The notes under the pieces: model-generated | Databases searched by the model: none | Told to the model about the DNA's origin: nothing | Seen by the model: the letters and a program-made list of their open reading frames with translations, nothing else | Origin: Salegentibacter salarius | GTDB taxonomy: Bacteria; Bacteroidota; Bacteroidia; Flavobacteriales; Flavobacteriaceae | Length of the DNA: 64,000 nt | Assembly (NCBI RefSeq): GCF_900168265.1 | Contig: NZ_FVZF01000004.1 | Coordinates: 1 to 64,000, forward strand | Direction of reading: 5' to 3' | Shown: positions 1 through 64,000 of the stretch, piece by piece | Position numbering within the stretch: position 1 is the first letter of the stretch | Layout of the letters: every line of letters starts with the position of its first letter | Program-made: the position numbers and the translations under genes

Positions 1-23
1 AATGGTTCTTTTACGGCAGGGCT

Positions 24-290
24 TTAAAGCTTTTTTTCGATGATTTCTTTGGCCATTTGATGATCCAGGGATAGATTGGCATACATCTGCTTCAGCCTTC
101 GGTTCTCTTCTTCAAGGTCCTTTAGGCGTTTAAGCTCTTTGCCGTTCATCCCGCCATAGCGTTCCCGCCATTTGTAGAATGCCCCTGTACTAATGCCATA
201 TTCACGGCTGATCTCTGCAGCTGTTTTTCCGTTATCGAATTCCTTTAAAATCTTTGCGATTTGCTGTGGTGAATATCTACTCTTCTTCAT
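24..290 (-). CDS. IS3-family transposase OrfA
   Basis: This is an 88-residue helix-turn-helix protein of the transposase_8 / OrfA type. It starts MKKSRYSPQQIAKILKEF, has a second helix motif AAEISREYGIS and the signature FYKWRERYGGM, and ends in a charged leucine-rich coiled coil (KELKRLKDLEEENRRLKQM) used for OrfA-OrfAB contacts. It binds the element ends and acts with the DDE catalytic OrfB, which is cut off by the window edge. The A7G tract just before the stop codon suggests the usual production of an OrfAB fusion by -1 frameshifting. Confidence 0.9.
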   Translation of the reverse strand: MKKSRYSPQQIAKILKEFDNGKTAAEISREYGISTGAFYKWRERYGGMNGKELKRLKDLEEENRRLKQMYANLSLDHQMAKEIIEKKL

Positions 291-294
291 AATT

Positions 295-334
295 ACTGTT
301 TAAAGTTATAAAATATATTATACTTTTAAACAGT
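295..334. repeat. Inverted repeat upstream of orfA
   Basis: ACTGTTTAAAG (295-305) is answered by CTTTTAAACAGT (323-334), with an AT-rich centre containing TATAAAATATATTATA. The dyad sits directly upstream of orfA, inside the putative IS end. It could be a transposase binding site or an operator over the IS promoter; the sequence does not decide which. Confidence 0.5.
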
Positions 335-526
335 TCGCTTTTAAGGGCAGCTTACAATCACTCATCCCCCCTACTCCTAAAATTCTTAATATATTAAGAG
401 ATTTCATTAACGCTTTTTATATTCCATTTCAAATTAATCTGAACTCTTTTCGCAATAAGCCGATCGGTCGGTTAAAGTTTAGCTAAACCACTTTCCTTAA
501 ACTAGTTTATAGGCTAGTTTTGAGGT

Positions 527-1714
527 ATGATTGAGAAGAAAATATTTAACGATACAGCGACAGCATTTAGATTAAAGTCTGATTTAGAACTTAATAGAGC
601 CTTACTTCTATTTAATGTAATGGGAATACCCTCCCTGATTAAACCGGGAATTTTATTGACTAAATTTTCCCTAAAGGCTAAACTTCCTATACAACCACTA
701 ATTAAGAACACCATCTTTGACCAGTTTTGTGCAGGGACCAGTAAAGACGATTGCAAGCCGGTTATTAAAGAAATGCACGAGGTAAATCTCTCCAGTATTC
801 TTGACTATTCGGTAGAGGGAAAGAAAACCGAAGAAGAATTTGACTCGGCCTTTCGGGTGAAGAAAGATCTTATAAAATTTGCCAAAGAAGAAACAGAGAT
901 TCCATTTGCTATTTTTAAACCAACAGCACTGGGTAGCTTCGAAATCTGGCATAAACTTAGTTCTCACGTTAATCTTGATGATAAAGAAAAAGAGGAATGG
1001 GAGAAAACAAAAGCCCGGGTGGAAGGTCTTTGTGAAGAAGCACACAAGCAAGGGGTCCGTTTATACGCCGATGCTGAAGAGAGTTGGATGCAAGATGCAG
1101 CCGATGATCTAATGGAGGAAATGATGGAGAAATATAATACCGAAAAGGCACTTATTTTTAATACTTTTCAATGTTACCGTTGGGACAGGCTGGATTATCT
1201 AAAAGAGCTGCATACTAAAGCCAAGGAAAAAGGTTTTAAAATTGGAGCAAAGATAGTTCGCGGGGCTTATATGGAAAAAGAGAACAAAAGAGCTAAAAAG
1301 TACGGAAAACAGTCTCCTATTTGCGAAAGTAAAAAAGCTACCGATCTTCATTTCAACAATGTACTGGCGTACTGCCTTGATAATATTGATGATATCGCGG
1401 TCTTTATAGGAACTCACAATGAAATGAGCAATTACCTGGCGGTACAGATCATGGAAGACCAGGGAATTTCAAAAGATGATCCCCGGGTATGGTTTAGCCA
1501 GTTATACGGAATGAGTGACCAAATTAGTTATAACGTCGCCAGCAAGGATTATAATACGGCGAAGTTGGTTCCTTTTGGCCCGGTTAAAGATGTGGTTCCT
1601 TATCTATTAAGAAGGGCTGAAGAGAATTCTTCTGTAGAAGGACAAACCAATAGAGAGTTGAATTTACTTCGAAGAGAAAAACAAAGAAGGAAAGTAGCTC
1701 CCGAAGCGAGTTAA
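527..1714 (+). CDS. Proline dehydrogenase (monofunctional PRODH)
   Basis: This FAD enzyme oxidises L-proline to pyrroline-5-carboxylate, the first step of proline catabolism. At 395 residues it matches the stand-alone PRODH barrel of Bacteroidetes rather than bifunctional PutA. Recognisable motifs are YADAEESW near residue 180, KIGAKIVRGAYMEKE near 243, GTHNE near 296, QLYGMSD near 325 and the C-terminal VPYLLRRAEENSS, whose arginines bind the substrate carboxylate in the family. The N-terminus (FNDTATAFRLKSDLEL) fits family starts, so the ATG at 527 is kept. No P5C dehydrogenase gene is adjacent. A hairpin at 1785-1810 follows the gene. Confidence 0.93.
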   Translation: MIEKKIFNDTATAFRLKSDLELNRALLLFNVMGIPSLIKPGILLTKFSLKAKLPIQPLIKNTIFDQFCAGTSKDDCKPVIKEMHEVNLSSILDYSVEGKKTEEEFDSAFRVKKDLIKFAKEETEIPFAIFKPTALGSFEIWHKLSSHVNLDDKEKEEWEKTKARVEGLCEEAHKQGVRLYADAEESWMQDAADDLMEEMMEKYNTEKALIFNTFQCYRWDRLDYLKELHTKAKEKGFKIGAKIVRGAYMEKENKRAKKYGKQSPICESKKATDLHFNNVLAYCLDNIDDIAVFIGTHNEMSNYLAVQIMEDQGISKDDPRVWFSQLYGMSDQISYNVASKDYNTAKLVPFGPVKDVVPYLLRRAEENSSVEGQTNRELNLLRREKQRRKVAPEAS

Positions 1715-1731
1715 AATGACAGTCTGAAAGA

Positions 1732-1760
1732 GCGTCATGCTGAACTGGTTTCAGCATCTA
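1732..1760. repeat. Short palindromic repeat, CTGAAC/GTTTCAG type
   Basis: GTCATGCTGAACTGGTTTCAGCATCT is a small hairpin with a GCTGAA/TTCAGC stem. A longer relative with an additional CCTGAA/TTCAGG hairpin lies at 26762-26885, so this looks like a truncated copy of a dispersed element. Confidence 0.55.
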
Positions 1761-1784
1761 AATGCAAAATTAGATTCATTAATA

Positions 1785-1810
1785 AAAGTTCGGCTGGAAA
1801 GTCGGACTTT
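1785..1810. terminator. Probable bidirectional terminator between convergent genes
   Basis: AAAGTTCGG and TCGGACTTT form a nine-pair stem, with G-U pairs, around GCTGGAAAG. It is followed by T6 on the plus strand and a T-rich run on the minus strand. It lies between the convergent proline dehydrogenase and phytoene-desaturase-like genes and could stop both. Confidence 0.6.
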
Positions 1811-1824
1811 TTTATGCTTGAATT

Positions 1825-3267
1825 TTAACTGAAGTGATCTTTGATAGCTTGTTTGGCTGCATTATACCCTCCCATTCCGTGAACGCCTCCACCGGGAGGA
1901 GTTGAAGAAGAGCACAAATAAACATTCACATTAGAAGTTTTATAAGGGGAAATTTTAGCTACAGGTCTTGTGAATAATTGGGTAATATCCTGCCGCCCGC
2001 CATTGATATCGCCTCCCACCAAATTAGGATTAAAAACTTCCAATTCCCTGGTATTCATCGTGCTTTTAGCAAGTATCAATTTTTTAAATCCTGGCGCTGC
2101 CTTTTCAATTTGATTTTCGATAATCCTGGTACAATCTTCTTCACTGCCATTAGGTACGTGGCAATAGGCCCAGGCGGTATGTTTCCCTTCCGGCGCCCTG
2201 GTTTTATCAAAAACACTGGGCTGTACCAATAACACATAAGGCTGTTCCGAAATTTTTCCTTCGGCCGTAAGTTGTTCCGACTTTTCCATTTCCTCGGGAC
2301 TAAATCCAATGTGAATGGTACCTGAGCGCCTGCATTTATCACTTGTAAAAGGAATAGGTCCGTCTAATGCCCAATCTATTTTAAAAACTCCGGCGCCATA
2401 TTTATAATTTTCTAATCGTTTTCTATAACTCGAACTTAGATCCAGGTCATCAATTTGCAACAATTGCCGGGGTGTGAGATCATAAATTTGAATTTTACTC
2501 CCGGGAAGTTCAGAAGCTTTCTTAACGGGAGCATTTAAAACTAACTCTCCGCCCATATCTTTATAATAATCTAATAATGCTTCAATTAGTTTTCCCGCAC
2601 CTTGTTTAGGAAATGGCCAACCATTTAAATGTGCCATCAATCCAAGCACTACCCCGAAGGACGAAGAAAACAAGTTCGTTAATGGTAAGGTAGAATGTGC
2701 AGCTGCGCCATAAAACAAAGCTTTAGCCTCCTCCTCTTTAAAAAGGGAATTGGTCAGAAATTTAGCGGAAGGGAAAGCCTTTAAGCCAAACTTTAAAAAT
2801 TTTATAGGATGAGCAGGAACCCCCAACGGCCCCAGCACATCTTCCCCAATGTCGCTCCAGTTTTCGACTAAAGGCTTCATAAAATCAATATAACCATCCC
2901 TATCCTTTCCTAGCTGAGCAGCGGTTTTTTCAATGCTTTTATAACAAGCTACTGCCTTTCCGTTCTCCAGGGTCTGCGAAAAAGGAATTTCCGGGTAGAT
3001 CCATTCTAAACCATATTTTTCTAACGGAAGTTGCTGAAAAAAAGGAGAACTATATGCCATAGGAAGCACCGTAGAACCGATATCGTGCTTAAAGCCTGGC
3101 AAGGTAATTTCAGCCGTTTTTGTTGCACCGCCTGGAACAGATGATTTCTCGTAGATCACCGTACTCAAACCTTGCTGCTGTAGATGTATCGCAGCGGCAA
3201 TTCCATTGGAACCACTGCCTATAACAACTGCATCGTACTTTTTTGAATGTGGCTTTTTGACTTCCAT
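1825..3267 (-). CDS. Phytoene dehydrogenase-related FAD/NAD(P) oxidoreductase (COG1233)
   Basis: This 480-residue flavoprotein starts with a Rossmann FAD motif, AVVIGSGSNGIAAAIHLQQQG (about residues 14-34), followed by YEKSSVPGGATKT, the signature of phytoene desaturase / PYROXD2-type enzymes. The C-terminus has CSSSTPPGGGVHGMGGYNAA, the second flavin-binding motif of the family. No carotenoid genes (crtB, crtY) are adjacent, so the substrate cannot be assigned; a lipid or isoprenoid desaturation or isomerisation is possible. The 46-base gap to the next minus-strand gene suggests cotranscription with the SDR-like gene upstream. Confidence 0.85.
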   Translation of the reverse strand: MEVKKPHSKKYDAVVIGSGSNGIAAAIHLQQQGLSTVIYEKSSVPGGATKTAEITLPGFKHDIGSTVLPMAYSSPFFQQLPLEKYGLEWIYPEIPFSQTLENGKAVACYKSIEKTAAQLGKDRDGYIDFMKPLVENWSDIGEDVLGPLGVPAHPIKFLKFGLKAFPSAKFLTNSLFKEEEAKALFYGAAAHSTLPLTNLFSSSFGVVLGLMAHLNGWPFPKQGAGKLIEALLDYYKDMGGELVLNAPVKKASELPGSKIQIYDLTPRQLLQIDDLDLSSSYRKRLENYKYGAGVFKIDWALDGPIPFTSDKCRRSGTIHIGFSPEEMEKSEQLTAEGKISEQPYVLLVQPSVFDKTRAPEGKHTAWAYCHVPNGSEEDCTRIIENQIEKAAPGFKKLILAKSTMNTRELEVFNPNLVGGDINGGRQDITQLFTRPVAKISPYKTSNVNVYLCSSSTPPGGGVHGMGGYNAAKQAIKDHFS

Positions 3268-3313
3268 TTTGTAAAATTAAAAGGAATTAATCCCGAGCTT
3301 CTTAAGAGTTGCG

Positions 3314-4183
3314 TTATCCTATATTCTCCAGATCAATTTGATTCAAATATTCTTTAAAAGTTAATGAGCCCCGGGATTGCCCTATCATATCATTACTCAT
3401 AATGTAACTGAAGTAATCGAGCTTATGACCCAGGTTTTCTTTAGCAAAAAGCTTTGGGACTTCACTACCTGATTTTGCTATGCTCTCCGGCACCTTAATT
3501 ATCTTCCCTCCTATTTTTTCCTGAATCATCACAGCCATTTCTTCTCGAGTATGAATTTTTGGACCCCCTATTTCTAAAATTTCAGGTAATTCAGTAAAAT
3601 TATTGCTTATAAAATTTGCCAAATCGCCGTGAAATATACTGTTAGTCTTAGCTTTTCCATCTCCAACGAGTGGAATCATCTTCTTTTTGGCCATAATAAT
3701 TAGATCGTGTAAACCGGAATAAAACCCAACAGGTCTTATTATGGAATAATTGAGTCCTGAATTCTGGATCTCCTTCTCCGTTTTTCTATGAGTGCCAGGA
3801 ATTTTATATTCCGAGGCGGTATCTGCTCCCATCATGGAAACATATATAAACTTTTTTACCCTATATTTTTTAGCATCTTCCAGTAGATGACTATTAGCCT
3901 TGTAATTACTTTCATAAAAAGTATCAGAATCGGGGTGAAAAAGGCTAATGGATTTTCCCAAAGCTGAGACAACATAATCCATATCTCTGGTAATTCCTTC
4001 TAATTTACCTTTATCTTCACTGGCATCCAGGTAATGGATATCTTTCACCTCTCCTTTGAGTTTCTCCAGACCTTCTTCTGAATGGGTTAGCGCTCTTATT
4101 TTAAAACCTCGAGACTTAAAATCCTTAAGAAGTTTGAAACCCAAAGCACCCGAAGCACCGGCAATTAAAATTGATTTAGACAT
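3314..4183 (-). CDS. NmrA-like / atypical SDR NAD(P)-binding protein
   Basis: This 289-residue protein is of the NAD(P)-dependent epimerase/NmrA type. The N-terminal dinucleotide motif is LIAGASGALGFKLLKDF (residues about 6-22). YVVSALG and FIYVSMMGAD follow at the strand ends expected for an atypical short-chain dehydrogenase, then YSIIRPVGFYSG. The usual YxxxK catalytic pair is not clear, which fits a redox-sensing or oxidoreductase role of unknown substrate. It lies upstream of the phytoene-desaturase-like gene on the same strand, probably in one transcript. Confidence 0.8.
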   Translation of the reverse strand: MSKSILIAGASGALGFKLLKDFKSRGFKIRALTHSEEGLEKLKGEVKDIHYLDASEDKGKLEGITRDMDYVVSALGKSISLFHPDSDTFYESNYKANSHLLEDAKKYRVKKFIYVSMMGADTASEYKIPGTHRKTEKEIQNSGLNYSIIRPVGFYSGLHDLIIMAKKKMIPLVGDGKAKTNSIFHGDLANFISNNFTELPEILEIGGPKIHTREEMAVMIQEKIGGKIIKVPESIAKSGSEVPKLFAKENLGHKLDYFSYIMSNDMIGQSRGSLTFKEYLNQIDLENIG

Positions 4184-4341
4184 TAGCTTTAATTTATTCG
4201 AAATTAGAAAACGCGAGCTATTTTCTAAAGTTAAGTAATGCCAAAGGAAAAAGGCGACATCTTATGATTTTGGAAAGAAATTATAGGAAAATTTTAGACT
4301 TTTCAGAATATAATCAAAACCTCTTTTACAAAGTTTACAAT

Positions 4342-4686
4342 TTAATTCTTGTTTTTCTGCCAGGGAAACTTTCCTTCTAATTCAACCTGGAGTGAAAGGC
4401 TTAAAAAGGTTCTTATCAAAACGATTAAACCCAAAATAAATACAGAATTCAATGTTGGTGTAGTAACCACAGTGGCCATTATATCTGCTGCAATTAAAAT
4501 TTCCAGCCCTAAAAGAATAGATTTCCCAACCGACTGTCGCAGCTCTAAATAACTAACCGGGTTTTTACTTCTAATTGAAAACATAAATTTCCCGATGGAA
4601 TATAATGAGCCTAGGAAAATAGTTAGTACCCCAATTGTTTCTGTAATTTTTGCAACATAATCAATATAAACTTCAATGTTTTCCAT
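4342..4686 (-). CDS. DUF1622 family membrane protein
   Basis: This 114-residue inner-membrane protein has three hydrophobic segments: IGVLTIFLGSLYSIGKFMF, ILLGLEILIAADIMATVV and VFILGLIVLIRTFLSLSL. The LGLEILIAADI block and the LIRTFLSLSLQVELEG ending are characteristic of DUF1622. No biochemical function is established for the family. It is monocistronic, with a gap of about 155 bases before the next minus-strand gene. Confidence 0.82.
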   Translation of the reverse strand: MENIEVYIDYVAKITETIGVLTIFLGSLYSIGKFMFSIRSKNPVSYLELRQSVGKSILLGLEILIAADIMATVVTTPTLNSVFILGLIVLIRTFLSLSLQVELEGKFPWQKNKN

Positions 4687-5068
4687 TTCTCTCTTTTGAC
4701 TTCCGATTAAGTAAGCCCCACGCTTTCAGCTAAGAAAAAGCAAAAATTAAGACGCAGGTATTCTAATTTGGACTGTTTTGATAATGAAGTTAATTATTTT
4801 ATTGAAAACTTAAAGTCTATGGAAGATAATCCTTATTGATCTGACAAGAATGGATTAAAATAAACATTACAATTTACTCAAGTGAAGATCGGATTAAAAA
4901 TTAGCGTGATTTTGAGCTGTTTATTTTTTTACACTAATATATCCGCCTATCCCCTAGCGATAATTGCTTGCAGAAGGTTCTAAATGGTAATTCCACTCGT
5001 AATTAATTGTACATTTGCAGCCTTAAAAAAGGTAGTATTTTCCTTTAATTTGAAATCAACAGCAGTTT
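4687..5068. other. Intergenic region between divergent genes
   Basis: These 382 bases separate divergent genes. TACATTTG at 5010-5017 matches the Bacteroidetes -7 box (TAnnTTTG) and is well placed for the acyl-CoA synthetase, although no clear -33 TTG precedes it. No RNA gene, long ORF or repeat was seen in the rest. Confidence 0.5.
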
Positions 5069-6864
5069 ATGAATAATAAACACTTAGTAGAAGTTATAAA
5101 ACAAAATACCCAAGGTTTTAAAAGCAAGAATGCCTTTTATTACAAAAATAACGAGCTTGATAAGTGGGAAGGTATCTCCTGGTTAGCATTTTATAATCGT
5201 GTAGAAAAGCTGTCTAAAGCACTCTTGAATTTTGGAATAACGGAACAGCAAAAGCTTGCTATTTTTGCCGAAAATATGCCTAATTGGATCATTGCAGACC
5301 TTGCTATTATGAGTATAAAAGCGGTAAGCGTTCCAATTTTTGCGACCAATTCTACAAAAGAAGCTGAATATATTATCAATGATGCTGAGGTGAGCCTGCT
5401 TTTTGTAGGCGATCAAAGTGAATATGATAAGGCTTATGAACTTCTGGAAACTTCCAGTCATTTAAAATTAATTGTAGCCTTAACAAATACGATCAAACTT
5501 CAACCTTCAAATAAATCTATATATTTAGAAGATTTTGTTGCGGTTGAATCTACTAAAGAACTCGAAACCGAACTTCAAAAAAGGTATTATGAGCTGGATT
5601 TGAATGATCTGGCAAGTATTATTTATACCTCGGGAACTACCGGCGAGCCAAAAGGGGTTATGCTGGATCATCATAATTTTGCAGGTTTTTTAAAGGCCCA
5701 TGAATCTGAAATAGACCTTTCGGAAGAAGATGCTTCGTTAAGTTTCTTACCCTTAAGTCATATTTACGAACGCAGCTGGGTGTTCTTTTGCTTAAACACT
5801 GGAGTTGAGGTTTATTTTAATCAGGACCCTAAAAAGATAGCAGAGGTTTTAAAAGAAGTAAAACCCACGGTAATGTGTACCGTGCCTCGTATTTTTGAGA
5901 AAATTTTTGCAGCAATCCAGGAGAAACGAAAAGAAGCTTCCCCGGCTAAAATGAAGCTGGCAAGTTGGGCTTTAGGAATTGGCAATAATTATTATAACAA
6001 GCACAAAGACTCGAAAAAAAGGTGCCTCTAGCCTTGCAATTAAAATATAAAATAGCCGATAAACTGGTGTTGAGTAAATTGCGAGAAGTATTTGGAGGGC
6101 GTATAAAATTTATGCCTTGTGGAGGTGCCCCTTTGGCGGCAGATATGGTTTCGTTTTTTCATTCCTTTGGGCTTAATGTTAAATGTGGCTATGGATTAAC
6201 TGAAACTACCGCAACCGTTACTTTTTTTGGCGACACCCATTTTGAATTTAATTCTGCGGGGAAACCCCTAAAAGGCACTCAAATTAAAATTGCTGAAAAC
6301 AACGAGATTTTAGTAAAGGGTCCCGGGGTAATAAAGGGTTATTACAAAAAACCTGAAGCTACGGCCCAGGCCTTTAAAAATGGTTGGTTTTGCACCGGGG
6401 ATGCAGGAAAAATAGATGAAAAAGGCAACCTGGTAATTACCGATAGAATTAAAGATTTAATGAAGACTTCCGGCGGGAAATATATTGCTCCTCAAAAATT
6501 AGAAAGCGCCTTAATTAACGACTCATTTATCGAGCAAATTGCGGTAATTGGAGATCAGCAAAAATATGTTACTGCTTTGGCTGTTCCAAGTTTTGAGAAT
6601 TTAAAGAAATACGCCTTAGAGCACAAAATCAGCTTTGAGAATGTAGAAGAATTAATTCATCATAACCAGATTAAGGATCTTTTTGAAAGACGATTTGAAG
6701 AGCTGCAAAAAGAGTTTTCTAAATTCGAGAAAATTAAAAAGTTCACCTTGCTACCTGAAGAATTTAGCATAGAATCAGGAGAAATTACAGCCACCTTAAA
6801 ATTAAAACGAAAGGTAATTCAGAAAAAATACAAAACGCTTATCGATAAAATGTATTCAGAATAA
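5069..6864 (+). pseudogene. Long-chain fatty-acid--CoA ligase, frameshifted at an A7 run
   Basis: Two adjacent ORFs, 5069-6031 and 6022-6864, together encode one AMP-forming acyl-CoA synthetase of about 598 residues (FadD15-like). The first has the P-loop-like IIYTSGTTGEPKGVM near residue 184. The second has GYGLTETTA, GWFCTGDAGKID and DRIKDLMKTSGGKYIAPQKLE. The frame is lost at A7 (6014-6020): one more A would restore S-K-K-K-V-P-L-A-L across the junction. The product would activate fatty acids for beta-oxidation or lipid synthesis. The break could be a true mutation, a sequencing error or a site of transcriptional slippage; both halves remain otherwise intact, with no further stops. Confidence 0.9.
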
Positions 6865-7044
6865 GAGTCTTTAGGCCCTGGGTAGCAGCGGTTCTAAATA
6901 GCATTTAAGACTAATTCGGCAGTTGTGGTAATGAAGATGGGGATTAGTCCGATTTAGTGTTTTTACTCTTGATTTCTATAGACTTTGTATTAGCTGAATG
7001 CCCGCAATTGCGAATATGCGATATTGACACTATTTTTTTTAAAA

Positions 7045-7524
7045 TTAATCTTTTTTGGTTTGTTTGAAACGTTCATCAAACTTTAAAGATTTTTTCGATA
7101 CAATCGTTATCTTTTTAGAATCAGGATGATTTGGATTTATTAGATAATTATATTCTGGCTTTACAATGCTACTTGGTACTTTTAAAACAGCAGCTTCATT
7201 ATCATTTACAAAATCATCACCTATAAATTGGGTTTCCAGGATTGGAGGTTTGAAATCCCAGTTTTCTGGTAAATCTTTATGTTTTAGTTCGAGTATTTCT
7301 ATATCATCGGGAATATCAATTTCCACATAATAACGATCTTTTGGCAAGTCTTCGTTTAGGTCTAAATGAACAGAAACCTCTAAAGTAGCTAAAGCTCTTG
7401 ATTCTGATGTATAGACTAAATACGTATTAAAACTATTCCATCTGTACCCGTTTGTACGAGCTGCTCCAATTCCTTTTAGTGTAGTTTCAAGATATTTTTT
7501 TCTTTCTATCCTATATACTCTCAT
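7045..7524 (-). CDS. RES-domain toxin of a type II toxin-antitoxin system
   Basis: This 159-residue protein matches the RES domain. Its start MRVYRIERKKY is followed by GIGAARTNGYRWNSFNTYLVYTSESRALATLE, in which the conserved Arg, the Glu of the LATLE block and the Ser near the C-terminus (VPSSIV) name the family. Characterised RES toxins degrade NAD+ or ADP-ribosylate a target, so intoxication would deplete or divert NAD+. The gene follows its antitoxin with a one-base overlap (TAATG), so the two are translationally coupled. Confidence 0.9.
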   Translation of the reverse strand: MRVYRIERKKYLETTLKGIGAARTNGYRWNSFNTYLVYTSESRALATLEVSVHLDLNEDLPKDRYYVEIDIPDDIEILELKHKDLPENWDFKPPILETQFIGDDFVNDNEAAVLKVPSSIVKPEYNYLINPNHPDSKKITIVSKKSLKFDERFKQTKKD

Positions 7525-8033
7525 TAGGCTAAATTTCCGTATTCAAGTCTATTTAAAGTATTTCGAACTTCCTGAATTCCAGTTAATGAATCGAATAGGC
7601 TTATTGGTGTTGCTCCACCCAATGAAATGTTGGGTTTTTGTAACCAACGTTGAAATTTTTCTTTTTCGGAATTGAATACATTTAGTCCAAATTCTAACAA
7701 TTCTGTTAAGACTAAAACAATTTCACTATCTCTACCACTTAATAAATTTTTATCTCTCTTTCTTTTATTGTAAGTGGTTTGTGGTAAATTCAATAAATGA
7801 AGTACTTGTTTAATAGATAAATTGGATTTATCACTAATAAATTCAATGGATTCGTATGGTAATCCTTCTCTTATAAGAGAAACTCTTTCCATCTTACTAC
7901 TCCAAACATATGAATTGTCAGATAGTTTAATAGTCCACTTTTGGCTCTTCGCTTTTCTAGTCGCTTTAGCGCGCTGAACACTTCTTTTTGGATTAAAAGA
8001 TTTGTTTCCTGATTTTTTATCCTTAACTGGCAT
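7524..8033 (-). CDS. Xre/ParS-type antitoxin (DUF2384) paired with RES toxin
   Basis: This 169-residue antitoxin has a basic, probably disordered N-terminus, a helical DNA-binding region (SNLSIKQVLHLLNLPQTTYNKRKRDK) and a C-terminal DUF2384 region (FNSEKEKFQRWLQKPNISLGGATPISLFDSLTGIQEVRNTLNRLEYGN). The near-invariant L-G-G/N-x-x-P-x-x-L-x-D-S core of MbcA/ParS antitoxins is visible and in homologues it blocks the RES active site. It precedes the toxin, the usual order for this class. A perfect dyad just before its start codon is a good candidate for autoregulation. Confidence 0.9.
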   Translation of the reverse strand: MPVKDKKSGNKSFNPKRSVQRAKATRKAKSQKWTIKLSDNSYVWSSKMERVSLIREGLPYESIEFISDKSNLSIKQVLHLLNLPQTTYNKRKRDKNLLSGRDSEIVLVLTELLEFGLNVFNSEKEKFQRWLQKPNISLGGATPISLFDSLTGIQEVRNTLNRLEYGNLA

Positions 8034-8043
8034 AACAATAAAT

Positions 8044-8063
8044 TTGCTGTTAAATTACAGCAA
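8044..8063. promoter_or_regulatory. Candidate Xre operator dyad before the RES/Xre operon
   Basis: TTGCTGT (8044-8050) and ACAGCAA (8057-8063) are perfect inverted half-sites around a six-base centre, 11 bases upstream of the antitoxin ATG. A second, looser CAG/CTG dyad lies immediately upstream. The position fits repression of the operon by its own antitoxin; the binding itself is inferred. Confidence 0.6.
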
Positions 8064-8218
8064 TATTACTGCAAAAGCAAATATTGTTTAAAATTAGTGT
8101 CAACAGGTTTTGATGAGGCTTCATATTTATATAATTATAAGCTATTGCATTTTTACAAAAGTAAAATGATGGTTATGAGCCGTTTACCTGTTTGAATGGA
8201 ATTTCACAGCTTAGATTG

Positions 8219-9169
8219 TTACCAATCTTTTGTCCAAAGCTTTTGTTCTTTCTTTGAAAGGAACGTCCAGGCTACAATTCGGCTGCTTTTATTGCCGGTT
8301 CCCATCTCAATGGTTTTAAATTGAGTTGGTTTTACTTTTTCCAGTAATTTATCAATACCCTTAAGATTAGATTGCTTTGATACCAAAGTTGAAAACCAGA
8401 AACAGCTTTTAGCAAATTCTTCACTTTCGAGAATCATGTTTTTGATGAATTGATATTCTCCTCCTTCGTAGATAAGTTCATTTTTAGCTCCTGAGAAATT
8501 TAGTTTAGCTTCATTTCTTTTATTCCGGGAGAGATTCCTTACTTTTCGTCGGCTGCCTCTCTGGGCATCCTCAACAGAGGCGTGAAAGGGTGGGTTGCAA
8601 ATGGTGAAATCAATTTTATCTTTTTTATCGATTATGCCTTTAAAAATTGAAGTCGGATTTTTTTGTAATCTACAATCTACTTTGTCTTTTAAAGATGGAT
8701 TTGAATTGATAATTTGCTGAGCTGAGGCAATTGATTTGGGATCAATATCAGAAGCTATAAAGTTCCAATCGTATTCTGTAACGCCAATAATTGGGTAGAT
8801 GCAAGTTGCTCCAACTCCAACATCAAGACCACAAATTTGACTTCCTTTTTGTATTTTACCGGCATTGCTTTCGCTCAGCAAGTCGGCAATATAATGAAGG
8901 TAATCAGCTCTACCCGGGATGGGTGGGCATAAATTCTCATCAGGGAACTCCCAGTTGTTTATACCATAATAATGCTTTAGGAGTGCTTGATTTAGAAGTT
9001 TTACGGCTTTTGGATTTGAAAAATCTACTGAATCCCCTCCATATTTATTGGGCTTAATATGGTTTTTTAATTTTGGAATAGCATCTACCAGAGCTTTCAA
9101 GTCATAAGGGTCCCGGTTTCTATTCCGATTATGAAGCCTGGTTTTGATTGGTGGATTTTTTGATGGCAT
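8219..9169 (-). CDS. rlmF: 23S rRNA (adenine(1618)-N(6))-methyltransferase
   Basis: RlmF uses SAM to methylate N6 of A1618 in 23S rRNA. The 316-residue protein has the family N-terminus (HNRNRNRDPYDLKALVDAIP), then IPGRADYLHYIADLL, a Rossmann glycine motif LDVGVGATCIYPIIG (about residues 117-131) and the N6-adenine methylase signature CNPPFHASVEDA, where NPPF flips and binds the target base. The C-terminal KTIEMGTGNKSSRIVAWTF is also typical. Its length agrees with the family. It is monocistronic, about 300 bases from the kinase gene downstream. Confidence 0.95.
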   Translation of the reverse strand: MPSKNPPIKTRLHNRNRNRDPYDLKALVDAIPKLKNHIKPNKYGGDSVDFSNPKAVKLLNQALLKHYYGINNWEFPDENLCPPIPGRADYLHYIADLLSESNAGKIQKGSQICGLDVGVGATCIYPIIGVTEYDWNFIASDIDPKSIASAQQIINSNPSLKDKVDCRLQKNPTSIFKGIIDKKDKIDFTICNPPFHASVEDAQRGSRRKVRNLSRNKRNEAKLNFSGAKNELIYEGGEYQFIKNMILESEEFAKSCFWFSTLVSKQSNLKGIDKLLEKVKPTQFKTIEMGTGNKSSRIVAWTFLSKKEQKLWTKDW

Positions 9170-9472
9170 AGGATGCTGAGGTTTCTTAGATATGCTTTAG
9201 ATAACTTGTAGAGTAAGAGAATGAATTTCCCGGCTTAGTCTTGGTTCGTTGGTCAAGTTAAATATTTTCTTTCTAAGGCTGCGGGCTATTTGAACCGTTT
9301 TTGTCTAGCGTTTACATTTCACTTAATTCATAATCTGGCACTGCCTATGAGTAAATTAAAATTTTTGCTAGAGTAAGGAGATTTAGATTGGTTTTAAAAA
9401 GATGATTTTAAATTAATAACAGTCCACATCATAGAAGGTAAAATTAGTGATCTGGGCATTAATCAAACCCAA
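9170..9472. other. Intergenic region with a short dispersed repeat
   Basis: No gene or convincing hairpin was seen. GTTCGTTGGTCAAGTTAA at 9244-9261 is the exact reverse complement of 41771-41788, beside the accessory island. This suggests a fragment of a dispersed sequence. Confidence 0.4.
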
Positions 9473-11347
9473 TCATCGGGCAAAATCAAATTCTATATGA
9501 GTTCCATCTTCTACATGTTCCCTCATTTTCCCATTAAGCTGTTGAGTAAGTAATTTCACCAATTGGGACCCAAAACCGGTTCCTTTGGGAGCAAGCCCCC
9601 TGGTTTTACCTACACCATTATCCCTAATTTCTAATTTTAAGTTCTGATCGCTATCTTTTTCTAAACTGATATTGATAACGCCTTTTTGTTTTTCAGGAAA
9701 TGCATATTTAAGTGCATTAGTAAGAAGTTCATTTACAATAAGGCCAATTGGAACCGCTGTATCTACATCCAGTTCCAGGTTATCCATAGCGCATTCTATT
9801 TTCACTTTATCTGCTGCATTAAAACTATCTAAAATACCTTCACTCAAATTGATGAAATAATCCTTCATTTCAATACTTCCAAGATTTTCTCCCTGATATA
9901 ATTTCTGATGAATAATTCCCATAGACTGCACCCTGTTCTGGCTGGCTATCATAGCATCTTTAGTGGCCGGATCCTCTATTTGAGCTGATTGCAAAGCGAT
10001 TAAGCTTTTCATCATTTCCAGGTTATTCTTTACGCGGTGGTGTATTTCTTTCAGCAATAATTCTTTTTCGGCATTTTTAGCCCGTATAATTTTAGTGGCC
10101 TTTTTATTCTTGTAGAAGAAATAAAGTAAAGAAAGCAGAAACAAAAGTAATAGCGAAGCTATCAAAATAAAGAGCATTTGCGTCTTACTTTTTTGTTCGA
10201 TCAAAGCAGCTTGAGATGCCAGGGCTTCATCCTTTTTCCCGGTTTCATACTTTATAGCCATTTCAGATTCAATACTACTAATCCTGTCCTCAAGCATCTT
10301 TTCTGAATTGGCATTTGCTTTTTCTCTATAGCGCAAGGCATTTTCAAAATCGTCTAACTGCCTGTAAGTTTCCGATAGATCTAAATAAGGTTGAACAAAA
10401 CCTATTTGCCCTTTATCTTCATAAGCGTTTACACCGGCTAACAGATGATCTAAAGCTAGCTCATATTCTTTCTGCAACAAATAAATTTTCCCAATTTCAG
10501 TGCGGTAAGTGGCGCAACGTTCTTCTCCTATATGCTCTATACACAGTTCCCAGGCTTTTAAATAATCTTTTAAAGCATGCTCATAATCCTCTGCTTTAAT
10601 ATAGACGTCACCGCGGTAGGAATATGCCCTAACTGGCACAAAAATTTCTTCCGGAACTTTGGTTCTAACAATTTCCAGGCATTCTTCTGTTGCCGCGTAA
10701 GCCTTTTCATATTCCCCCAATTCGCCATAACCAATAATTAAATTGAATTGAGCGATGGCTAAAGAACTGTAATTTTTGGTTTTTTCTAATAAAGGAATCG
10801 CCTGGTTTGTGTAAGCTACAGATTTTTCAAAATCTTCGGTCACGCGGAATTTCACACCTAAAGTACGATAAGCACTTCCCAGGCCCGCATCGTCATTTAA
10901 TTCTTCATATAAGTCGATCGACTTAAACAAGACCTCCTGGGCTTTTTCTAATTCTCCGGTATTTAGATAATCTATAGAAAGAGACCTGTAAGTATCTGCA
11001 ATTTTGTTTTTATCATTCGCCTTTATATGATAATCCAGTGCTTTTTCTGCGTGATACACTACCGAGTCTGGTGAGAAAACCCCATTATAAGAATGCCAGC
11101 TCGCTAAAGACTCGTGAACCTGGGCAGTTATGCTATCTGGCGCTGATTTCAAACTACGCATTAAAGTGTTTAATGCTATGGGGTGAAATTCTTCTAAATG
11201 CTCGCCTGAGGTCTCATGAGAGCGCATCCATCTAAGACTCGAATCTATAGGCTGATCTTTTAGATCATTTGCGTTTAGAGTTTTGGACTGCGAAAAACCG
11301 AGCCCGGCATAAAAACAAACCAGTACAATTACGAAAATTATTTTCAT
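9473..11347 (-). CDS. TPR-containing sensor histidine kinase (HisKA_2 type)
   Basis: This 624-residue sensor kinase has a signal peptide (VIVLVCFYAGLGFSQ), a periplasmic domain of repeated TPR-like helix pairs, a coiled coil, and one membrane segment (MLFILIASLLLLFLLSLLYFF, about residues 392-412). The phosphoacceptor box LLKEIHHRVKNNLEMMKSLIALQS is of the HisKA_2 class, and the ATPase has N-box NELLTNALKYAF and G-box DNGVGKTRG and GTGFGSQLV. Such kinases usually signal to LytTR or other response regulators. None is adjacent, so this is an orphan kinase with unknown partner and ligand. Confidence 0.9.
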   Translation of the reverse strand: MKIIFVIVLVCFYAGLGFSQSKTLNANDLKDQPIDSSLRWMRSHETSGEHLEEFHPIALNTLMRSLKSAPDSITAQVHESLASWHSYNGVFSPDSVVYHAEKALDYHIKANDKNKIADTYRSLSIDYLNTGELEKAQEVLFKSIDLYEELNDDAGLGSAYRTLGVKFRVTEDFEKSVAYTNQAIPLLEKTKNYSSLAIAQFNLIIGYGELGEYEKAYAATEECLEIVRTKVPEEIFVPVRAYSYRGDVYIKAEDYEHALKDYLKAWELCIEHIGEERCATYRTEIGKIYLLQKEYELALDHLLAGVNAYEDKGQIGFVQPYLDLSETYRQLDDFENALRYREKANANSEKMLEDRISSIESEMAIKYETGKKDEALASQAALIEQKSKTQMLFILIASLLLLFLLSLLYFFYKNKKATKIIRAKNAEKELLLKEIHHRVKNNLEMMKSLIALQSAQIEDPATKDAMIASQNRVQSMGIIHQKLYQGENLGSIEMKDYFINLSEGILDSFNAADKVKIECAMDNLELDVDTAVPIGLIVNELLTNALKYAFPEKQKGVINISLEKDSDQNLKLEIRDNGVGKTRGLAPKGTGFGSQLVKLLTQQLNGKMREHVEDGTHIEFDFAR

Positions 11348-11597
11348 AGCTATTGAAATACTGGGAGCAAAGTATACTAGCTATGAATATACAACAATCT
11401 CTCTTAAAATCTACAGGAATAATTTCACAAAGAACTGAATTCCAATTAATTTACTATAGTCCTGGACTACTTCAGAAGAGAATACATTATTGTACTATGT
11501 GGAAAGCGGTATAGTTCTCGCCTTTTATTTTCGAATTTTTCGGAAAATATGGCTGAAGCATCTGGCCAGGTAATAATTAACAGCTTAAAGATCATAA

Positions 11598-12029
11598 TTA
11601 AGCATCATCAGTTTCGAAATACAAATGATAATGATTACTGCATCCCGGGTTAAAACTAGCTTTACAATTTGGGCAGGTATTACTAGATTCCATGTATTCA
11701 TTGATACTAAGTTCGTGGCCACAAACGCCACATAAAATGGCTTTTTCGGTAAACTCAGTTTTAGGCCAAACCTCGTGTTCGTGGTCAGCCGCTTCTTCGT
11801 GACATGAAAAGCAGGGGTAGTATTTATCGCAACATTTAAATTTAATAGCAATTACATCCAATGCTGAATGCCAATGTATACAACGAGTTTGTTTGTCTAT
11901 AGATTGGCCGTAAACAGTAGTCCCGTTAAGCTGAAAAATATTGGTAGATTCCGGCATCTTTTCCTGGGCGTAAGTTGCGTTGAAACAAAACAATATTATT
12001 AAGAAGTTGATTAGGTACTTTATTTTCAT
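11598..12029 (-). CDS. CHY zinc-finger protein with predicted signal peptide
   Basis: This 143-residue protein is a CHY zinc finger: TRCIHWHSALDVIAIKFKCC, then YYPCFSCHEEAADH, ILCGVCGHELSI, CPNCKASFNPGC and HYHLYFE, giving the full set of Cys/His ligands for several zinc ions. The ATG at 12029 is chosen because it gives a clean hydrophobic leader (KYLINFLIILFCFNATYAQE); an upstream ATG at 12098 would add an unlikely extension. Family members are normally cytoplasmic and leaderless, so an internal Met (MPESTNIF) just after the leader is an alternative start. The function of the family is unknown. Confidence 0.82.
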   Translation of the reverse strand: MKIKYLINFLIILFCFNATYAQEKMPESTNIFQLNGTTVYGQSIDKQTRCIHWHSALDVIAIKFKCCDKYYPCFSCHEEAADHEHEVWPKTEFTEKAILCGVCGHELSINEYMESSNTCPNCKASFNPGCSNHYHLYFETDDA

Positions 12030-12152
12030 TATTTGATAATTCTTTTCAAATATTAATGAACTGTAGATCCTCGTTAATTTCAATATAGAATCGATCAATT
12101 AGAAACTTTGAAATTAGCTACAGGCATTTGGAGTACAATCTTAAATAAAAAA

Positions 12153-12184
12153 CCCGCAAAACACAATATAAAAAGTGTTTGCGG
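12153..12184 (-). terminator. Rho-independent terminator after tRNA-Arg
   Basis: On the minus strand CCGCAAACAC pairs with GTGTTTTGCGG (one bulge) and is followed by GTTTTTTATTT. It lies 10 bases beyond the tRNA 3' end, in the correct orientation. Confidence 0.85.
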
Positions 12185-12194
12185 ATTTATCTAG

Positions 12195-12268
12195 TGACCG
12201 CGGCAGGATTCAAACCTGCAACCCTCAGAGCCGAAATCTGATGCGCTATTCAGTTGCGCCACGCGGCC
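12195..12268 (-). tRNA. tRNA-Arg (anticodon TCG)
   Basis: On the minus strand this folds as a 74-base tRNA. GGCCGCG pairs with CGCGGTC (one G-U) as the acceptor stem, with discriminator A. The D arm contains GCGCAACTGAATAGCGC. The anticodon stem TCAGA/TCTGA encloses TTTCGGC, giving anticodon TCG (Arg, codon CGA). The T arm is GCAGG-TTTGAAT-CCTGC. The CCA end is not encoded. Confidence 0.93.
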
Positions 12269-12329
12269 AGTATCTAGTTAGCAGTTAGCAAAAACTAAAA
12301 AATATTTATTTTCAATTTTATTTTGAAAA

Positions 12330-12782
12330 TTACTTACTCAATTTTTTCTTAACGATGGTAGAAATGGTTTTACCATCAGCTCTACCGGCCAGTTCAGCAC
12401 TTGCCATTCCCATCACTTTCCCCATATCCTGCATTCCGCTGGCTCCGGTTTTCGCGATAACTTCGTCTACTTTAGCTTCAATCTCAGCTTCGCTTAATTG
12501 TTCCGGTAAAAAAGACTCGATCACAGCGGCTTGCTTTTCTTCAGGCTCTGCCAAATCTGGTCTGTTTTGCTCGCGGTATATCACAGCGCTGTCTTTACGC
12601 TGCTTTACCAATTTTTGCAGAAGCTTTAACTCCTCATCCTCGGTTAAACCATCTTTTGCAGAACTTTCGGTATTTGCCAATAAAATAGCTCCTTTTACCG
12701 ATCGTAAAGCTTCTAGCTTTTCGCTGTCTTTAGCCTTCATAGCAGCCTTCATCTCTGCCATTACTTTATCCTGTAAACTCAT
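12330..12782 (-). CDS. yqeY: GatB/YqeY domain protein
   Basis: This 150-residue YqeY family protein has an N-terminal helical part (MKAAMKAKDSEKLEALRSVKGAILL) and the C-terminal GatB-tail-like domain (ESFLPEQLSEAEIEAKVDEVIAKTGASGMQDMGKVMGMASAELAGRADGKTISTIVKKKL). The second domain resembles the tRNA-binding tail of GatB, so a tRNA-related role is usually inferred, but no activity is established. It lies about 60 bases upstream of tRNA-Arg on the same strand. Confidence 0.93.
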   Translation of the reverse strand: MSLQDKVMAEMKAAMKAKDSEKLEALRSVKGAILLANTESSAKDGLTEDEELKLLQKLVKQRKDSAVIYREQNRPDLAEPEEKQAAVIESFLPEQLSEAEIEAKVDEVIAKTGASGMQDMGKVMGMASAELAGRADGKTISTIVKKKLSK

Positions 12783-12793
12783 ATATAACTTGT

Positions 12794-12818
12794 GTCATTT
12801 CCGCGCAGGCGGAAATCT
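12794..12818. repeat. REP-like palindrome (GTCATTTCCGC type)
   Basis: ATTTCCGC and GCGGAAAT flank GCAG, preceded by GTC and followed by CT. Three relatives occur at 54430-54454, 54638-54662 and 54704-54728, so it belongs to a dispersed extragenic palindrome family. Confidence 0.7.
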
Positions 12819-12958
12819 AATTATTGTCAATTCCGTCTCGATAATTATCTGAAGCAAAAATCTAAATTCAGCAGCGAAGATAAAATATTAAAATTAAATT
12901 CCCCACTTATTCTCCCTTCAAAATTAAGTATCTTAAGACTTCAAACATAGCTTTTATT

Positions 12959-13150
12959 ATGAAAAACCTCTTTATTTGTATCCTTCTTTTCCTAAGCTTT
13001 TCAATTTCAGCACAAGAGCGATTTATAGAAGATTCTTTTAAGCTCAAAAAAACCGAAACCAAAACTTACGCTACCAAAGATGGCGAAGCTTTAAAGCTGG
13101 ATATTTACCAGCCGAAAAAAGATACCATGCAGCAAAGGCCGCTACACTGA
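12959..13150 (+). pseudogene. N-terminal fragment of a secreted alpha/beta-hydrolase (esterase-like)
   Basis: This 63-residue ORF has a signal peptide (LFICILLFLSFSISAQE) and the start of a secreted esterase: FKLKKTETKTYATKDGEALKLDIYQPKKDTMQQRPL. In intact relatives this stretch runs into the oxyanion-hole HGGxF strand and the catalytic domain, but here it stops at once. A second frame just beyond (13149 onward) reads ETYPGFNN and then a stop, which could be the original C-terminus. An internal deletion with a frame change would explain both. The peptide itself is unlikely to be functional. Confidence 0.6.
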
Positions 13151-13229
13151 AACCTATCCGGGCTTTAATAATTAGTATTTAATCCAAAATATAGGATTTT
13201 TTCCTATTTTTGGATCAAACTTCAAGACT

Positions 13230-14489
13230 ATGATGTTTGAACGAATTAAGGAAAAACTCGAAATTCTTGCTGATGCAGCAAAATACGATGTTTCCTGCTC
13301 CAGTAGCGGCAGTAAACGTACTAACAAAAATAAAGGACTGGGAAATTCAGATGGAATGGGAATTTGCCACTCTTATACCCAGGACGGGCGCTGCGTTTCA
13401 TTACTCAAAATTCTACTTACCAATCATTGTATTTTTGATTGTGCCTATTGCGTTACCCGCCGAAGTAACGATATAAAAAGAGCTGCTTTTAAAGTCCAGG
13501 AAGTAGTAGATCTAACGATTAATTTCTATCGAAGAAATTATATTGAAGGCCTGTTTTTGAGTTCCGGGATTTTTAAAGATGCCGATTTCACTATGGAGCG
13601 ACTTATACGGGTGGCGAAGAAGCTGAGACTGGAAGAAAACTTTAATGGCTATATTCATTTAAAATCTATTCCCGGCGCAAGTGACGAACTTATGCGTGAA
13701 GCCGGTCTATATGCCGACAGGCTAAGCGTAAATATTGAAATTCCAACAATCTCCGGTCTAAAAAAACTTGCACCAGAGAAAAATCATTCTGATTTCATTA
13801 AACCCATGAATAAAGTGAAGAATGAAATTATACAGTATAATTCTGAAAAAAAATTAATTAAAAGCACGCCGAAATATGCACCTGCCGGCCAAAGCACCCA
13901 GATGATAGTTGGAGCCTCTGGGGAAAGCGATAGGGAAATTATGCTTTCGGCAAATTATTATTATAAAAATTATAATATGAAACGGGTGTATTACTCGGGC
14001 TATGTTCCAATAAGTAATGATCCAAGATTACCGTCGCTGGGTTCACAAGTTCCTATGCTTAGAGAAAACCGGCTTTATCAAACCGATTGGCTCATGCGTT
14101 TCTATGGTTTTGAGGTAAACGAATTATTGAATCAGCAATTTCCAAATTTAGATGTAGAGGTAGATCCAAAACTAAGCTGGGCTCTAAGAAATCAGCATCA
14201 GTTTCCGGTAGATGTGAATATTGCCGAAAAAGAAATGTTATTAAGAATTCCTGGAGTTGGTTTAAAGTCTGCTCATAAAATACTTCAGGCCAGAAGGTTT
14301 AGAAAACTCAATTACGATCATCTAAAGGCTATAGGCGTGGCTTTAAACCGCGCTCGCTACTTTATTATCTGTGATTCCCGAGGTTGGGAAACGCGCGACC
14401 TGGGACCGGCAAAAATAAAGTCTTTAATTCTTCGGAATTCTGTTGGAAAATTTAGGAAGGAATACAGCAGTCAATTAAGTTTATTTTAG
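13230..14489 (+). CDS. Radical SAM protein, putative DNA modification/repair (TIGR03916-like)
   Basis: This 419-residue radical SAM protein has the 4Fe-4S motif CIFDCAYC, ligands C67, C71 and C74. It is followed by FLSSGIF and the helical, strand-ending features of a SAM barrel (HLKSIPGASDELM, DRLSVNIEIPT). The C-terminus has a helix-hairpin-helix, LLRIPGVGLKSAHKILQARR, which suggests contact with DNA. The family is known as the radical-SAM partner of a uracil-DNA-glycosylase-like / DUF4130 protein. The next gene, one base away, is that partner. The substrate of the pair is not established. Confidence 0.9.
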   Translation: MMFERIKEKLEILADAAKYDVSCSSSGSKRTNKNKGLGNSDGMGICHSYTQDGRCVSLLKILLTNHCIFDCAYCVTRRSNDIKRAAFKVQEVVDLTINFYRRNYIEGLFLSSGIFKDADFTMERLIRVAKKLRLEENFNGYIHLKSIPGASDELMREAGLYADRLSVNIEIPTISGLKKLAPEKNHSDFIKPMNKVKNEIIQYNSEKKLIKSTPKYAPAGQSTQMIVGASGESDREIMLSANYYYKNYNMKRVYYSGYVPISNDPRLPSLGSQVPMLRENRLYQTDWLMRFYGFEVNELLNQQFPNLDVEVDPKLSWALRNQHQFPVDVNIAEKEMLLRIPGVGLKSAHKILQARRFRKLNYDHLKAIGVALNRARYFIICDSRGWETRDLGPAKIKSLILRNSVGKFRKEYSSQLSLF

Positions 14490-14490
14490 A

Positions 14491-15273
14491 ATGAAACCAT
14501 CTACCTCTCTTATCTATGATGGCACCTTCCATGGTCTCCTCACCTGTGTTTATACCGCTTTTGAAGAAAAATTATTAGTGTATAATATTCTCCCACCCGG
14601 CATTCCTCAAACTGATATGTTTGCCGAAAATATTGAGGTTTTTACAGATGAAGTTAAAGCTAAACGTGTTTGGCTGGGATTTCAAAAATACGCTACGCAA
14701 AGGGGGCAAAACTCGATATATTATGCCTACCTGAGTGAATTACCTAAAATTGAACTTGATATTTTAAGGTATTTTCAGCATACCTTTAATTGCAAGACGA
14801 GTGTTGATGGCGATTTTGCCAATGTTCACGTTTTAAAAATTGCGCAAACGGCTAAGAAAGTGGGAAGGGAAAAACATAGAATGGAAGCTTTTGTTAGGTT
14901 TCAGCTTACTAAAGACAATATCTACTTTTCTAATATTGAACCCGATTTTAATGTACTTCCAATAATTGAAAAGCATTTTACGTCACGTTATAGCGATCAA
15001 CAATGGATTATTTATGATCTAAAACGAAAGTTCGGATTATATTACGACTTAGAAAAGGCGAGAGTAATTCATATTAATTTTTCCAAAAACTTATCCTCAT
15101 CAGAAGAAAAAGAGCTTTTATTCGATACTACAGAAATTAAATTTCAGCAATTATGGAAGAAATATTTTGAAGCTACCACTATCAAATCCCGCATAAACAC
15201 AAGGCTTCACCACCAGCATGTACCTAAACGATATTGGAAATATTTGAGTGAAAAGAATCCCTTGCATAATTAA
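14491..15273 (+). CDS. DUF4130 protein, partner of the radical SAM protein (TIGR03915-like)
   Basis: This 260-residue protein starts with LIYDGTFHGLLTCVYTAFEE, the hallmark of the TIGR03915/DUF4130 family. MEAFVRFQLTKDNIYFSNIEPDFNVLP, the DUF4130 core, and QQWIIYDLKRKFGLYYDL follow. In many bacteria this domain is fused to a uracil-DNA-glycosylase-like domain; here it stands alone, so the glycosylase part is absent. The one-base gap shows tight coupling with the radical SAM gene. A DNA repair or base-modification role is inferred from the family and the partner's HhH motif only. Confidence 0.88.
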   Translation: MKPSTSLIYDGTFHGLLTCVYTAFEEKLLVYNILPPGIPQTDMFAENIEVFTDEVKAKRVWLGFQKYATQRGQNSIYYAYLSELPKIELDILRYFQHTFNCKTSVDGDFANVHVLKIAQTAKKVGREKHRMEAFVRFQLTKDNIYFSNIEPDFNVLPIIEKHFTSRYSDQQWIIYDLKRKFGLYYDLEKARVIHINFSKNLSSSEEKELLFDTTEIKFQQLWKKYFEATTIKSRINTRLHHQHVPKRYWKYLSEKNPLHN

Positions 15274-15319
15274 AAAATAGTTTAAATTTGCTACTTCAAC
15301 TAATTAAACATATTCTAAA

Positions 15320-15556
15320 ATGAAAAAATTATTCTTACTTTTTGCTGTTGCAACAATGTCTCTTTCTATCTACTCTTGTAGAGAAACTACTGAAGAAAAA
15401 ACTGAAGACGCTATGGAGTCTGCAGGTGAAGATATAGAAAACGCAGCTGAAGAGGCCGGTGACGAAATGGAAGAAGCAGGTAACGAAATGGAAGCTGAAG
15501 CTGAAGAAGCTGAAGCAGAGATGGAAGAAGAAATGAACGAAGACGATAACATGTAA
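15320..15556 (+). CDS. Small acidic lipoprotein, paralog 1
   Basis: This 78-residue protein has a lipoprotein signal ending in lipobox SIYSC, cysteine at about residue 20. The mature part is almost entirely Glu, Ala, Met and Asp in heptad-like order (GEDIENAAEEAGDEMEEAGN), so it should be a long acidic helix. Its start CRETTEEKTEDA is nearly repeated by the next gene. A terminator follows at 15581-15613. The role is unknown; envelope spacing or metal binding is possible. Confidence 0.75.
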   Translation: MKKLFLLFAVATMSLSIYSCRETTEEKTEDAMESAGEDIENAAEEAGDEMEEAGNEMEAEAEEAEAEMEEEMNEDDNM

Positions 15557-15580
15557 TCGTTTCATTCTTGAAAAATTCCA

Positions 15581-15613
15581 AAAGCTGCTTTCTTCACAGG
15601 AAGCAGCTTTTTT
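15581..15613 (+). terminator. Intrinsic terminator between the two lipoprotein genes
   Basis: AAAGCTGCTT and AAGCAGCTTT (with one more T/G-flanked pair) enclose CTTCACAG and run into T6. It separates the two paralogous genes into independent transcripts or gives partial readthrough. Confidence 0.85.
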
Positions 15614-15635
15614 CATTAAAAATAAAAATGTAAAT

Positions 15636-15866
15636 ATGAAAAAGTCAGTTTTAATTATAGGGGCCATTTTTGCTCTAAGCCTATATTCCTGCCGTGAAAC
15701 TACCCAGGAAAAGACAGAAGATGCCGTAGAAGCTATAGGGGAAGACATTGAAGACAATGTGAACAAGGCCGGAGACAAAGTTAAAGAAGGCGCTGAAAAA
15801 ATAGAAAAAGGTGCTGAAGAAGTAGAAAAAGAAATCGATGAAGAAATTCACGAAGATGATATGTAA
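15636..15866 (+). CDS. Small acidic/coiled lipoprotein, paralog 2
   Basis: This 76-residue paralog of the preceding gene has lipobox SLYSC and then CRETTQEKTEDAVEAIGEDIED. The mature segment is a predicted helix with more lysine (NKAGDKVKEGAEKIEKGAEEVEKEIDEEIHEDDM), so unlike its twin it is amphipathic rather than purely acidic. The pair probably arose by tandem duplication and diverged in charge. The function is not known. Confidence 0.75.
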   Translation: MKKSVLIIGAIFALSLYSCRETTQEKTEDAVEAIGEDIEDNVNKAGDKVKEGAEKIEKGAEEVEKEIDEEIHEDDM

Positions 15867-15933
15867 GTCATAATAGCATACCCTTTAGTGAATTAAAGAA
15901 ATTAGGGCTGTTTTTAAATATTTTACGCCTGTC

Positions 15934-15955
15934 TAAATGCTTTAATGCATTTAGA
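15934..15955. repeat. Small palindrome between convergent genes
   Basis: CTAAATGC and GCATTTAG enclose TTTAAT. It lies between the convergent lipoprotein and polyprenyl synthase genes. It has no strong T-run and resembles a degenerate end of the 1732/26762 repeat family. Confidence 0.4.
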
Positions 15956-16003
15956 TCCTGAACCAATATGGTTGAAAAGGCTAGTAAAGTTTATAAAACA
16001 GCT

Positions 16004-16981
16004 TTATTTTTTACGTTCTATTACGTAATTAACCATTAATTCCAGCGATTCACGATATGCTGAGGCAGAATATTCTTCCAGGATCACTAAAGCTTCCTGC
16101 TGAAATTCTTGCATGCGCCTCACGGAATAATCAAGGCCACCTTTATCTTTTACAAACTGGATCACCTCGTTTACACGCTTCTTATCTTTGTTGTGATTTT
16201 TAACCGAATTAATCACCCAATCTTTCTCTTTCTTAGTAGAATTATTTAAAGCATAAATTAGTGGCAAAGTCATTTTTTGCTCTTTAATATCAATGCCTGT
16301 AGGTTTTCCTATTTTTTCGTTTCCGTAGTCAAAGAGATCATCTTTTATCTGAAAGGCCATCCCTATCAACTCCCCAAATTTCCGCATTTTTTCAACCGCA
16401 ACAGAATCTGGTTTCACTGAAGCAGCGCCTAAACTACAGCAAGCTGCAATAAGCGTAGCTGTTTTTTGCCGAATAATATCGTAATAAACCTCCTCTGTAA
16501 TATCCAGCCTTCTGGCTTTTTCAATTTGTAGCAGTTCGCCTTCACTCATTTCCCTTACGGCAACCGAGATAATTTTTAACAGATCAAAATCATTGTTATC
16601 TATAGAGAGCAGCAAACCTTTAGAAAGTAAATAATCCCCAACTAGAACAGCAATTTTATTCTTCCACAATGCATTTATGCTGAAGAAGCCACGGCGGCGG
16701 TTAGAATCATCTACTACATCATCGTGAACCAAAGTAGCGGTATGAATAAGTTCTATAACTGAAGCTCCGCGATAAGTACGTTCGTTCACATTGCCCTCTG
16801 AAACCATTTTGGCGACCAGGAATACGAACATAGGCCGCATCTGCTTTCCTTTGCGGTTCACGATGTAATGAGTGATCCTGTTAAGAAGGGCAACCTTAGA
16901 AGACATGGCTTCCAGGAACTTTTTTTCAAAAAGTTCCATTTCTTTCTCGACCGGAAGTTTTATTTGGGAAATTACTTTCAT
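16004..16981 (-). CDS. Polyprenyl diphosphate synthase (trans-isoprenyl)
   Basis: This 325-residue trans-prenyltransferase condenses isopentenyl diphosphate onto an allylic diphosphate to build the side chain of menaquinone. The first aspartate-rich motif is HDDVVDDSNRRRG (D87, D88 and D91-92), the second is FQIKDDLFDY near residue 217, and GKQMRP near 45 contributes substrate binding. Length and motifs fit octaprenyl/heptaprenyl-type synthases of Bacteroidetes, probably making the C30 chain of MK-6; chain length is inferred from the phylum, not from residues. It lies upstream of rlmN in reverse order with a gap of about 150 bases. Confidence 0.92.
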   Translation of the reverse strand: MKVISQIKLPVEKEMELFEKKFLEAMSSKVALLNRITHYIVNRKGKQMRPMFVFLVAKMVSEGNVNERTYRGASVIELIHTATLVHDDVVDDSNRRRGFFSINALWKNKIAVLVGDYLLSKGLLLSIDNNDFDLLKIISVAVREMSEGELLQIEKARRLDITEEVYYDIIRQKTATLIAACCSLGAASVKPDSVAVEKMRKFGELIGMAFQIKDDLFDYGNEKIGKPTGIDIKEQKMTLPLIYALNNSTKKEKDWVINSVKNHNKDKKRVNEVIQFVKDKGGLDYSVRRMQEFQQEALVILEEYSASAYRESLELMVNYVIERKK

Positions 16982-17128
16982 TAAGCCACCAAAGATAATT
17001 ATTTATAGAGAATATTCAGTGGTGGTTTTTCTTTCAAAATCAAGAATATTAGGCAGGTTTGAGAGATTCTAAAAATTATTTTGTAATTCAAGGGCTAGCT
17101 GTGGCAAATTCAGTGCTCCATCGGGCTT

Positions 17129-18172
17129 TTAAGCAGATTTATTCGCTAATTGTCCACAAGCAGCATCGATGTCTTTCCCGCGAGAACGTCTTACGGTTAC
17201 CGTAATCCCATTACGCTCTAAAATTTGCTGATACATATCTGTAGCTTTAGAGGAAGCTTGCTGAAAGTTCCCATCGTCTATCGGGTTGTATTCAATCAAA
17301 TTCACTTTACAAGGAACATAATTACAAAAACGCACCAGAGCTTCAGCATCTTTACGGGTATCGTTAATATCTTTCCAAACAATATACTCGTAAGTAATTC
17401 GGCTTTTGGTTTTTGAATACCAATATTCCAAAGCTTCCCGAAGATCGGCTAATGGAAAAGTTTCATTAAAAGGCATTATTTGCGTTCGCACCTCGTCTAT
17501 TGCGGAATGAAGGGAAACCGCAAGTTTGATTTTAGCTTCATCATCGGCCAGTTTCTTGATCATTTTTGGCACTCCTGAGGTTGAAATGGTAATTCGTTTT
17601 GGAGACATTCCCAAACCTTCGGGAGAAGTGATCTTTTCTACCGCTTTCATTACGTTATTATAGTTCATAAGCGGTTCACCCATTCCCATAAAAACGATGT
17701 TGCTCAGCGGCCTGTCGAAATATAAACGGCTTTCATTATCTATGGCAACTACCTGATCGTAAATTTCATCTGGATTCAGGTTTCGCATTCTTTTTAGGCG
17801 AGCAGTTGCGCAAAACTGGCAATCTAAACTACAACCAACCTGCGAAGAAACACAAGCCGTAGTCCTGGTAGCCGTAGGAATTAAAACCGATTCTACCGTT
17901 AGCTGATCGTGAAGCTTCACGGCATTTTTAATGGTACCGTCGCTACTGCGTTGCATCCGGTCTACCCGAATATGGTTTATCACAAAATTCTCGTCCAGCA
18001 TTTCCCGGGTAGCTTTAGAAATATTGGTCATCGCCTCAAAACTGTGCGCGCCTTTGTTCCAAAGCCATTCGTAAACCTGACTTCCGCGGAAAGATTTATC
18101 GCCATTGGCTACAAAAAATTCCTGCAGTTGTACTTTGGTAAGTGCCCGTATGTCTTTCTTCTTATTTTTCAC
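17129..18172 (-). CDS. rlmN: 23S rRNA (adenine(2503)-C(2))-methyltransferase
   Basis: RlmN is a radical SAM enzyme that methylates C2 of A2503 in 23S rRNA and A37 of some tRNAs. The 347-residue protein has CSLDCQFC, iron-sulfur ligands C114, C118 and C121, followed by ATARLKRMRNL. The region FMGMGEPLMNYNNV binds SAM. The methyl-carrying cysteine is in DAACGQL near the C-terminus. The length is normal for the family. An ATG start at 18172 gives the standard N-terminus (DIRALTKVQLQEFF). Confidence 0.96.
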   Translation of the reverse strand: MKNKKKDIRALTKVQLQEFFVANGDKSFRGSQVYEWLWNKGAHSFEAMTNISKATREMLDENFVINHIRVDRMQRSSDGTIKNAVKLHDQLTVESVLIPTATRTTACVSSQVGCSLDCQFCATARLKRMRNLNPDEIYDQVVAIDNESRLYFDRPLSNIVFMGMGEPLMNYNNVMKAVEKITSPEGLGMSPKRITISTSGVPKMIKKLADDEAKIKLAVSLHSAIDEVRTQIMPFNETFPLADLREALEYWYSKTKSRITYEYIVWKDINDTRKDAEALVRFCNYVPCKVNLIEYNPIDDGNFQQASSKATDMYQQILERNGITVTVRRSRGKDIDAACGQLANKSA

Positions 18173-18331
18173 GCTGCAAAAGTATGAAGAATTAAAGGAT
18201 TTTTAAGTTAAGCTGAAGCTAAGTGTTTTAGATTCTGAGGATAAGAAAAATTTATTACTGAAAAACTTCCAAATCTTTCGGATTTTCAGAAACTTTGAAG
18301 GAATAACATCTTTCTTTCTTAAAATAAAAGA

Positions 18332-18365
18332 GCCACGAATTCATCTATTTTAGTGAATTCGTGGC
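18332..18365 (-). terminator. Intrinsic terminator after queA
   Basis: GCCACGAATTCA and TGAATTCGTGGC form a perfect 12-pair stem; read on the minus strand it is followed by TCTTTTATTTT. It lies 24 bases past the queA stop. Confidence 0.85.
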
Positions 18366-18388
18366 CTAAGATTATATCAAATTAAAAA

Positions 18389-19438
18389 CTAGATAATCAA
18401 CATCGCATCTCCATAAGTATAGAAACGATATTTTTCTTTTACCGCTTCCTCATAAGCACGCTTCATAAAATCGTGACCTGCGAAGGCCGAGATCATCATA
18501 AGCAGTGTAGATTTTGGAGTATGGAAATTAGTGATCATACAGTTCGCAATACTAAAATCGTAAGGAGGAAAGATGAATTTATTGGTCCAGCCACTAAACT
18601 CATTCAAAGTATGGTTTGAAGAAACTGCGCTTTCCATAACACGCATTACGGTGGTACCTACCGCACAAACTCTCCTGTTTTCACGTTTCGCTTTATTAAT
18701 AGTTTCAGTTGCTTTCCTTTCAATAAAAGCTTCCTCGCTATCCATTTTATGTTTGCTAAGATCTTCTACCTCAACCGGGCTAAAAGTTCCTAAACCAACG
18801 TGTAAGGTAACTTCAGCAAAATCTACTCCTTTAATTTCCAAACGCTTTAAAAGATGCTTAGAAAAGTGTAGTCCCGCAGTTGGTGCAGCTACAGCTCCCT
18901 CTTCTTTAGCGTAAATGGTTTGGTAACGCTCCTGGTCTTCAGGTTGCACGTCACGTTTGATGTATTTTGGAAGTGGAGTCTCCCCCAGTTCCTTTAATTT
19001 CTTTCTGAAATCTTCATAAGAACCATCGTAAAGAAAACGAAGTGTTCTTCCGCGGGAAGTAGTGTTATCTATAACTTCCGCCACTAAACTTTCGTCATCA
19101 CCAAAGTAAAGTTTATTCCCGATTCTAATTTTTCTTGCAGGATCTACAAGTACATCCCAAAGTTTGGTTTCAGGATTTAATTCTCTTAATAGGAATACTT
19201 CAATCCTCGCACCGGTTTTCTCTTTATTTCCATATAAACGTGCCGGAAAAACTTTGGTGTTGTTCAATACCATAACATCTTCTGGCTCGAAATAATCTAG
19301 AATATCTTTAAATTGTTTGTGCTCAATTGTTTGTTCTTTTCGGTTAAGAACCATAAGCCTTGCTTCATCCCTGTTCTCAGAAGGATACTCGGCCAAAAGT
19401 TCATCCGGAAGTTCAAAATTGAAGTGTGAAAGTTTCAT
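18389..19438 (-). CDS. queA: tRNA preQ1(34) S-adenosylmethionine ribosyltransferase-isomerase
   Basis: QueA transfers and isomerises the ribosyl of SAM onto preQ1 at tRNA position 34 to give epoxyqueuosine. The protein begins [19 protein letters not shown]. It has [40 protein letters not shown] (the strongly conserved [12 protein letters not shown] block) and the C-terminal [17 protein letters not shown]. The ATG at 19438 is preferred to the one two codons earlier because family members start MKLS. It is monocistronic with a terminator downstream. SAM demand links it loosely to the methionine genes of the window. Confidence 0.96.
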
Positions 19439-19525
19439 TCCCATAATTGAATTTTTAGAAGCGGCAAATATACAATCTCAAGATAGGGGTTGTCAAGTAT
19501 TTAACGGTTTATTTAAAAAATGCTT

Positions 19526-20755
19526 TTAAATTGAGGTTTTTTCAACCTCGAAATCGAGTTTTTGAAAATCTTCCCAAAAGCCGGGATAAGATTTTGAAAC
19601 TACTTCGGCATTTTCAATTTCAAATGGAACTTTTAGCCCTAAAGGAGCAAAAGCCATCGCCATACGATGATCGTTGTAAGTAGCTACCGAAACATTCTTT
19701 GAAAAATCTTTTTGTGGAAAAAGTTCCAGGCTATCCTGAGTAACCTCAACTCTACTACCAAATTTTTCAATTTCGGTTTTTAGAGCTACCAGCCTATCGG
19801 TTTCCTTGATTTTCAAGGTATGCAAACCGGTTAAATAACAAGATACATTTAAAGCTAAACAGGTTACCGCTATGGTTTGCGCGATATCGGGAGAGTTTTG
19901 AAGGTTTTCTTTTATATTTCTTGGTTTACTGCCGGGACGCTTTTCTAAAATAATATAATCGTCTTCAAATTTCGTAGTAACTCCAAATTGCTTATAGATT
20001 TCAGCAAGACAGGAATCCCCCTGTAAACTGGATTTCCTATACGTGCTCAATTTAAGTTCAGCAGATTCACTAATTGCAGCCAAACTATAATAATACGAAG
20101 CAGAACTCCAGTCTGATTCTACTGCCAAAGTTTGATCTTCTAATTGCTGTACCGGTTCAATTTTAATCGTATTCCCTTCAAAAGTTCCGGTTATACCGGC
20201 TCTTTGCAGGATCTCTAAGGTCATCTTAATATAAGGGGTAGAAGTAATCTTACCTTCTAAATTAATTTCGAGTCCGCTGGGTAAGGAAGGCGCAATAAGC
20301 ATCAGGGCTGAAATGTACTGGCTGCTAATATTGGCTTCCAGGCTTACCGTTTTAGCTTCTAATTTCTTCCCTTTAATTCTAATTGGCGGATAACCTTCGT
20401 TCTTTTCGTAAGAAATATCGGCTCCCATTTTTTTAAGCGCATCTACCAGTAATTTAACCGGCCGCTCCGTCATTCTTTTACTTCCGGTTAAAACCACTTC
20501 CCTGCCTTCTATAGTAGAAAAATAAGCGGTTAAAAAGCGCATTGCGGTACCAGCGTGATGAATATCTATTAATTCATCTTCACTCTCCAGGGCCTTTTGC
20601 AAATAATGTGTATCATCACTATTAGAAAGGTTGCTGATCTTTAAACTAGGATATAAAGCCTGAAGAATCAACAAACGGTTCGATTCGCTTTTAGATCCGG
20701 TAATTTTAATATTTCCGGAGAGATGCTTGTTGGTATTTGAGATCTTTAAATTCAT
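19526..20755 (-). CDS. aroA: 3-phosphoshikimate 1-carboxyvinyltransferase (EPSP synthase)
   Basis: AroA joins phosphoenolpyruvate to shikimate-3-phosphate in the shikimate pathway. The 409-residue protein has TGSKSESNRLLILQAL near residue 20, HAGTAMRFLTAYF near 67, ERPVKLLVDALKKMGA, NISSQYISALMLIAP, DWSSASYYYSLAAI, and the C-terminal KETDRLVALKTEIEKFG and YNDHRMAMAFAPLGL. It is somewhat short (usual 420-440) but complete. It is the last gene of a minus-strand run starting with the DUF3857 genes. Its product feeds the aromatic operon at 26953-30876, about 6 kb away. Confidence 0.95.
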   Translation of the reverse strand: MNLKISNTNKHLSGNIKITGSKSESNRLLILQALYPSLKISNLSNSDDTHYLQKALESEDELIDIHHAGTAMRFLTAYFSTIEGREVVLTGSKRMTERPVKLLVDALKKMGADISYEKNEGYPPIRIKGKKLEAKTVSLEANISSQYISALMLIAPSLPSGLEINLEGKITSTPYIKMTLEILQRAGITGTFEGNTIKIEPVQQLEDQTLAVESDWSSASYYYSLAAISESAELKLSTYRKSSLQGDSCLAEIYKQFGVTTKFEDDYIILEKRPGSKPRNIKENLQNSPDIAQTIAVTCLALNVSCYLTGLHTLKIKETDRLVALKTEIEKFGSRVEVTQDSLELFPQKDFSKNVSVATYNDHRMAMAFAPLGLKVPFEIENAEVVSKSYPGFWEDFQKLDFEVEKTSI

Positions 20756-20767
20756 TATCTGCCTTTA

Positions 20768-21031
20768 TTAATTTTCAGCATCTTTCTTATTTTTTCCTCT
20801 AAATTGTCCGAACGAGATTATAAAACCATAAGCAAAGGCAGCAAGGAACTGGCCTATAAGAAAGCGAAATAACTTACCATCTTCTGTACGTTCGGTAAAA
20901 TAGGCTTCAAAATGAAATCCGCCGTATTCAAACAGCATACTTACAATGTCATAAACAATAAGGAAGCCTAACCCCAGTAATAAAACCGATTTCCAGAAGG
21001 CTTTTTTCGAAATCATTTCTTTGAACTTCAT
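20768..21031 (-). CDS. Conserved small membrane protein, unknown function
   Basis: This 87-residue protein has two predicted membrane helices: FWKSVLLLGLGFLIVYDIVSMLF and FLIGQFLAAFAYGFIISFGQF. A short loop with FEYGGFHFEAYFTERTEDG lies between them and the tail is charged. Its start overlaps the stop of the MazG-like gene by one base and it ends 13 bases before aroA, so it is in the same operon. I do not recognise a characterised family. Confidence 0.7.
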   Translation of the reverse strand: MKFKEMISKKAFWKSVLLLGLGFLIVYDIVSMLFEYGGFHFEAYFTERTEDGKLFRFLIGQFLAAFAYGFIISFGQFRGKNKKDAEN

Positions 21032-21357
21032 TATTTTAACTTTTGGTTATTATGATGCCTGTCGTGATCTCTTTTTGTTTTTATATCCAGTTTTTTATCA
21101 AAAGCTTCCTGAAGATTAACTCCCGTTTGATTGGCAAGGCAAAGCACTACAAACATCACGTCTGCAAGCTCTTCTCCCAAATCTTTTTCTTTATCTGATT
21201 CTTTTTCACTTTGCTCCCCATAACGGCGCGCAATAATTCGGGCAACTTCGCCTACTTCTTCGGTAAGTTGCGCCATATTGGTAAGCTCGTTGAAGTACCG
21301 AACTCCGTGTTCATTTATCCAGTCGTCTACAGCTTTTTGAGCGTTTTCTATGTTCAT
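21031..21357 (-). CDS. MazG-like nucleotide pyrophosphohydrolase
   Basis: This 108-residue protein is of the MazG/dUTPase-like all-alpha NTP pyrophosphohydrolase group. The metal-binding motif is visible as LTEEVGEVARIIARRYGEQ (EExxE) and EELADVMFVVLCLANQTGVNLQEAFDKKLD (ExxD). Such enzymes hydrolyse non-canonical or excess NTPs to NMP and PPi. The protein has one MazG domain and no extra regions. It is coupled to the small membrane gene by a one-base overlap and lies 6 bases downstream of the DUF3857 gene. Confidence 0.88.
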   Translation of the reverse strand: MNIENAQKAVDDWINEHGVRYFNELTNMAQLTEEVGEVARIIARRYGEQSEKESDKEKDLGEELADVMFVVLCLANQTGVNLQEAFDKKLDIKTKRDHDRHHNNQKLK

Positions 21358-21363
21358 TTGTTC

Positions 21364-23376
21364 CTAAGATTTTGACAAAACTATGGCTTCTGAATGTTTA
21401 TTTACCATTTCCCCATAGAAATTTTTAAGCCCTTCATAGTCCAGGGAAGTGTAAACCATATTATTCATATCTAAAGAAGATTCTATCCTTAGAAATCGTC
21501 CATTTAAACTCACTACAAATTTAAAAACTCCTTCTCCATTTTTAAGATTCACTATAGCACTTTCAGGCAAAGATTCTACTTCATAACCCTCTGGAATTAG
21601 AAGGTTTATTGTTTTACTATCGCTAGATGGAAAGTCAAAAAATATTGGGTAACTACGCTCTTCACCTTTAAAAGGATTTTCGTTAAGCCCGGCGAAAACC
21701 ATAGGTTTAAAATAGATTTTTTCATTTATAACCTCCATCGCATCCCTGAGCTCAAAATTATAGCTTTGTTTTATGTTTTCTCCAATGGCTTTTTCGTTGG
21801 AAATAGCCACATCAGAAATAACTATATTTCCTTTATTTTTTTCTAAAACCTGAACGTAATCCTCATTGGCCAACCCTACATAATTATCCCTAAATTTTTT
21901 AGCGTGCAACCCGTTGATATTTCTTACCGATTTTCCTTTTAAAACCATTTCCTCATCAAACTGCATATTCAACATCGTGGTATTTTGAGATTTCACGGTA
22001 GGCATTAAATTCACCCAATCTGAGGAGCCATCTTCTCTTATAATCCTGCCCTGCCAGTTCATAGCTCTCTCCGGAAGTTCACCTATCGCCACGTTTTTAT
22101 CAGTTGCATCCATTAAAATTATCTCGCCCTGGTCTTCAATAGCGGCCACTACGTAATTAAAACCATTTCGGGTTGGATAAATTGGAATCCCGTGTGCTTT
22201 AGTGCTCACCAGTACAGGATTGGCATCAAAACCGGCATATCGCAACATGCTTACAAGTAATAGGTTTATATCACCTGTATTTCCTTTTCCATATTTATAA
22301 GCAGTTTTTATCCCATTTTCGGCCTGAAATCCTATAAAATCATTCCAGGTAGTTTTATTCTTTACATACGTAAAAATTTTCGCTAGTTTTCCCGGGCGGT
22401 CTTTGGTTTCAGCAAGTAGTTGATCCAGATCTGTATCAAAAAAATTGGTTCTATTTACTTCTTGTTTTAGACCTGCATCATTATAAATACTTTTTGCCAC
22501 ACCTTCCCAGGTACGGGAATAATTTTCTATTGGAGAATCTGGGAATTTGGTGTACTGCAATTCCCAACGCAAATAGGCCGCGTAATTTTGCAGGTAATCT
22601 ACATAAATTTCCTTTTTTAAAGGTGGAATATTATCTCTCTTAAAACCGTAAACATCTAGCATATAATCTATACTCTCCTGGCTATAATCTGTCTTGACTA
22701 TTCGCTGGCCACTTCTTGTTTTCTGGGTATAATTATAAGTGAAACTTTCTCTTTTTTTATCAATTGGGAAAACTATAGGTGACTTAGGATTATAATGCAT
22801 TCTGAAACCAAAAAATTCAGGAATTTTAACCTGGGCTTCCAGCCTATTTACCGGGATTTCAAACTGTAATGGCACATCGTCTATAGAGGTAACAAATGGC
22901 GATCTAATAGTATAGGTATATTCTATAACACTACCCTCGCTTACCGCCGGCATAGTGAACTTGGTTTTTAAGGAATACTTACTGGCTTCCTCTTTAAAAA
23001 TGCCATTTTTTCTAAGCTTTTCGTCAACTAGCTTTCCATCAACCATATTATAGGTATACCCCTTAATACTACCAATATCTTCAGTTTCTGTTCCGTTTTG
23101 ATATGCGCTTATGGTTTTAGTGGCCCAGTCAAAACCTTCCTTATTATATATTTTTATGCGTTCGTGAACTTCGGTAATTAGCCTTAAACCCGAATTTCTT
23201 TGAATATCGTAATAAACCCGGTGTTCTCTGAATAATATTGCCGCATTGGCTTCTTTAAACTCGGGATGCTCTTTTTCAAGCACTTCTTCCTCGGAAACTT
23301 TCCCGAATTTGTAATCCTGTGCCTGAAGCAAACACACTGAAAATAAACTGATGATAAAAAAATAAAAATGTTTCAT
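21364..23376 (-). CDS. DUF3857 / transglutaminase-like secreted protein 1
   Basis: This 670-residue exported protein has a signal peptide (FYFFIISLFSVCLLQAQD), an N-terminal DUF3857 domain (ITEVHERIKIYNKEGFDWATKTI, VEYTYTIRSPFV) and a transglutaminase-like core. The core has KYGKGNTGDINLLLVSMLRYAGFDANPVLVSTKAHG, but the catalytic cysteine expected in the GDCK position is replaced (TGDINLL), so it is probably not a thiol enzyme. The C-terminus resembles DUF3858. It is adjacent to the second DUF3857 gene with an 8-base gap, a pairing common in Flavobacteria. The cellular role is unknown. Confidence 0.85.
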   Translation of the reverse strand: MKHFYFFIISLFSVCLLQAQDYKFGKVSEEEVLEKEHPEFKEANAAILFREHRVYYDIQRNSGLRLITEVHERIKIYNKEGFDWATKTISAYQNGTETEDIGSIKGYTYNMVDGKLVDEKLRKNGIFKEEASKYSLKTKFTMPAVSEGSVIEYTYTIRSPFVTSIDDVPLQFEIPVNRLEAQVKIPEFFGFRMHYNPKSPIVFPIDKKRESFTYNYTQKTRSGQRIVKTDYSQESIDYMLDVYGFKRDNIPPLKKEIYVDYLQNYAAYLRWELQYTKFPDSPIENYSRTWEGVAKSIYNDAGLKQEVNRTNFFDTDLDQLLAETKDRPGKLAKIFTYVKNKTTWNDFIGFQAENGIKTAYKYGKGNTGDINLLLVSMLRYAGFDANPVLVSTKAHGIPIYPTRNGFNYVVAAIEDQGEIILMDATDKNVAIGELPERAMNWQGRIIREDGSSDWVNLMPTVKSQNTTMLNMQFDEEMVLKGKSVRNINGLHAKKFRDNYVGLANEDYVQVLEKNKGNIVISDVAISNEKAIGENIKQSYNFELRDAMEVINEKIYFKPMVFAGLNENPFKGEERSYPIFFDFPSSDSKTINLLIPEGYEVESLPESAIVNLKNGEGVFKFVVSLNGRFLRIESSLDMNNMVYTSLDYEGLKNFYGEMVNKHSEAIVLSKS

Positions 23377-23383
23377 AATAAGA

Positions 23384-25291
23384 TTAATTACTGACTAATA
23401 CTGCTTTTTGATTGGTATAAGATTTTATTTGATTCATAAACTCGCGATAAGCGATATAGGCTGAATTTTCCCAGTTTCCTTCGTTTAAAACCAAAAGTCG
23501 TTCTACTTTAAGCTCGGTTTCGTCGATACCGGCAATACTGGTTTTAAGGATTAATTTCCCAAACTCATTTTCGATAGTCACCGGTTCAGGGATAGATTCA
23601 ATTTTATAACCTGCCGGTAATTTAAATTGGAAATAATCTTTATAAGTTTCTCCTCTTTCAATCACTAACGGAAGTTTTCTGGACTCATTTCTTGGTAAAC
23701 TGAAGGTTTTTGCCTGTAGAAAATTAACGGGTAACAACAATCGATTCCCCGCCTTTGAAGCTAACTTGGTTCCTTTCACCTCTAATTTTTCAGTAAAGAC
23801 AATGGAATCCCTGTTATTTTCAAAAGCAATTTTGCTAAATTCCAGTTCTTTTAAATGCCCCCAATTTTCCCGGTAGTATATTTTCTGGTGATCCTTTTTT
23901 TGATTCTTAATTCCATATATATTACCATATGGAATACCGGAATTCTTACGAGTGATCCTGGCTGAAAAGCCTCCCGACTCATCTAACTGAATTTCAACAT
24001 TACTTTCCCTAAGATTCAACGCGGTAGCATAATTTGGAGTACTTATTATTTCTCCCCCTTCCGGAGTGATTTTCAAGACTTTTCTATCATCGGTAAAGTC
24101 ACCTAAATAATTGAAGGGGTTGGATTGACTGGCACACTCAAGCCACACATCTTCTTCTGCCAATGGCAAATTGAGAATTACGTGGTTACCCTGCATAGAA
24201 GCAAATTCAGGATCAATATTAGTTTTATCACCACCGTAAACCACCGTGTAATAAGAAGGGATATTTTGAGATTCCAGGAGAGCTTTGGTGTAATTGGTTA
24301 AAGCTTTACAATCACCATAACCTAGCGCATCAACATCTTTGGCAAGCATTGGTTCCCAACCGCCAATTCCCAGCTGTACACTTATATAACGCGTGTTTTC
24401 CTGAACGTAATTATAAACTATTTCAGCCTTCTCCCGGTCTGATTTCGCATTTTCCGTAAGTTCATTTAGCTTTAAAATGGTTTCCTGTGGAAGTTCAGTT
24501 TTTTCCTTTAGCAAAAAGTCATATTGCCATTTTCCTAATTCCTTCCAATTAGCAGCCTTGCCCTCTACTCCAACCAATGCGAATTCATTCAGCGCAACTA
24601 ACACCTGGGGAGTATATGTCGAAAGATCCGGACTTAAAACTTCATTTTCAACTGCACTGATATTTTCTGCTTTATAATATAAACCTGAAGTTGTATTGTT
24701 CTTTTCTAGCGCTAAGTCTTCCAAATTTCTTTCCTCAAACCTAAATGGAATAGCCTTTGGATTTACAAGTTTATACGAAGATTGTTCAACGCTAAGATTA
24801 TAATTTCCCAGCGGTTTCCAGGGTTGAATAAAAATAGTAGAATTAGTTTCTACCTCACTTTCATAAGCAATGGTAATAGGATAATCTTTAATGGTATAAT
24901 TTAAATAACTAAGTCGGTTGTCACTGTAAAGCGTATTGGAACCTACCAGACTACGATCATCAAATTCACGCTCCTTAATTTTTTCTATCTCTTCCCCCAT
25001 GCTATTATAAACAATAGCTTCCTGGGATTTTATTTTGCTGTTCTCATCATAGAAATCGTAAGCCTGCACGTGTTGTTCTCCATGTTCATTGAGAACGGTC
25101 ACCACTCGCTTTGTTTTTACTCTCATCTTATCCAGAGCAAGAATTGAGATCTCTACAGATTGATTGCGTAATACGGCGTTTGCGTTGGAAAGTAAGTTAG
25201 GATCAATTGAAAAAGCAGCATAATCCTGACTAAAAATTGGGGAGGTACCTATTTGAAAAAATAAAAATAGGGCTAATAAAATCTTGCGCAT
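23384..25291 (-). CDS. DUF3857 / transglutaminase-like secreted protein 2
   Basis: This 635-residue exported protein has a signal peptide (ILLALFLFFQIGTSPIFSQD), a DUF3857 domain and a transglutaminase-like domain in which the catalytic cysteine is present: DALGYGDCKALTNYTKALLESQNIPSYYTVV, with NHVILNLPL holding the histidine. Unlike its neighbour it therefore keeps the Cys-His of the fold. It is the first gene of an operon that continues with the first DUF3857 protein, the MazG-like gene, the membrane gene and aroA. One active and one apparently inactive copy suggests a heteromeric or regulatory pair, which is inference. Confidence 0.87.
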   Translation of the reverse strand: MRKILLALFLFFQIGTSPIFSQDYAAFSIDPNLLSNANAVLRNQSVEISILALDKMRVKTKRVVTVLNEHGEQHVQAYDFYDENSKIKSQEAIVYNSMGEEIEKIKEREFDDRSLVGSNTLYSDNRLSYLNYTIKDYPITIAYESEVETNSTIFIQPWKPLGNYNLSVEQSSYKLVNPKAIPFRFEERNLEDLALEKNNTTSGLYYKAENISAVENEVLSPDLSTYTPQVLVALNEFALVGVEGKAANWKELGKWQYDFLLKEKTELPQETILKLNELTENAKSDREKAEIVYNYVQENTRYISVQLGIGGWEPMLAKDVDALGYGDCKALTNYTKALLESQNIPSYYTVVYGGDKTNIDPEFASMQGNHVILNLPLAEEDVWLECASQSNPFNYLGDFTDDRKVLKITPEGGEIISTPNYATALNLRESNVEIQLDESGGFSARITRKNSGIPYGNIYGIKNQKKDHQKIYYRENWGHLKELEFSKIAFENNRDSIVFTEKLEVKGTKLASKAGNRLLLPVNFLQAKTFSLPRNESRKLPLVIERGETYKDYFQFKLPAGYKIESIPEPVTIENEFGKLILKTSIAGIDETELKVERLLVLNEGNWENSAYIAYREFMNQIKSYTNQKAVLVSN

Positions 25292-25343
25292 TTATCTAAA
25301 GAGATGAAGTTTAGATTTGCAAGATATAAATTTTTAACTAATT

Positions 25344-25796
25344 TTAACTTTTATCTTTAGAATCCATTAAGATTGTTACCGGGCCATCATTAATCAGTTC
25401 CACTTTCATATCGGCACCAAATTTCCCGCTTCCAACTGGTTTCCCTAGAGCTTCCTCTAATTTTTCTAAAAATTTTTCATAAAGCGGAACCGCAACATCG
25501 GGTTTTGCTGCTTTTATAAAACTTGGGCGGTTTCCCTTTTTAGTAGAAGCGTGCAAAGTAAACTGACTCACCACAATAGCATCACCATCTACATCTAGTA
25601 AAGATAAATTCATGGCATCATTTTCATCATTAAAAATGCGCATTTTCACGATCTTATTACAAAGCCAGTCTATATCTTCCTGACCATCTTCGGCTTCAAT
25701 TCCCAGTAAAATTAAAAGCCCGTGCTGCATCACTGCATTAATTTCGTGATGCACTTGCACCGAAGCTTTAGAAACCCGCTGTAATACTACTCTCAT
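25344..25796 (-). CDS. dtd: D-aminoacyl-tRNA deacylase
   Basis: Dtd removes D-amino acids and glycine mischarged onto tRNA. The 150-residue protein has MRVVLQRVSKASVQV at the start, the signature VVSQFTLHASTKKGNRPSF (SQFTL motif) and the C-terminal cross-subunit motif NDGPVTILMDS (GPVT), both required in the family. The start ATG overlaps the rsgA stop by four bases, so the genes are coupled. Confidence 0.96.
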   Translation of the reverse strand: MRVVLQRVSKASVQVHHEINAVMQHGLLILLGIEAEDGQEDIDWLCNKIVKMRIFNDENDAMNLSLLDVDGDAIVVSQFTLHASTKKGNRPSFIKAAKPDVAVPLYEKFLEKLEEALGKPVGSGKFGADMKVELINDGPVTILMDSKDKS

Positions 25797-26743
25797 TTTT
25801 TTGGATAAATATCTGTTCTGTAATTATCTTCTTCCCCTTCCAAAATCTGCAAATAACTTTTATAACGGCTCCAGGCGATCTCGCCTTCTTCCAGGGCGTC
25901 TTTTACAGCACATTTTGGTTCCTCCAGGTGTAAACAATTGTGAAATTTACAATCCTGTTTTAATTCAAAGAATTCAGGAAAATAATCACCCAATTCTTCA
26001 CGTTCAATTTCTACCACTCCAAAACCTTTAATTCCCGGGGTGTCAATAATTCTTGCATCAAAACTAAGATCAAACATTTCTGCAAAAGTAGTAGTGTGTT
26101 GCCCTTGTTTATGCTGTTCAGAAATCTGGGAAGTTTTCAAGTTTAAACCGGGTTCTATGGCATTGATCAAGGTAGATTTTCCCGTACCGCTATGGCCGGC
26201 AAACATACTGGTTTTACCCAGCATCATTTCCTTAACCTTATCCACATTTTTACCGGTAGTTGCTGAAATTCCTATACATTCATAACCTGCATTTCTATAC
26301 ATGGCCGCCAGATATTTCACCTCCACCAATTCGTCTTCATTATAGCTATCAACTTTATTGAAAAGCAAAACCGCCTTTACGTGGTAAGCTTCAGCTGTAA
26401 CCAGAAACCGGTCTATAAAAGTAGTAAGCGTAGGCGGATTATTAAGTGTAACCAGTAAAAAAACCTGGTCTATATTGGACGCAATTATATGGGTTTGCTT
26501 AGAAAGATTAACCGATTTTCGAATAATATAATTTTCGCGTTTATCAATTTTCTTGATCACTCCTTGCTCTGCACCTTCCTTATCTTCAATATCAAATTCT
26601 ACGCGGTCACCCACAGCTACAGGATTGGTGCTTTTAATACCTTTAATCCTGAATTTCCCTTTAATTCGGCAATCATAAAACGTTCCCGCTTCACTTTTCA
26701 CCTGGTACCAGCTTCCGGTAGATTTATAAACGGTTCCTTTCAT
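25793..26743 (-). CDS. rsgA: Ribosome small subunit-dependent GTPase
   Basis: RsgA is a circularly permuted GTPase that checks maturation of the 30S subunit. The 316-residue protein has an N-terminal OB fold, then the permuted motif order: NKVDSYNEDE (G4) precedes GHSGTGKSTLINAI (G1) and DTPGIKGFG (G3). The C-terminal zinc site is CKFHNCLHLEEPKCAVK. Length and motif order are typical. It overlaps dtd by four bases and follows the aromatic operon by about 210 bases occupied by a repeat. Confidence 0.96.
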   Translation of the reverse strand: MKGTVYKSTGSWYQVKSEAGTFYDCRIKGKFRIKGIKSTNPVAVGDRVEFDIEDKEGAEQGVIKKIDKRENYIIRKSVNLSKQTHIIASNIDQVFLLVTLNNPPTLTTFIDRFLVTAEAYHVKAVLLFNKVDSYNEDELVEVKYLAAMYRNAGYECIGISATTGKNVDKVKEMMLGKTSMFAGHSGTGKSTLINAIEPGLNLKTSQISEQHKQGQHTTTFAEMFDLSFDARIIDTPGIKGFGVVEIEREELGDYFPEFFELKQDCKFHNCLHLEEPKCAVKDALEEGEIAWSRYKSYLQILEGEEDNYRTDIYPKK

Positions 26744-26761
26744 TCACATTATGGTTTTTTA

Positions 26762-26885
26762 AGTGGCTGTTTGAAAGATTTAATCCTCGTCAAGCTGAAC
26801 TTGTTTCAGCTTCTAACTTGATAACATATTAGATCCTGAAATAAATTCAGGATGACGCCTATAAGTTAACCTCCAAACAACCACT
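26762..26885. repeat. Nested-dyad repeat (MITE-like)
   Basis: Outer arms AGTGGCTGTTTG (26762-26773) and CCAAACAACCACT (26873-26885) enclose two inner hairpins, GCTGAACTTGTTTCAGC and CCTGAAATAAATTCAGG, the latter followed by ATGACG. A truncated relative is at 1732-1760. It has no coding capacity. Confidence 0.6.
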
Positions 26886-26952
26886 TTGCTAAAATAGCAA
26901 ATGCAACATTCACTACTTGCCTTTAAACCAAAAATCATGGAAAACAAGATTT

Positions 26953-28035
26953 TTAAGCTTTCATTATTTTCTCCTGGTGGTTAATGGATTCCTGGTGAAC
27001 CGCTTTAAATAAACGCAGAATAAATTCTTCGCTTAATCCATGTTGCTCTCCTTCCAATACCATATTTCCAAGAATTTCGTTCCATCTTTTAGTTTGTAAA
27101 ACCGAAACGTTCTGTGCCTTTTTCACCTGGCCAATTTCATCAGAAATTTTCATTCTTTTTGAAAGCAGCTCGATAAGTTGATTATCGGCTACATCAATTT
27201 TAGCTCTTAAAGTGCTTAATTTATTCTGAAATTCTTCACTTTCTGAAACCTCTTTTCTAATCTTCAAATCTTTCATAATCTGAACAAGTGTTGCGGGGGT
27301 GATTTGCTGTGCAGCGTCACTCCAGGCATCATCGGGAGTATGGTGGGTCTCAACCATTAGTCCGTCGTAATTAAGGTCTAAAGCGGTTTGGCAAAGATCA
27401 AAAATTATATCTCTACGCCCTGCGATATGCGAAGGATCTAAAATTAGCGGAAGATCTGGGTATTTATTCTGAAGCTCAATAGCGATCTGCCATTCAGGAT
27501 TATTTCTGTATTTCGTTTTTTCGTAAGCTGAAAATCCACGGTGAATTACTCCTAAATTTTTGATATCGGCAGTATGAAATCTTTCTACCGCACCTAACCA
27601 AAGTGAAAGATCCGGGTTTACCGGGTTTTTAACCAAAACGGTTTTATCGGTTCCTTTAAGTGCATCAGCGATATCCTGAACAATAAACGGCGAAACCGTT
27701 GTTCTGGCGCCAATCCACAGAATATCAACATCGTTTTCCAAAGCAAGGTCTACGTGGTGTGCATTTGCAACTTCGGTAGTGGTTAGCATTCCGGTTTCTT
27801 CTTTGGCTTTTTTCAACCATTTTAAACCTAGCGCTCCAACTCCTTCAAAATTTCCCGGTCTGGTTCTGGGTTTCCAAATTCCGGCACGTAAAACCGTGGC
27901 GTCGGTATCTTTTAATTGGTGAGCGATCTTTAAAACCTGTTCTTCGGTTTCAGCGCTACAAGGCCCAGCGATTACTAGCGGATGGTCTAATCCGAAATCG
28001 TCGAGCCACTTTCTTTGTTCTTTGTTGTTTTCCAT
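26953..28035 (-). CDS. DAHP synthase / chorismate mutase fusion
   Basis: This bifunctional 360-residue enzyme has an N-terminal 3-deoxy-7-phosphoheptulonate synthase (VIAGPCSAETEEQVLKIA, LRAGIWKPRTRPGNFEG, ILWIGARTTVSPF, LILDPSHIAGRRD) and a C-terminal AroQ-type chorismate mutase (STLRAKIDVADNQLIELLSKRMKISDEIGQVKK, from about residue 265). Together it controls entry to the shikimate pathway and the branch from chorismate to prephenate. It is the last gene of the pheA-aminotransferase-tyrA operon. The mutase next to prephenate-using enzymes suggests metabolic channelling. Confidence 0.94.
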   Translation of the reverse strand: MENNKEQRKWLDDFGLDHPLVIAGPCSAETEEQVLKIAHQLKDTDATVLRAGIWKPRTRPGNFEGVGALGLKWLKKAKEETGMLTTTEVANAHHVDLALENDVDILWIGARTTVSPFIVQDIADALKGTDKTVLVKNPVNPDLSLWLGAVERFHTADIKNLGVIHRGFSAYEKTKYRNNPEWQIAIELQNKYPDLPLILDPSHIAGRRDIIFDLCQTALDLNYDGLMVETHHTPDDAWSDAAQQITPATLVQIMKDLKIRKEVSESEEFQNKLSTLRAKIDVADNQLIELLSKRMKISDEIGQVKKAQNVSVLQTKRWNEILGNMVLEGEQHGLSEEFILRLFKAVHQESINHQEKIMKA

Positions 28036-28058
28036 AATTTAAAATTTAATCCTGATTT

Positions 28059-28907
28059 TTAATTTATTCCGTTTAGAATTGATTTAATATGATTGGTACG
28101 TTGCATTTCATTATAAACTTCCTGGAAATCATCATTTTCCAGCAAGTCTTTAAAATGCGTAAGATTATTGATATATTCAGTTAAAGTCTCCAGCACATTC
28201 TCTTTATTTTCCTTGAAAATTGGCGACCACATTGCCGGAGAACTTTTGGCAAGTCTCACCGTAGAAGCAAATCCACTGCCTGCCAAATCAAAAATATCGC
28301 GCTCGTTGCGTTCTTTTTCCAAAACCGTTTTTCCAAGCATAAATGAACTTATATGCGATAAATGCGAAACATAAGCGATATGCCTGTCGTGCGAAACCGG
28401 ATCCATATATCGAATTCGCATTCCCAGTTTCTGAAAAATATCCAGCGCTCTTTCCTGAAGTTTAAAAGCTGTTTTTTCAACTTCACAAATTATATTTGTT
28501 TTATTCCTATATAGATTAGGAATTGCTGCTTCAGGGCCGGAAAATTCGGTTCCTGCAATAGGATGAGCCGCTAAAAAATTCCTCCTGTTTTGATGATTTG
28601 CAATTTCTTTACAAAGCCCCGATTTAGTAGAACCGGCATCAAAAACCAGGGTATTTTCACCTGCCAAATCTAAAACTTCAACCACTACTTTGTTAGCAAC
28701 ATCTACCGGAACAGCCACCAAAACAACATCGGCATGTTGAACATCTTCCATTTTCGAAAAATGATCTATAATTCCCAGTTCCTTTGCTTTTTTTAAATTC
28801 TTTTCATCGGCATCAATTCCATAGATTTCTCCTTCGGGAAAAGCCGATTTAATATCCAGCGCAAAAGAACCGCCTATAAGTCCTATTCCTATTATTTGAA
28901 CTTTCAT
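28059..28907 (-). CDS. tyrA: Prephenate dehydrogenase
   Basis: TyrA oxidatively decarboxylates prephenate to 4-hydroxyphenylpyruvate for tyrosine. The 282-residue protein begins with the Rossmann motif QIIGIGLIGGSFAL. It has AHPIAGTEFSGPEAA (the conserved HPIAGTE loop with the catalytic histidine), MDPVSHDRHIAYVSHLSHISSFML, and a helical dimerisation part. It has no ACT or mutase domain. The one-base overlap with the aminotransferase gene upstream indicates coupling. Confidence 0.94.
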   Translation of the reverse strand: MKVQIIGIGLIGGSFALDIKSAFPEGEIYGIDADEKNLKKAKELGIIDHFSKMEDVQHADVVLVAVPVDVANKVVVEVLDLAGENTLVFDAGSTKSGLCKEIANHQNRRNFLAAHPIAGTEFSGPEAAIPNLYRNKTNIICEVEKTAFKLQERALDIFQKLGMRIRYMDPVSHDRHIAYVSHLSHISSFMLGKTVLEKERNERDIFDLAGSGFASTVRLAKSSPAMWSPIFKENKENVLETLTEYINNLTHFKDLLENDDFQEVYNEMQRTNHIKSILNGIN

Positions 28908-30052
28908 TATACTATCCTTTTAATTGCCTGGTTTATATTTTCTTCGGTCGCGCAAAGTGAAAATCGAATATATCCTTCGCCATTACTTCCAAAAATAAAA
29001 CCCGGAGCGGTAAAAATGTGGTATTTATTTAGCAGAAAATCTACAAAAGCTTCTGCGTTTGTTCCCTTTGGAACCTTTGCCCAAACAAACATTCCGGTTT
29101 GATCTTTTTCGGGTTCGCATTGCAAAGCTTCAGCCAATTTCAATACTTTTTCTTTTCTGCTTTGATAAATCTCATTTTGGGCAGAAAACCAATCTCCGTT
29201 TAAACGCAATGCCGCTGCAGCACCAGCCTGAAGCGGATAAAACATTCCGCTATCCATATTGGTTTTTACTTTTAAAACTGTGTTTAGGTTTTTCTCGCTT
29301 CCGCAGAGCATTCCTATTCTCCAGCCGGCCATATTAAAGCTTTTGCTTAAAGAATTCAGTTCTAAAACCACATCTTTGGCGCCCTCCGCTTTTAAAATAC
29401 TTTTTGGATTGTCGTTCAGGATAAAACTGTACGGATTATCGTTTACAACGAGGATATTGTTTTCCTTTCCAAACTTTACCAAATCGGCAAAAAGCTTTTC
29501 ATTCGCTGAAGCTCCGGTTGGCATATGCGGATAATTAACCCACATTAACTTCACCTTGCTTAAATCTTTTTTAGCCAGCTCTTCCAAATTCGGAAGCCAG
29601 TTCCCTTCAGCATTTAAGTCGTAGAAAACAGCCTTCGCTCCTACAAGTTCGGTAACTGAAGAATAGGTTGGATAACCGGGATTTGGAATAAGCACCTCAT
29701 CACCTTCGTTTAAAAAGGCCATTGAAATATGCGTAATTCCTTCTTTGCTACCCATTAGCGGCAGGATTTCTGTTTCGGCATCAAGAGAAACCTGGTAATG
29801 ATTTTGATAAAATTCAGCAATCGCATTTCTAAAATCTGGCGTGCCTTTATATGGCTGATATTGGTGTGCCCCGGGATTTACCAAAGCTTCGTTTAAAGCC
29901 GAAATTACCTGCTGCGGTGGCGCCAAATCTGGGCTACCAATTCCAAGATTAATAATATCTTTCCCGGCAGCTGCCATTGCACGCACTTCCCTTAACTTTG
30001 AAGAAAAGTAGTACTCTTTTACATTATCCAACCTGTTGGCCTGCTCTATCAT
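28907..30052 (-). CDS. PLP-dependent aminotransferase, class I, aromatic operon
   Basis: This 381-residue fold-type I aminotransferase has INLGIGSPDLAPPQQV, NPGYPTYSSV, VVNDNPYSFI and the Schiff-base lysine in ELNSLSKSFNMAGWRIG. Its place between pheA and tyrA, with one-base overlaps on both sides, points to the final transamination of phenylpyruvate and 4-hydroxyphenylpyruvate to Phe and Tyr. Substrate assignment rests on context, because class I members are promiscuous. Confidence 0.9.
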   Translation of the reverse strand: MIEQANRLDNVKEYYFSSKLREVRAMAAAGKDIINLGIGSPDLAPPQQVISALNEALVNPGAHQYQPYKGTPDFRNAIAEFYQNHYQVSLDAETEILPLMGSKEGITHISMAFLNEGDEVLIPNPGYPTYSSVTELVGAKAVFYDLNAEGNWLPNLEELAKKDLSKVKLMWVNYPHMPTGASANEKLFADLVKFGKENNILVVNDNPYSFILNDNPKSILKAEGAKDVVLELNSLSKSFNMAGWRIGMLCGSEKNLNTVLKVKTNMDSGMFYPLQAGAAAALRLNGDWFSAQNEIYQSRKEKVLKLAEALQCEPEKDQTGMFVWAKVPKGTNAEAFVDFLLNKYHIFTAPGFIFGSNGEGYIRFSLCATEENINQAIKRIV

Positions 30053-30876
30053 TACAAACTGTTTTTGTAGGTTCCTAAAATTGTTAATCGCTCGGTCATT
30101 ACTTCCAGAATATCCATCGCTTTCTGGAATTCCGAATAATTTTCAAAGATCACATCGATAAAAAATGAATATTTCCACGGAAATTCTATAATGGGCATAC
30201 TCTGTATTTTCGTCATATCAAGATTGAAATCCCTTAAGATATTCAATACCGAAACAAGGCTGCCACGTTTACTTTCCAGTTCAAACTTTAAAGAAGCTTT
30301 ATCTATTTTATCGCCGTTTGGCTCTTTCTTTTTAGTGCTAATAATCAAAAAACGAGTCGCGTTGCTTTTCTTGGTATGAATACTTTCTGCAAGAATTTCC
30401 AATCCGAATAATTGGGCTGCTGCTTTACTGGCTACCGCCGCAACTTTTGTACTACCCTTTTCTGAAATTCTTCGGGCAACTTCGGCCGTATCACTGTCTT
30501 CAATTAATTTAATATGCGGATACTTTTTAAAAAATTCCTTGCACTGCAACAACGCCATAGGGTGCGAATAGACTTTTTTAATGTTCTCGATTTTCTGTCC
30601 CGGCATCGCCATAAAATTCATATCTATCGGGATATAGTGTTCACCTACCACTTTTAGATTATTTTCATCTATCAAAGCATAATTCGGCAAAATTGAACCG
30701 GCGATGGAGTTTTCTATAGCCATCACGCCTTCGTTAGCTTCACCTTTTAAAAGGCTTTTAGTAAGTTCGGCAAAAGACATGCATTCTAAAACCTCAACCT
30801 CCTGGTGGTAATATTCTTGGGCCACTAAATGATGAAATGAGCCCTGCACTCCCTGTATTGCAATAATTTTATCCAT
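30052..30876 (-). CDS. pheA: Prephenate dehydratase
   Basis: PheA converts prephenate to phenylpyruvate. The 274-residue protein has AIQGVQGSFHHLVAQEYY, VMAIENSIAGSI, YSHPMALLQC, DSDTAEVARRISEKGSTKVAAVASKAAAQLFGL and NATRFLIIS (the catalytic TRF). A C-terminal ACT domain follows (KRGSLVSVLNILRDFNLDMTKIQSMPI), which binds Phe for feedback inhibition. It is the first structural gene of the aromatic operon. A leader peptide and terminator lie between its promoter and start codon (30908-31038). Confidence 0.95.
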   Translation of the reverse strand: MDKIIAIQGVQGSFHHLVAQEYYHQEVEVLECMSFAELTKSLLKGEANEGVMAIENSIAGSILPNYALIDENNLKVVGEHYIPIDMNFMAMPGQKIENIKKVYSHPMALLQCKEFFKKYPHIKLIEDSDTAEVARRISEKGSTKVAAVASKAAAQLFGLEILAESIHTKKSNATRFLIISTKKKEPNGDKIDKASLKFELESKRGSLVSVLNILRDFNLDMTKIQSMPIIEFPWKYSFFIDVIFENYSEFQKAMDILEVMTERLTILGTYKNSL

Positions 30877-30894
30877 TAATTTTTGTAATAAATC

Positions 30895-30907
30895 TCGATT
30901 ATCGAGT
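30895..30907. repeat. CTCGATAATCGAG palindrome
   Basis: CTCGATTATCGAG is a perfect palindrome just before the pheA start. The same palindrome occurs at 59518-59530 upstream of the dehydratase gene. Confidence 0.4.
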
Positions 30908-30936
30908 AAAAAAAAAGTCCCGATATTTATCGGGAC
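30908..30936 (-). terminator. Attenuator terminator upstream of pheA
   Basis: On the minus strand GTCCCGAT and ATCGGGAC enclose AAAT and are followed by T9. It sits 32 bases upstream of the pheA start and 25 bases past the leader peptide stop. Its upstream arm, TCCCG, can instead pair with CGGGA at 30972-30976 inside the end of the leader ORF, giving an antiterminator. Confidence 0.85.
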
Positions 30937-30960
30937 TTTTTTATATAATTTCTTACTTAA

Positions 30961-31038
30961 TTACATAGCATTCCCGTTCCTATCTCTGAAATAGAAATAA
31001 AAAAAGTAAAATGCGTTCCAGCTAATTAAGTGATTCAT
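30961..31038 (-). CDS. Phe/Tyr-rich leader peptide of the aromatic operon
   Basis: This 25-codon ORF starts ATG at 31038 and ends TAA at 30961. Residues 10-17 read FYFFYFYF, eight consecutive aromatic codons, preceded by SWNA. It lies between a promoter (31057-31085) and an intrinsic terminator before pheA. In classical attenuation the ribosome stalls on such codons when charged tRNA-Phe or tRNA-Tyr is scarce; here stalling would free CGGGA (codons 21-23) to pair with the terminator's first arm. At full speed the ribosome would cover it and the terminator would form. I infer regulation by both Phe and Tyr, matching the downstream products. Confidence 0.85.
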   Translation of the reverse strand: MNHLISWNAFYFFYFYFRDRNGNAM

Positions 31039-31056
31039 TGTTTCGTTGTTATGGGG

Positions 31057-31085
31057 CTAAAGTAGAATATTATTGCCTAAACAAA
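31057..31085 (-). promoter_or_regulatory. Promoter of the pheA operon leader
   Basis: On the minus strand TTTG (31082-31085), a 17-base spacer and TACTTTAG (31057-31064) match the Bacteroidetes TTG-N17..23-TAnnTTTG consensus with one mismatch in the -7 box. The transcript would begin about 10-15 bases before the leader peptide ATG. Confidence 0.6.
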
Positions 31086-31275
31086 AACCCTTTTTTAGAT
31101 TTTTTTAGGCTTTCATAAGCTTTTTATAGACTTGATTTTTTTTCTAAAGAATCATCGAAATATTTATAATAGCTTTTAAAATAAACACTTAGTAATTCCG
31201 AAATCTCTAACGAGATGACTTTTCTAAAACCTGATATATCTAATTTCGAACTATTATTTGCGAGTTAAAAATCCT

Positions 31276-31283
31276 TACTTTTG
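31276..31283 (+). promoter_or_regulatory. -7 box for gldA
   Basis: TACTTTTG matches TAnnTTTG, with TTTG 15 bases upstream. It ends only five bases before the first ATG (31289), so transcription should start near that codon. The ATG at 31298 is therefore the more likely start of gldA, with a very short leader. Confidence 0.55.
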
Positions 31284-31297
31284 AAAAAATGCTTGCT

Positions 31298-32215
31298 ATG
31301 TCTATTCATGTTGAAGGAATTTCAAAATTTTATGGCGAACAAAAAGCGCTGGATTCTGTTTCTTTTAAGCTGAACAAAGGAGAAATTGTAGGTTTTTTGG
31401 GGCCAAACGGCGCCGGAAAATCCACTTTAATGAAAATCCTTACCGGTTATTTAACGGCTTCAGAAGGAAAAGCAGAAGTAAATGGAATTTCCCTTGAAGA
31501 CGATTTACATAAAATTCAGCAGCAAATTGGATATTTACCGGAACACAATCCATTATATACTGAAATGTACGTTCGGGAATATCTGGAATTTAATTCCAGG
31601 ATCTATAAGACCGATAAATCACGAATTGAAGAAGTTATTGAACTCACCGGACTAAAGCCTGAAGCCAATAAAAAAATAGAGCAGCTCTCTAAAGGCTATC
31701 GCCAACGAGTTGGGTTAGCCACCGCCCTGCTACACGATCCCGAAGTTTTAATTTTGGATGAACCTACCACTGGTTTAGATCCTAATCAATTAGCAGAGAT
31801 CAGGAACCTAATTAAGAATATTGGAAAGGAAAAATCTGGAAAAACCATATTTCTTTCCACTCATATTATGCAGGAAGTAGAAGCTATTTGCGACCGGGTG
31901 ATTATTATTAATAAAGGAAAGGTAGTTGCCGATAAGAATTTAAAAGATTTAAGAGAAGAAAATGAACAGGTGATTTTAGTGGAATTCGATTACCGGGTGG
32001 AGCAAGTTGCGCTTCAGAAAATACCACATCTTCTTTCTGCTAAAAATGTTGGCGGATTTGCTTATGAACTCACTTTTGACACCAAAAAAGATATGCGTCC
32101 CGCAGTATTCGATTTTGCCCACGATAACGGGTTAAAAACTTTACAGCTGAATCAAAAAACAAAGAATTTAGAAAGTTTATTTGCTGAACTCACAGCCCCC
32201 CAAAAAGCCCCCTAA
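31298..32215 (+). CDS. gldA: Gliding motility ABC transporter ATP-binding protein
   Basis: GldA is the ATPase of the GldA-GldF-GldG exporter of gliding Bacteroidetes. The sequence has Walker A GFLGPNGAGKSTLMKIL, Q-loop QIGYLPEHNPLY, signature LSKGYRQRVGLATALLHDP, Walker B VLILDEPTTGLDPNQ and H-loop STHIMQEVE, followed by the C-terminal extension of the GldA group (FDYRVEQVAL and beyond). The start MSIHVEG is chosen from the promoter spacing. The last residues (about APQKAP) are encoded by an inserted repeat (32206 onward), so the native C-terminus may have been altered. gldF and gldG are not in the window. Confidence 0.88.
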   Translation: MSIHVEGISKFYGEQKALDSVSFKLNKGEIVGFLGPNGAGKSTLMKILTGYLTASEGKAEVNGISLEDDLHKIQQQIGYLPEHNPLYTEMYVREYLEFNSRIYKTDKSRIEEVIELTGLKPEANKKIEQLSKGYRQRVGLATALLHDPEVLILDEPTTGLDPNQLAEIRNLIKNIGKEKSGKTIFLSTHIMQEVEAICDRVIIINKGKVVADKNLKDLREENEQVILVEFDYRVEQVALQKIPHLLSAKNVGGFAYELTFDTKKDMRPAVFDFAHDNGLKTLQLNQKTKNLESLFAELTAPQKAP

Positions 32216-32338
32216 CCCCCGAAGGGGGAACTCTAAGCGTTGCGTAAAATGCCTAGCCAACTCGACTGAATTTATATTAAAAAATAATATCACCAAAGAA
32301 TCAGCAACTAAACTCCCCCTTCGGGGGCCAGGGGGGCT
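32206..32338. repeat. C5/G5 inverted-repeat element, no gene inside
   Basis: The ends are imperfect inverted repeats: AGCCCCCTAACCCCCGAAG and onward at 32206-32232, and a matching CCCCCTTCGGGGGCC-type end at 32311-32338. Each end is itself a CCCCC-N3-GGGGG hairpin. About 80 bases without an ORF lie between. It is a short relative of the 424-base element in metH (36713-37136). It overlaps the end of gldA and stops two bases before the next gene. Confidence 0.7.
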
Positions 32339-32340
32339 AG

Positions 32341-33096
32341 CTATTCAAAAATAAGTCGGCCGGTGTAGTGTTCTTCAATATCGACCTCTGGTGGACGGTT
32401 TTTTGAAATTATATCTCCAAACCCAAAAATATCACCTCTTAAAGACTGCTGCGGATTGATAATTAATTTATTGGTTCCGCGATGTAAAATATCGTAATGC
32501 TGAACGATAAAATCTCCGGCTTCAAGCCTGCCGTCGCCATTTGCAAAAAATAGGTTTACATTTTCGGCATTTCCGGTGAGGAAATAATTGGAAATATTAT
32601 CGTTGGTAATTCTTAAATTTTCAACCTCAAGATCAAGGATAAAATCACCATTGGTATGAATATCGGGATCACGTTCCTGGTTAAAAGACCGCAACCAAAG
32701 TTCAGGAAAATTAAGCGTTCCAACACTTTCAATCGCGCTGCCACTGCTATTCTGTAACCAGTTTAAAGTTGGTGTAGTAACATAGATTTTTGTGATCTGG
32801 TAATCTCGAAAAAGATTACAGGAATTCTCATTTCTCAGTTCAAGTCGGTTTGCAACTACTTCAGCATAAACAGCTTCTCGAAGATTTTCTCCGGTTTCGA
32901 TCTTCACTTTATATTCATCTCCCTGTTCAATGAACAATTTCACACGTTCATAAACGATAATTTCCTCAAAAGCTTCAACACTAAATTCTTCAGAAATAAT
33001 TTCTCCGGAAGTCTTTACACAAGTCGGCACTTCTTCAGAATCACATCCTAAAAAGACAAAAATCAATATCGCTATTCCTAAAACCTGCTTTTTCAT
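32341..33096 (-). CDS. DUF2807 (head GIN domain) lipoprotein
   Basis: This 251-residue lipoprotein has lipobox FLGC (cysteine about residue 18) and a single right-handed beta-helix domain of the DUF2807 type: SGEIISEEFSVEAFEEIIVYERVKLFIEQGDEYKVKIETGENL, a typical head, then repeated strands such as LEVENLRITNDNIS and ENVNLFFANGDGRLEAGD. Members are surface or periplasmic proteins of unknown function found widely in Bacteroidetes. The start overlaps the stop of the upstream gene by four bases (ATGA). Confidence 0.85.
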   Translation of the reverse strand: MKKQVLGIAILIFVFLGCDSEEVPTCVKTSGEIISEEFSVEAFEEIIVYERVKLFIEQGDEYKVKIETGENLREAVYAEVVANRLELRNENSCNLFRDYQITKIYVTTPTLNWLQNSSGSAIESVGTLNFPELWLRSFNQERDPDIHTNGDFILDLEVENLRITNDNISNYFLTGNAENVNLFFANGDGRLEAGDFIVQHYDILHRGTNKLIINPQQSLRGDIFGFGDIISKNRPPEVDIEEHYTGRLIFE

Positions 33097-34193
33097 AAAC
33101 GATAGCCAATTGAAAATTCTACAGCTTCAGCATTCGCATAATGAGAGCGAACAGTAAGCGATGCCCAAAGATCTTCCGTGATTTTTCTTTGCAGACCAAC
33201 CCTATTATAAAGCTGATCTACAAAATGCTCGTAGGGATAATACGCATAATATCCCAGATGCGTGATCACCGATAATTTATTGAAGTTTAGCTGGTGCCCA
33301 ACAAAAACTCCTACTCGCTTGGAATCTTCATCTCCGGTGGTATTTCCGGAAGGAAAAGCTACCGACTGATAATAAATACGTTCTTCCATAGCTTTGGAAA
33401 AGAAAACTTCGGTTCCCGCCTGGAGCGTACTTTTATGATTAAGCACCTTATCGGCATAAGCTGAAAAAGTTAAAAACGGATACTGTTTAGAACCGATAAT
33501 TCCCATAGTATTTACGCCACTTCGCAACACAAAATTAAAATGAATGGGTTCTGTATATTTTTCTCGTGGGCCTTTCGGAATATAATTAGGGAGGTTTTGA
33601 TTGTCCAGCACGTAATTTAACCCAAGGTTAAAGGTGATCGTATTTGTACTGGAATTGGGCGATTTAAAATCGGCGTTGGAATAATGAATGAGGGAAAGCC
33701 CGGCCTGTAACCCCAAACCTTCAAAAATTTTTTCTTTTTTATAATTTGCCATTAGGTAAGTTGAACTAAGCAAGCGCGAACCGTAGGCATTATTCTTATA
33801 ATTATCATCTGGATTATATGGATTGGAAGTATACACCAGCCCCTGCCCTATTCTAAACATTAAATTTCTTTTGAAAAGGTAGAAATTCATATGCGCATAG
33901 AGGCCGTAATTCTCACCTAAACTGGGATTTTTCATATCCTGGTAGGTAAAAGAAGCGCCAACATCGGGATAATTATAGCGCTTTTCCCAATCTTCAAATC
34001 CGAAACTTTTTTTATTAAAACCAAGAATTAACCCAGTTGGATGCCCGGTAATTAAATGGGCAATATCAGGATTATGTTCGGCGATGGTTCCGTAGAAATA
34101 ACTGGCATCAAAAGAATAATAGTTCTTCCCGAACTCCTGGGCAGAACTATTAAAAATGCTGAAAAGAAAAATAAGGGCGGTAATTTTCTTCAT
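33093..34193 (-). CDS. Acyloxyacyl hydrolase / PagL-like outer-membrane lipid A deacylase
   Basis: This protein of about 366 residues has a signal peptide (KKITALIFLFSIFNSSAQE) and outer-membrane beta-barrel features: alternating aromatic strands, and the C-terminus ends VEFSIGYRL. The family core GQGLVYTSNPYNPDDN, GLQAGLSLIHYSNADFKSPNSSTNT contains the conserved H-x-S-N catalytic segment of PagL-like 3-O-deacylases. The enzyme would remove acyl chains from lipid A. The ATG at 34193 is used, since the longer reading begins at TTG with no added signal feature. It overlaps the DUF2807 gene. Confidence 0.8.
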   Translation of the reverse strand: MKKITALIFLFSIFNSSAQEFGKNYYSFDASYFYGTIAEHNPDIAHLITGHPTGLILGFNKKSFGFEDWEKRYNYPDVGASFTYQDMKNPSLGENYGLYAHMNFYLFKRNLMFRIGQGLVYTSNPYNPDDNYKNNAYGSRLLSSTYLMANYKKEKIFEGLGLQAGLSLIHYSNADFKSPNSSTNTITFNLGLNYVLDNQNLPNYIPKGPREKYTEPIHFNFVLRSGVNTMGIIGSKQYPFLTFSAYADKVLNHKSTLQAGTEVFFSKAMEERIYYQSVAFPSGNTTGDEDSKRVGVFVGHQLNFNKLSVITHLGYYAYYPYEHFVDQLYNRVGLQRKITEDLWASLTVRSHYANAEAVEFSIGYRL

Positions 34194-34217
34194 TACCGGC
34201 AAATGTAGCCTAATATT

Positions 34218-35174
34218 TTAAAAAACCGCTTTCGCAATTTTTTGAATATTGGTACTTTTTCCCATTGAATAATAATGTAAAACCGGAACACCCGCTTTTA
34301 CCAATTCTTTACTCTGCTGAATTCCCCACTCTATACCAACCTGCCGAACTTCCTTGTTATCCTTGCATTTTTCAACTTCGCTGATAAGATCTTCGGGCAT
34401 ATCAACGTGAAATCTATGCGGAATTATACTCAGTTGCCTTTTTGTAGCCAAAGGTTTCAATCCTGGAATTATAGGAACGGTAATACCGCTTTCGCGACAC
34501 TTATCTACAAATTCAAAATATTTACTGTTATCAAAAAACATTTGAGTCACCACATATTCAGCGCCAGCTTCAATTTTCTCTTTCAGCCTACAAATATCCT
34601 TGTCCAGACTTGGGGCTTCCATATGTTTTTCGGGGTAACCGGCCACGCCAACACAAAAGTTGGTATTATGACCTTTTTCAATCACCTCGTCCTGGTAATT
34701 CCCTTTATTCATTTCCATAATTTGTTCCACCAGGTCTTTGGCAAATTTATTGCCCTTGGGTTCCGGGGTAAAATAGGTTTCACTCTTAATGGCATCACCT
34801 CGCAAGGCTACTACATTTTGAATTCCCAGGAAATCAAGATCAATGAGGAAATTCTCGGTGTCTTCTTTGCTAAAACCTCCGCATAGAATATGAGGCACGG
34901 CATCTACACCATATTTACTCTGTATAGCTGCACAAATCCCAACTGTCCCGGGACGTTTTCTTACAATTCTCTTTTCCAGCAATCCGTTTTCCTTTTCATT
35001 AAAAACGTGCTCTTCCCGATGATAAGTTACATCTATAAATGGCGGTTTAAATTCCATTAAAGGATCTATTCCGTCATAAATTGATTGAATATTTTGCCCT
35101 TTTAATGGTGGCAAAATTTCAAAAGAGAATAAAGATCTTCCTTTAGCTTTTTCTATATGTTCGGTAATTTTCAT
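34218..35174 (-). CDS. metF: Methylenetetrahydrofolate reductase
   Basis: MetF reduces 5,10-methylene-THF to 5-methyl-THF, the methyl donor of MetH. The 318-residue protein has FSFEILPPLKGQNIQSIYDGI, the flavin-barrel strands FIDVTYHRE, NVVALRGDA, VGVAGYPEKHMEAPS, VVTQMFFDN and PIIPGLKPLATKRQ, all usual landmarks. It follows the C-terminal metH gene by about 90 bases on the same strand, so it is probably under the SAM-I riboswitch at 39469-39575. Confidence 0.96.
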   Translation of the reverse strand: MKITEHIEKAKGRSLFSFEILPPLKGQNIQSIYDGIDPLMEFKPPFIDVTYHREEHVFNEKENGLLEKRIVRKRPGTVGICAAIQSKYGVDAVPHILCGGFSKEDTENFLIDLDFLGIQNVVALRGDAIKSETYFTPEPKGNKFAKDLVEQIMEMNKGNYQDEVIEKGHNTNFCVGVAGYPEKHMEAPSLDKDICRLKEKIEAGAEYVVTQMFFDNSKYFEFVDKCRESGITVPIIPGLKPLATKRQLSIIPHRFHVDMPEDLISEVEKCKDNKEVRQVGIEWGIQQSKELVKAGVPVLHYYSMGKSTNIQKIAKAVF

Positions 35175-35233
35175 TCTTTTTAATTCACTTAAGTGTTTAA
35201 AATCTAAAGTTTACAAGTTTTAAAACCATCCAA

Positions 35234-35265
35234 TTCCTCCCCATTGGGGAGGCCAGGTGGGGCTT
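35234..35265. repeat. Single copy of the C4/G4 hairpin repeat
   Basis: CCTCCCCATTGGGGAGG followed by CCAGGTGGGGCT resembles one end of the inverted-repeat element at 36713-37136. It lies just before the stop codon of metH and contains no gene. Confidence 0.55.
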
Positions 35266-35266
35266 T

Positions 35267-38200
35267 TTAATCTGCAATATTTGGGTTAAGCCATTTTTCG
35301 GCTTTTTTCAGCGGAATTCCTTTTCTTTCAGCAAAATCTTTCACCTGGTCATCTTTAATCTTTCCCAGGCCAAAATAACGAGCTTCGGGATTAGCAAAAT
35401 AATATCCACTAACACTGGCTGCCGGCCACATCGCTAAACTTTCGGTAAGTTCAACTCCAATTCGTTCTTTAACCTTTAAAATTTCCCAAATACTTAGTTT
35501 CTCTAAATGATCTGGGCAGGCGGGATAGCCCGGGGCCGGACGAATTCCCTTATAAGTTTCCTTAATCAATTCTTCGTTGCTTAAATTCTCTTCGGGCGCA
35601 TAGCCCCAGTCTTCCCGTCTTATCTTTTTATGTAAATATTCCGCAAAAGCTTCTGCAAGGCGATCTGCCAGGGCTTTGATCATTATTGAATTATAATCGT
35701 CGAAATCTTCCTCAAATTTTTTCGCCAGTTCTGCGGTACCAAATCCTGTAGTGACGCAAAAACAACCTATATAATCCTGGATTCCGCTTTCCTTTGGCGC
35801 AATAAAGTCGGAAAGTGCAAAATTTGGTTTTCCACCGTGTTTTTTTAATTGCTGCCGAAGTGTTCTGAAAAGGATAGTTTTTCCTTCAGAATCTTCTTCA
35901 TAAGCAACTTCAATATCATCATCATTAACCGTATTCGCCGGAAACAATCCGTAGACCGCTTTTGCTTTCAGTAATTTCTCATCAAGGATTCTTTTCAGCA
36001 AAACTTTGGCATCTTCAAATAATGAAGTTGCCTGTTCACCAACTACTTTATCCTCTAAAATATCCGGATAACGCCCGTGGAGATCCCAGCTTCTAAAAAA
36101 CGGACTCCAGTCTATAAAAGCTTCCAGTTCTTTTAAATCGAAATCATCTATTTGCTGAATTCCGGGTTTATTAGGCTTGGTAATTTGAGTGTTGTTCCAA
36201 TCTATACTATACTTATTTTTTCGGGCTTCGTCTATAGGTAAAAAAGATTTCACCTTACTTCTTTTCTTAAAATTAAGCCTGAATTTATCATATTCAGCCT
36301 TAAGATCGCTCATATATTTTTGACGCGTATTCTCTTTTAAAAGGTCTCCAATTACCGTAACTGCACGGGAAGCATCGTTTACGTGGGCTACCGCATTTTT
36401 ATATTGCGGATCTATTTTAACCGCTGTATGCGCTTTTGAAGTAGTGGCGCCACCAATAAGTAAAGGCACGTTAAAATTCTGGCGTTCCATTTCCTTAGCT
36501 AAAAAAACCATTTCGTCTAAAGAAGGAGTTATTAATCCGCTTAAACCAATGGCATCTACGCCTTCTGCTTTTGCAGTTTCTATAATTTTTTCCGGAGGCA
36601 CCATTACGCCAAGGTCAATAATTTCGTAATTATTACAGCCCAAAACCACACTCACAATATTCTTCCCAATATCGTGAACATCTCCTTTAACGGTTGCCAT
36701 AAGGACTTTTCCAGCCCCCCCCGCCCCCGATGGGGGAGCCTTTTTAAGTGTACGCAAAATTTTATCCTGTACCTGATCTAAATTGCCAAGCACTTCTTCA
36801 TTGGTAAACCTAATCACACGGAATTCGTGTTCTTTTAACCAGGCTGTCCTCTCCTTATCACTTTTTTTATTTTCAGGTAATTGATGAATTAAACCATCAA
36901 CTTCTATTACAAGTTTCTTTTTAAGACAAACAAAATCGGCTATATAGCTTCCAATAATATGCTGTCTTCTAAACTTAAAGCCTTCAAGTTGCTTATTTTT
37001 TAATGATTCCCAGAGAACAGTTTCAGCTTCAGTTGGCTGATTATATCGGTTCTTTTTAGCAAATTCTTTCATTATACCGTAGAGTGCCGGTTCAGCCGTC
37101 TGCCAGTAGCGCTCCCCCTTTGGGGGTTGGGGGGCTTCTTTTGCCTCTTCAATATATGGAAGCAGGTAGGCCACTGCTTTTTTCATTACCCTGGCCGATT
37201 TTACTACTTGCGGAAGAAACATTTTTCCGCTTCCAAAAAGATCGCCAACCACGTTCATTCCAATCATTAAATGACCTTCAATTACCTCAATAGGTTTTTC
37301 GGCTTCCTGGCGGGCCTGTTCTATATCCTCTAGAATATAAGCGTCTATTCCTTTCACCAAAGCGTGAGTAATCCTATCCTGAAGCGCGTTCTCACGCCAG
37401 GAAAGATCTACTTTGCTCTCCTTTTTAGAACCCACTACGGTTTCAGCAAATTCAAGTAAACGCTCGGTAGCGTCTTCTCTTCTATCAAGAATTACATCTT
37501 CTACGTGTTCTAAAAGGTCTTTCGGAATATTATCATAAACTTCCAGAAGCGCCGGATTTACGATCCCGATATTCATTCCCGCTTTAATCGCATGATACAA
37601 AAACACCGAATGCATGGCTTCCCGCACCGGATTATTTCCGCGAAAAGAAAATGAAACATTGCTCACACCACCACTAATACTACAATGCGCTAGGTTTTCT
37701 TTTACCCAACGTGTTCCTTCAATAAAATCTATCGCATTTCTTTTATGCTCGTCCATCCCGGTTCCTACAGGAAAAATATTCAGGTCAAAAATGATGTCTT
37801 CCGGTGGTAATTTTACTTTATTAACTAAAATATTATAAGAACGCTCTGCAATTTCAATTCGGCGGTCATAATTATCGGCCTGCCCAACTTCATCAAAAGC
37901 CATCACAATTACCGCAGCCCCGTAGCGTTTTATTTTCTTAGCGTGATCTATAAATTCTTCTTCGCCTTCTTTAAGGCTTATAGAATTCACCACGCATTTT
38001 CCCTGCACCACCTGTAAACCGGCTTCAATAATTTCCCATTTAGAACTATCTATCATAATAGGCACACGGGCAATATCGGGTTCAGCTACAATAAGGTTAA
38101 GGAATTTTACCATTGCCTCTTTCCCTTCAATAAGACCATCGTCCATATTGATATCGATAATCTGTGCGCCACCGTCTACCTGGTCCCTGGCGACTTCCAA

Positions 38201-38401
38201 AGCTTCTTCAAAATTCTCCTCTTTAATTAAGCGCAGGAATTTTTTAGAACCCGCAACATTGGTACGTTCCCCAACATTCACAAAATTGCTTTCGGGAGTA
38301 ATTATAAGCGGTTCAAGGCCTGATAATTTTAACGGCCTGACTATTTTTTCTACTTCAGTAGATTTTTCCTGACCTTTTTCTTTATTCATCGTTTCTATCA
38401 T
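35267..38401 (-). CDS. metH: Cobalamin-dependent methionine synthase, folate/B12/activation part, with DUF559 insert
   Basis: This 1044-residue protein carries the pterin-binding barrel ([29 protein letters not shown]), the cap ([41 protein letters not shown]), the B12 domain (DVHDIG, with cobalt ligand H576) and the SAM activation domain (ARYFGLGKI near the C-terminus). The homocysteine-binding part is the separate upstream gene, which overlaps by four bases. Residues 423-563 are foreign to the family: they form a DUF559 nuclease-like domain between cap and B12 domain, encoded by 36713-37136. The flanking MetH sequence is intact and in frame, so an active synthase is plausible. Confidence 0.93.
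36713..37136 (-). mobile_element. DUF559-coding element inserted in frame in metH
   Basis: The 424-base insert is bounded by inverted repeats: 36713-36740 (AGC8GC5GATG5AGCC) and 37111-37136, whose complement reads AGC6AAC5AAAG5AGC. It encodes a PD-(D/E)xK-like DUF559 domain: [44 protein letters not shown], with D489, E500 and D502 as likely metal ligands. AAAAG occurs on both sides and may be a target duplication. DUF559 proteins are related to Vsr-type nucleases. Related gene-less repeats are at 32206-32338 and 43296-43375. Mobility is inferred from the ends and the absence of this block from ordinary MetH. Confidence 0.75.
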
Positions 38402-39414
38402 AAAGCAGTCGAAAACTCAGGTTTTACAATTTTTCTTGGGTCATATTCTTTAGCGATTTCAGCTATAGCTTTTATATGCTCGGGGGTGGTACCACAGCAG
38501 CCACCTAAAATATTCACCAGTCCTTTTTCTAAATATTCCCTGATCTGCGCTGCCATTTCTTCAGCATCCTGGTCGTATTCCCCAAAGGCATTTGGTAAGC
38601 CTGCGTTGGGATAAGCAGAAACCCCGGAACTGGCAAAACGGTTTAGAACTTCAAGGTGCGGAGTTAATTGTTTGGCGCCCAATGCACAGTTAAAACCCAC
38701 ACTCAATAAGGGAATATGCGATACTGAAATTAGAAAAGCCTCAGCCGTTTGCCCCGAAAGCGTTCTCCCGGAAGCATCGGTAATCGTTCCGCTTACCATT
38801 ATAGGAATATCTAGCTGCAATTCTTCCTTAAGTTCATCTATGGCAAAAAGTGCGGCTTTGGCATTTAAAGTGTCAAAAACGGTTTCTACCAGTAGAATAT
38901 CCACGCCACCTTCTATTAAAGCTTTGGCCTGTTGTTTATAAGCTACGCGTAATTCTTCAAAAGAAATTGCTCTAAAGCCGGGATCGTTCACATCTGGGCT
39001 CATACTCGCGGTTTTGTTGGTAGGCCCAATGGCACCGGCTACAAAACGAGGTTTTTCCGGATTTTCTTTAGTTAGAGTTACAGCGACTTCTTTGGCAATC
39101 CTGGCCGACTCATAATTGAGTTCGTCTACCAGCTCCTCCATCTTATAATCGGCCATAGCGATTGTGGTTGCAGAAAAGGTATTGGTTTCTACAATATCGG
39201 CGCCGACTTCAAAATATTTACGATGAATTGTAGCAATGGCTTCAGGCTGCGTAAGGGACAAAAGATCGTTATTTCCCTGCACGGAAACCGGCCAATCTTT
39301 AAAACGATCCCCACGGAAATCTTCTTCAGAGAATTTATATTCCTGAAGCATCGTGCCCATGGCACCGTCTAAAATGAGTATATTTTTTTGAAGTTGTTCT
39401 TCTAATTTTGACAT
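38398..39414 (-). CDS. metH: Methionine synthase homocysteine-binding subunit
   Basis: This 338-residue homocysteine S-methyltransferase module (domain I of MetH) is encoded separately, as is usual in Bacteroidetes. It has [49 protein letters not shown] and the three zinc-ligand cysteines in SVGFNCALG and [11 protein letters not shown]. It overlaps the downstream gene for the remaining domains by four bases, implying coupled synthesis of the two halves. A SAM-I riboswitch ends 55 bases upstream of its start. Confidence 0.95.
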
Positions 39415-39468
39415 ATAATTCTATCTAAAATCACTATCAAAAAAAGAAGCGGGAAAGTATTCTTTCTT

Positions 39469-39575
39469 GTTATCTATCTGCGCCAAAGAAGCGAAGTAGA
39501 ATGTAGCACCTTCTCCCATTACAGGAGGGTTGCCAAGGCGTCAACGGGTCTATTCCCTCAACCTTTCTTGATAAC
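39469..39575 (-). promoter_or_regulatory. SAM-I (S-box) riboswitch of the metH-metF operon
   Basis: On the minus strand P1 is GTTATC (39570-39575) with GATAAC (39469-39474). Inside are the conserved S-box pieces in order: AAGAAAGG, TTGAGGGAATAGACCC, GTTGACGCC, TTGGCAACC, a CTCC/GGAG hairpin and AGGTGCTACATTC. Downstream, GAAAG-AATA-CTTTC followed by T7 after a short gap could be part of a termination platform. SAM binding would shut off metH and metF. Confidence 0.92.
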
Positions 39576-39604
39576 GATGTTGTAAAACAATGAACTTGAA
39601 CTAG

Positions 39605-39634
39605 CAAATATACGGCACAGGCTTCTAAGCGCAA
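39605..39634 (-). promoter_or_regulatory. Promoter of metH
   Basis: On the minus strand TTG (39632-39634), 19 bases and TATATTTG (39605-39612) form a perfect TTG-N19-TAnnTTTG promoter. It is placed to start transcription about 20-25 bases before the riboswitch. Confidence 0.75.
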
Positions 39635-39771
39635 GGCCTTGCAGTTATTTTTATGAATAATATATTTTAAATGTTTTTCTGAGATATATTTTCAGAAAAA
39701 AGGAAGATCGATATGTGAAAAATAAATATTGTATTCTAAAAAGACCAGAATAATCAGAACATTCAAATCAA

Positions 39772-40278
39772 TTAAAAAGAGGGATTTCCAAATTTTTTAA
39801 ATGAAATCGAATCGCCGGTGCTTAATTCTTCCAGGAAAATTTTCAACTCTTCTTCCATTTGTTTGTTCTGAAGAATGATTTCATAATTGTATCTTTCACC
39901 TGAAAGCCTGGTAAAATAAATATGATTTTTATTTCCGTGTAAAGTATACTTCCAGAAACTGGCATAACCTGCATATTTGAAACCGATTTCCTTCAATTCA
40001 GAAATTAAAAATTTCTCCTTAGAATTGGCTAGATCTATTTTCACCCTGGTTTCATCGATCTCCATATCACCGAGGTATTTAGGCTTCACAAACGACTGAC
40101 TTAAAGCTCCAAACATTCCCAGTATAAAAGCAATACTACCGGTAACTCTAAGCCACTTCGCTTCTACCTCAAAAACCGATGTTAGTGCGCCACCTCCAAG
40201 AAGAAGGATAATAAAAACAATCCTTAAGAAGACCGAAGGCTCCAAGGTTTTAACTATTCTGGTTTCGAAAGAGTTCAT
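39772..40278 (-). CDS. Hypothetical membrane protein
   Basis: This 168-residue protein has two adjacent hydrophobic segments near the N-terminus (VFLRIVFIILLLGGGALTSVF and WLRVTGSIAFILGMFGALSQSF) and then a soluble beta-rich region with DETRVKIDLANSKEKFLISELKEIGF, resembling a PH-like membrane-anchored fold. I do not recognise a characterised family. It follows the OsmC gene with a one-base overlap and is probably cotranscribed with it. Confidence 0.65.
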   Translation of the reverse strand: MNSFETRIVKTLEPSVFLRIVFIILLLGGGALTSVFEVEAKWLRVTGSIAFILGMFGALSQSFVKPKYLGDMEIDETRVKIDLANSKEKFLISELKEIGFKYAGYASFWKYTLHGNKNHIYFTRLSGERYNYEIILQNKQMEEELKIFLEELSTGDSISFKKFGNPSF

Positions 40279-40700
40279 TAATTGATAAGCTCGCCATTTA
40301 AAGTGATCGCATAATTAATCTCGGCGGCTTTTTCCAACATTTTAGAAACCGAACAGTATTTTTCCATAGAAAGATCTACGGCACGTTTGGCTTTCGCCGC
40401 CGGCACATCTCCTTTTAAAAGAAAATTAACCTGAATTTTCTTAAAAACGTTAGGCACTGCGCCATCTTCCCTAAAACCTTCGACCTCAACCTGAAGATCT
40501 TCAAGTTCCAGGTGTTGCTTTTTTAAGATCATTACAATATCAATACTGCTGCAACCCGCAATGGCTCGCAGTAAAAGATCCATTGGGCTTGCACCTTTAG
40601 GTTCGGCATCGGTTTTATTGTCTAAATGAACAATGTCTCCACGTTCGTTTACGGTTTCAAAATGGTAATCTTTATTAAGTCTTTTAAGGCTGATCTTCAT
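40278..40700 (-). CDS. OsmC-family peroxiredoxin-like protein
   Basis: This 140-residue protein is of the OsmC/Ohr family, thiol peroxidases that reduce organic hydroperoxides or act on reactive species. The two redox cysteines are in RAIAGCSSIDIVMILKKQ and MEKYCSVSKMLEKAAEI, spaced as in the family, and the start KRLNKDYHFETVNERGDIVHLDN is typical of the YhfA-like branch. The ATG at 40700 is preferred; the longer ORF adds 17 residues without homology. It overlaps the downstream hypothetical gene by one base. Confidence 0.88.
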   Translation of the reverse strand: MKISLKRLNKDYHFETVNERGDIVHLDNKTDAEPKGASPMDLLLRAIAGCSSIDIVMILKKQHLELEDLQVEVEGFREDGAVPNVFKKIQVNFLLKGDVPAAKAKRAVDLSMEKYCSVSKMLEKAAEINYAITLNGELIN

Positions 40701-40939
40701 GATAAATCTTGTTTTAAACAAATTTAGGGAAAGCTTATTAAAAAACCTCACAGTTCCAAAGCTTATACCAGGTTAGGGTTTTCCGTAAACGATATTAACA
40801 AATTTTTAATAGATTTACAGGAAGTTTAGAATAAAAATGCTTTTATCCAGAATACGAAATTTGCTATAGTTTGGAAAGCTGGGGATAAAAGGAGTTGTAA
40901 ACAATTTTATAGGAAATTCTTGAGTTCAAAAATATCTAA

Positions 40940-41692
40940 ATGGAGAAAACAGAAATACTAGAAAATATCACCAAATCTGTTAACGAAAGATTAAAAATTT
41001 CAATAATCATTACTTACATAAGTGTATTAATTATTTATAATTGGGATATATTATTTTATCTATTCTTTGAAAATAGTTCTGCTTCTACTAGAATACTTGA
41101 AATAAAAGAAAATTACAGCGATGTATACTATCAGCGGATCCTTATTTGTCTAGCTATTTCTATTCTGTTAATAGTCATTTTCACAGCCTTAAATACCTTA
41201 TTAAACTTAGGTTTAAAATGGTTTTACAGAAAGGATAAAGAAACTAAATCTGAAATCGAAAACTTCGAGAAAATCACACAATTATCTGAATAACTCTCTC
41301 AATCAATTGAAAAAACAAAAAATTTAAATTCAGAAATTGAAAACCTCCAAAAAATAAATTCAAACCTATCTTCAAGTATTCTAGACATTGATATTAGTGA
41401 AATTTCAAAGAAAGACTATCAATTGTTACTAGGTGAAATAAATTCAAGAACAGATAAAGAAAAGTTAAGATATAGTCTTAAACAGTTCATTGATGAATTT
41501 AAAAAAAATAATAAGATCACTAAATTTCAAATTTTAAATTCAGCAACTTATGAACACGAAATGAAAAGCCTATTGGATATTTTGCAAAATCGTAAGCTTT
41601 TAAAAACTAAGAATAAATATCAAAATGGTTTTACAACAGAGTCTTTTGAATTAAATAAATCATTTGAGGATATTTTGAAAATGAAATCCTAA
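40940..41692 (+). pseudogene. Membrane/coiled-coil protein interrupted by an in-frame TAA
   Basis: Two ORFs (40940-41293 and 41423-41692) lie in the same frame, and the stretch between them is open apart from one TAA at 41291-41293. Reading through gives about 250 residues: two membrane helices (ISIIITYISVLIIYNWDILFYLFF and LICLAISILLIVIFTALNTLL), a coiled coil (about ETKSEIENFEKITQLSE, stop, LSQSIEKTKNLNSEIE) and a helical C-terminal domain (FIDEFKKNNKITKFQILNSATYEHEMKSLLDIL). The coiled coil continues smoothly across the stop, so a nonsense mutation such as CAA to TAA is likely. The function is unknown. It lies beside the toxin-antitoxin island. Confidence 0.7.
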
Positions 41693-41770
41693 CGATAGTT
41701 AAATTCCAGCATAAAACTGTTTACAACAACGGTTCATCGCCAATAGCCGGCAGTGTTAGAAGAAAAATAA

Positions 41771-41856
41771 TTAACTTGACCAACGAACAAGTCTATAGTT
41801 AACAACGCCAGTCGAGGCCCTTACTCCGTCACTTGCGATAATAAAGACCGTTGGCG
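41771..41856. other. Short repeats at the edge of the accessory island
   Basis: TTAACTTGACCAACGAAC (41771-41788) repeats in inverse at 9244-9261. From 41799 TTAACAACGCCAGTCGAGG and then TTACTCCGTCACTT resembles 43157-43191 (TTAATCCAGCAAGTCCG, then TACTCCCTCAACTT) on the other side of the toxin module, about 60 percent identical over 32 bases. These may be recombination borders, but no recognised attachment site is present. Confidence 0.35.
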
Positions 41857-42246
41857 CTAATTTTCATCATTTTCGCTATCTCTAACAAGATTCACAAAAT
41901 TGATTGAAGGAAGCATTACGGGGTCAAATCCAGATTGAAGAGTTAAATTTGATACGTATGCCCTTAAATAAGGAAAAGCAATAGCAGGAGCATTTATTTT
42001 AGGAAAATCTGAAATTTTAAATTTTTCAGTAATTTTTTCATCAAGACTGAACATAAAAATTGCTTCAATACTTAGATCGAATTTTTTATCCTTAATTTCT
42101 ATTTCAAATCCTACTCCAAAAGTTTTGGACTTATCTTCAGGAAAAAAATTCCCAGTTTTCAAATCAAACGAGTTCTCCAATCTTTCTTCTTCTCTAGAAG
42201 AAAAATTTAGATTTAAAATTTTCCAGTTATCTAATTGTATTTTCAT
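41857..42246 (-). CDS. SecB-like chaperone of a toxin-antitoxin-chaperone module
   Basis: This 129-residue protein resembles SecB. The C-terminal half has FKISDFPKINAPAIAFPYLRAYVSNLTLQSGFDPVMLPSINFVNL, matching the SecB pattern in which (F)PY-R-(x)-I/V-S-x-L precedes a G-F-x-P-x-x-L-P-x-x-N-F motif. The N-terminal half has the extended strands of the fold (FGVGFEIEIKDKKFDLSIEAIFMFSL). General secretory SecB is uncommon in Bacteroidetes, and the one-base overlap with the antitoxin gene suggests a dedicated chaperone that protects the antitoxin from aggregation and proteolysis. Confidence 0.8.
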   Translation of the reverse strand: MKIQLDNWKILNLNFSSREEERLENSFDLKTGNFFPEDKSKTFGVGFEIEIKDKKFDLSIEAIFMFSLDEKITEKFKISDFPKINAPAIAFPYLRAYVSNLTLQSGFDPVMLPSINFVNLVRDSENDEN

Positions 42247-42476
42247 TAAGCAGCTAAAGGCGTAGTATTATGATCCATTTTATCTAGATCAATCCTATTA
42301 TCTAAATTAGAACTATAAACATTTTGTCCAACTTTAGAAAAAGATTGATTGTCTAAGTCGATATCTATATTTTCTTTAAAACCGTATTTAGATATAGCAG
42401 TCTCATACAATTCTTGAGCAGATATATTATCGAAATAATTATCGATTCTTTTTTTTATGTCTTCAGTTAGCTTCAT
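42246..42476 (-). CDS. Putative antitoxin of the toxin-antitoxin-chaperone module
   Basis: This 76-residue acidic protein starts MKLTEDIKKRIDNYFDNISAQELYETAISKYGF, a short helical region, then IDIDLDNQSFSKVGQNVYSSNLDN, and ends in a hydrophilic tail DKMDHNTTPLAA. It overlaps the toxin ORF by 14 bases and the chaperone ORF by one, so the three are translated together. In known systems the antitoxin carries a C-terminal chaperone-addiction segment bound by the SecB-like protein; the unstructured tail could serve this. The assignment rests on gene order and size; no clear sequence family is visible. Confidence 0.6.
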   Translation of the reverse strand: MKLTEDIKKRIDNYFDNISAQELYETAISKYGFKENIDIDLDNQSFSKVGQNVYSSNLDNRIDLDKMDHNTTPLAA

Positions 42477-43059
42477 TTCCTATGTCTCCTGTACTTTGAA
42501 TGTGGTTTTCTATAATGTTCTTTGTTGGATCAAGAACTGTACAAATTGTGCAATTAGGAGTTCTCAAATTAAATCCTTTGATTCTTTCTTTTGCAAATTT
42601 AATGTAAAAATTCCCTTTAACAACTTCTATTGGCAAAATACCTTCTTTGACTGCAAAGTTAATAACTAAACCATCAATATACTTAAATCTTTTGTTAAGA
42701 CGAGAAATCTTATCTTCAAACCTCTCTATTAAATAGTTTAAAACACTTACTCCATCTTCTGAAGTTAAATCTAATAAACAATTATCGTCAACTTCAATTT
42801 TCGATTTAATTACGCAAAACCTTTTATACCTATTTCTCCTCTCTATATTATCCCAAGCTTGAGCAATAGCCCAAAGTTTAGCTTGCTCACCAGGCTTAGA
42901 ACTAATACCACTTATAAAAAAATAGACACCATTTCCAATCCACTCATCATCTCCTATAGATAATTCATAATTAGAATCTAATATCTCTTCAGCAGATGTG
43001 AAACTAGTACCGTGAAAACCATCAAATTGATGCAAAGTAGAAATTAAATTAATTTTCAA
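42463..43059 (-). CDS. ADP-ribosyltransferase-like toxin (CmdT-like)
   Basis: This 198-residue protein has an ART/PARP-like N-terminus: GFHGTSFTSAEEIL (H16 in the F-H-G-T strand) and then DDEWIGNGVYFF (Y46 in the GxGxYF strand), the first two positions of the H-Y-E/D class triad. AKLWAIAQAWDNIE and LDLTSEDGVSVLNYLIE follow. The third catalytic residue is not certain. Together with an antitoxin and a SecB-like chaperone this is the layout of CmdTAC, in which CmdT ADP-ribosylates mRNA to block phage. The only usable start codons are TTG (43059, or 43035), suggesting weak translation. The target here is unknown. Confidence 0.68.
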   Translation of the reverse strand: MKINLISTLHQFDGFHGTSFTSAEEILDSNYELSIGDDEWIGNGVYFFISGISSKPGEQAKLWAIAQAWDNIERRNRYKRFCVIKSKIEVDDNCLLDLTSEDGVSVLNYLIERFEDKISRLNKRFKYIDGLVINFAVKEGILPIEVVKGNFYIKFAKERIKGFNLRTPNCTICTVLDPTKNIIENHIQSTGDIGNEAN

Positions 43060-43375
43060 ACAAACTTAAGAAAAAAAACCACCGTTAACATGGGTTGATA
43101 GCAAATAATAGATATAATTTATAAGGGATAAGCAAAGAGACTAATAGAGAAAATCGTTAATCCAGCAAGTCCGTCGCCGTACTCCCTCAACTTTGGTATA
43201 ACCGGAACTTTTAAATTTTTATAGTTCCTTCCCTTCTCAACGGTAGCTGGCATTCTGCAGAAATGACGGAAGGGTTCAACCACCCCGGCCAATCGGCCAC
43301 CCCTCCTTTTAAAGGAGGGGAACTATTAAGCTTTAAAAAACATTTCTTTTATTCCCCCTTTGGGGGCTAGGGGGC
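43060..43375. other. Intergenic region flanking the toxin module
   Basis: These 316 bases hold TAAGTTTG on the minus strand (43061-43068), a perfect -7 box just upstream of the toxin start, a degenerate border repeat (43157-43191) and the inverted-repeat element at 43296-43375. No gene was seen. Confidence 0.5.
43296..43375. repeat. Short inverted-repeat element of the C5/G5 family
   Basis: GGCCACCCCTCC-TTTTAAA-GGAGGGGAA at the left and TTCCCCCTTTGGGGGCTAG and onward at the right are inverted relative to each other, about 25 bases apart. This is the same architecture as 32206-32338 but shorter. It ends exactly at the stop codon of the ferredoxin-NADP reductase gene. Confidence 0.6.
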
Positions 43376-44437
43376 CTATCCAATACTCTGTACCACTTCT
43401 TTTTTAGCTTCTTTTTTACTACCGTCAAATCCGATTACACCTCCAACGGTTGTATATTTAAGCACATATTTTTTATCAGGAAAAATTCGCTGGTACGCAC
43501 TTTGACACATAATCGCGGCTTCGTGAAATCCGGAAAGGATCAATTTAAGTTTTCCTCTATAGGTATTTACATCACCAATCGCATAAACGCCGGGAATGTT
43601 GGTTTGATAATCGTAAGAATTATCAACTTTAATCGCGTTTTTCTCTATTTCGAGTCCCCAGCTTCCAATTGGGCCCAGTTTAGGCGACAATCCGAAAAGC
43701 GGGATAAAATCGTCCACATCTTTAAATTCTTCCCCGCGAGCTTCATCTTTATGTCTAATTACTACTTGCTGAAGATTATCTTCGCCTCTTAAGCCAACCA
43801 CCTCAGCATTGGTAATCATTTCAATCTTACCGAGTTTAGCCAATTCTGAAACTCTTTCTACCGAATCCAAAGCCCCACGGAACTCCGCTCTACGGTGCAC
43901 CAGGGCAACTTCAGCAGCAACATCTGCCAGGTAAATGGCCCAGTCTAAAGCTGAATCTCCACCACCGGCAATAACTACCTTTTTATCGCGATATACTTCA
44001 GGATCTTTAATAAAATAAGAAACGCCTTTATCTTCAAAATCTGTAATATTAGCGATTGGGGGCTTTCTTGGCTCAAAAGAACCTAAGCCGCCGGCAATTG
44101 CCACCACCGGCGCGTGGTGTTTAGTGCCTTTATTGGTGGTTACTATAAAAGTACCATCGTCCAGCTTTTCCAAAGTTTCGGCGCGTTCGCCCAAAGTGAA
44201 GCCAGGTTCAAAAGGTTTTATTTGTTCCATTAGATTTCCAACCAGATCTCCCGCTAAAATTTCAGGAAACGCCGGAATATCATAAATCGGTTTTTTAGGA
44301 TATATCTCAGAACACTGCCCGCCGGGTTGCGGCAATGCATCGATTAAATGGGTTTTTAATTTTAGTAATCCCGCTTCAAAAACGGTAAACAAACCGGTTG
44401 GCCCGGCCCCAATTATCAGGATATCTGTTTTAATCAT
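43376..44437 (-). CDS. Ferredoxin--NADP reductase (thioredoxin reductase-like)
   Basis: This 353-residue flavoprotein is of the YumC type. The FAD motif IIGAGPTGLFTVFEAG is at the start, PQPGGQCSEIYPKKPIYDIPAFPEI follows, the NADP motif is VVIAGGGDSALDWAIYLAD, and YAIGDVNTYRGKLKLILSGFHEAA binds FAD. The CxxC of thioredoxin reductase is absent. It would supply reduced ferredoxin to the siroheme sulfite reductase upstream. The ATG at 44437 is used rather than the GTG at 44440. It overlaps the siroheme gene by 8 bases. Confidence 0.9.
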   Translation of the reverse strand: MIKTDILIIGAGPTGLFTVFEAGLLKLKTHLIDALPQPGGQCSEIYPKKPIYDIPAFPEILAGDLVGNLMEQIKPFEPGFTLGERAETLEKLDDGTFIVTTNKGTKHHAPVVAIAGGLGSFEPRKPPIANITDFEDKGVSYFIKDPEVYRDKKVVIAGGGDSALDWAIYLADVAAEVALVHRRAEFRGALDSVERVSELAKLGKIEMITNAEVVGLRGEDNLQQVVIRHKDEARGEEFKDVDDFIPLFGLSPKLGPIGSWGLEIEKNAIKVDNSYDYQTNIPGVYAIGDVNTYRGKLKLILSGFHEAAIMCQSAYQRIFPDKKYVLKYTTVGGVIGFDGSKKEAKKEVVQSIG

Positions 44438-45023
44438 CACTCTTGTTTTTAACTTTTAAAGATTCGGTTATAGAATTCATTTGATCTACTTTAGCCTCAA
44501 AATCACCTTTTATAGTACTTCGGTATTCATTTAAATTTTCTACCATTTGATTTACATTTTCAGGAATTACCTCCTCAAAAAATTGCCGTAAACGTTTTGC
44601 CGCGGTAGGCGATTTTCCGTTGGTGGAAATCGCGATTTTTACGTGACCTTTATTTACAATTCCGCCCATATAAAAATCACAGAGTTCGGGCTTATCGGCT
44701 ATATTGGCCAGTAAATAACGCTTTTTGGCGTGTTTATAAACGCGTTTATTCAATTTTGCATCGTTGGTTGCAGCAATTACAAAATGACGGTTTTTAAGGT
44801 ATTTTCTTCTATACCTGCCCTTAGTCAATTTTGCGCCGTGTTTTTTTGCCAGTTCTTCTGTTTCCGGTAAAAACCATTTTGCGACCACTTCCACCTTAGC
44901 ATTCGGACTAGATTTAAACAGAAAATGCAATTTTTCGTGACCTACCTGTCCGCCGCCAACGACCAGGATATTCAGTTTATTTACTTTTAAAAAGACCGGG
45001 TATAATTCGTTTCTTTCTTCCAT
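44430..45023 (-). CDS. Precorrin-2 dehydrogenase / sirohydrochlorin ferrochelatase
   Basis: This 197-residue protein corresponds to the N-terminal half of CysG (Met8p-like). It has the NAD-binding LNILVVGGGQVGHEKLHFL and FVIAATNDAKLNKRVYKHAKK, then FYMGGIVNKGHVKIAISTNGKSPTAAKRLRQ, the dehydrogenase/ferrochelatase core. With the adjacent methyltransferase it makes siroheme for sulfite reductase. The ATG at 45023 is preceded by AGGAGG seven bases upstream; this strong Shine-Dalgarno, rare in Bacteroidetes, is supplied by an inserted repeat (45024-45051). Confidence 0.92.
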   Translation of the reverse strand: MEERNELYPVFLKVNKLNILVVGGGQVGHEKLHFLFKSSPNAKVEVVAKWFLPETEELAKKHGAKLTKGRYRRKYLKNRHFVIAATNDAKLNKRVYKHAKKRYLLANIADKPELCDFYMGGIVNKGHVKIAISTNGKSPTAAKRLRQFFEEVIPENVNQMVENLNEYRSTIKGDFEAKVDQMNSITESLKVKNKSDD

Positions 45024-45051
45024 AGGCCTCCTAGCCCCCAATGGGGGAATT
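45024..45051. repeat. C5/G5 repeat providing a Shine-Dalgarno and a stop codon
   Basis: Minus strand: ATTCCCCCATTGGGGGC-TAGGAGGCCT. It encodes the last residues of the upstream methyltransferase (about INSPIGG) with its TAG stop, and the AGGAGG of the next gene. It belongs to the same repeat family as 36713-37136. Confidence 0.6.
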
Positions 45052-45816
45052 TATAATTACTGATTCTTCAATTGCGTTCTGCATTACCGACTTTAATTTC
45101 CCGCTTTCTCTTACCACTTCGCCAATAACAATAATCGCCGGGGCGGTTAATTGCTTTTCAGCAACAACTTTTTCTATACTTTTAATAGTTCCGAAACCTG
45201 ATTTTTCATTAGTGGTAGTTCCATTTTGAATAATCCCAACCGGAGTATTTTGTTTGCCGTAGTAACTAAAAATATCCACGATTTCAGGAAGTTTTGCCAT
45301 TCCCATTAAAATCACCACCGTCGCGGTAGATTGTGCTGCCAGGCGAACATCTTCTGAAAGTTTCTTTTGTGTGGTGGTTCCTGTAATTACCCAAAAACTC
45401 TCAGAAGTTCCTCGTTGCGTAAGCGGAATTCCAACATTTGCAGGAACTGCTATTGAAGACGTAATCCCGGAAACAACTGCAGTTTCCAAACCTTTACTTT
45501 TGGCATAATTAATTTCTTCAGAACCTCTTCCGAAGATAAATGGATCTCCTCCTTTTAAACGAACCACGTGCCCTCTTTCCAAAGCATATTTTACAATAAG
45601 CTCGTTGATCTCATCCTGAGAATACCTATGCTTATCTTTTCGTTTTCCAACAAAAATATGCTCGGCTTGCGGTGCATATTCTAGCAATTCGCGGTTGATA
45701 AGCGCATCAAAAAGCACCACTTTGGCATCTTTTAAAGTATTTAGCGCTTTAATTGTGATCAATTCCGGGTCTCCGGGACCAGCGCCTACCACGCTTAGTT
45801 TTGGTGTATTATACAT
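45031..45816 (-). CDS. cobA: Uroporphyrinogen-III C-methyltransferase
   Basis: This SUMT of about 261 residues methylates uroporphyrinogen III twice to precorrin-2. It has SVVGAGPGDPELITIKALNTLKDA, VFVGKRKDKHRYSQDEINELI-type features (IFVGKRKDKHRYSQ), RLKGGDPFIFGRGSEE and VVSGITSSIAVPANVGIPLTQRG, the classical signatures. The start at MYNTPKL (45816) is preferred; the longer reading adds nine residues inside sulfite reductase. It overlaps sulfite reductase by eight bases. The C-terminal residues come from the repeat at 45024-45051. Confidence 0.94.
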   Translation of the reverse strand: MYNTPKLSVVGAGPGDPELITIKALNTLKDAKVVLFDALINRELLEYAPQAEHIFVGKRKDKHRYSQDEINELIVKYALERGHVVRLKGGDPFIFGRGSEEINYAKSKGLETAVVSGITSSIAVPANVGIPLTQRGTSESFWVITGTTTQKKLSEDVRLAAQSTATVVILMGMAKLPEIVDIFSYYGKQNTPVGIIQNGTTTNEKSGFGTIKSIEKVVAEKQLTAPAIIVIGEVVRESGKLKSVMQNAIEESVIINSPIGG

Positions 45817-47902
45817 TTTGTACCTCCTTTGTTCTAAATGCATCTACCCTTTTTAGGAATAGTTGCGCGTCTTCTAAATATTTATTGGCCAAAGCTTCGG
45901 TTGGCTCGTGCTCGTTCATTTGATAAGCAAATTCTTTGAAGGAAGTCGATAATTCAATTTTACCGGTGTCTACAAACAATTCGTCAAACTGTGCAATTAT
46001 TCCCGCCTGGGTATTGGTTTTTACATCTTCCGCAAGTAATAAAGCCTTGGCAGAATTTACGATTGAAGTATAGGAATGATAAATACTATCTGCCCAGGCT
46101 TTTCTTTCCTGTGCACTTTTGGCATTATCGATCTTCTCCTCGCTTTCAAATAATAAAGTAGCGATAAGATCTATTACCACGCCGGCACACTCGCCCACTC
46201 CCACTGCTTTTATATAAGGTTTTTCGTGACCCCAATCCACAAATTCATTTTCTGTTAGATTTGAGGTATCGGCCAAATCTTTTAGCAAATCGTAGAAATA
46301 AGTTTTTCCCTGCCGGTCATAATATTCTGCGAATTTTTCTTCGGAATTTGCTTTCGCTTCAAAATCATTGAGTAACAATCTTAAAGCTTGCGGCCCGCGT
46401 TTACTGGGTACTTTTATTACTTTATCGGCAAATCTACCTTTTCCATCTCCCAGCGTTCCGCCGCCAAGCAAAACCTGAAGTGCCGGCGCCACGGTTTTGC
46501 CAACTTTAACCGACATTCCCTGGAAGCCAATCTCAGCCATATTATGCTGCCCACAGGCATTCATACAACCGCTTATTTTTATGGTAATATCTTTCCCATT
46601 TATAAATTGCGGGTATTCTTCTTTTAAAACATCTTCCAGCACGTCGGCAATTCCGGTACTGCTGGCAATTCCAAGATTACAGGTATCTGTTCCGGGGCAG
46701 GCGGTAATATCTACGGTTTTATTATAACCGGTTTCGGCATAACCCAGTTTTTTTAATTCTGAATAGAAAAATGCTAAAAACTCTTCCCGAACGTGACGAA
46801 TTAAGATATCCTGTCTTAAACTCAGTCTTATTTCATTTCCTGCATATTTCTTTACCAAATCGGCAAGTTTCCTCGCACCGCCGGTATAAAAATCGCCTAG
46901 CGGAACACGAATTCCAACCGCAAATAAACCTTCCTGTTTATGCGGAAGCACATTGGTACTTTTCCAGGTTTCAAAATCTTTCTGATCTTCAATTGTTACT
47001 GCAGGAACCTCAACCTCCTGAAGTGACGGTGCAGTTTCAAATTTTTCAACTTCAAATTTCGGATGGTTTTTAGAGAGTGCCGTATTTTGTTCGGAAACTA
47101 ATTCCATAAAGGCATCCTTACCAATGTCTTTTATAAGGAATTTCATCCTGGCTTTTAAGCGTTTTGCACGTTCCCCGTGTCGATCAAAAACTCTTAGAAC
47201 ACCTTCTATCAGCGGTAGCAATTCTTCGGCAGGAAGAAAATCATAAAGTTCATCGGCGTGTCTTGGCTGAGAACCGAGTCCGCCGCCTAGCATCACTTTG
47301 AAGCCGCGTTTTCCGTCTTTCAATTTTGCGATAAAACCAAGATCGTGAATGTAACTCAGCGCAGTATCTTCATCTGAAGAGGAGAACGAAATTTTGAATT
47401 TCCTTCCCATTTCCTGGCAAATCGGGTTCCGAAGGAAAAACTGAAATGTTCCGTGCGCATAGGGCGAAACATCAAAAGGTTCGTTTACATCAATTCCCGC
47501 AGTTGGCGAAGCGGTTACGTTTCTTACCGTGTTTCCGCAGGCTTCACGCAAAGTAATATCATCTTTTTCCAGCTGCGTCCAAAGTTCCGGGGTTCTGTCT
47601 AAACTCACGTGGTGAATCTGGATATCCTGGCGCGTAGTGATATGCAAACGCCCTTTAGAATATTCATCTGAAACATCAGCAATTCTATGCAGTTGTTCTG
47701 ATGTCACTTTTCCAAATGGCAGTTTTATTCGAACCATTTGTACCCCGGCCTGCCTTTGGCCGTAAACCCCACGTGCTAAACGCAGACTTCGGAATTTTTC
47801 TTCATCGGCTTTTCCCTCTCGAAACAACCTGATTTTCTTTTCCAGATCCAGGATGTCTTTCTCTACAACGGGGTTTTCAATTTCGGTTCTAAAACTTTGC
47901 AT
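45809..47902 (-). CDS. Siroheme sulfite/nitrite reductase with C-terminal HEPN-like domain
   Basis: This 697-residue protein reduces sulfite to sulfide with siroheme and a 4Fe-4S cluster. The duplicated ferredoxin-like fold is visible (RQAGVQMVRIKLPFGKVTSEQLHRIAD and a second copy GIRVPLGDFYTGGARKLADL). The cluster ligands are in TACPGTDTCNLG (CX5C) and SGCMNACGQHN (CX3C). The last ~140 residues (VGVGECAGVVIDLIATLLFESEEKIDNAKSAQERKAW...) form a helical HEPN-like domain absent from ordinary reductases. It is preceded by a Met/Cys leader peptide and terminator, placed between it and cysH. Confidence 0.9.
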   Translation of the reverse strand: MQSFRTEIENPVVEKDILDLEKKIRLFREGKADEEKFRSLRLARGVYGQRQAGVQMVRIKLPFGKVTSEQLHRIADVSDEYSKGRLHITTRQDIQIHHVSLDRTPELWTQLEKDDITLREACGNTVRNVTASPTAGIDVNEPFDVSPYAHGTFQFFLRNPICQEMGRKFKISFSSSDEDTALSYIHDLGFIAKLKDGKRGFKVMLGGGLGSQPRHADELYDFLPAEELLPLIEGVLRVFDRHGERAKRLKARMKFLIKDIGKDAFMELVSEQNTALSKNHPKFEVEKFETAPSLQEVEVPAVTIEDQKDFETWKSTNVLPHKQEGLFAVGIRVPLGDFYTGGARKLADLVKKYAGNEIRLSLRQDILIRHVREEFLAFFYSELKKLGYAETGYNKTVDITACPGTDTCNLGIASSTGIADVLEDVLKEEYPQFINGKDITIKISGCMNACGQHNMAEIGFQGMSVKVGKTVAPALQVLLGGGTLGDGKGRFADKVIKVPSKRGPQALRLLLNDFEAKANSEEKFAEYYDRQGKTYFYDLLKDLADTSNLTENEFVDWGHEKPYIKAVGVGECAGVVIDLIATLLFESEEKIDNAKSAQERKAWADSIYHSYTSIVNSAKALLLAEDVKTNTQAGIIAQFDELFVDTGKIELSTSFKEFAYQMNEHEPTEALANKYLEDAQLFLKRVDAFRTKEVQNV

Positions 47903-47946
47903 TGCTAATAATTTTTAAAAATGGCGCCTAAAACAGGCATTAATAA

Positions 47947-47982
47947 AAAGGTCCTTTTGAGTTTACACTTAAAAGGACCTTT
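47947..47982 (-). terminator. Attenuator terminator before sulfite reductase
   Basis: AAAGGTCCTTTT and AAAAGGACCTTT form a perfect 12-pair stem around AAGTGTAAACTC and run into TTATT on the minus strand. CTTTTAAGTG (47966-47975), overlapping its first arm and loop, can pair at 9 of 10 positions with CACCTAAAAG (48003-48012) at the end of the leader ORF. Confidence 0.85.
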
Positions 47983-48005
47983 ATAATTTTTATAAAAAGA
48001 TACTT

Positions 48006-48065
48006 TTAGGTGAGAGAATCACACATACAACGGCACATCATAATATTTGAATTTTGCTTCTTCAT
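48006..48065 (-). CDS. Met/Cys-rich leader peptide before sulfite reductase
   Basis: This 19-codon ORF has ATG at 48065, 11 bases after the cysH stop, and TAA at 48006. Residues 9-15 read MMCRCMC: three Met and three Cys within seven codons. It is followed by an intrinsic terminator and its stop codon lies within a segment that can form an antiterminator. Stalling for lack of Cys or Met would favour readthrough into the sulfite reductase, siroheme and FNR genes. The position inside the operon suggests polar control of the siroheme part separately from cysH. Function inferred. Confidence 0.8.
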   Translation of the reverse strand: MKKQNSNIMMCRCMCDSLT

Positions 48066-48075
48066 TTTTTCAAAA

Positions 48076-48705
48076 TTAAGCGTGGAGGCCACATTCGCGG
48101 TTTTCCAAAACCTTGGTAGGATCAAAATATTTAAACTCATTTGGCAGGGCATTTTCCTCTAAATACGCATCCAGTTTTTCATCACTCCAATGGTAAAAAG
48201 GACTCACTTTTAATATTCCGTCTTTACTATAGCTTAAAATATCTATGCTATTTCTAAAACTGGTTTGGCCCTTTCTAAGATTTGTAAACCAAACATCAGG
48301 GTTTTGCTGCTCCATAGCTCGCAGGAAAGGTTCCAGTTTTACCTGCCGGGTGAACTCTTCGTGCTGCGGATTATTGATATCGGGAATTCCTCCAAAAAGC
48401 GCATCACGATAAGCCGCCGTTTCCTTTGGCGTGTATAGCTTTACATTCAGTTTTAATTGATCAATTACCTGCTTTGCGTGCCTGTAAGTTTGTGGCGTAT
48501 TATAACCGGTATCACACCAAATTACTTTCATTACCGGGTCTATATCTGAAACTGCGTGCAGAATTGCAGCCTCATAAGGTCTAAAATTGGTAGTAACCAC
48601 CGGTCTTGCCGCATTGGAAACTACCCATTGCACGATCTCAGCCGGGGTTATTCCCTTAAACTGCTGGTTGAGGATCTTTAATTCTTTTTCGCTGTACCGT
48701 TTCAT
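48076..48705 (-). CDS. cysH: Phosphoadenylyl-sulfate reductase
   Basis: CysH reduces PAPS (or APS) to sulfite with thioredoxin. The 209-residue protein has VVTTNFRPYEAAILHAVSDIDPVMKVIWCDTGYNTPQTYRHA, the PP-loop-type nucleotide part, WFTNLRKGQTSFRNSID and the C-terminal catalytic RECGLHA. The extra CC...CxxC cluster ligands of APS reductases are absent, so a PAPS-type enzyme is likely. The cysD/cysN genes are not in the window. It lies downstream of the DUF2061 gene and upstream of the sulfite reductase attenuator. Confidence 0.93.
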   Translation of the reverse strand: MKRYSEKELKILNQQFKGITPAEIVQWVVSNAARPVVTTNFRPYEAAILHAVSDIDPVMKVIWCDTGYNTPQTYRHAKQVIDQLKLNVKLYTPKETAAYRDALFGGIPDINNPQHEEFTRQVKLEPFLRAMEQQNPDVWFTNLRKGQTSFRNSIDILSYSKDGILKVSPFYHWSDEKLDAYLEENALPNEFKYFDPTKVLENRECGLHA

Positions 48706-48771
48706 TTTTTCTAAAAATTTATGGTCGTTACCCGACTTAACTATACTTTATATTTTTTTGCTCTCTCAATC

Positions 48772-49023
48772 TTATTCTTTTCCGAAACTTATCATATTCC
48801 ATAGTCGCTCGTGCCCAAAATAAAGGATCATTTTAGTCACTAATTCTACAGATCCAATGGCAAGTGCAGTTTCAATCTCTCCCGTAAGCACCCAGGAAAT
48901 CGCAATTGTATCTACAGTTCCTACAATTCTCCAGCTTACCGTTTTCAATATACTTCGTAAGGGTTTCTCTGAAGTAGTATCCTTCTTATAAGTGCTTTTA
49001 GATTTTACCTGATCCAGTATCAT
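48772..49023 (-). CDS. DUF2061 membrane protein of the sulfate assimilation operon
   Basis: This 83-residue protein has the DUF2061 pattern: RSILKTVSWRIVGTVDTIAISWVLTGEIETALAIGSVELVTKMILYFGHERLWNMISFG, with two membrane segments and the conserved FGHERLW. It often lies with cysteine biosynthesis genes in Bacteroidetes, so it may assist sulfate or sulfite handling, but no activity is known. It is the first gene after a well-formed promoter and a TAACCTA/TAGGTTA dyad. Confidence 0.85.
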   Translation of the reverse strand: MILDQVKSKSTYKKDTTSEKPLRSILKTVSWRIVGTVDTIAISWVLTGEIETALAIGSVELVTKMILYFGHERLWNMISFGKE

Positions 49024-49046
49024 ACTGCTTTTTCATTTATTTCTAT

Positions 49047-49069
49047 TAACCTATCGGATTACTAGGTTA
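49047..49069. promoter_or_regulatory. Candidate Rrf2 (CymR-like) operator
   Basis: TAACCTA (49047-49053) and TAGGTTA (49063-49069) are perfect seven-base inverted half-sites with a nine-base centre. They begin six bases beyond the -7 box of the promoter of DUF2061-cysH. The Rrf2 gene 80 bases upstream makes that protein the obvious candidate ligand; binding is inferred. Confidence 0.55.
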
Positions 49070-49074
49070 TAAAA

Positions 49075-49105
49075 CAAAAGTAACTTTGTTTTTTTATCAG
49101 ACCAA
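49075..49105 (-). promoter_or_regulatory. Promoter of the DUF2061-cysH-sulfite reductase operon
   Basis: On the minus strand TTG (49103-49105), 20 bases and TACTTTTG (49075-49082) match the Bacteroidetes consensus. The start point should fall in the TAGGTTA half-site. Confidence 0.7.
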
Positions 49106-49151
49106 CTAATAGTGGCCTAATTTCCAGTTTTTAACATTTAAAATTTGATCT

Positions 49152-49568
49152 TTATTTTTTAGCAGAAATATCGGCTAAGGTATTATCGCCCAGAACTTTT
49201 AAGGTGCTATCCCTTACCTGGATCATTAAACTATGAACCGAACAGGTTTCCTCGCTGGGACAATCATCACACTTTTCGTAATAATTAAGGCTCACGCAAG
49301 GCACCATAGCGATGGGACCTTCCAGTACCCGAATTACCGCCGTCATTTGAATCGCTTCCGGTTCTTTGATCAGATAATAGCCGCCGCCTTTTCCTTTTTT
49401 AGATCCTAAAAATCCCGATTTTCGTAATTCCAGAAGAATGCTTTCAAGGAATTTTTGCGAGATATTTTCACTTTTTGAGATCTCTGAAGTTTGCACGGGT
49501 TTTCTATCTTCCCTTTTTGCTATGAACGCGAGGGCTTTAATTCCGTATTTAGTCTTTTTTGAAAGCAT
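49152..49568 (-). CDS. Rrf2-family transcriptional regulator (CymR/IscR-like)
   Basis: This 138-residue winged-helix regulator starts MLSKKTKYGIKALAFIAKR, with the HTH TSEISKSENISQKFLESILLELRKSGFLGSKKGKGGGYYLI typical of Rrf2. It has a cysteine cluster CVSLNYYEKCDDCPSEETC (four Cys), like IscR or NsrR, which could hold an iron-sulfur cluster. The ATG at 49568 is used; the longer reading to 49661 adds 31 unrelated residues. Its place between metZ and the sulfate assimilation operon suggests it regulates sulfur genes. Confidence 0.9.
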   Translation of the reverse strand: MLSKKTKYGIKALAFIAKREDRKPVQTSEISKSENISQKFLESILLELRKSGFLGSKKGKGGGYYLIKEPEAIQMTAVIRVLEGPIAMVPCVSLNYYEKCDDCPSEETCSVHSLMIQVRDSTLKVLGDNTLADISAKK

Positions 49569-49663
49569 ATGGCGAATATACTTAAATATTGACTTTTTCG
49601 CATTTATTATTGATTTCTCTACTGAAAGATCAAAAAGCCCTATTCCTGCTGAAATTACCATAA

Positions 49664-50827
49664 CTAAATTGAATTTAAAGCTTGTTTTAAATCATCTATA
49701 ACATCATCTACATGTTCCAAACCTACTGAAACTCTTATCAAACCGGGTTTTATTCCAACCTCCAGCCTATTTTCCTCGCTTAATTTACTGTGCGTTGTAG
49801 AAGCAGGATGTGTTACAATACTTCTTGTGTCTCCCAGGTTTGCAGATCTTGAACAAAGCTTGATCGCGTCTATAAATTTTCTTCCCGCTTCGATTCCTCC
49901 TTTAATCTCAAAGGCAACGATATTTCCGCCTTTTTTCATCTGCTTTTTCGCAATTTCGTATTGAGGATGCGATTTGAGAAAAGGGTATTTTACATTTTCA
50001 GCATTGACTTCGGTTTCTAAAAATTCGGCTACTTTTTCGGCATTTTCGCAATGCTTGTCCAGCCTTACCGAAAGTGTCTCCAAACTTTTAGAAAGCACCC
50101 AGGCATTAAACGGGGACAAAGCCGGTCCCGTATTCCTTGAGAACAGGTAGATTTCCCGAATTAAATCGGCATTCCCAACTGTCACACCGCCCAGAACACG
50201 GCCCTGCCCGTCTATTAATTTTGTAGCCGAATGTATTACCAAATGCGCGCCGAATTTTATAGGGTTTTGCAGCCAGGGCGTGGCAAAACAATTATCAATT
50301 ATTAAAATAAGATTATGCTTTTTCGCAATTTCCCCCAGCAATTCTAAATCCAGAACATCTACACCGGGATTTGTAGGTGTTTCGGCGAAAATAATTTTTG
50401 TTTCCGGCTTTATTAAACTTTCAATTTTATCAACTTCGTCCACATTAAAATAGGAATGAGAAATATTCCATTTGGGGAAAAATTTGGTAAACAAACTATG
50501 CGTAGAACCAAAAACCGATCTTGCCGAAATAATATGATCTCCACTATTAAGCAACGCAGCAAGGCTGGAAAACACGGCACTCATTCCCGTTGCAAAAGAA
50601 AACCCGGCCTCTGCCCCTTCCATTTTTGCGATTTTCTCGGTAAATTCTGAAGTATTAGGATTAGTAAATCTGCTATAAATATTACGTTCTTTTTCTTCAG
50701 AAAATGAAGCTCGCATATCTTCGGCATCATCAAAAACATAACTGGACGTTAAGTACAGTGGCGTGGAATGCTCCTGGTATTGCGTGCGCTCGTTTTGCGT
50801 TCTTATGGCTTCGGTTTCGAAATGCAT
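49664..50827 (-). CDS. metZ: O-succinylhomoserine sulfhydrylase / cystathionine gamma-synthase-like
   Basis: This 387-residue trans-sulfuration PLP enzyme has YSRFTNPNTSEFTEKIAKMEGAE, FATGMSAVFSSLAALL, ETPTNPG, and the Schiff-base lysine in VIHSATKLIDGQGRVLGGVTVG. It ends with THSKLSEENRLEVGIKPGLIRVSVGLEHVDDVIDDL. The reading from MHFETEAI (50827) is used. Family membership (MetZ versus MetB) cannot be settled by sequence alone; because the operon has MetX and MetY for O-acetylhomoserine, a second sulfhydrylase or gamma-synthase is plausible. It begins 19 bases after hom. Confidence 0.85.
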   Translation of the reverse strand: MHFETEAIRTQNERTQYQEHSTPLYLTSSYVFDDAEDMRASFSEEKERNIYSRFTNPNTSEFTEKIAKMEGAEAGFSFATGMSAVFSSLAALLNSGDHIISARSVFGSTHSLFTKFFPKWNISHSYFNVDEVDKIESLIKPETKIIFAETPTNPGVDVLDLELLGEIAKKHNLILIIDNCFATPWLQNPIKFGAHLVIHSATKLIDGQGRVLGGVTVGNADLIREIYLFSRNTGPALSPFNAWVLSKSLETLSVRLDKHCENAEKVAEFLETEVNAENVKYPFLKSHPQYEIAKKQMKKGGNIVAFEIKGGIEAGRKFIDAIKLCSRSANLGDTRSIVTHPASTTHSKLSEENRLEVGIKPGLIRVSVGLEHVDDVIDDLKQALNSI

Positions 50828-50846
50828 AATTATTGGGTTTAATTTT

Positions 50847-51920
50847 TTAATTAAGTCTTTGTGATAATTTGAGCACATCGCTTGCCACGCCACGGGCGGT
50901 TACTGCGGCTCCTGCGCCGGCTCCCTGGATCACCAGCGGTTGGTCTCCGTAAGATTCGGTATAAATTTCAAAAATGTTATCGGCGCCTTTAATTTGGCCC
51001 AAGGCGGTATTTTTAGGTTCAGAAATGAGTTTTGCCTCCAGGGTGGCTTTTTCTACCTCAATTTCTCCAATATATCTTAATACGTGACCCTGATCTTGTT
51101 GTTTTTTATGCTGATTAAAAATCTCATCCAGTTCACTAATCCTATTCTGAAATTCTTCTGCGGAAGTCTCCCCGTTTAATTTTTCCGGAATTAAAGATTG
51201 AATTTTCACCTCCTGAAATTCTTTATCCAACTGAAGCTCCCGTGCCAGGATCAATAATTTTCTACCCACATCGTTTCCCGAAAGGTCTTCACGAGCATCG
51301 GGCTCGGTATAACCCAGGTTTCCGGCTTTCTTTAAAACATCAGAAAACTTCTCTTTATTTTCAGAAAAAGTATTGAAAATAAAACTCAATGAACCGGAGA
51401 AGACTCCACGAATTTTAGTGACTTTCTCTCCCGCCTGGTGCAAGCCCTTTACGGTTTGCACAATTGGTAAACCGGCGCCTACATTGGTTTCGTAGAAAAA
51501 ATGCTTCCCGTGATAATCCAATTCTTTTCGTAATTTTTTATAAAAATCGGCAGAAAGTGTGTTGGCTACTTTATTGGCCGCTACCAGGTTAAAGCCGTTT
51601 TGGATTAAGCGAATATAAATCTCTACAAATTCCTTACTCGCCGTAGCATCTATTGCAATAAGATGTTCCAGATCGTGCTCTTTAGTAAAATCGAGAATGT
51701 CTTCCAGTTTATATTCTTTAGCCGATCTTTTAAAATCCTTTTCCCAGTTTTCAGTAATTCCTTCGGCTATAAGCAGTGCTTTAGTTGAATTGGCGATTAC
51801 CGGAATATTGACCGAAACTCCCGAATTCTCTTCCCATTGCTTTTTTGCGCTAAGTAGTTGCTCGATTAAGGTCTTGCCAACGTTCCCTATTCCAAATAAA
51901 ATGATGTTTACTTTTTTCAT
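50847..51920 (-). CDS. hom: Homoserine dehydrogenase
   Basis: Hom reduces aspartate semialdehyde to homoserine. The 357-residue protein has the nucleotide motif LFGIGNVGKTLIEQL, LVAANKVANTLSADFYKKL, FYETNVGAGLPIVQTVKGL, FSGSLSFIFNTF, GYTEPDAREDLSGNDVGRKLLILARE, all landmarks, and a C-terminal ending IQGAGAGAAVTARGVASDVLKL. It lacks an aspartokinase domain. It sits 10 bases downstream of metX. Confidence 0.94.
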   Translation of the reverse strand: MKKVNIILFGIGNVGKTLIEQLLSAKKQWEENSGVSVNIPVIANSTKALLIAEGITENWEKDFKRSAKEYKLEDILDFTKEHDLEHLIAIDATASKEFVEIYIRLIQNGFNLVAANKVANTLSADFYKKLRKELDYHGKHFFYETNVGAGLPIVQTVKGLHQAGEKVTKIRGVFSGSLSFIFNTFSENKEKFSDVLKKAGNLGYTEPDAREDLSGNDVGRKLLILARELQLDKEFQEVKIQSLIPEKLNGETSAEEFQNRISELDEIFNQHKKQQDQGHVLRYIGEIEVEKATLEAKLISEPKNTALGQIKGADNIFEIYTESYGDQPLVIQGAGAGAAVTARGVASDVLKLSQRLN

Positions 51921-51930
51921 TTAATTAATT

Positions 51931-52995
51931 CTAGATCCCAACCTGGGAATTTGAAACAGACCAATTTTCATTAGCCTGAGTATTAAAAATTTTAGTTTCC
52001 AGTTTCGTTCTGGTTTCAGCTTCTTTATTAATGCTACCAAATACTGGTTTTAAAAACCTGGCCAGTTGCGAAGCTTCGATTAAAAAAGCATCGTGCCCGT
52101 GAATTGATCTTATTTCGTGAATACTCACATTATTTTTTACCAGCGAAAGGTTTACATAAGTATCCCAATTCTCATCGGCCAGGAAAAACCAATCGGAATT
52201 CACCGTAACAATATGGATGTTCCCCTCTATTTTTTTTGCCTCTTCCAGGTAGTTTTCGCTGCCTTTGCTAATATCTATAGTGGTTAGCAAATGATTCATC
52301 AACTTATAAGAAGCGAGCTGAAAACGCTCTTCCAGTTTATCTCCGTGATATTGCAACCAACCTTCTACTTTATAACAAGGCTTCACTTCTTCTTTTGTAC
52401 GATTAAATTTTTTACTTAAAGATTGTGGGGTGCGATAGAAAGTCATCGCGTGCATTCTCGCATCTTTTACCGGTGAGTTAGAATTATTCAGGATTTGTTC
52501 CTGCACTTTACAATTTGCCAAAACCCAATCGGTCGCTTTATAATCTGTGGCGATGGGAATAATATTTTCGGCTAAATCTGGTTTAAGAGCCGCGAGTTCC
52601 CAGGCTAAAGCGCCACCTATGGAACCTCCAATTATTGCAAAAAGCTTTTCAATCTTTAATTGCTGAAGCGCCAGTGCCTGAATTTTAGCTATATCTGCAA
52701 GCGTAAATTCTTTATAATTGTCAATTAAATGTTCCTTTTTTCCGTTGAAACCATTACCCGGAATATTAAAAGCCAGGATGCTGAATTTTTCGGTATCTAT
52801 AGATTTTTCGGGGCCTACAATATTAGTCCACCAGCCTAATTTTCCTGTAATTTGGGAATTCCCGGTAAGCGCGTGATTTATTAAAACCACCGGTGCAGTT
52901 TTGGAATCCTGACCAAATTGCTGAAAACTCAAATAGATATCCTGAACCGTTCCCGCGGAATTTTCAAAATCTTTTAAACAGAGTTCCTGTAGCAT
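51931..52995 (-). CDS. metX: Homoserine O-acetyltransferase
   Basis: MetX activates homoserine with acetyl-CoA. The 354-residue alpha/beta hydrolase has INHALTGNSQITGKLGWW, FNIPGNGFNGKK, the nucleophile elbow GGSIGGALAWELA and the catalytic His in HGHDAFLIEASQL near the C-terminus. It lies between metY (84 bases upstream) and hom, which supports an acetyl route to methionine. Confidence 0.9.
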   Translation of the reverse strand: MLQELCLKDFENSAGTVQDIYLSFQQFGQDSKTAPVVLINHALTGNSQITGKLGWWTNIVGPEKSIDTEKFSILAFNIPGNGFNGKKEHLIDNYKEFTLADIAKIQALALQQLKIEKLFAIIGGSIGGALAWELAALKPDLAENIIPIATDYKATDWVLANCKVQEQILNNSNSPVKDARMHAMTFYRTPQSLSKKFNRTKEEVKPCYKVEGWLQYHGDKLEERFQLASYKLMNHLLTTIDISKGSENYLEEAKKIEGNIHIVTVNSDWFFLADENWDTYVNLSLVKNNVSIHEIRSIHGHDAFLIEASQLARFLKPVFGSINKEAETRTKLETKIFNTQANENWSVSNSQVGI

Positions 52996-52998
52996 ATT

Positions 52999-53067
52999 TT
53001 TCTTTTTTGATTTAGAAAGAGCAAAAGGAAAAAGACTTAACCTGGCTGCTTTTCCCTTTGTCTTTCC
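52999..53067 (-). other. Imperfect hairpin between metY and metX
   Basis: On the minus strand GAAAGACAAAGGGAAAAG and the stretch around GTCTTTTTCCTTTTGCTCTTTC can form a long imperfect stem. There is no leader-like ORF. It could stabilise, process or weakly terminate the transcript. Confidence 0.4.
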
Positions 53068-53079
53068 ACCAACAATAAA

Positions 53080-54372
53080 TTATACCAATGCTTTTTTCTG
53101 AATTTTGGCAAAAGCCTCTTTTAGATCTGTTTTTAGATCTTCCACATCTTCCAGGCCTACCGAAAGGCGAATAAGATCTTGTGTAACTCCGGTAGTAGCT
53201 TGTTGCTTTTCGTCCAGCTGCTGATGCGTAGTGCTCGCAGGATGAATAATCAGGGATTTAGTATCACCAATATTGGCAACGAGCGAGAAAAGTTTTGTTT
53301 CATCGGCAACAACTTTAGCCGATTCAAAGCCTCCTTCAACTCCAAAAGTTACTACGCCACTTTGGCCTTTTGGGAGATATTCTTTGGCAAGTTTATTATA
53401 CTTACTGCTTTCTAAGCCGGGATAATTCACCCATTTTACTTCTTCCTGCTGCTCTAGCCACTTAGCAAGATTTAAGGCATTTTCGCTATGCTGCTTTATT
53501 CTAATTTCAAGAGTTTCTAAACCTTGTAAGATCTGAAACGCGTTATAAGGACTTAGAGCCGCACCGTGATCACGAAGCCCTTCAATTCTAACTTTAGCAA
53601 TAAATGCTGCTTCTTTTAAAGCTTCGTGGTAAACAAGTCCGTGGTAGCCCGGTGAAGGTTCTGTGAATTCCGGGAACTTTCCATTGGCCCAATTAAAATT
53701 CCCGGCATCTATAATGGCACCACCAAGCGAAGTTCCATTTCCGCTTATATATTTAGTAAGGGATTCAATAACAATATCGGCGCCGTGCTCTATAGGTTTT
53801 AGTAAGGAAGGTGTAGCAACTGTATTATCCACTATAAAAGGGACTTTAAGTGCATTAGCCTCAGCAGAAATTGCTTTTAGATCTAAGACATCCAGCTTTG
53901 GATTTCCAAGCGATTCTACAAAAACAGCCCGTGTATTTTCCTTAGCAGCCTTTTTAAAATTCTCTGGATATTCGGGGTCTACAAAAGTGGTTGTGATTCC
54001 AAATCTAGGTAGCGTTACACTTAGCAAATTGTAAGTTCCGCCGTATAAACTACTGGAAGCAACAATATGGTCCCCGGCTTTTAATAGCGTTAGCAGCGTA
54101 GTATTAATGGCCGCAGTTCCTGATGCGGTTACTACCGCAGCAATTCCCCCTTCCAGCGAAGCAAGGCGTTGTTCCAAAATATCGTTGGTAGGATTATTTA
54201 AGCGGGTGTAGATGTAACCCGGTTCTGCAAGTGAGAAAAGATTGGCAGCGTGATCTGAATTATTAAAAACATAAGAAGTTGTTTGGTAAATAGGCACCGC
54301 TCTTGTTCCTCCGTTAGCTTTAGTATCGTGACCGGCGTGTAATGCGTTTGTTGAAAATTTTTGAGTACTCAT
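53080..54372 (-). CDS. metY: O-acetylhomoserine sulfhydrylase
   Basis: MetY joins O-acetylhomoserine and sulfide to homocysteine. The 430-residue PLP enzyme has FSTNALHAGHDTKANGGTRAVPIYQTTSY, TRLNNPTNDILEQRLASLEGG, VTASGTAAINTTLLTLLKAGDHIVASSSLYGGT, the lysine in ESLTKYISGNGTSLGG and THQQLDEKQQATTGVTQDLIRLSVGLE. The start MSTQKF (54372) is certain; a 51-residue upstream extension is only a translated REP-like repeat. Two leader peptides with terminators precede it. Confidence 0.95.
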   Translation of the reverse strand: MSTQKFSTNALHAGHDTKANGGTRAVPIYQTTSYVFNNSDHAANLFSLAEPGYIYTRLNNPTNDILEQRLASLEGGIAAVVTASGTAAINTTLLTLLKAGDHIVASSSLYGGTYNLLSVTLPRFGITTTFVDPEYPENFKKAAKENTRAVFVESLGNPKLDVLDLKAISAEANALKVPFIVDNTVATPSLLKPIEHGADIVIESLTKYISGNGTSLGGAIIDAGNFNWANGKFPEFTEPSPGYHGLVYHEALKEAAFIAKVRIEGLRDHGAALSPYNAFQILQGLETLEIRIKQHSENALNLAKWLEQQEEVKWVNYPGLESSKYNKLAKEYLPKGQSGVVTFGVEGGFESAKVVADETKLFSLVANIGDTKSLIIHPASTTHQQLDEKQQATTGVTQDLIRLSVGLEDVEDLKTDLKEAFAKIQKKALV

Positions 54373-54429
54373 AATTTCTAGTTTTTTAAAGTTGCTTCTA
54401 ATTTTTGAAGCTTGATTTTGTTTTTTGAT

Positions 54430-54454
54430 AGATTCCCACCTTCGTGGGAATGAC
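54430..54454. repeat. REP-like palindrome between metY and its second attenuator
   Basis: AGATTCCCACC-TTC-GTGGGAATGAC: TTCCCAC/GTGGGAA stem. Same family as 12794-12818. Confidence 0.7.
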
Positions 54455-54463
54455 GATTTAGTT

Positions 54464-54503
54464 AATAAAAAAAGTCCCCTTAAGTAGCTATTACCAAGGG
54501 GAC
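54464..54503 (-). terminator. Second Met attenuator terminator
   Basis: GTCCCCTT (54496-54503) pairs with AAGGGGAC (54474-54481) on the minus strand, with a 14-base loop, then T7. TTGGTAATAGC (54487-54497), covering the top of the first arm and loop, can pair over 11 bases with GCTATTGCCAA (54544-54554) in the leader ORF. Confidence 0.9.
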
Positions 54504-54531
54504 CTTTTAATTGAACTCTAAACAAACTAAG

Positions 54532-54627
54532 TTACATTCGGTTTTGGCAATAGCGTTTCATGTGTCGCATAGACATACACATCATCATAGTGCGCATCAT
54601 CATGTTATTTATTGCCTTTATCATCAT
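54532..54627 (-). CDS. Met-rich leader peptide 2, upstream of metY
   Basis: This 31-codon ORF has ATG at 54627 and TAA at 54532. Twelve residues are Met: positions 1, 2, 9-11 (MMM), 14-16 (MMM), 18, 20, 23 and 31. Codons 25-28 contain GCTATTGCCAA, an 11-base complement (one G-U) of TTGGTAATAGC in the downstream terminator. Stalling on the Met runs would leave it free to form the antiterminator; translation to the stop would cover it. The ORF is flanked by REP-like repeats and lies downstream of an equivalent unit. Confidence 0.85.
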   Translation of the reverse strand: MMIKAINNMMMRTMMMCMSMRHMKRYCQNRM

Positions 54628-54637
54628 ATTGATTTTT

Positions 54638-54662
54638 GTCATTCCCACGCAGGTGGGAATCT
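54638..54662. repeat. REP-like palindrome in the metY leader
   Basis: GTCATTCCCAC-GCAG-GTGGGAATCT, inverse in orientation to the copy at 54704-54728; together they form a BIME-like pair inside the leader transcript. Confidence 0.7.
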
Positions 54663-54703
54663 AATTTTAATTTATTCTTTCAAATTCAAATTTATTCTTC
54701 TTT

Positions 54704-54728
54704 GGATTTCCGCCTTCGCGGAAATGAC
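54704..54728. repeat. REP-like palindrome in the metY leader
   Basis: GGATTTCCGCC-TTC-GCGGAAATGAC. The TTTCCGC/GCGGAAA stem matches the copy at 12794-12818, and the overall format matches 54638-54662. Confidence 0.7.
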
Positions 54729-54738
54729 TTAATTGCAT

Positions 54739-54772
54739 AAAAAAAGCCGCTGCGGTTGGCAGCGGCTTTTTG
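54739..54772 (-). terminator. First Met attenuator terminator
   Basis: On the minus strand AAAAGCCGCTGC and GCAGCGGCTTTT form a 12-pair stem around CAACC, followed by T7. The segment CCGCAGCG (54808-54815) in the leader ORF copies the second arm, so CGCTGC can pair with GCAGCG instead, giving an antiterminator. Confidence 0.9.
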
Positions 54773-54792
54773 CAATTTATATCTTTTCAGAA

Positions 54793-54864
54793 TTAAGCAA
54801 TTGAGCGCGCTGCGGAAGTTCTCCACATCATCATACGCATCATATTGCAAATTATCTGGTACAT
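54793..54864 (-). CDS. Met-rich leader peptide 1, upstream of metY
   Basis: This 23-codon ORF has ATG at 54864 and TAA at 54793. Residues 8-13 read MMRMMM. It begins about 20 bases after a perfect promoter and precedes the first terminator by about 20 bases. Codons 16-19 contain CCGCAGCG, a mimic of the terminator's second arm. It forms, with leader peptide 2, a tandem attenuator for metY-metX-hom-metZ. Confidence 0.85.
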   Translation of the reverse strand: MYQIICNMMRMMMWRTSAARSIA

Positions 54865-54883
54865 TTCGTTGTTTTGTTGGTTA

Positions 54884-54916
54884 CAAAGATAAGGGCAGAA
54901 ATTTTTAATATCCAAA
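54884..54916 (-). promoter_or_regulatory. Promoter of the metY operon
   Basis: On the minus strand TTTG (54913-54916), 21 bases and TATCTTTG (54884-54891) match the consensus exactly. It is divergent from the metK promoter. Confidence 0.75.
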
Positions 54917-55129
54917 CCCAAACTTCATTTTTACGAAAAATAAATTTTAAAGCTTGTAAAATGAATAATCAGGAATTGAATTGGATTAAAAATGATTATT
55001 ATCTAATTTTTCTTCGCAGGAACTTACAAGATGCTAAATTCCAGTATTTTACAAATCAGTTTAATTCAAAACTTTTTCCTCTTCAATATTAAGCTCCTTC
55101 AACCTATTAAAAAAGAAAGTTAAAGCAAG

Positions 55130-55158
55130 TTTGAGTTCTGCTTATTTTTATACATTTG
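55130..55158 (+). promoter_or_regulatory. Promoter of metK
   Basis: TTTG (55130-55133), 17 bases and TACATTTG (55151-55158). The start point would be about 55165, just before the aptamer. Confidence 0.7.
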
Positions 55159-55169
55159 TAACCGAATTA

Positions 55170-55242
55170 TTTAAAGGGAAGGATTTGACTGATTGCAACC
55201 CTTTTATACTTTTAAAGTGTAAGAAAAATGCTAAAGCAGTAT
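55170..55242 (+). promoter_or_regulatory. SAM-II/SAM-V-like riboswitch of metK
   Basis: P1 AAAGGG (55173-55178) pairs with CCCTTT (55199-55204). The loop contains GATTTGACTGATTGCAA, whose ACTG (55188-55191) can pair with CAGT (55237-55240), forming an H-type pseudoknot. AATGCTAAAGC before that is the conserved SAM-II core. The expression platform is not obvious; control of translation is possible, 60 bases before the start codon. Confidence 0.75.
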
Positions 55243-55303
55243 CACTACTTCCTTAGCTCCCCGTCAAATTCAACCCGTATTTTTTAAAAACTAATTTAAA
55301 AAT

Positions 55304-56560
55304 ATGGCTTATTTATTTACTTCAGAGAGTGTATCTGAAGGACACCCAGATAAAATCGCAGATCAGATTAGCGATACTTTACTTGATAATTTCCTTGCTT
55401 TCGATGAAAATTCTAAAGTTGCCTGTGAGACATTAGTAACTACAGGCCAGGTGGTACTTGCCGGTGAAGTTAGAAGCGACACTTATCTAGATGTGCAAAA
55501 CATTGCCCGCGAAGTAATAAACGAGATTGGTTATACCAAAGGAGCTTATAAATTTAGTGGGGATTCTTGTGGCGTGATCTCTCTAATTCACGAACAATCC
55601 CAGGAAATTTACCAGGGTGTAGATCGTGAAAATAAAGAAGAACAGGGCGCCGGAGACCAAGGAATGATGTTTGGTTATGCCACCAACGAGACCGAAAATT
55701 ATATGCCCCTGGCCTTAGATATTTCTCACAAAATCCTCATCGAATTGGCGAAATTAAGGCGTGAAGGCAAAGATATCCCCTATTTACGTCCCGATTCTAA
55801 AAGCCAGGTTACCATAGAGTATAGTGATGATAATGTTCCGCAGAAAATTGTGGCCATTGTGGTTTCTACCCAGCATGATGAGTTTGATGAGGATGATGAT
55901 GAAATGCTGAAAAAGATCAAGAAAGATATTCTTGAAATTCTTATTCCACGAGTAAAGGAACAATTACCTGAATACGTTCAGAAACTATTTAATGATGATA
56001 TTACTTATCATATAAACCCAACCGGGAAGTTTGTTATTGGTGGGCCTCATGGCGATGCCGGACTTACCGGAAGAAAAATTATCGTAGATACCTACGGCGG
56101 AAAAGGCGCTCACGGTGGTGGTGCTTTTTCCGGGAAAGATCCTAGTAAAGTTGATCGCTCGGCAGCCTACGCATCACGTCACGTTGCCAAAAACCTGGTT
56201 GCTGCAGGCCTTGCAGATGAAGTTTTAGTGCAGGTTTCTTATGCCATTGGCGTGGTAGAACCTACTTCTATTTCAGTAGAAACTTATGGCACCGCAAAGG
56301 TAGATATGAAGGATGGGGAAATTGCGAAAAAAGTAGCGCAAATATTTGATATGCGCCCCTGGGCCATTGAAGATAGGTTAAAACTCAGAAATCCTATTTA
56401 TAGAGAAACCGCCGCCTACGGCCATATGGGAAAAGAACCAAGAACCGTGACTAAAATCTTTAAAAGTCCGTATTCCGGGGAGGTAAAAAAAGAAGTGGAA
56501 TTGTTTACCTGGGAAAAACTGGATTATGTAGATAAAGTGAAGGAAGCTTTTAAGCTTTAA
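55304..56560 (+). CDS. metK: S-adenosylmethionine synthetase
   Basis: MetK makes SAM from methionine and ATP. The 418-residue protein has [50 protein letters not shown] and [19 protein letters not shown], all the family motifs, within the usual length (slightly long). It stands alone, with an upstream SAM aptamer and a downstream terminator. Confidence 0.97.
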
Positions 56561-56582
56561 ACTGAAAACCCTATAATTATTT

Positions 56583-56615
56583 AAAATACCGCTGTAATCA
56601 GCGGTATTTTTTTTT
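56583..56615 (+). terminator. Terminator of metK
   Basis: AATACCGCTG and CAGCGGTATT enclose TAAT and run into a T8-9 tract. Confidence 0.9.
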
Positions 56616-56693
56616 GACGTTTTCTTCGGAAACCTTTAACAACGGGACGCAGTTTTAATTCCTAATTTTAGAATTCCACCAATCAAACACCTT

Positions 56694-58058
56694 ATGTCTG
56701 TTTTTAAAAAAGTAAGAAACACCATCAACCTATTAAAGTCGGTTGATATGGATCAATTAGCGAAAATAAATCAGCAAATAGATCTTTCAGAAGCGATGAA
56801 AAGTTTAGGCCAGCTTGATGAGCGGCAACTTAAAGGTTTGATGAAAATGTTAAAAACCAAACGTAAAAAAGGTCAAAGCGACCTCCCTCCTATAGATGGT
56901 GATTTTTACAATTTGGATCTTAAATTAACAGAAGAGCAACGCAAGTTGCAGATGGATGTGCGAAATTTTATGGAAGATGAAGTAAGACCTTTGGTAAACG
57001 ACCATTGGAACCGCGCTAAATTTCCGCACGAGATCATAGAGAAATTCAAAAAATTAAATATTACCGGCGTGCCTTACGAGGGCTACGGTTGCCCAAATCT
57101 TCCGTTTTTAATGGAAGGCATCATCGCGCAGGAAATTGCCCGTGTAGATGTTTCCATTTCAACTTTTTTCGGGGTACATAGCGGTCTCGCCATGGGATCT
57201 ATATACCTATGCGGAAGTGAAGAACAAAAGCAAGAATGGCTTCCGAAGATGCAAAAATTAGATGCTATTGGCGCCTTTGGACTTACAGAACCAAATGTAG
57301 GATCTGGAGTTGCGGGCGGTCTTGAAACCACCTGTAAGTTTGATGGTGAAAACTGGATATTAAACGGACAGAAAAAATGGATAGGTAACGCCACCTTTGC
57401 CGATGTGATCATTATTTGGGCACGAGACGAAGATAGCAATCAGGTAAAAGGTTTCCTTGTTAGAAAAGGAAATCCCGGCTTTAAAGCCGAGAAAATGGAA
57501 GATAAAATGGCGCTAAGAATTGTACAAAACGCCCTTATCACCCTAACCGATTGTAAAGTGCCCGAAAACGATAGGCTGCAGAAAGCAGATTCATTTAAAG
57601 ACACCGCAAAAGTACTTCGTATGACGAGGGCCGGTGTAGCCTGGCAAGCTGTTGGTTGTGCTCGTGGCGCTTACGAGAGTGCTTTAAAATATACCAGGAA
57701 AAGAGAACAATTTGGAAGACCAATTGCTTCTTATCAATTAATCCAAAATCATTTAGTAGAAATGGTTTCTAATCTTACCGCGATGCAAACTTTGGTTTTC
57801 AGACTTTCTGAAATGCAGGATGCCGACTTACTTACAGATGAACACGCTTCTCTGGCCAAGGTATTTTGTAGTATGCGAACCAGAGACGTGGTAAGCCGGG
57901 CCCGTGAGGTTCTTGGCGGTAACGGTATTTTATTAGAACACGATGTAGCGCGATTTGTTGCAGATGCAGAAGCCATTTATAGTTACGAAGGAACAAAAGA
58001 AATAAATTCACTCATTGTAGGCCGTGCAATTACCGGTTACAGTGCATTTGTGAGTTAA
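56694..58058 (+). CDS. Acyl-CoA dehydrogenase, glutaryl-CoA dehydrogenase-like
   Basis: This 454-residue flavoprotein has an extra N-terminal helical segment of about 70 residues, then LKLTEEQRKLQMDVRNFMEDEVRPLV, FGLTEPNVGSGVAGGLETT, WILNGQKKWIGNATFADVIIIWARD, KREQFGRPIASYQLIQNHLVEM and the base region YSYEGTKEINSLIVGRAITGYSAF, which is closest to glutaryl-CoA dehydrogenases. The substrate is likely glutaryl-CoA or a short/branched acyl-CoA. It is followed 28 bases later by a hydroxyacid dehydrogenase and a universal stress protein, probably an operon. Confidence 0.88.
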   Translation: MSVFKKVRNTINLLKSVDMDQLAKINQQIDLSEAMKSLGQLDERQLKGLMKMLKTKRKKGQSDLPPIDGDFYNLDLKLTEEQRKLQMDVRNFMEDEVRPLVNDHWNRAKFPHEIIEKFKKLNITGVPYEGYGCPNLPFLMEGIIAQEIARVDVSISTFFGVHSGLAMGSIYLCGSEEQKQEWLPKMQKLDAIGAFGLTEPNVGSGVAGGLETTCKFDGENWILNGQKKWIGNATFADVIIIWARDEDSNQVKGFLVRKGNPGFKAEKMEDKMALRIVQNALITLTDCKVPENDRLQKADSFKDTAKVLRMTRAGVAWQAVGCARGAYESALKYTRKREQFGRPIASYQLIQNHLVEMVSNLTAMQTLVFRLSEMQDADLLTDEHASLAKVFCSMRTRDVVSRAREVLGGNGILLEHDVARFVADAEAIYSYEGTKEINSLIVGRAITGYSAFVS

Positions 58059-58086
58059 TATTAACCATACAAAAAATAGAAAAAGA

Positions 58087-59016
58087 ATGTCATTATTAGT
58101 AGTTAGTCCGGGCAAAGACCCGAAAGCCTGGGTTGAAGCCTTAAAAGAACAACATCCAGGTTTAAATATCTATGTTTACCCAGAAGACCACGACAAAGAA
58201 GAAGTGGAATTCGCCTTAACCTGGAACCATCCCCGCGGAATTTTTCAAAATTACCCAAATCTAAAAGTTATTGCTTCTATGGGTGCTGGTGTAGACCATA
58301 TTACAAGTGATGAAGAGCTTCCGGAAAACGTAAAGATTACCAAAGTGGTAGATGAGCGTTTGGAAGAAGATATGGGAACTTTTGTACTAAGCCTTGTTTT
58401 GGCTCACCAAAGAAACCTATTACACTACCGTGAAAGCCAAATAAATGAAAAATGGGATCCTATTTCCTATACTCGTAATAACGACGTTAAAGTTGGAATC
58501 TTAGGGATAGGTAATCTTGGACAAAGTGTAGCCAATAGTTTACTAAAAAACGGATTCCAGGTTATAGGGTTTTCCAACCATAAAAAGGAATTTGAAAATG
58601 TAGAAAGCTTTGCCGGAGAAGATGAATTAGATGATTTTCTAGCACAGTCAGATATTTTGGTAAATATGCTACCCCTAACTCCTAAAACTGAGAAAATTCT
58701 CAACAAAGAATTATTCGAAAAATTACCCGAAGGAGCTTATGTAGTAAATGTTGCCCGAGGTGAACATTTAGTAGAACAGGATCTACTGGCTAAAGTAGAC
58801 GACGGTCATCTCTCTGGTGCAGCATTAGATGTATTTTGGGAAGAACCTATTAGAGATGAACATCCATTTTGGAAACATCCAAAAATTAGAGTAACCCCAC
58901 ACATTGCCAGTGTTACCCATCCAAATTCTGTAGTCCCTCAAATTATTGAGAACTATGAAAGATTACAGGAGGATGAAGAGCTTAAAAATGTAGTTGAAAG
59001 AGATAGAGGTTATTAA
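58087..59016 (+). CDS. D-2-hydroxyacid dehydrogenase (glyoxylate/hydroxypyruvate reductase A-like)
   Basis: This 309-residue protein has the NAD(P) motif VGILGIGNLGQSVANSL, followed by LVNMLPLTPKTEKILNKELFEKLPEGAYVVNVARGEHLVEQDLL (catalytic Arg in VARGE), and the catalytic His in RVTPHIASVTHPNS, with Glu in DVFWEEP. The family is GhrA-like, reducing glyoxylate or hydroxypyruvate. The specific substrate is not established. Confidence 0.88.
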   Translation: MSLLVVSPGKDPKAWVEALKEQHPGLNIYVYPEDHDKEEVEFALTWNHPRGIFQNYPNLKVIASMGAGVDHITSDEELPENVKITKVVDERLEEDMGTFVLSLVLAHQRNLLHYRESQINEKWDPISYTRNNDVKVGILGIGNLGQSVANSLLKNGFQVIGFSNHKKEFENVESFAGEDELDDFLAQSDILVNMLPLTPKTEKILNKELFEKLPEGAYVVNVARGEHLVEQDLLAKVDDGHLSGAALDVFWEEPIRDEHPFWKHPKIRVTPHIASVTHPNSVVPQIIENYERLQEDEELKNVVERDRGY

Positions 59017-59032
59017 TTAAAAAATTCAGCGT

Positions 59033-59485
59033 ATGAAAATCTTCAAAAATATTCTTGTAGCAGTAGATTTTAACGATGCTGTGGGAGAACTGATGGCTTA
59101 TGCTGAAAGTATTGCTGAAAAATTCGGGGCAAAGGTCTGGGTGGTCCATGTGGCTGCCCCAGATCCCGATTTTGTAGGTTATGATACCGGCCCGCAATAC
59201 ATTAGAGATATGCGCGCCGATGAACTTAAGGCTGAACATAAGGAATTGCAGCAAATTTGCGAAATGTTTCTTAGCAACGAGATTGACTCTGATGCGCTCT
59301 TAATTCAGGGGTCTACAGTAGAAACAGTGCTTGAAGAAGCCAAAAAATTAAAAGCAGATATGTTGATTGTAGGTACTCACAAACACAGCTTTTTCTATAA
59401 TCTTTTTGCAGAAAGTGTAGCGGTAGAACTATTTAAAAATGCTGAAATTCCGGTGCTTTCCGTTCCTATTGAAGAGGAAAAATAA
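59033..59485 (+). CDS. Universal stress protein (UspA family)
   Basis: This 150-residue UspA-fold protein has ILVAVDFNDAVGELMAYAESIAEKFGAKVWVVHVAAPDPDF at the start and ADMLIVGTHKHSFFYNLFAESVAVELFKNAEIPVLSV at the end. The second region lacks the full G-x2-G-x9-G(S/T) ATP motif, so an ATP-independent type is likely. It is 16 bases after the dehydrogenase gene. Confidence 0.9.
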   Translation: MKIFKNILVAVDFNDAVGELMAYAESIAEKFGAKVWVVHVAAPDPDFVGYDTGPQYIRDMRADELKAEHKELQQICEMFLSNEIDSDALLIQGSTVETVLEEAKKLKADMLIVGTHKHSFFYNLFAESVAVELFKNAEIPVLSVPIEEEK

Positions 59486-59517
59486 GTGATTATTCAAGCT
59501 TACATTTTAATTTTTAC

Positions 59518-59530
59518 TCGATAATCGAGA
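59518..59530. repeat. CTCGATAATCGAG palindrome
   Basis: A perfect palindrome, shared with the sequence before pheA (30895-30907). Two similar CTTCG-type stretches follow (59533-59604), resembling degenerate repeats. Confidence 0.4.
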
Positions 59531-59648
59531 TTAAATGCTCCCGGGCTTGCCTCGAAATTATATTTTTCAATAATAATGCTTCGTGAGCTTGTTCCGAAGT
59601 TGTTTACTGAATAATTTGCATTAATTTTATTAGCAGAAACCGGTTATA

Positions 59649-60587
59649 ATGATAAGTAAAGAGGAATTCACAAAACTACACTCAAAAATTGCAACCTATA
59701 TTAAGCGCACGCCTATAATGCGATCACGTTTATTAAATGGTCTTGCCGAAACCGAAGTGTATTTTAAGTGTGAGAATTTTCAAAGAATGGGCGCATTTAA
59801 AATGCGTGGTGCTACTGCCGCAATCTTAGCGCTAAGCGCAGAAGAGCGAGCAAAAGGCGTGGTTACACATTCTTCGGGCAACTTTGCGCAGGCGGTTTCC
59901 CTTTCAGCAAAAAGCCTGGGAATTCCGGCCTATATCGTGATGCCTTCCTCTGCTCCACAAGTTAAAAAAGATGCCGTAAAAACTTATGGCGGCCAGATTA
60001 CCGAGTGTGAACCCAATATAAAAGCCCGGGAAGCGGCCGCGGCAAAAATAGAAGAAGAAACCGGTGCTACTTTTTTACATCCTTCCAACGATCTTAATGT
60101 GATCTATGGCCAGGGAACTGCGGCAAAAGAATTTCTTGAAGATTTCCCCGAATTTGATGTGATCATTACTCCGGTTGGCGGTGGCGGGCTTTTAGCCGGA
60201 ACTGCACTGGCAGTAGATTTTTATGCTGAAAACTGTAAAACCATAGGCGCAGAACCTTTTGAAGTTGATGATGCTTATCGCTCCCTGGAAAGCGGAAAAA
60301 TTGAGTTCAATAAAACTACCAATACCATCGCAGATGGTTTAAAAACAAATTTGGGCGATAAGAATTTTCCTATTATTCAAGATAAAGTTTCCGAAATTAT
60401 TCGTGTGGAGGAAGAAGAAATCATTACGGCTATGAAACTCATTTGGGAACGAATGAAGATTGTAGTTGAACCCTCTGCCGCTGTAGCTTTTGCGGCAGTG
60501 TTACGGGAAAAAGAAAAATTTCACGGAAAAAGAGTGGGAATAATCATCTCTGGAGGTAATGTAGATCTAAGCAATTTACCTTTTTAA
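59649..60587 (+). CDS. Threonine/serine dehydratase (serine racemase-like), PLP
   Basis: This 312-residue fold-type II PLP enzyme has FKCENFQRMGAFKMRGATAAI with the Schiff-base lysine, VTHSSGNFAQAVSLSAKSLGIPAYIVMPSSAP (SSGNF), the phosphate loop VGGGGLLAGTALA and the C-terminal VGIIISGGNVDLSNLPF. It lacks the ACT-like regulatory domain of biosynthetic IlvA, so a catabolic threonine/serine dehydratase or serine racemase is most likely. Confidence 0.88.
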   Translation: MISKEEFTKLHSKIATYIKRTPIMRSRLLNGLAETEVYFKCENFQRMGAFKMRGATAAILALSAEERAKGVVTHSSGNFAQAVSLSAKSLGIPAYIVMPSSAPQVKKDAVKTYGGQITECEPNIKAREAAAAKIEEETGATFLHPSNDLNVIYGQGTAAKEFLEDFPEFDVIITPVGGGGLLAGTALAVDFYAENCKTIGAEPFEVDDAYRSLESGKIEFNKTTNTIADGLKTNLGDKNFPIIQDKVSEIIRVEEEEIITAMKLIWERMKIVVEPSAAVAFAAVLREKEKFHGKRVGIIISGGNVDLSNLPF

Positions 60588-61102
60588 TTTTCCCTGTTCT
60601 CCATTAAAAAACTCACCGTTACCAAAAGTTGCCCCACGTGCCGCTGACTATGCTCTGCCGCGTGAAAAAGCAAGCCGATTACCGTTGAAGGCAGTTCCTT
60701 TCTGCCTACCGGTCTATATTCGGTTAAAATATTTTCAGGTGTATTTTTTAGAAAATCAATCGCCTCATCTACTTTTTCCCAGAAATTTTTTACAAGAAAT
60801 GCACCCGATATTTCTTGATCTGGCTTTCCTTCATTTTTTAAATACTGAAACTGATTTTCCGATAATTTTTCGGCTTGCGCGTAAGTCAGCATTCTATCCA
60901 TCACTCCGGTTAAATGTTGCAGGTGAAATCCTACTGAAGCACGACCGGCAGGCTTTTCCCAAAGCAATTCTTCTGGAAAATCCTGCATATATTTTTGCAC
61001 CTCTTCGCCAGATTGTAATAGCGCGTGAGCGGCGGGCTGCAGCAAATTGGGTACACCTTCTACTTTTCCCCGCAACCAGACTTCGGGTTTATTAGTTTTC
61101 AT
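60584..61102 (-). CDS. DinB-family protein
   Basis: This 172-residue four-helix-bundle protein has three probable metal histidines: VGFHLQHLTGVMDRML (helix two) and LLFHAAEHSQRHVGQLL (helix four). The family includes bacillithiol S-transferases and uncharacterised stress proteins; the substrate here is unknown. The ATG at 61102 is used rather than TTG at 61111. It is convergent with the dehydratase gene; the ends overlap by four bases. Confidence 0.85.
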   Translation of the reverse strand: MKTNKPEVWLRGKVEGVPNLLQPAAHALLQSGEEVQKYMQDFPEELLWEKPAGRASVGFHLQHLTGVMDRMLTYAQAEKLSENQFQYLKNEGKPDQEISGAFLVKNFWEKVDEAIDFLKNTPENILTEYRPVGRKELPSTVIGLLFHAAEHSQRHVGQLLVTVSFLMENREN

Positions 61103-61288
61103 TTTCAACAAATTTTATTCAGTAAAACATTCAAATCAAACTTAATAGAAAAGATAGTTTTAAGGGATAACATCTTCACAAAATCCTGGGAAAATTTAAT
61201 TAAATAATCACTATTCTACTTTTTAAGCATTTCATAGTATATTTAGCCTCGTTAAAAAAGTATCTGATTAAGCATCTTTTACGGGTAC

Positions 61289-61405
61289 GTCAGTTCGAGT
61301 AGATTTTTTAGCGATAGCATTAAAAAACCGTATCGAGAACAGATTGAAAGCAATTAACACTTCTCGATACGGTTCCGATTATCATCGGAAACCACTCGAA
61401 GTGAC
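61289..61405. repeat. Nested-dyad repeat (MITE-like)
   Basis: The outer arms GTCAGTTCGAGT and ACTCGAAGTGAC enclose an inner pair, AACCGTATCGAGAA (61326 on) and TTCTCGATACGGTT (61361-61374), and a third, TTCCGATTATCATCGGAA. It has no ORF and lies in a 354-base gap between divergent genes. It has the architecture of the 26762-26885 element but a different sequence. Confidence 0.75.
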
Positions 61406-61456
61406 AGTTATTACACCTAATTAGCATAATTACAAATATTCATTAAAAACCACACT

Positions 61457-64000
61457 ATGCTTAGAAAATTCCTCCCGGCTATTATTTTTCTACTGGCCAC
61501 TCCAAACCTATTTTCTCAAGAAAAAGAAGAAGAAAAGAAATGGGATGTAAATGATCCCTATTCCGACGATTGGAACATTAAAGAAGTACCTCTAAAAACC
61601 GATGAAGGCACCTGGATAAACCTCGATGTTTCCCCAGATGGAAAAACTATTGTTTTTGACCTTTTGGGTGATATTTATAAAATGCCAATTAGTGGCGGAA
61701 ATGCAGAACTTTTAAGAAGCGGAATGGCTTATGAAGTCCAACCACGATTTAGCCCAGATGGTTCTAAGATCTCTTTTACCAGCGATGCCGGAGGAGGCGA
61801 TAACATCTGGATAATGGACACCGAAGGAGAAAATGCAAAGCAGCTTACCAAAGAAGATTTTAGATTATTAAATAATGCGGTTTGGACACCGGACGGAAAT
61901 GCCGTTGTAGCCAGGAAACATTTTACTTCTGGTCGTTCCCTTGGGGCCGGCGAAATGTGGCTATACCACATTGGCGGCGAGGGAGGCTTACAACTTACCG
62001 AGCGTAAAAATGACCAACAGGATGTAAACGAACCGAGTATTTCTCCCGATGGACGCTATCTTTATTACAGCGAAGATATGTACCCTGGAGGAATGTTTCA
62101 GTACAATAAAGATCCCAATAAACAAATCTATGTTATAAAAAGATATGATTTTGAAACCGGTGAGAACAAGACTATTACCGGTGGTCCCGGCGGAGCAGCG
62201 AGACCTCAGGTTTCACCTGATGGAAAGAAGCTTGCTTTTATAAAACGTGTTAGAACAAAATCGGTTTTATTTATTCACGACCTGGAAACTGGCGAGGAAT
62301 GGCCGGTGTATGACAAATTGAGCAAAGATCAGCAGGAAGCATGGGCTATTTTTGGGGTTTACCCCGGATTTAGTTGGATGCCCTCGGGAGAAGAAATTGT
62401 GTTTTGGAGTGAAGGAAAAATCAATAAGGTAAATATTGAAGATTATTCCTCTGAAATTATTCCTTTTGAAGTTCAAAACACCATAGAGATTGCAGAAACC
62501 CATAGAAGCGAACACCAGGTATTTTCGGAAGAATTCAACCCTAAAGTGATTCGTCACGCGGTGACTTCCCCTAACGGAAAAACTCTTGTTTTTAACGCGG
62601 TAGGTTATTTATGGAAAAAATCTTTACCAAACGGGAAACCTCAGCGAATCACCAATGGCGAAGACTTTGAATTTGAACCTGCATTTTCACCTGACGGCAA
62701 AGAAATAGTTTATGTAACCTGGAGTGATTCAAAAATGGGTGCATTAATGAAAGTAGGTTTAAATGGAAGAAATCCGCAAAAACTTACTTCAGAAAAAGGT
62801 ATTTATAGAAATCCGGTGTTTTCAAACGATGGTAACCAAATTGTGTTTGTAAAAGAGGAAGGAAACAGCGACCAGGGGCAAACCTTTAGTAAAGAACCCG
62901 GGATTTATACGATTAGTGCTTCCGGAGAAAATAAAAAGAAGATCCACGATTCCGGAGATTTCCCAATGTTCAGTAAAGATGATTCCCGAATTTTCTTTCA
63001 AACCGGTGGCGCGCTTATGGGCAGCCTGGAAAAGAGTTTAAAGAGTATCGATCTAAGCGGAAATGACGAGCGTACACATATCAATTCAAAACACGCTAAT
63101 CGTTTAGTGCCAAGTCCTGATAATAAATGGGTAGCATTTAGTCATTTGCACCAGGGGTATTTGGCTCCACTAACTTTAACCGGCAGGCCGCTGGATTTAG
63201 ATAATAACACTAAAAGTATTCCGGTAACACAAATTACTAAAGACGCGGGAATGAACCTGCATTGGTCTAAAAACAGCCAAAATGTACACTGGACTTTAGG
63301 TGACGAATATTTTACTAATAAAGTTTCAGAGCGTTTTACTTTCCTGGAAAGTTCTCCCGATTCTATTCCCGATATTACTGAGGAAGGAACCAAAATAGGA
63401 TTAAAACTAAAAACAGATGTTCCGGAAGGGCAAATTGCTTTCACAAACGCCAGGATTATCACTATGAATGGCGATAAGGTAATTGAAAATGGAAGTATTC
63501 TAATTAAAGAAAATAAAATTGTTTCAGTAGGTGAAGCTTCCGAAGTTAATATTCCCAATAGCGCGAAAGTTTATGACCTGGAAGGAAAAACAATAATGCC
63601 GGGGATTGTTGATGCCCACGCTCATATTGGCGCTTTTAGATATGGTTTAACACCTGAAAAGAACTGGCCTTTATATGCAAATATGGCTTTTGGAGTTACC
63701 ACTGTTCACGATCCTTCGGCATTAAGTGAAAGCATTTTTAGCATGGCAGAAATGGTGAAAGCCGGTGAAATGGTAGGACCAAGAATTTACTCTACCGGAA
63801 TTATTTTATACGGTGCCGAAGGCGATTTTAAAGCAGTAATTAATAGCCTTGACGATGCTAAATCGGCTTTAAGGAGAACAAAAGCCTTTGGAGCGACTTC
63901 GGTAAAAAGTTACAACCAGCCGCGCCGTGAACAGCGCCAGCAAATAATGCAGGCCGCAAAAGAACTGGAGATGAATGTAGTTCCTGAAGGTGGAAGTACC
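61457..64000 (+). CDS. TolB-like PD40 / amidohydrolase fusion (3' end cut by window)
   Basis: The gene starts at 61457 and is open to the window end (848 codons). A signal peptide (LPAIIFLLATPNLFSQE) is followed by WD40-like PD40 repeats with the typical S-x-D-G-K/R phrase (NLDVSPDGKTIVF, FSPDGSKISFTS, SISPDGRYLYYS, FSPDGKEIVYVTW). From about residue 655 comes an amidohydrolase domain: ITMNGDKVIENGSILIKENKI and the metal motif GIVDAHAHIGAF near 717. Such fused proteins are periplasmic or secreted hydrolases in Bacteroidetes; the substrate is unknown. The C-terminal half of the barrel is outside the window. Confidence 0.9.
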   Translation, partial: MLRKFLPAIIFLLATPNLFSQEKEEEKKWDVNDPYSDDWNIKEVPLKTDEGTWINLDVSPDGKTIVFDLLGDIYKMPISGGNAELLRSGMAYEVQPRFSPDGSKISFTSDAGGGDNIWIMDTEGENAKQLTKEDFRLLNNAVWTPDGNAVVARKHFTSGRSLGAGEMWLYHIGGEGGLQLTERKNDQQDVNEPSISPDGRYLYYSEDMYPGGMFQYNKDPNKQIYVIKRYDFETGENKTITGGPGGAARPQVSPDGKKLAFIKRVRTKSVLFIHDLETGEEWPVYDKLSKDQQEAWAIFGVYPGFSWMPSGEEIVFWSEGKINKVNIEDYSSEIIPFEVQNTIEIAETHRSEHQVFSEEFNPKVIRHAVTSPNGKTLVFNAVGYLWKKSLPNGKPQRITNGEDFEFEPAFSPDGKEIVYVTWSDSKMGALMKVGLNGRNPQKLTSEKGIYRNPVFSNDGNQIVFVKEEGNSDQGQTFSKEPGIYTISASGENKKKIHDSGDFPMFSKDDSRIFFQTGGALMGSLEKSLKSIDLSGNDERTHINSKHANRLVPSPDNKWVAFSHLHQGYLAPLTLTGRPLDLDNNTKSIPVTQITKDAGMNLHWSKNSQNVHWTLGDEYFTNKVSERFTFLESSPDSIPDITEEGTKIGLKLKTDVPEGQIAFTNARIITMNGDKVIENGSILIKENKIVSVGEASEVNIPNSAKVYDLEGKTIMPGIVDAHAHIGAFRYGLTPEKNWPLYANMAFGVTTVHDPSALSESIFSMAEMVKAGEMVGPRIYSTGIILYGAEGDFKAVINSLDDAKSALRRTKAFGATSVKSYNQPRREQRQQIMQAAKELEMNVVPEGGST

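Follow-up and report, generated by a model that had tools for sequence, protein, structure and literature searches.

Two methionine-rich leader-peptide attenuators predicted in series upstream of metY in Salegentibacter salarius, and their exchange with SAM riboswitches among relatives

Classical leader-peptide attenuators are those of the trp, his, thr and leu operons of Proteobacteria, and the control of methionine genes in bacteria is known mostly in the form of repressors and SAM riboswitches. Vitreschak et al. reportedly predicted in 2004 that the Pasteurellales thrA attenuator responds to methionine as well; that leader contains Met codons as the metY leaders described here do, but it is a mixed leader in a single unit and belongs to another phylum. 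The Salmonella mgtCBR leader holds two short ORFs with tandem attenuators, whose signals are ATP and proline and act additively (PMC3641672). Short ORFs with runs of Cys codons stand before sulfur genes in Actinobacteria (PMC1262725). A Xanthomonas SAM-I riboswitch is reported to respond to uncharged initiator tRNA, mainly at translation (PMC7270179). Naville and Gautheret 2010 give cases in which the sensor at one gene switches between T-box and leader peptide, for example at hisS (PMC2965389).

We describe here the leader of the presumed metY-metX-hom operon of Salegentibacter salarius, in a stretch of 64 kb (the window; contig NZ_FVZF01000004.1, positions 1 to 64,000). From sequence alone, in the absence of any transcript, termination, translation or expression data, we propose with a probability of about 0.88 that two serial ribosome-mediated transcription attenuators control this operon. 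Like the classical attenuators, they combine a run of codons for the product with an antiterminator segment that mimics, and overlaps in its pairing, part of an intrinsic terminator, and the spacing in unit 1 is compatible with stalling; unlike them, they are coded by Met and Cys, occur in Bacteroidota, stand two in series for one operon and occupy the site that a SAM riboswitch holds in other relatives. Ribosome-mediated attenuation as such is known; these four traits are what is new. The mgtCBR leader is alike in having a pair of short ORFs, each with an attenuator, although both metY units carry Met/Cys runs, and the metY units differ from the Mycobacterium Cys-leader regions, in which no conserved hairpin capable of termination was seen (PMC1262725). 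Control of a met operon tied to the charging of initiator tRNA would be shared with Xanthomonas, although the element there is a riboswitch, and the use of different attenuation sensors at one gene in different lineages, here a SAM riboswitch or a Met leader, resembles the cases of Naville and Gautheret. SAM-I and SAM-II (RF00162, RF01726) occupy the same site before metY in 23 relatives that lack the units, and both occur elsewhere in the window; they sense SAM and need no leader ORF, whereas the metY units would sense charged tRNA. Among the matches listed in the open PMC literature (subscription papers not covered), none describes Met leader attenuators in Flavobacteriaceae.

Architecture of the metY leader

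The gene metY, encoding O-acetylhomoserine sulfhydrylase (53080..54372, minus strand; TIGR01326, 636.7 bits against a cut-off of 495.1), is the first gene of the presumed operon; among named genomes, Salegentibacter holothuriorum has the nearest metY, at 98% identity. It is followed on the minus strand by a metX-like gene (51931-52995), a homoserine dehydrogenase-like gene (50847-51920) and a metB/sulfhydrylase-like gene (49664-50830), each named after its best NCBIfam match, which falls below the equivalog cut-off. Beyond these lie a gene for an Rrf2-family regulator (49152-49661) and a cysH-like gene (48076-48705). Divergent from metY is metK (55304-56560, plus strand), with a SAM-II riboswitch ahead of it and facing it (55169-55244, plus strand; Rfam), and a SAM-I riboswitch (39467-39577, minus strand; Rfam) precedes metH, which is split in two ORFs. 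SAM-I, SAM-II and Met leaders are therefore all present for one pathway in one genome.

The first-pass annotation had read two leader ORFs upstream of metY, one containing MMRMMM and one with 12 Met among 31 codons, each followed by an intrinsic terminator and each holding a segment complementary to that terminator. All of these parts are found in the sequence, on the minus strand, although termination itself is predicted. The leader ORF of unit 1 (U1), MYQIICNMMRMMMWRTSAARSIA, spans 54864-54793, and its mimic GCAGCG (54813-54808) pairs 6/6 with CGCTGC in the 5' arm of the hairpin AAAGCCGCTGC-CAACC-GCAGCGGCTTT (54769-54743), next to which a T run follows. The leader ORF of unit 2 (U2) runs from the ATG at 54627 to 54532, with an in-frame alternative ATG at 54642; its antiterminator segment GCTATTGCCAA (54554-54544) forms 11/11 pairs with TTGGTAATAGC, including a single G-U, and its terminator hairpin (54507-54470) is followed by a T run to about 54464. 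Between the U1 terminator and the U2 start lie 28 to 224 nt in the 43 loci that have both units close to metY. Palindromic repeats occur between and after the two units (54431-54454, 54638-54661 and 54707-54724), including within the spacer of the window, and one of them supplies the alternative ATG of unit 2.

Upstream of unit 1 stand TTTGG (54916-54912) and the TAnnTTTG box TATCTTTG (54891-54884), both on the minus strand, a pair that is promoter-like by the Bacteroidota consensus and is taken as the candidate promoter of the tandem leader. A TAnnTTTG box is found within 70 nt upstream of the ATG in 29 of 45 U1 units, in 26 of these at 26-30 nt, and in just 1 of 56 U2 units (longer starts were used for L015 and L019; elsewhere both starts were shifted to the inner Met). 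We therefore infer, without transcript data, that a single transcript probably spans both units.

In the mechanism that we infer, a ribosome would translate the short Met-rich (and Cys-rich) leader of each unit. When Met-tRNA, and probably Cys-tRNA too, is scarce, it would stall at the Met run and leave free the segment just ahead; transcription would then continue, because this segment would pair with the upstream portion of the terminator; when amino acids are plentiful, it would reach the stop codon and cover the segment, the terminator would form and transcription would stop. RNA polymerase would have to get through both units. The attenuators would sense charged tRNA-Met, by inference, and probably tRNA-Cys too. 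Any benefit of the serial layout is likewise inferred: double sensing might sharpen the response, as first proposed, but two sensors with different tuning might equally well act as an AND gate, an arrangement hinted at by two relatives that combine a SAM-I riboswitch with a later Cys-run frame (see below). Met starvation should deplete initiator tRNA too, which gives a Met-reading leader a built-in problem, and how it works would be informative because starvation hits initiation as well. The locus also offers, for one operon, a clean natural swap between a metabolite (SAM) sensor and an apparent charged-tRNA sensor and, with two serial sensors for one pathway, a direct test of why attenuators are doubled.

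Conservation at metY loci and exchange with SAM riboswitches

A Met-rich ORF, defined as one with at least four Met in addition to its start codon, arose in two of 1000 dinucleotide shuffles of 54373-54900, and in none did it come with a terminator, and the scan of both strands of the 64 kb for an ORF with terminator returns units 1 and 2 only. At the loci of 80 relatives, 87 Met-rich leaders with terminators were matched in 117 kb upstream of metY, whereas the remaining 1.30 Mb, scanned on both strands, gave 3. These three are a U1 that precedes a TonB receptor gene (L083), a unit before a sulfite reductase (L019) and a Met/Cys leader with terminator 2805 nt downstream of the metY start (L082). 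The small ORF next to the last of these resembles by eye the C-terminal end, or a remnant, of metY. Another Met/Cys leader with a terminator was noticed on the minus strand of L221, at 8132.

We compared 81 metY loci, comprising the window and the best 80 from named genomes, as the first-pass annotation had suggested for a check. Within 1500 nt of metY both units are present in 43 loci, U1 only in 2, U2 only in 13 and neither in 23, which places U1 in 45 and U2 in 56 of the 81. The two U1-only loci (L053 and L085) are both from Flavobacterium. Two of the U2-only loci (L023 and L080) are truncated contigs, and in the other 11 (L050, L056, L057, L061, L067, L069, L075, L078, L079, L083 and L087) U1 sits 3.6-3.8 kb upstream of metY, ahead of a 948-aa ORF that splits it from U2. 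Both units, close or separated, are hence found upstream of metY in 54 of 56 untruncated leader-bearing loci. In L050, the one locus tested, Pfam identifies the 948-aa ORF as a TonB-dependent receptor, which may have a sulfur compound as its substrate. One metY in the set (L041), from a record titled Bifidobacterium breve MAG, clusters with Flavobacterium, has both units and is probably mislabelled.

All 23 loci without the units have a SAM riboswitch directly upstream of metY (Rfam; 22 SAM-I, 1 SAM-II). No SAM riboswitch was found on the metY strand upstream of metY in the 18 of 58 leader loci that were scanned (window included), and many of those scanned have SAM-II on the opposite strand or SAM-I further down. 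In the window, the only Rfam matches at gathering threshold are SAM, SAM-II and tRNA; the metY leader itself matches no Rfam family at that threshold, neither a SAM riboswitch (RF00162, RF01726) nor a T-box. On a quickly built metY tree with 82 rows, a single change accounts for the leader and SAM states, although the branch concerned has low support (61) and the direction of the change is unsettled.

Outside Flavobacteriaceae, among 30 genomes of the family to which G633 belongs, three have a close metY (51-66% identity): G633 itself carries tandem Met/Cys leaders before metY, and G698 and G688 carry a SAM-I riboswitch followed by a frame that ends, by eye, in six Cys codons, at which the scan found no terminator unit. 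The two frames of this kind behind a SAM-I riboswitch upstream of metY, at L243 and L244, end by eye in MNCCCCCCMC and ..FSCCCCCCW.

Pairing, spacing and the signal sensed

The mimic and arm hexamers of U1 read GCAGCG/CGCTGC in 23 loci, GCAGAG/CTCTGC in 17 and variants in 5, four of which pair 6/6 and one 5/6. In the MAFFT alignment, 94.4% of U1 cells pair, versus 32.6-50.2% when slid, a one-base shift in the alignment making five rows fail three of the pairs. The 22 cells with double changes all fall at one pair, and shuffles matched the number of double-changed pairs in 500 of 500 cases and the pair types in 493 of 500. For U2 (54 of 56 sequences, two identical ones dropped), 91.1% of cells pair, versus 12.3-57.3% when slid, with double changes at four pairs; here the double-changed pairs were reached by 9 of 500 shuffles and the pair types by 83 of 500. 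These counts rest on related sequences and not on independent events. As judged from the alignments, mimic and terminator arm vary together, in U1 chiefly at one pair and in U2 more weakly.

The U1 mimic is read in frame 0 in 37 leaders (SAA/SAE) and in frame 2 in 8 (PQR), and it is therefore the RNA that is conserved, not the peptide. Counted from the first base of the nearest in-frame Met codon upstream of it, the mimic begins at 15 nt in 36 leaders, at 14 nt in 8 and at 9 nt in 1; its start lies 18 nt ahead of the stop codon in 32 of 45. At 14-15 nt, it would begin about where a ribosome holding that Met codon in its A site has its leading edge. The codons past the Met run of U1 can pair with the mimic too (consensus fold; 24 to 45 of 45 rows per pair), which would complete the four segments of a classical attenuator in unit 1. 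A candidate helix extending the U1 antiterminator, paired in 27-34 of 45 rows per pair, is not claimed. In U2 the distances from Met codon to mimic are variable, and a ribosome stalled on the final Met codon of the window's unit 2 would partly overlie the mimic.

To model the stall, we placed a ribosome on the last Met codon lying 24 nt or more ahead of the stop and folded the transcript as far as the terminator's 5' arm and loop. At least five pairs then form between the arm/loop part and upstream RNA in 45 of 45 U1 and 52 of 56 U2 units, although the partner need not be the mimic. In unit 2 of the window, where the stall so placed lies over the mimic, 8 pairs are found and not the 11-bp helix; antitermination in this unit would need a stall further back than the modelled position. 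When the full-length RNA is folded at equilibrium with the stalled ribosome, the antiterminator is kept in only 3 of 45 U1 and 1 of 56 U2 units, the terminator being the more stable, and the switch would therefore have to be kinetic. With the ribosome at the stop codon, the terminator forms in 45 of 45 and 56 of 56, a result almost built in, as nearly all upstream RNA is masked. The duplex energies are only partly supportive of attenuation. Shuffled leaders pair as well as the real ones in 1024 of 9000 cases for U1 and 1598 of 11200 for U2. When duplexes are swapped, U1 leaders prefer the targets of their own clade over those of the other main clade (-14.6 vs -8.3; -12.8 vs -10.1), whereas the U2 leaders of Flavobacterium pair better with Salegentibacter/Christiangramia targets (-14.7) than with their own (-12.7).

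The signal is inferred from leader composition. Met and Cys account for 20% and 8% of residues in the 45 U1 leaders and 24% and 15% in the 56 U2 leaders, versus 1.5% and 0.6% in 11 window proteins. On this composition, methionine is the main candidate for the signal at metY, with cysteine as a likely second input. Sensing of cysteine, or joint sensing of the two sulfur amino acids, in place of methionine alone is nevertheless a possibility that we cannot discount, if not the one we favour: besides the Cys share of the metY leaders, the leaders of a third unit described below (n=10) hold 14% each of Met and Cys, the second of two leaders before cysH in G334 is Cys-rich, and Cys-run frames follow the SAM-I riboswitch before metY in G698 and G688. 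Against it, Met is dominant at metY, most strongly in the U2 of Salegentibacter (31% Met, 9% Cys), and the last Met codon of U1 keeps a nearly fixed distance from the mimic. The initial proposal that methionine is sensed thus holds in that Met is enriched in the leaders, and is amended in that Cys is enriched too and sulfur amino acids generally may be sensed.

Other explanations dispense with one or both attenuators. Only one unit might be active, with the other a relic or a guard against read-through, as the two Flavobacterium loci with U1 alone within 1500 nt of metY could suggest; this seems improbable to us, as leader, mimic and terminator of both units are kept in 43 of 81 loci and in 11 more where they are separated, and a Met/Cys leader tandem precedes metY in another family (G633). 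The conserved hairpins of the leader might instead belong to an undescribed riboswitch or T-box-like RNA in which the Met runs are incidental, but we give this very little credence, since no Rfam family is matched there at gathering threshold and the Met and Cys runs persist while adjacent codons change. It is hardly conceivable that the ORFs encode small metal-binding peptides followed by ordinary intergenic terminators. The peptides are indeed rich in Met, Cys and His, yet the mimic is kept at the RNA level whichever of two frames it is read in, and for that reason we set this reading aside; in addition, the mimic and terminator co-vary, and a SAM riboswitch takes the place of the units in all 23 loci that lack them. 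Tandem Met leader-peptide attenuators, as the first-pass annotation had them, remain the best supported reading, by conservation, covariation, the spacing in unit 1, the promoter-like box ahead of unit 1 alone and the exchange with SAM riboswitches.

A third unit and related units elsewhere

When the scan of the window was run at Met+Cys of at least five, one extra match appeared, so that the original pair of units is present at metY but is not the full complement of the window. This unit 3 lies between the cysH-like gene and a sulfite reductase-like gene (45809-47902, minus strand; PF01077 and PF03460) and has a leader ORF with both Met and Cys, MKKQNSNIMMCRCMCDSLT (48065-48006, minus strand). 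Its terminator, AAAGGTCCTTTT..AAAAGGACCTTT (47982-47947, minus strand), has a 5' arm that pairs 6/6 with TAAAAG at the leader stop codon. With the threshold lowered, 9 of 15 stretches taken from relatives have a similar unit ahead of sulfite reductase; two look decayed and four have none, one of the four (G010) having no sulfite reductase gene there. Other genera yielded no leader before sulfite reductase: of the 30 loci scanned (Met+Cys of at least five), the remaining 29 were all negative.

A model of U1 was searched against 299 genomes of the family, window included. At E<=1e-5 it matches 26 places, of which 23 lie before metY, 2 before metX and 1 at a contig end. At E<=0.01 it matches in 140 of the 299 genomes, a tally that we regard as mostly chance; there is no leader at L143-L146 (E 1.8e-5 to 5.8e-5), which are among the best 30 places, nor at two weaker places in the same genome as the window (C9 and C5). 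The U2 model at E<=1e-4 matches in 20 of 299 genomes, with no leader in at least two cases (L165 and L166). At the level of the order, the U1 and U2 models match at 1e-4 in 12 and 8 of 148 genomes; outside the family, G312 has a Met-containing leader before metX, and G334 has a Met/Cys leader and then the Cys-rich leader upstream of cysH. At the level of the class (U2 model not included), 10 of 247 genomes match, five of them outside the family, of which only G633 has leaders. The matches L237, L240 and L241 have no leader and are treated as chance, as is L238, which passed the Met/Cys scan but looks like the GAT-rich end of a gene read out of frame, with a best pairing of 4 nt. In G371, a U1 unit stands ahead of cysE- and cysK-like genes.

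Whether these occurrences form one system is, in our estimate, an even bet. We postulate a modular sulfur-amino-acid attenuation regulon of Bacteroidota, in which interchangeable Met/Cys-codon units, single or in series as a ribosome-read two-step AND gate, would, depending on the member, precede metY, metX, cysE-cysK, cysH, sulfite reductase and a TonB receptor, be swapped with SAM riboswitches at metY within Flavobacteriaceae and be combinable with SAM-I in series.

Some further matches stand apart from these. A Cys-rich ORF of 29 codons, MNGASCEQNMECEKNMNCSKDKPACCDKQ, followed by a terminator-like hairpin, lies on the minus strand of L261 at 979-1069, a scan match of unknown meaning. In Flavobacterium-type genomes (L179, L182 and L184) the U1 model matches units whose leaders are poor in Met, for example MKFNICNMFKVAQDNS, a point against the proposed mechanism; in L179 and L184 another leader and then a small ORF come after this U1-like unit.
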